A DNA stretch of 10,241 nt from a bacterium (GTDB taxonomy: Bacteria > NPL-UPA2 > JAGMAN01): contig JAGMAN010000066.1 in assembly GCA_023130215.1 (NCBI GenBank), forward strand, positions 1 through 10,241, given 5' to 3'. A program made the position numbers and the translations under genes. This document shows positions 1-10,241 of the stretch, piece by piece. Under the pieces are notes generated by a model, which saw only the letters and a list, made by a program, of their open reading frames with translations, was not told the DNA's origin and made no database searches. Within the stretch, counting starts at the first letter, position 1; the number at the start of each line of letters is the position of its first letter.

Positions 1-398
1 CAGAGCTGGATGACCTGTGGACGACCGAAGTCTATTAGCTCATCTAAGGCGGCCCGCACAGTGCGACCGGTGTAGAGGACATCGTCAACCAGGATGACTT
101 TCTTCCCTGTCACCTGGAAGGGAATCTCCGTCTTATGCACCACTGGCTGAGGCCCGATAGCGGAGAGGTCATCCCGGTAAAGGGTAATGTCCAGGATACC
201 CAGGGGCACTTTCTTCTTAGCTACTTCTTTTATCTTCTTAGTTAGCCTCTCAGCTAAGTAGGCTCCCCGGGTTCTAATTCCCACAATGGCTAACTCTTTT
301 ACATCTCCCCCCTTCTCCAAAATCTCATGGGACAGGCGAGTGAGCGCTTTCTCTATATCACCCTCTCCCATTATCCTGCCTTTCTCCCTGACAGCCAT
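1..398 (-). CDS. pyrR: Bifunctional pyr operon regulator / uracil phosphoribosyltransferase PyrR (partial, 3' end beyond window)
   Basis: PyrR is a cytoplasmic protein of the type I phosphoribosyltransferase fold. It binds pyr mRNA leaders in response to UMP/UTP and often also makes UMP from uracil and PRPP. The window shows 132 codons of the usual roughly 180. The PRPP-binding loop is clear at residues 101-114 ([14 protein letters not shown]), and the preceding [17 protein letters not shown] and [11 protein letters not shown] segments are typical of PyrR. The ATG at 396-398 is preceded by an SD (CAGGAG) at good spacing. Immediately upstream lie a promoter, a PyrR-binding-loop-like hairpin and a terminator, so the gene is probably autoregulated by attenuation, as expected for the first gene of a pyr operon. 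A plain PRTase is less likely given this leader. The remainder of the gene and any downstream pyr genes are not visible. Confidence 0.95.
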
Positions 399-411
399 TA
401 TTTACTCCTGT

Positions 412-445
412 AAAAATAGCCTTCCCACCATAAGGTGAAAAGGCT
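412..445 (-). terminator. Intrinsic terminator of the pyrR attenuator
   Basis: On the minus strand the arms AGCCTTTTCACC and GGTGGGAAGGCT pair over 12 positions, with two G-U pairs and a four-base TTAT loop. ATTTTT follows directly. The structure ends just before the pyrR SD, so it would stop transcription before the gene: a leader terminator rather than an end-of-operon terminator. The 5' arm can alternatively pair with the upstream GTGAGGC/GGTAAAGG region, which would act as the antiterminator. Confidence 0.82.
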
Positions 446-474
446 TAAATTTTGAACTGTTATTTATCATCTTT

Positions 475-508
475 TCCTTTACCGCCTCACTGAGCTGGCT
501 TAAAAGGA
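475..508 (-). promoter_or_regulatory. Putative PyrR-binding loop (anti-antiterminator) in the pyrR leader
   Basis: On the minus strand a lower stem TCCTTT/AAAGGA encloses a purine-rich segment AGCTCAGTGAGGCG. This fits the core (CNGNGAGGY) of the known PyrR recognition consensus ARUCCNGNGAGGYU, with three mismatches at the flanks. Its position, 30 bases before the terminator, is as in Bacillus pyr attenuators. When PyrR-UMP binds, this hairpin should hold bases needed for the antiterminator and let the terminator form. The match is read by eye; binding is inferred. Confidence 0.7.
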
Positions 509-523
509 TCCTCTGACAATTCT

Positions 524-552
524 AAATTACCACACTCTCAAAAAGATGTCAA
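524..552 (-). promoter_or_regulatory. Probable sigma-A promoter of pyrR
   Basis: On the minus strand a perfect -35 TTGACA (547-552) is followed after 17 bases by TAATTT (524-529), a weak -10 box preceded by TGG, which gives an extended -10 (TGn). An A-rich stretch (GGAAAAAG) lies just upstream of the -35. The predicted start near 517 would place the PyrR-binding hairpin at the very 5' end of the transcript, consistent with a dedicated attenuator leader. Confidence 0.65.
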
Positions 553-578
553 ACTTTTTCCTGGTTCCCCCGGTTGTC

Positions 579-971
579 TCAGTAGCCTGATGAAGGGGCT
601 TTGTTCTTCTCCGCCTCATAGGCTTCCAGTACTTTCTTCTGAATATACTCTCTGGCTTGAGAGGTAATCGGGTGAGCCAGGTCACGGTGTTCGCTCTTCG
701 TCCCCTCTGGCTGATCTACAGGCCGGGGAGTGGGCTCCAATCGGTGCCCGCATTGGCTACAGAACTTGCTCCTAGTATCGTTGCCGAATCTGCATTTCGG
801 GCAGCTTTCCCGCAGCCTTTGGCTGGGCATAGCCACAAAAAGGCCTTTCCTGCCTTCGATTACCTTTACATCGCGCACCACAAACTCATGGTCAAAGGTC
901 ATGGTGGCATAGGCCTTTAACTTTCCATCTCCTTCGTTCCTTAACCGAACTCTAACTTCTGTGATTTCCAC
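579..971 (-). CDS. spoVG: SpoVG family protein with an inserted zinc ribbon
   Basis: SpoVG proteins are small nucleic-acid-binding regulators, named for a role in sporulation septation in Bacillus but widespread in non-sporulating bacteria. Residues 1-52 (MEITEVRVRL...DHEFVVRDVKVIEG...GLFVAMPSQR) and residues 94-120 (EHRDLAHPITSQAREYIQKKVLEAY) match the two halves of SpoVG closely. Between them lie about 40 extra residues with Cys57, Cys60, Cys71 and Cys74 in CPKC-x10-CSQC spacing, a typical four-cysteine zinc ribbon. The total of 130 residues compares with about 85-100 for ordinary SpoVG. The start is GTG at 969-971, with GGAGGT seven bases upstream. The gene follows ispE by 78 bp, a neighbour pair also known from Firmicutes. 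The zinc ribbon probably adds nucleic-acid or protein contacts; that is inference. A frameshift artefact is unlikely because the frame is open throughout and both halves are in register. Confidence 0.9.
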   Translation of the reverse strand: MEITEVRVRLRNEGDGKLKAYATMTFDHEFVVRDVKVIEGRKGLFVAMPSQRLRESCPKCRFGNDTRSKFCSQCGHRLEPTPRPVDQPEGTKSEHRDLAHPITSQAREYIQKKVLEAYEAEKNKAPSSGY

Positions 972-1049
972 TTAGGTTACCTCCAACAATCGAAAGTTAA
1001 AAGCAGAAAGTTTAAAATCTCTATCGCTTTCAACTTTGCTCTTTAAGTT

Positions 1050-1916
1050 CTAACTGACCACGGCCACTCCATCATTCCAGGTCTTTGCTACATAGACCTC
1101 CTCCTCTTTGACTGCCTTTCTTATTCTCTCCGCCTCTTCTCCTGAGCGGACAATACCAAAGATAGCTGAACCGCTGCCGGACATGGAGGCAGAACCTACC
1201 CCTAAAGATTTGAGCTCCTCCTTAATCATCCTAATCCGAGGGTATTTTATCACCTCCTCAAATCTGTTATAGAGAACCGAGCTCAAATCTCCCCTTTCCA
1301 GATGCTTCATGATTATTTTAATCTGACTTTCTCCTTTTGTCAAGCCTAAACTTTGGTATGCCCGGTTAGTTGACACCCTGAATTCGGGAATAACTAAGAT
1401 AAGCCAGAACGGTGGCCATCCTTTCAAGGGAGTGAGCTCATCCCCTCTCCCTTTAGCTACGGCTCTTCCTCCCTGGATGAAGAAGGGAACATCCATTCCC
1501 AGGGAGCTGGCCAACCTAATAAGTGTTTTTTTTGGTAGGTTTAAATTCCAAAGTTTATTCAATCCCACCAGGGTAGCCGCCGCATTGCTGGATCCCCCAC
1601 CCAGTCCGGCCGCAGGTGGAATATTTTTTTTTATCTTGATGGCTACGCCACGGCTTAGCTTAGTTTCCTGCAGAATAAGCTGAGCCGCCCGATAAGCTAA
1701 ATTTCCTTTTCCATGAGGCACTCCCGCCTGCCATTCATTGGCGGGCAGGCCCTCCTTCTGGCAGGAGACCTCTATTCCTTTCTCTCTTTCTCTCAGGGTA
1801 ACTTCATCGCACAGGTCTATAGCCTGAATTATCGTCTCTATTTCATGATAACCGTCTCTCCTTTTTGCCAGGACATTTAGATATAGATTTATCTTGGCCG
1901 GGGAGATAACCTTCAC
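1050..1916 (-). CDS. ispE: 4-diphosphocytidyl-2-C-methyl-D-erythritol kinase
   Basis: IspE is the cytoplasmic GHMP-family kinase that phosphorylates CDP-methylerythritol with ATP, in the MEP route to isoprenoid precursors. Numbered from the GTG at 1914-1916 (288 residues), SPAKINLYL with Lys8 opens the protein. The ATP-binding GHMP motif PPAAGLGGGSSNAAA lies at about 100-114. Asp142 in GMDVPFF is the expected catalytic base, and the C-terminal glycine motif SMSGSGSAIFG is near 245-255. The frame extends upstream to a TTG at 1923-1925, but that codon has only one base between it and AAAGGA. The GTG gives about ten bases of spacing and a canonical MKVISPAKINL-type N-terminus, so I prefer it. 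The gene contains an A8 run and an A9 run on its coding strand. It lies between hisG and spoVG in the same direction. Confidence 0.94.
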   Translation of the reverse strand: MKVISPAKINLYLNVLAKRRDGYHEIETIIQAIDLCDEVTLREREKGIEVSCQKEGLPANEWQAGVPHGKGNLAYRAAQLILQETKLSRGVAIKIKKNIPPAAGLGGGSSNAAATLVGLNKLWNLNLPKKTLIRLASSLGMDVPFFIQGGRAVAKGRGDELTPLKGWPPFWLILVIPEFRVSTNRAYQSLGLTKGESQIKIIMKHLERGDLSSVLYNRFEEVIKYPRIRMIKEELKSLGVGSASMSGSGSAIFGIVRSGEEAERIRKAVKEEEVYVAKTWNDGVAVVS

Positions 1917-1939
1917 CTCATTCAAGTCCTTTTCTTGTA

Positions 1940-1966
1940 GTATAGGAAACTGAAAGTTTCCAATAC
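1940..1966 (-). other. Hairpin upstream of ispE
   Basis: The arms GGAAACT and AGTTTCC (1945-1951 and 1955-1961, plus strand) pair perfectly around a three-base loop. After an A-A mismatch, GTAT and ATAC extend the stem. There is no T-run on either side, so it is not an ordinary intrinsic terminator. It would sit in the leader of ispE, about 24 bases before the GTG start. Its role is unknown: mRNA processing, stabilisation or protein binding are possible. Confidence 0.5.
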
Positions 1967-1971
1967 GTTAT

Positions 1972-1997
1972 AAAATAATGTGCGAAGCGCTTATTTT
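1972..1997 (-). terminator. Possible weak terminator after hisG
   Basis: On the minus strand, AAAATAAGCG and CGC-ACA-TTATTTT form a stem with a CTT loop and a three-base ACA bulge, ending in TTATTTT just after the hisG stop. The stem is AT-rich and the bulge weakens it, so it may terminate only partly. Confidence 0.35.
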
Positions 1998-2004
1998 GCC
2001 CTCC

Positions 2005-2874
2005 TCATAAAATGACTTTATTCAAACCATACTCTATAATACCTTCTCCCCCGGCTTCTTTCAATTTAGGGATAATGTCCCGGGCTGTGCTTTCATCAAT
2101 CACCGTCTCTACTGCCCACCAATCCTTCTCACTAAGCTTGGAGATGGTCGGGGTCCTCATAGCCGGCAGAACAGAAATAACTCTCCTTAAGTTTTTCTCC
2201 GCTACATTCATCTTCAGCCCTACTTTCTCCTCTGCTAACAGGGCCCCTTTCAGCAAAAGAGTTAGATTATTTAGCTTCCGCCGTTTCCACTTATTCTGGT
2301 AAGCTTTTCTATTGGCAATCAGCCTGGTGGTAGATTGTAAAACGATGTCAACCACTCGTAAGTTATTTGCCCGGAGCGACTCTCCTGTCTCAGTCAGTTC
2401 AACGATGGCATCAGCTAACTCAGGTGGCTTTACCTCAGTAGCTCCCCAGGAGAATTCAACATCAGCCTTAACTCCGTATTTCCTGAGATAAGATTTGGTT
2501 ACATTAACCAGTTCAGTAGCAATTCTCTTTCCCTTTAAATCCACAACACTTTTAACGGCGGAGTTGTTAGGAACAGCTAATACCCACTTCACTGCTTTAA
2601 GTCCCTGCTTGGCGTAGACCAGCTCAGCGACCTCCACCACTTTGGCTCGGCGCTCCCTGATCCAATCTTCTCCGGTAAGACCAACATCAAGCACCCCGTC
2701 CTCTACGTAGCGGGGAATCTCCTGAGCCCTGATCAGTATTGCCTCTAACTCCTCATCATCAATTACGGGGAGATATGACCTCTCGCTGGCCAATATGTCA
2801 TATCCTGCCTTCTTAAACATCTTCAGGGTAGCACTCTGCAGGCTCCCTTTTGGCAATCCAATTCTTAATTTCAT
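2005..2874 (-). CDS. hisG: ATP phosphoribosyltransferase, long form
   Basis: HisG joins ATP and PRPP in the first, feedback-regulated step of histidine biosynthesis in the cytoplasm. The protein opens with [25 protein letters not shown] and carries [16 protein letters not shown] and [10 protein letters not shown], typical of the HisG periplasmic-binding-like catalytic core. At about 289 residues it has the extra C-terminal ACT-like domain (roughly residues 210-289) of the long form, which binds histidine itself and does not need HisZ. The frame begins at ATG 2893-2895, but that codon overlaps a predicted -10 box and has no SD. AGGGAGG stands directly before ATG 2872-2874, which gives the canonical N-terminus, so I use that start. 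No other his genes are in the window, so hisG is either isolated or separated from its pathway. Confidence 0.95.
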
Positions 2875-2893
2875 CTCCATTTCCTCCCTGCTC

Positions 2894-2923
2894 ATTATAC
2901 CATTGCGGCAATGGTCAAGTCAA
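2894..2923 (-). promoter_or_regulatory. Predicted sigma-A promoter for hisG
   Basis: On the minus strand, TTGACT (2918-2923) and a perfect TATAAT (2894-2899) are separated by 18 bases. The -35 overlaps the xerD stop codon. The spacer contains the inverted repeat CCATTG-CCG-CAATGG, a possible operator. The expected start near 2887 would leave a very short leader with the SD intact, which supports the downstream hisG start codon. Confidence 0.6.
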
Positions 2924-3825
2924 CCACGCGGATGGTATTTGGCGTGGATGCTCTTCAGTCTCTCTCTATCCACGTGGGTATACACCTGAGTGGTGGAAAT
3001 ATCAGCGTGTCCGAGCATCTCCTGCACTGACCTCAGGTCAGCTCCTCCCTGCAGGAGATGAGTGGCAAAGCAGTGGCGAAGAGTATGGGGAGTAATTTCT
3101 TTACCCAACCCTGCCCTTTTAGCACACTTCTTAATTGCCTTCCACAACCCCTGGCGGGAGAATCCCTTCCCCAGCCTGGTCAGGAATAACCGGGAATCGC
3201 CCTTTCTCTTTGCCAATTGAGGTCTTACTCTATCTAAGTATTTCTTTATCCAGCCCCTGGCCTGGCCTCCGAAGGGAACGATTCTCTCCCTGCCTCCTTT
3301 ACCAAAACAACGCAGGTAGCCAAACTGGAGGTTGATGTCAACCGTTTTTAAGGAGGTAACTTCGGAGATGCGAAGTCCTGTGCCATATAGTAATTCTAAG
3401 ATAGCCCTGTCCCGAACCTCTTTTGGGGTTTGACCCTTTGCCCGGTTCAGTAACTTCTCTACCTCGGGGATAGTCAGGACATGAGGAAGTTTCTTGGAAA
3501 CAAGGGGCGAGTCCATGTTAGCCGTGGGGTCATTTTTCAGGTCGCCTTCGGCGACCAAGAAGCGATGGAACATCTTAACAGCCACTAAATTTCTGGCCAT
3601 CGAGGCAGAAGATAGCCCTCTTTTGCCGAGCCTCCTCGGATTCTTTAACTCCATTAGATAGGTCATTATCTCCCTGTGGCTGCTTCTCTGTAGAGACTGA
3701 ATTCCTCTTTCCTTAAGGAACTTTAGATATTTCCTCAGGTCTCTCCCATAAGCTATAATGGTATTCTTGGCTAATCCCCTCTCCACGCTGAGATAGTTCA
3801 GGAATTGGTCAACCTGAGCTTGCAT
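2920..3825 (-). CDS. xerD: Tyrosine recombinase XerD
   Basis: Xer recombinases act in pairs at the chromosomal dif site to resolve chromosome dimers at division. The 301-residue protein has the N-terminal core-binding SAM-like domain (about residues 1-95, QVDQFLNYLSVERGLAKNTIIAYGRDL) and a complete catalytic domain. The active-site set is present: Arg152 in GTGLRISE, Lys176 in GKGGRER, His247 and Arg250 in TPHTLRH, His273 in LGHADISTTQ, and the nucleophile Tyr282 in YTHV. The ending RERLKSIHAKYHPRG resembles XerD more than XerC, but some lineages use one Xer only, so the D assignment is less certain than the family. The ATG at 3823-3825 has GAGGAGG five bases upstream, inside a small hairpin. 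The gene lies 44 bp after the toxin gene and could share its transcript. No integrase-type neighbours suggest a mobile element. Confidence 0.92.
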   Translation of the reverse strand: MQAQVDQFLNYLSVERGLAKNTIIAYGRDLRKYLKFLKERGIQSLQRSSHREIMTYLMELKNPRRLGKRGLSSASMARNLVAVKMFHRFLVAEGDLKNDPTANMDSPLVSKKLPHVLTIPEVEKLLNRAKGQTPKEVRDRAILELLYGTGLRISEVTSLKTVDINLQFGYLRCFGKGGRERIVPFGGQARGWIKKYLDRVRPQLAKRKGDSRLFLTRLGKGFSRQGLWKAIKKCAKRAGLGKEITPHTLRHCFATHLLQGGADLRSVQEMLGHADISTTQVYTHVDRERLKSIHAKYHPRG

Positions 3826-3826
3826 G

Positions 3827-3843
3827 AATGCCTCCTCGGCATT
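3827..3843 (-). promoter_or_regulatory. Hairpin holding the xerD ribosome binding site
   Basis: On the minus strand, AATGCC and GGCATT pair perfectly around the five-base loop GAGGA. The xerD SD, GAGGAGG, occupies the loop and the first bases of the 3' arm, so the fold would partly hide it. This could lower xerD translation unless the structure is opened. It is short and may be only marginally stable. Confidence 0.4.
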
Positions 3844-3869
3844 GTTTTAACATGTTGCCTAAACTTTCA

Positions 3870-4124
3870 TTAATAGACATCTTTTCGATCCTCAACATCG
3901 AGGATCGTTATAGATGCTTTCTTCTTGTCAATCTCATAGACGATACGGTAGGACCCAACTCGGCAGGAATACAGTCCCTCATATTCTCCTTTAAGCTTCT
4001 TTGCTTGATAGGGATTCTTTTTAATATTCCTTAGAGCTCTCTTAATGAGATTCTGTCTCTTGTGAGGAAGCTTCTTTATTTCCTTGGGTAGCCTCTTGTA
4101 GATATTAAGGCTGTACTCTTTCAT
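3870..4124 (-). CDS. RelE/ParE-superfamily toxin
   Basis: This 84-residue protein belongs to the RelE/ParE toxin superfamily. RelE members cut mRNA on the ribosome, while ParE members poison gyrase. The signature KKLKGEYEGLYSCRVGSYRIVYEID (residues 42-66) and the C-terminal VEDRKDVY are characteristic. Arg55, Arg60, Arg80 and Tyr84 fall where RelE-type RNases carry catalytic basic and aromatic residues, so the RNase type is favoured. Length is normal for the family. Its ATG overlaps the antitoxin stop codon in an ATGA junction, which indicates translational coupling and a typical toxin-antitoxin order with the antitoxin first. The specific cellular target cannot be read from the sequence. Confidence 0.9.
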   Translation of the reverse strand: MKEYSLNIYKRLPKEIKKLPHKRQNLIKRALRNIKKNPYQAKKLKGEYEGLYSCRVGSYRIVYEIDKKKASITILDVEDRKDVY

Positions 4125-4390
4125 GGAGATTCTCCAAAAGCATCCTCAAAAGTGACGACTTCTCCCTTTTTGGCTTTTGTCCTGGCTTCCTTTATCCTCC
4201 TGGCCGCTTTGGGACTAGCCATAATCTCCAGGGTCTCTAACCATCCCTCAAATTCCTCATAGCTCATCAGGATTGCTTCTGGTTTCCCTTTCTTTGTTAT
4301 GACACATCTATCATAAAGGCGAGAAACATCCCTGAGTATTGAGGTAAAGTGATCACGAACCTCAGTTAAAGGCAATGTCTTAGTAGACAT
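4121..4390 (-). CDS. Phd/YefM-family antitoxin
   Basis: This 89-residue antitoxin should bind and neutralise the toxin encoded next and repress its own promoter as a complex. The N-terminal half (TKTLPLTEVRDHFTSILRDV...VITKKGKPEAILMSYEEFEGWLETLE) is the Phd/YefM dimeric DNA-binding fold. The C-terminal segment (residues 60-89, KAARRIKEARTKAKKGEVVTFEDAF) is the usual flexible, charged toxin-binding arm. The frame is open back to a TTG at 4457-4459, but that codon lies in the predicted -35 box. ATG 4388-4390 has GGGAGG eight bases upstream and gives a family-length protein, so it is chosen. The gene overlaps the toxin start by four bases. Confidence 0.9.
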   Translation of the reverse strand: MSTKTLPLTEVRDHFTSILRDVSRLYDRCVITKKGKPEAILMSYEEFEGWLETLEIMASPKAARRIKEARTKAKKGEVVTFEDAFGESP

Positions 4391-4407
4391 ATTCTTTCCC
4401 TCCCTTC

Positions 4408-4425
4408 TGACCAGAATAGTGGTCA
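4408..4425. promoter_or_regulatory. Palindromic candidate operator of the toxin-antitoxin operon
   Basis: A perfect inverted repeat, TGACCA and TGGTCA separated by six bases, lies between the -10 box and the antitoxin SD and overlaps the predicted transcription start near 4424. Phd/YefM antitoxins repress their operons through short palindromes in this position, so this is the likely operator. The binding itself is inferred. Confidence 0.55.
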
Positions 4426-4430
4426 TTGTA

Positions 4431-4459
4431 ATTTTACCTCTTTTCTGGATAGTTGTCAA
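4431..4459 (-). promoter_or_regulatory. Sigma-A promoter of the toxin-antitoxin operon
   Basis: On the minus strand a perfect TTGACA (4454-4459) and TAAAAT (4431-4436) are separated by exactly 17 bases. A second TTGACA lies 11 bases further upstream (4465-4470), inside an A-rich GGAAAAAGTTTGACA block. That second box has no suitable -10 partner. Confidence 0.8.
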
Positions 4460-4521
4460 GAGTTTGTCAAACTTTTTCCAAACAGGTTTGTTTTTAAAAT
4501 CCTGGGATGGTGAATGTGAGG

Positions 4522-5415
4522 TTAGTGAAAGATGTAGCCGAGGAGTTTGTAGATGAGTTTGGCGGCCAGAAAATCAGGTGAAATGTTCCCGGGCTGAGGA
4601 GCCAGCTCCACTAAGTCGAAGCCAACTATCTTCTTTTCTCTGGCTAATTGGCGAAGAAGCTGGAGGGTCTCATACCAGTCCAGACCCCCTGGTTCCGGTG
4701 TTCCTACCGATGGCATAATCCCCGGGTCCAGAACATCTAAATCAATGGTCAAATAGACATTTGGGGAAAGCGAAGATATAACCTCCTCTATCCAATCTCT
4801 TTTTTCTTTGATTGTGTCAAATGCGGAGACCTGACCCATCCTGCCTGTGATCTGGCCTGCGTAGAAGACTTTTGGCCCTTTACCACTCTTAATGTACTCT
4901 CCCTCCTCCCGGCTTAAACTCCGAACTCCCACCTGGGTCAGGGGAACCAATTCTGCCATCCTGCGGCCAACACAAGCGTGGTTATATTTTGTGCCTTCAT
5001 ACTCATCCCGCAGGTCTGCATGGGCATCCAGTTGAAGAACTGATAGGTCAGCAAACTTATCCCGCAGAGCCTTGACCATTCCCAGGCTGAGAGAATGTTC
5101 ACCCCCTAACATAACGATAAACTTTTCATCTCTTACCAACGGGGAAGCTTTAAGATAGACTTTCTCTACCATACCCTCGGCAGATAGATCTCTTCCCTCT
5201 ACTGTATCCAAGGTGTGAATCCCGATTTTATAGGTATCCTGGCGGAGCTCCTCATCGTAGAGTTCTAATTGCTGGGAAGCTTTTAGGATAGCCTGTGGGC
5301 CTTGACTGGCTCCCTTCCCGTAGGTCACCGTCCCTTCATAAGCAATGGGGAGGATAATTGCTTTGGAGCTCTCGTAATTGGAAAATTCTCCTTCTAAGTC
5401 AGCGAAATTAATCAT
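4522..5415 (-). CDS. speB: Agmatinase (ureohydrolase family)
   Basis: Agmatinase hydrolyses agmatine to putrescine and urea in the cytoplasm. The 297-residue protein has the full binuclear manganese site of the arginase/agmatinase family: His107 in GGEHSLS, Asp130, His132 and Asp134 in LDAHADLRD, and Asp225 and Asp227 in DLDVLDP. PSVGTPEPGGL (235-245) and Glu271-Leu-Ala-Pro near the C-terminus are also typical. Formiminoglutamase or arginase would share these motifs. The adjacent arginine decarboxylase gene, which makes agmatine, argues for agmatinase. The ATG is 8 bp downstream of that gene's stop codon and has only a weak SD, so translation is probably coupled. The toxin-antitoxin operon follows downstream. 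Confidence 0.93.
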   Translation of the reverse strand: MINFADLEGEFSNYESSKAIILPIAYEGTVTYGKGASQGPQAILKASQQLELYDEELRQDTYKIGIHTLDTVEGRDLSAEGMVEKVYLKASPLVRDEKFIVMLGGEHSLSLGMVKALRDKFADLSVLQLDAHADLRDEYEGTKYNHACVGRRMAELVPLTQVGVRSLSREEGEYIKSGKGPKVFYAGQITGRMGQVSAFDTIKEKRDWIEEVISSLSPNVYLTIDLDVLDPGIMPSVGTPEPGGLDWYETLQLLRQLAREKKIVGFDLVELAPQPGNISPDFLAAKLIYKLLGYIFH

Positions 5416-5423
5416 ACGAAGTG

Positions 5424-5987
5424 TTACAAGAGTGATCCTTGATGGACGGGGAGGAAGATGGCGGCAGCGATTACTGTTGTCCAGAGACCCTTCCTATCTC
5501 CGATGGCAGATTGGGTGATGTTACTGGTTCGGACGATCTGATTGTGCATCTTATAGATCTCCTTGCGTTCGTCCCAGGCATCATCAATGTTAAATTCTAT
5601 TCCTAAAGTGGAAGCCAGCATGGTGGCCGCTAAATCTTCGGCGTAATCGCCGGCCATGCTCTCCGTCTGACCGAAGGAATGATGCTCGCTGAGATAGCCA
5701 TATCTTTCCTTCCCTGTGGGAACAGCAATGCCAATGGAAGCGGCCAGTAAGCGGTTTGGTTCGTTGGTGCTATTCTCACTGAAGACAGTAAAGATAATCT
5801 GACCCGGCGGCAACTGCTCTAAGGCCCTCTTCTTTGATATTATCTTACACCCAGGGGGGAGAATGCTGGAAACTCTAACCAGGTTATACTTGGCGATATC
5901 AGCCCGGCGAAGAGCCATCTCAAAGGACTGTAGTTTTTCCTTGTGCCTTCCTACTCCCTTGGTAAGGAAAATGCGCTCGGGAATCAT
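5424..5987 (-). CDS. Pyruvoyl-dependent arginine decarboxylase
   Basis: The enzyme decarboxylates arginine to agmatine using a pyruvoyl group made by self-cleavage rather than PLP. The 187-residue proenzyme resembles the archaeal PvlArgDC in length and motif order. [12 protein letters not shown] holds the processing site, with expected cleavage between Ser40 and Ser41, so that Ser41 becomes the pyruvoyl residue of the alpha chain. Downstream, [25 protein letters not shown] and [13 protein letters not shown] are family blocks, as is the C-terminal region with many small residues. The ATG at 5985-5987 is preceded by TGA-G8-AG, which serves as the SD. The next gene is agmatinase, giving a two-step route to putrescine. 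This enzyme type is common in archaea and patchy in bacteria, so horizontal acquisition is possible but not shown here. Confidence 0.93.
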
Positions 5988-6021
5988 CTCCCCCCCCTCA
6001 GATTACATAATCGGCATAATC

Positions 6022-6050
6022 AGAGATTTCTGATCTTTTCAGAAATCTCT
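6022..6050. other. Perfect 12-bp hairpin between the groEL unit and the arginine decarboxylase gene
   Basis: AGAGATTTCTGA and TCAGAAATCTCT pair without mismatch around a five-base loop. The hairpin begins six bases after the stop of the small basic ORF. No T-run follows on either strand, so it is not a standard intrinsic terminator. It may protect the 3' end of the groESL mRNA, help Rho-dependent termination, or be a protein-binding site. After it, GATTATG occurs twice nine bases apart, within the 36-base leader of the decarboxylase gene. Confidence 0.6.
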
Positions 6051-6055
6051 TACAA

Positions 6056-6160
6056 CTAGGTTCCCACCTTTTTAAGGCGTTTCTTTTCTCTTTTCTCTTT
6101 CTTGCTCAACTTTGGCTTCTTCTTTGCCTCATGAGCAACCCTGCCTAGCTTCCTGGCCAT
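6056..6160 (-). CDS. Small very basic peptide (34 aa) downstream of groEL
   Basis: I do not recognise a family. ATG 6158-6160 has a strong SD, AGGAGG, seven bases upstream, which overlaps the groEL stop region. The product, beginning MARKLGRVAHEAKKKPKLSK, has 13 lysines and 5 arginines among 34 residues and no cysteine or hydrophobic segment. It ends in a lysine-rich helix-like stretch. The composition suggests binding to nucleic acid or another polyanion; ribosome association is possible but only a guess. The frame is open further upstream to a potential start at 6257-6259, inside groEL in another frame, but the SD favours the short form. The gene is 11 bp from groEL and probably co-transcribed. 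The main alternative is a chance ORF, which the SD and spacing make less likely. Confidence 0.6.
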   Translation of the reverse strand: MARKLGRVAHEAKKKPKLSKKEKREKKRLKKVGT

Positions 6161-6171
6161 ATTTACCCCTC

Positions 6172-7824
<1,653 letters not shown>

Positions 7825-8112
7825 TCATTTAATAATGGCCAGGATGTCCTCTTCTTTCATTATGAGACATTCCTCTTCCTCTATCTTCACCTCCGTTCCG
7901 GAGTATCTTCCGAATAGAATCTTATCGCCTTTCTTCACCTCCAGGGGAATGGTTTTTCCATCTTCTGAGACTCGGCCCCCTCCCACGGCAACCACTTTCC
8001 CCTCCTGGGGCTTCTCCTTAGCCGTATCGGGAAGGACGATTCCCCCCTTGGTCTTCTCCTCCTTCTCCAGAGGCTTAACTAAGACCCTATCTCCCAATGG
8101 TTGAATAGCCAT
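7825..8112 (-). CDS. groES: 10 kDa co-chaperonin GroES
   Basis: GroES is the heptameric lid of the GroEL chamber. The 95-residue protein has the N-terminal [42 protein letters not shown] block, including the mobile loop (about residues 17-33, with GGIVLP) that docks on GroEL. It ends with the typical [25 protein letters not shown] strand pattern. The ATG at 8110-8112 has GAGGAGG nine bases upstream. It is the first gene of the groESL operon. Confidence 0.98.
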
Positions 8113-8152
8113 TCTGCTCTCACCTCCTCACTTCTCTTTGCCTGCGGAAAGA

Positions 8153-8197
8153 ATTTTACCAAATATAGGTATACTTTGTCAAGAGCAAAAATTTTTA
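8153..8197 (-). promoter_or_regulatory. Strong groESL promoter with A/T-rich upstream element
   Basis: On the minus strand a perfect TTGACA (8177-8182) and TAAAAT (8153-8158) are 18 bases apart. TGG before the -10 gives an extended -10. A run TAAAAATTTTT (8187-8197) just upstream looks like an UP element, and AGCTAAAAA is repeated once more further upstream (8208-8216). I see no CIRCE element (TTAGCACTC-N9-GAGTGCTAA) between the promoter and groES, so HrcA control is not evident here. Confidence 0.75.
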
Positions 8198-8215
8198 GCT
8201 TGGAAATTTTTTTAG

Positions 8216-8620
8216 CTATCTGAGTTTCGTTAAGACTCTGATCAGGTGGCTGATCTTACGGTGTTCTATGTCTTCAAATCTTCGCTTAAGTGCCCCTCTT
8301 TTCCTCTCGCTGAAGGAGTCATTTCCGATAACATCATCAAATAAGTCGCTAAGTTCCCAGAAGAAGCTGTGCAATAGCTCATGCAGGCAGAGCCTCTTGA
8401 TATTCCCCATCCGCATCCTGGCAAAGCGAACTTTATTCAGTTTGAGATAAATATTCTTCCTCTCATTATCTATCTGGATGACGGCGTAGCAGTCATTCAT
8501 ATCCTCGTCTTCCCGCTGGGTTTTGAAGCGGGAAAGAAGCCTGTAATGGGATAAAGCCAGCAGGTTCTTATAATACCTGATGATCTTCCTGATTTCCTTT
8601 TTCTTTTTGTCCCTGATCAT
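8216..8620 (-). CDS. Small HExxH putative zinc metallopeptidase-like protein
   Basis: The family is only partly recognised. Residues 80-84 are HELLH, an HExxH zinc-binding motif, in the hydrophobic context RLCLHELLHSFFWEL. About 35 residues later comes RFEDIEHRKISHLIRVL, where Glu116 or Glu119 could be the third zinc ligand. The middle part (CYAVIQIDNERKNIYLKLNKV) looks like two beta strands before the active-site helix. The layout resembles short phage- and plasmid-associated HExxH proteins of about 130 residues. Peptidase activity is inferred and the substrate unknown. ATG 8618-8620 has AAGGAG eight bases upstream, and an in-frame TAA lies 15 bases upstream, so the start is well fixed. It overlaps the preceding small gene by 53 bp. 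No signal peptide is visible, so it is probably cytoplasmic. Confidence 0.72.
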   Translation of the reverse strand: MIRDKKKKEIRKIIRYYKNLLALSHYRLLSRFKTQREDEDMNDCYAVIQIDNERKNIYLKLNKVRFARMRMGNIKRLCLHELLHSFFWELSDLFDDVIGNDSFSERKRGALKRRFEDIEHRKISHLIRVLTKLR

Positions 8621-8786
8621 CGCCGCATCTCCTTACCGCGAAGCAGTACTGTTTCACCGTAAACTTATTCAGAAGCTCCTCAATTCTTTTTCTCTCCTCC
8701 TCGGGACTATTTGCCTCCCGGCGGATTCTTGCTTTCTCCCTCCGGATGAATTTTCTAATTCCTCGAGGTAGATATTTCTTTCCCAT
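8568..8786 (-). CDS. Hypothetical basic, helix-rich protein (72 aa)
   Basis: I do not recognise this protein confidently. Residues 1-42 (KYLPRGIRKFIRREKARIRRE...SPEEERKRIEELLNKF) form a strongly charged, probably amphipathic helical segment, basic first and then acidic/basic. The last 20 residues (CGDDQGQKEKGNQEDHQVL) are read in another frame of the following HExxH gene and look less protein-like, so the overlapped tail may be unconstrained. ATG 8784-8786 has no clear SD. It lies 24 bp after the GH130 gene, so translation may follow from upstream ribosomes. The pairing with the HExxH gene suggests a shared unit. A short competing frame from ATG 8801-8803 (about 44 codons) reads less well. 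Confidence 0.55.
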   Translation of the reverse strand: MGKKYLPRGIRKFIRREKARIRREANSPEEERKRIEELLNKFTVKQYCFAVRRCGDDQGQKEKGNQEDHQVL

Positions 8787-8810
8787 TGAATTAATTTGCT
8801 CATTCTTTCT

Positions 8811-9689
8811 TTATGGCAGAAGCTCATTTAGCCTCTGGGTGGCTACACAGATCACCTTGTCTGCTCCACCGTAGTGGACAAAAAGTCTTTCATCCTTCAC
8901 GAAGGCTCCACAGGTGAAGACGACATTGGGGACATCCCCTTTTCGCTCATATTCCTTATCCGGGACAAGTATCGGTTCCTTTGAGCGATAGATTATCTCC
9001 TCGGGATTCTCAAGGGATATTAATGCCAGTCCCAGCCGGTAGATCTTCGCCTCATCCATGGCATGGTAGATAAAGAGCCAACCTCTTGGAGTCTTTATGG
9101 GAGGGGCTCCTGCTCCCACTTTCACCTTCTCCCAGCCAGTGCCTCTGGGCGTGATGACAATATTGGAGTTTTCCCAGTGGGCGAGGTCATCAGAGTAGGC
9201 AACCCAGACGTGAGGAGGTATCCTGTGGTATATAACCCATTTACCTTTTATCTTTTCGGGAAAGAGAGCCACATCCTTGTTGTTAACTCTGGGAAATGGA
9301 TAATTTCTCTTTCCCCATTCCCATTTCTTGGCTAAGAAATCAACTACTTTAATAGCAACCTGTCCGATCTGAGCGGCGTGGCTACTATAAGCAGTATAGA
9401 ACATATAATATTCTTCTCCCACTCTGGTTATCCTTGGATCTTCACAGCCACTTTCTTCAAACTCTCCTTCAGGGCAGAATATCGGTTCCGGCAACCGCCC
9501 GCTTATCTTGAAACCATCTGGAGAGGAAGCATATCCTAAACGTGAGATATTGTCTTCTCCCATAGCTCGATAAACGATATGGACTTTGCCTCCGTCATAA
9601 AAGGAGGCGCAGTTGAAGACGCACCTGGATTCCCAGGAGTGCTCTGGAATTGGCTTAAGGATTGGATTTCCTTCAAATTTCTCAAGCAC
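8811..9689 (-). CDS. GH130 family glycoside phosphorylase/hydrolase
   Basis: GH130 enzymes are five-bladed beta-propeller proteins, mostly phosphorylases that cleave beta-mannosides with inorganic phosphate to give mannose 1-phosphate; some are hydrolases. The 292-residue protein shows the family pattern. NCASFYDGGKVHIVYRA lies at 26-42 and ISRLGYASSPDGF at 48-60. GCEDPRI holds Asp84, the expected general acid. NNKDVALFPEKIKGKW lies at 136-151, and GAGAPPIKTPRGWLFIYHA ends with His209. Lys138 and His209 fall in blocks where phosphorylases hold phosphate, which favours phosphorolysis, but the sub-type and sugar specificity cannot be fixed. There is no signal peptide, so it is cytoplasmic. The start is GTG 9687-9689, with GAGGAGG ten bases upstream. 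It overlaps the glycosyltransferase gene by 8 bp, so the two are translationally coupled. Confidence 0.9.
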   Translation of the reverse strand: MLEKFEGNPILKPIPEHSWESRCVFNCASFYDGGKVHIVYRAMGEDNISRLGYASSPDGFKISGRLPEPIFCPEGEFEESGCEDPRITRVGEEYYMFYTAYSSHAAQIGQVAIKVVDFLAKKWEWGKRNYPFPRVNNKDVALFPEKIKGKWVIYHRIPPHVWVAYSDDLAHWENSNIVITPRGTGWEKVKVGAGAPPIKTPRGWLFIYHAMDEAKIYRLGLALISLENPEEIIYRSKEPILVPDKEYERKGDVPNVVFTCGAFVKDERLFVHYGGADKVICVATQRLNELLP

Positions 9690-10241
9690 GACTGACGTTC
9701 CTCCTCAATGAGCGGAATAGTTCTATATGCTCTTCAGCTATTTTTTCTGGAGAATTTTCCTTTACAAACTCTTCAGCTTTTGCTTCTAAGGCCTTGTACC
9801 TTTCCCCATCTTTGACCAGATCAACCAGGGTCTTCTTCAAGTCCTCAACATCTGCGTACCGAATTACTTCCTCCTTAAAAGGGAAGAAGAAATCTGACTG
9901 TCCGGGGACTAAGATGGGGCAACCTGTTCCCAAAGCCTGAAAGGCAGTGGACGAGACTACTGCATGGTATCGGCTCTGAAACTTATGCAGTATCACAGCG
10001 TCAGAAGCAAACAGGTAATCGTCAAACTTCTCATGAGATAATGTTTCCTCCCGGCGAACTATCATCCAGGGGGGAGGGTTTTCCTCCTCTAAAAATTCAT
10101 AGTGAGGAGGAATTACGACCAAAAGTATTGCTTTCTCCTTCAACTCCTCTGGTAGTTCTCGGAGGAATGGCCGGTATCCCCTCTGACAGAATTCATAGAT
10201 TATCTTCTTATCAAGTGGCAGTTCCAGTCCCCTCCTCGCTT
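9682..10241 (-). CDS. GT-B fold glycosyltransferase, C-terminal part (5' end beyond window)
   Basis: About 186 codons are visible and the frame stays open to the window edge. The first potential start inside, a TTG at 10141-10143, is not the true start because sequence before it (DKKIIYEFCQRGYRPFLRELPEE) is coding-like. The rest matches the C-terminal Rossmann domain of GT4/GT1-type glycosyltransferases: FASDAVILHK, then VVSSTAFQALGTGCPILVPGQSDFFF, then EEVIRYADVEDLKKTLVDLVKDGERYKAL. The usual EX7E donor motif is not kept: the second Glu position appears to be Gln in FQALG. That points to a divergent subfamily. It is followed directly by the GH130 gene, so both probably act on the same sugar. 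Donor and acceptor are unknown. Confidence 0.85.
   Translation of the reverse strand, partial: ARRGLELPLDKKIIYEFCQRGYRPFLRELPEELKEKAILLVVIPPHYEFLEEENPPPWMIVRREETLSHEKFDDYLFASDAVILHKFQSRYHAVVSSTAFQALGTGCPILVPGQSDFFFPFKEEVIRYADVEDLKKTLVDLVKDGERYKALEAKAEEFVKENSPEKIAEEHIELFRSLRRNVSRA

Follow-up and report, generated by a model that had tools for sequence, protein, structure and literature searches.

The stretch of DNA analysed here (the window: 10,241 nucleotides, contig JAGMAN010000066.1 of assembly GCA_023130215.1, from a bacterium of the NPL-UPA2 lineage) carries an open reading frame that codes for a SpoVG with an intact fold and an inserted C4 zinc-ribbon-type module (Table 1). The genome groups with L002, a MAG of the same NPL-UPA2 genus; the host is not a planctomycete. 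The protein matches the Pfam SpoVG family (PF04026) at 98.8 bits, against a cut-off of 29.6, in one piece that spans the insert (residues 1-119; profile positions 1-81 of 82). The match to the NCBIfam equivalog of the septation regulator SpoVG (PRK13259) is broken into two stretches by the insert and, at 101.9 bits, lies below the cut-off of 108. A preliminary description of this DNA, made from its letters, had held that both halves of the SpoVG domain are well kept, and this is borne out by the Pfam match across the insert and by the core of the AF2 model.

Table 1. Features of the spoVG locus (positions of the window).
Feature	Position	Strand	Remarks or basis
spoVG, ribbon-bearing form	579..971	-	130 aa, GTG start, open frame
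Ribosome-binding site GGAGG	980..984	-	8 nt 5' of the spoVG GTG; read from the sequence
N-terminal half of the SpoVG fold, residues 1-52, with the MPSQR strand at its end	816..971	-	Pfam, AF2, fold match
Insert, residues 53-93 (41 aa)	693..815	-	against 4 aa in plain SpoVG
C4 zinc knuckle pair C57-C74, C-x2-C-x3-N-x6-C-x2-C	750..803	-	DZR/Zn_Ribbon_1 matches, cysteine conservation
Variable linker, probably disordered, residues 80-93	693..734	-	low pLDDT, high pN/pS
C-terminal half of the SpoVG fold, residues 94-130 (EHRDLAHPI strand, helix 104-124)	582..692	-	Pfam, AF2, fold match
Residues 104-109 (SQAREY)	645..662	-	AHPI-motif alignment to S. aureus S66-E71
ispE, upstream neighbour, marks the ancestral spoVG locus	1050..1925	-	GHMP kinase N and C domains

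Other genes of the window, on the same strand, include a pair of ParE-type toxin and Phd/YefM antitoxin recognised by Pfam (3870-4459); an arginase-family (agmatinase-like) protein next to a pyruvoyl-dependent arginine decarboxylase (4522-5987), a compact route from arginine to putrescine; a 134-aa ORF (8216-8620) with a HELLH motif, a possible zinc metalloprotease without a match in the Pfam scan; and a protein of the GH130 beta-1,4-mannooligosaccharide phosphorylase family (8811-9689).

Between MPSQR (48-52) and EHRD (94-97) the window protein has 41 residues, whereas all the plain SpoVGs measured in Bacillota (20), Desulfobacterota (17) and viral sequences (4) have exactly 4 at this site, which makes a net insertion of 37 aa. 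The preliminary description, which spoke of about 40 residues with CPKC-x10-CSQC where ordinary SpoVG has only a short turn, was thus correct on both sides of the comparison; the four cysteines are C57, C60, C71 and C74 (C-x2-C-x10-C-x2-C). The general layout of the insert is a spacer of four residues, the motif C-x2-C-x3-N-x6-C-x2-C-[GA], a hydrophobic residue at the fourth position behind the final cysteine, and a linker of variable length. The cysteines, their spacing and the four-residue spacer are invariant in 65 of the 65 distinct inserts collected from NPL-UPA2, Omnitrophota and viral contigs; the asparagine of C-x3-N is kept in 57 of them, a lysine or arginine stands two before the third cysteine in 59 and a tyrosine or phenylalanine directly before it in 63, and the mean net charge of the ribbon is +2.6. 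With the cysteines constant in the whole set and the long form present in all seven main genes of NPL-UPA2, the insert is far beyond chance.

The same division into a constant and a variable part appears at the codon level. At the distance of L003, pN/pS is 0.08-0.12 in the ribbon and 0.05-0.13 in the SpoVG core, against 0.53-0.65 in the linker; for the pair of window gene and L003 the values are 0.08, 0.07-0.12 and 0.65. The ribbon is thus under purifying selection much as the core is, whereas the linker is far less constrained. When the window, L001 and L002, the closest trio, are compared with one another, the ribbon value is 0.45-0.54, a noisier figure as it comes from few changes.

The insert of the window has the two CxxC knuckles with zinc-ribbon spacing, and it matches the profiles DZR (E=3.9e-5) and Zn_Ribbon_1 (E=1.3e-4), both slightly under their curated cut-offs (PF13240/PF12773: 24.2 against 27.3 and 22.0 against 25.0 bits). 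Among the 21 relatives scanned, DZR is matched by all, Zn_Ribbon_1 by 20 and the RanBP2 finger by six, and the best of them reach E values down to 2.9e-7. The four cysteines probably bind one structural Zn(II).

Structure prediction, one of the checks proposed in the preliminary description, gives a SpoVG core with a ribbon that resembles a C4 finger. In the AF2 model of the window protein (a monomer, computed from a 20-sequence alignment), the block means of pLDDT are 77-94 in the core, 72-83 in the ribbon and about 51-53 in the linker. The core superposes on the SpoVG crystal structures 2ia9, 2i9x and 2i9z with Z scores of 12.4-13.5 (the highest for 2ia9_F, with 86 residues aligned), and residues 49-80 fit RanBP2/NZF C4 fingers (rmsd 1.4 Å over 31 residues with 2gqe and 1.6 Å over 30 with 1nj3). 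A second model, of the protein from viral contig L144, has the same arrangement, with a ribbon block mean of 78-93. The individual NZF matches are weak (Z < 4, for a tiny module), and some of the fingers matched bind ubiquitin or Ran, so that function cannot be read from the fold alone.

How widespread is this architecture? We surveyed nine genomes of NPL-UPA2, 193 of Omnitrophota, 33 of Desulfobacterota with matches over the cut-off and 86 of Bacillota, together with viral contigs and phage and plasmid collections. The homologue search, likewise suggested in the preliminary description, recovered the insert in the main gene of all seven NPL-UPA2 genomes that have a SpoVG (the other two are 58 and 71% complete). 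A SpoVG-family match is present in 160 Omnitrophota genomes, and in 133 of them it is the long form, of 339-393 nt. In eight Omnitrophota the main gene is plain or almost so, and the remainder of the 160 have a weaker match only; the one of these that was read by coordinates (G177) is a short paralogue. The long form was not seen among the over-cut-off matches of the 33 Desulfobacterota or in the 86 Bacillota (longest match 249 nt). A phage or plasmid origin was considered and set aside, as tblastn of the phage and plasmid collections returned matches of plain length only. By this sample, SpoVG normally takes the zinc-ribbon form in Omnitrophota and NPL-UPA2, two little-studied phyla. An assembly error, which the preliminary description had named as something that might explain the frame, is ruled out by the independent MAGs with the same architecture; with one open frame and a single ribosome-binding site besides, a frame artefact or a gene fusion in one MAG is just as implausible, and we found no support for the assembly-error reading of this gene.

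A scan of viral contigs (IMG/VR) gave four distinct ribbon forms (L144, L145, L146/L147 and L148), and the inserts of L144-L146 follow CxxC-x10-CxxC with a net length of +36 aa. TerL was searched for on these contigs called viral (L144-L148) and was not found; on one of them spoVG adjoins a LexA-like ORF. The proteins L144-L146 look planctomycete-like. L146 has ADWLEE-type proteins reminiscent of Gemmataceae.

Among the loci that extend far enough to judge, most have ispE as the immediate upstream neighbour of spoVG. This order is common to the ribbon-bearing Omnitrophota and NPL-UPA2 and to the plain Omnitrophota and Desulfobacterota, often with glmU or prs downstream. The synteny rules out that the ribbon SpoVG is a separate paralogue, and it means that the ribbon was gained in, or lost from, SpoVG in place. 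Many Omnitrophota do have a second SpoVG-like gene (L104-L112, L032, L033, and also L025, from G008), which is short and diverged (about 94 aa), has a GKDGKWYDT-like turn and no insert, and is not linked to ispE in the loci seen.

Since a SpoVG alignment is too short to settle the deep branches of a tree, the neighbouring IspE was used instead. The IspE tree gathers the eight Omnitrophota that have no ribbon in a single clade (SH-aLRT 99), nested among ribbon-bearing ones (93), and the phylogenetic mapping suggested in the preliminary description thus points to a single clade of secondary loss. In L046, the first branch of this clade, the insert is replaced by a cysteine-free stretch of 15 aa, VEKRGDGELGDFGRV, and L046 is the sole plain SpoVG measured without the four-residue turn; the other ribbonless members have the ordinary turn of 4 aa. 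The simplest reading is that the ribbon was lost once in Omnitrophota, in two steps.

The place of the insert can be related to what is known of binding by SpoVG. The S. aureus protein requires K50 and R51 to bind DNA, and its sequence preference is set by helix residues S66-E71 (PMC3688583); the Listeria protein binds RNA, and ssDNA weakly (PMC4959528). Residues Q51-R52 of the window protein align with K50-R51 and S104-Y109 with S66-E71. The insert therefore falls between the basic doublet and the specificity helix; it begins right behind the doublet, and the ribbon is attached 4-5 residues past it. The module thus adjoins the known DNA-binding residues, by alignment to the S. aureus protein (PMC3688583), and it is conserved in the lineage; the change of target, oligomer or metal/redox response that the preliminary description had thought an inserted metal-binding module could bring is hypothetical. 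The doublet itself (K/R-K/R after MPS, which the S. aureus and Borrelia proteins need to bind DNA) is RK, RR or KK in the relatives and QR in the window. A glutamine at its first position occurs in one of 74 ribbon SpoVGs, that of the window, where its codon (CAA, 819-821) is one base apart from the arginine codon CGA of the closest relatives. With Q51 in place of a basic residue, it is harder to argue for this particular genome that the protein binds DNA as plain SpoVG does.

The gene is the ispE-spoVG ortholog in its lineage-wide form, and we think that the C4 ribbon in the loop between MPS-x-[KR] and H-x-D-x-AHPI may serve as an auxiliary nucleic-acid contact, a reading of sequence and models to which we would give a probability of roughly 0.5. 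For a ribbon that is basic, probably zinc-held and set beside the doublet, an added contact of this kind is the most likely role. The ribbon, a RanBP2/DZR-like zinc knuckle pair, would sit (this part being less sure) on the edge of the groove that takes up nucleic acid and add a second contact, probably to RNA or ssDNA, which could raise the affinity of SpoVG or alter its sequence preference; the linker might act as a hinge, and a dimeric SpoVG would carry two fingers per dimer. Against this reading stand the Q51 of this genome, the weak finger matches, the missing tryptophan of RanBP2 fingers, the monomeric state of the model and the clade of eight Omnitrophota that manages without the ribbon. 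RNA-binding residues of the ZRANB2 kind (PMC6384913) are not claimed here, as the relevant positions seem to be only partly common to the ribbon.

The main rival is that the ribbon is a protein-protein module that would dock SpoVG on a partner such as a polymerase, the ribosome, an RNase or another SpoVG. Partner binding is common among the zinc ribbons of transcription proteins, and the nearest solved folds include the ubiquitin-binding NZF and Ran-binding RanBP2 fingers; we nevertheless regard docking as doubtful, as the conserved module is basic and the insert begins beside the doublet that binds nucleic acid (PMC3688583). Four cysteines in a probably solvent-exposed module could also be taken for a redox or zinc switch that toggles binding by SpoVG. 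The invariant C4 spacing, the structural asparagine and the zinc-ribbon profile, however, fit a structural zinc site, the sequence gives no hint of a resolving cysteine, and most of the organisms with a ribbon SpoVG are probably anaerobes, so that a switch seems quite improbable.

It is about as unlikely, in our opinion, that the ribbon is a neutral inherited insertion, folded but inert, in other words a lineage marker. The clean loss in one Omnitrophota clade would agree with such an idea, as does the fact that its sole use to date has been as a taxonomic signature (PMC3444138), but it is hard to reconcile with a pN/pS of about 0.1 at the distance of L003, core-like in the ribbon and not in the linker, or with all four cysteines being kept in 65 of 65 inserts over two phyla and viral contigs. 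Going further than the auxiliary contact that we favour, we would suggest only tentatively, as a possibility somewhat on the unlikely side, that the SpoVG of Omnitrophota, NPL-UPA2 and Planctomycetes might be a two-part zinc-finger RNA-binding regulator, in which the finger would set the targets and which would be ancestral in these groups and lost once in Omnitrophota.

The insert is not entirely new. The preliminary description did not know this architecture as described, and on this it was half right: Gupta et al. reported in 2012 a SpoVG insert of 32-36 aa as a conserved signature indel of all sequenced Planctomycetes, stated to be absent outside this phylum, in a text where cysteine and zinc go unmentioned (PMC3444138). 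The net 37 aa of the window protein agree with this indel in size and, presumably, in position. With the long form in NPL-UPA2 and Omnitrophota, the claim of restriction to Planctomycetes is wrong, and a published phylum marker has to be corrected. The planctomycete insert is presumably the same zinc ribbon, to judge from its length (36 aa, the net +36 of L144-L146) and from planctomycete sequences of this kind. The wider distribution either supports a shared ancestry of these phyla or points to transfer. No paper linking SpoVG to a zinc ribbon was found in the literature searched, and within it the zinc-ribbon nature of the insert, its invariant cysteines, its presence in NPL-UPA2 and most Omnitrophota and its stepwise loss appear to be new. 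The architecture is real, widespread and partly new: a known family has here a variant that is conserved and well formed. SpoVG is a small regulator of wide occurrence, and little is known of its targets except in Firmicutes and Borrelia; a finger that is kept, or lost stepwise, at one and the same locus amounts to a natural experiment on an inserted module in a nucleic-acid-binding protein.

Compared with known systems, the window protein shares its fold, its motifs and its ispE-linked locus with the SpoVG family (PF04026; 2IA9 of B. subtilis, 2I9X/2I9Z of S. epidermidis), and it differs from ordinary SpoVG in that the MPS and AHPI strands are joined by 41 residues rather than 4, with a C4 zinc ribbon among them. 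The indel of Planctomycetes is an insert of the same size, published as exclusive to that phylum and found here in NPL-UPA2 and Omnitrophota (PMC3444138). With the zinc-ribbon/DZR domains (PF13240, PF12773) and the RanBP2/NZF C4 fingers (PF00641) the insert has the spacing C-x2-C-x3-N-x6-C-x2-C in common; it lacks the tryptophan of the RanBP2 fingers (no W at C-2) and, unlike all of these, it sits inside another domain. Finally, the RRM-zinc finger modules of RBM5 and RBM10 also combine a beta-sheet RNA binder with a C4 finger. This likeness is one of working principle and not of homology, as those proteins are eukaryotic and carry the two parts as tandem domains rather than one inserted in the other.
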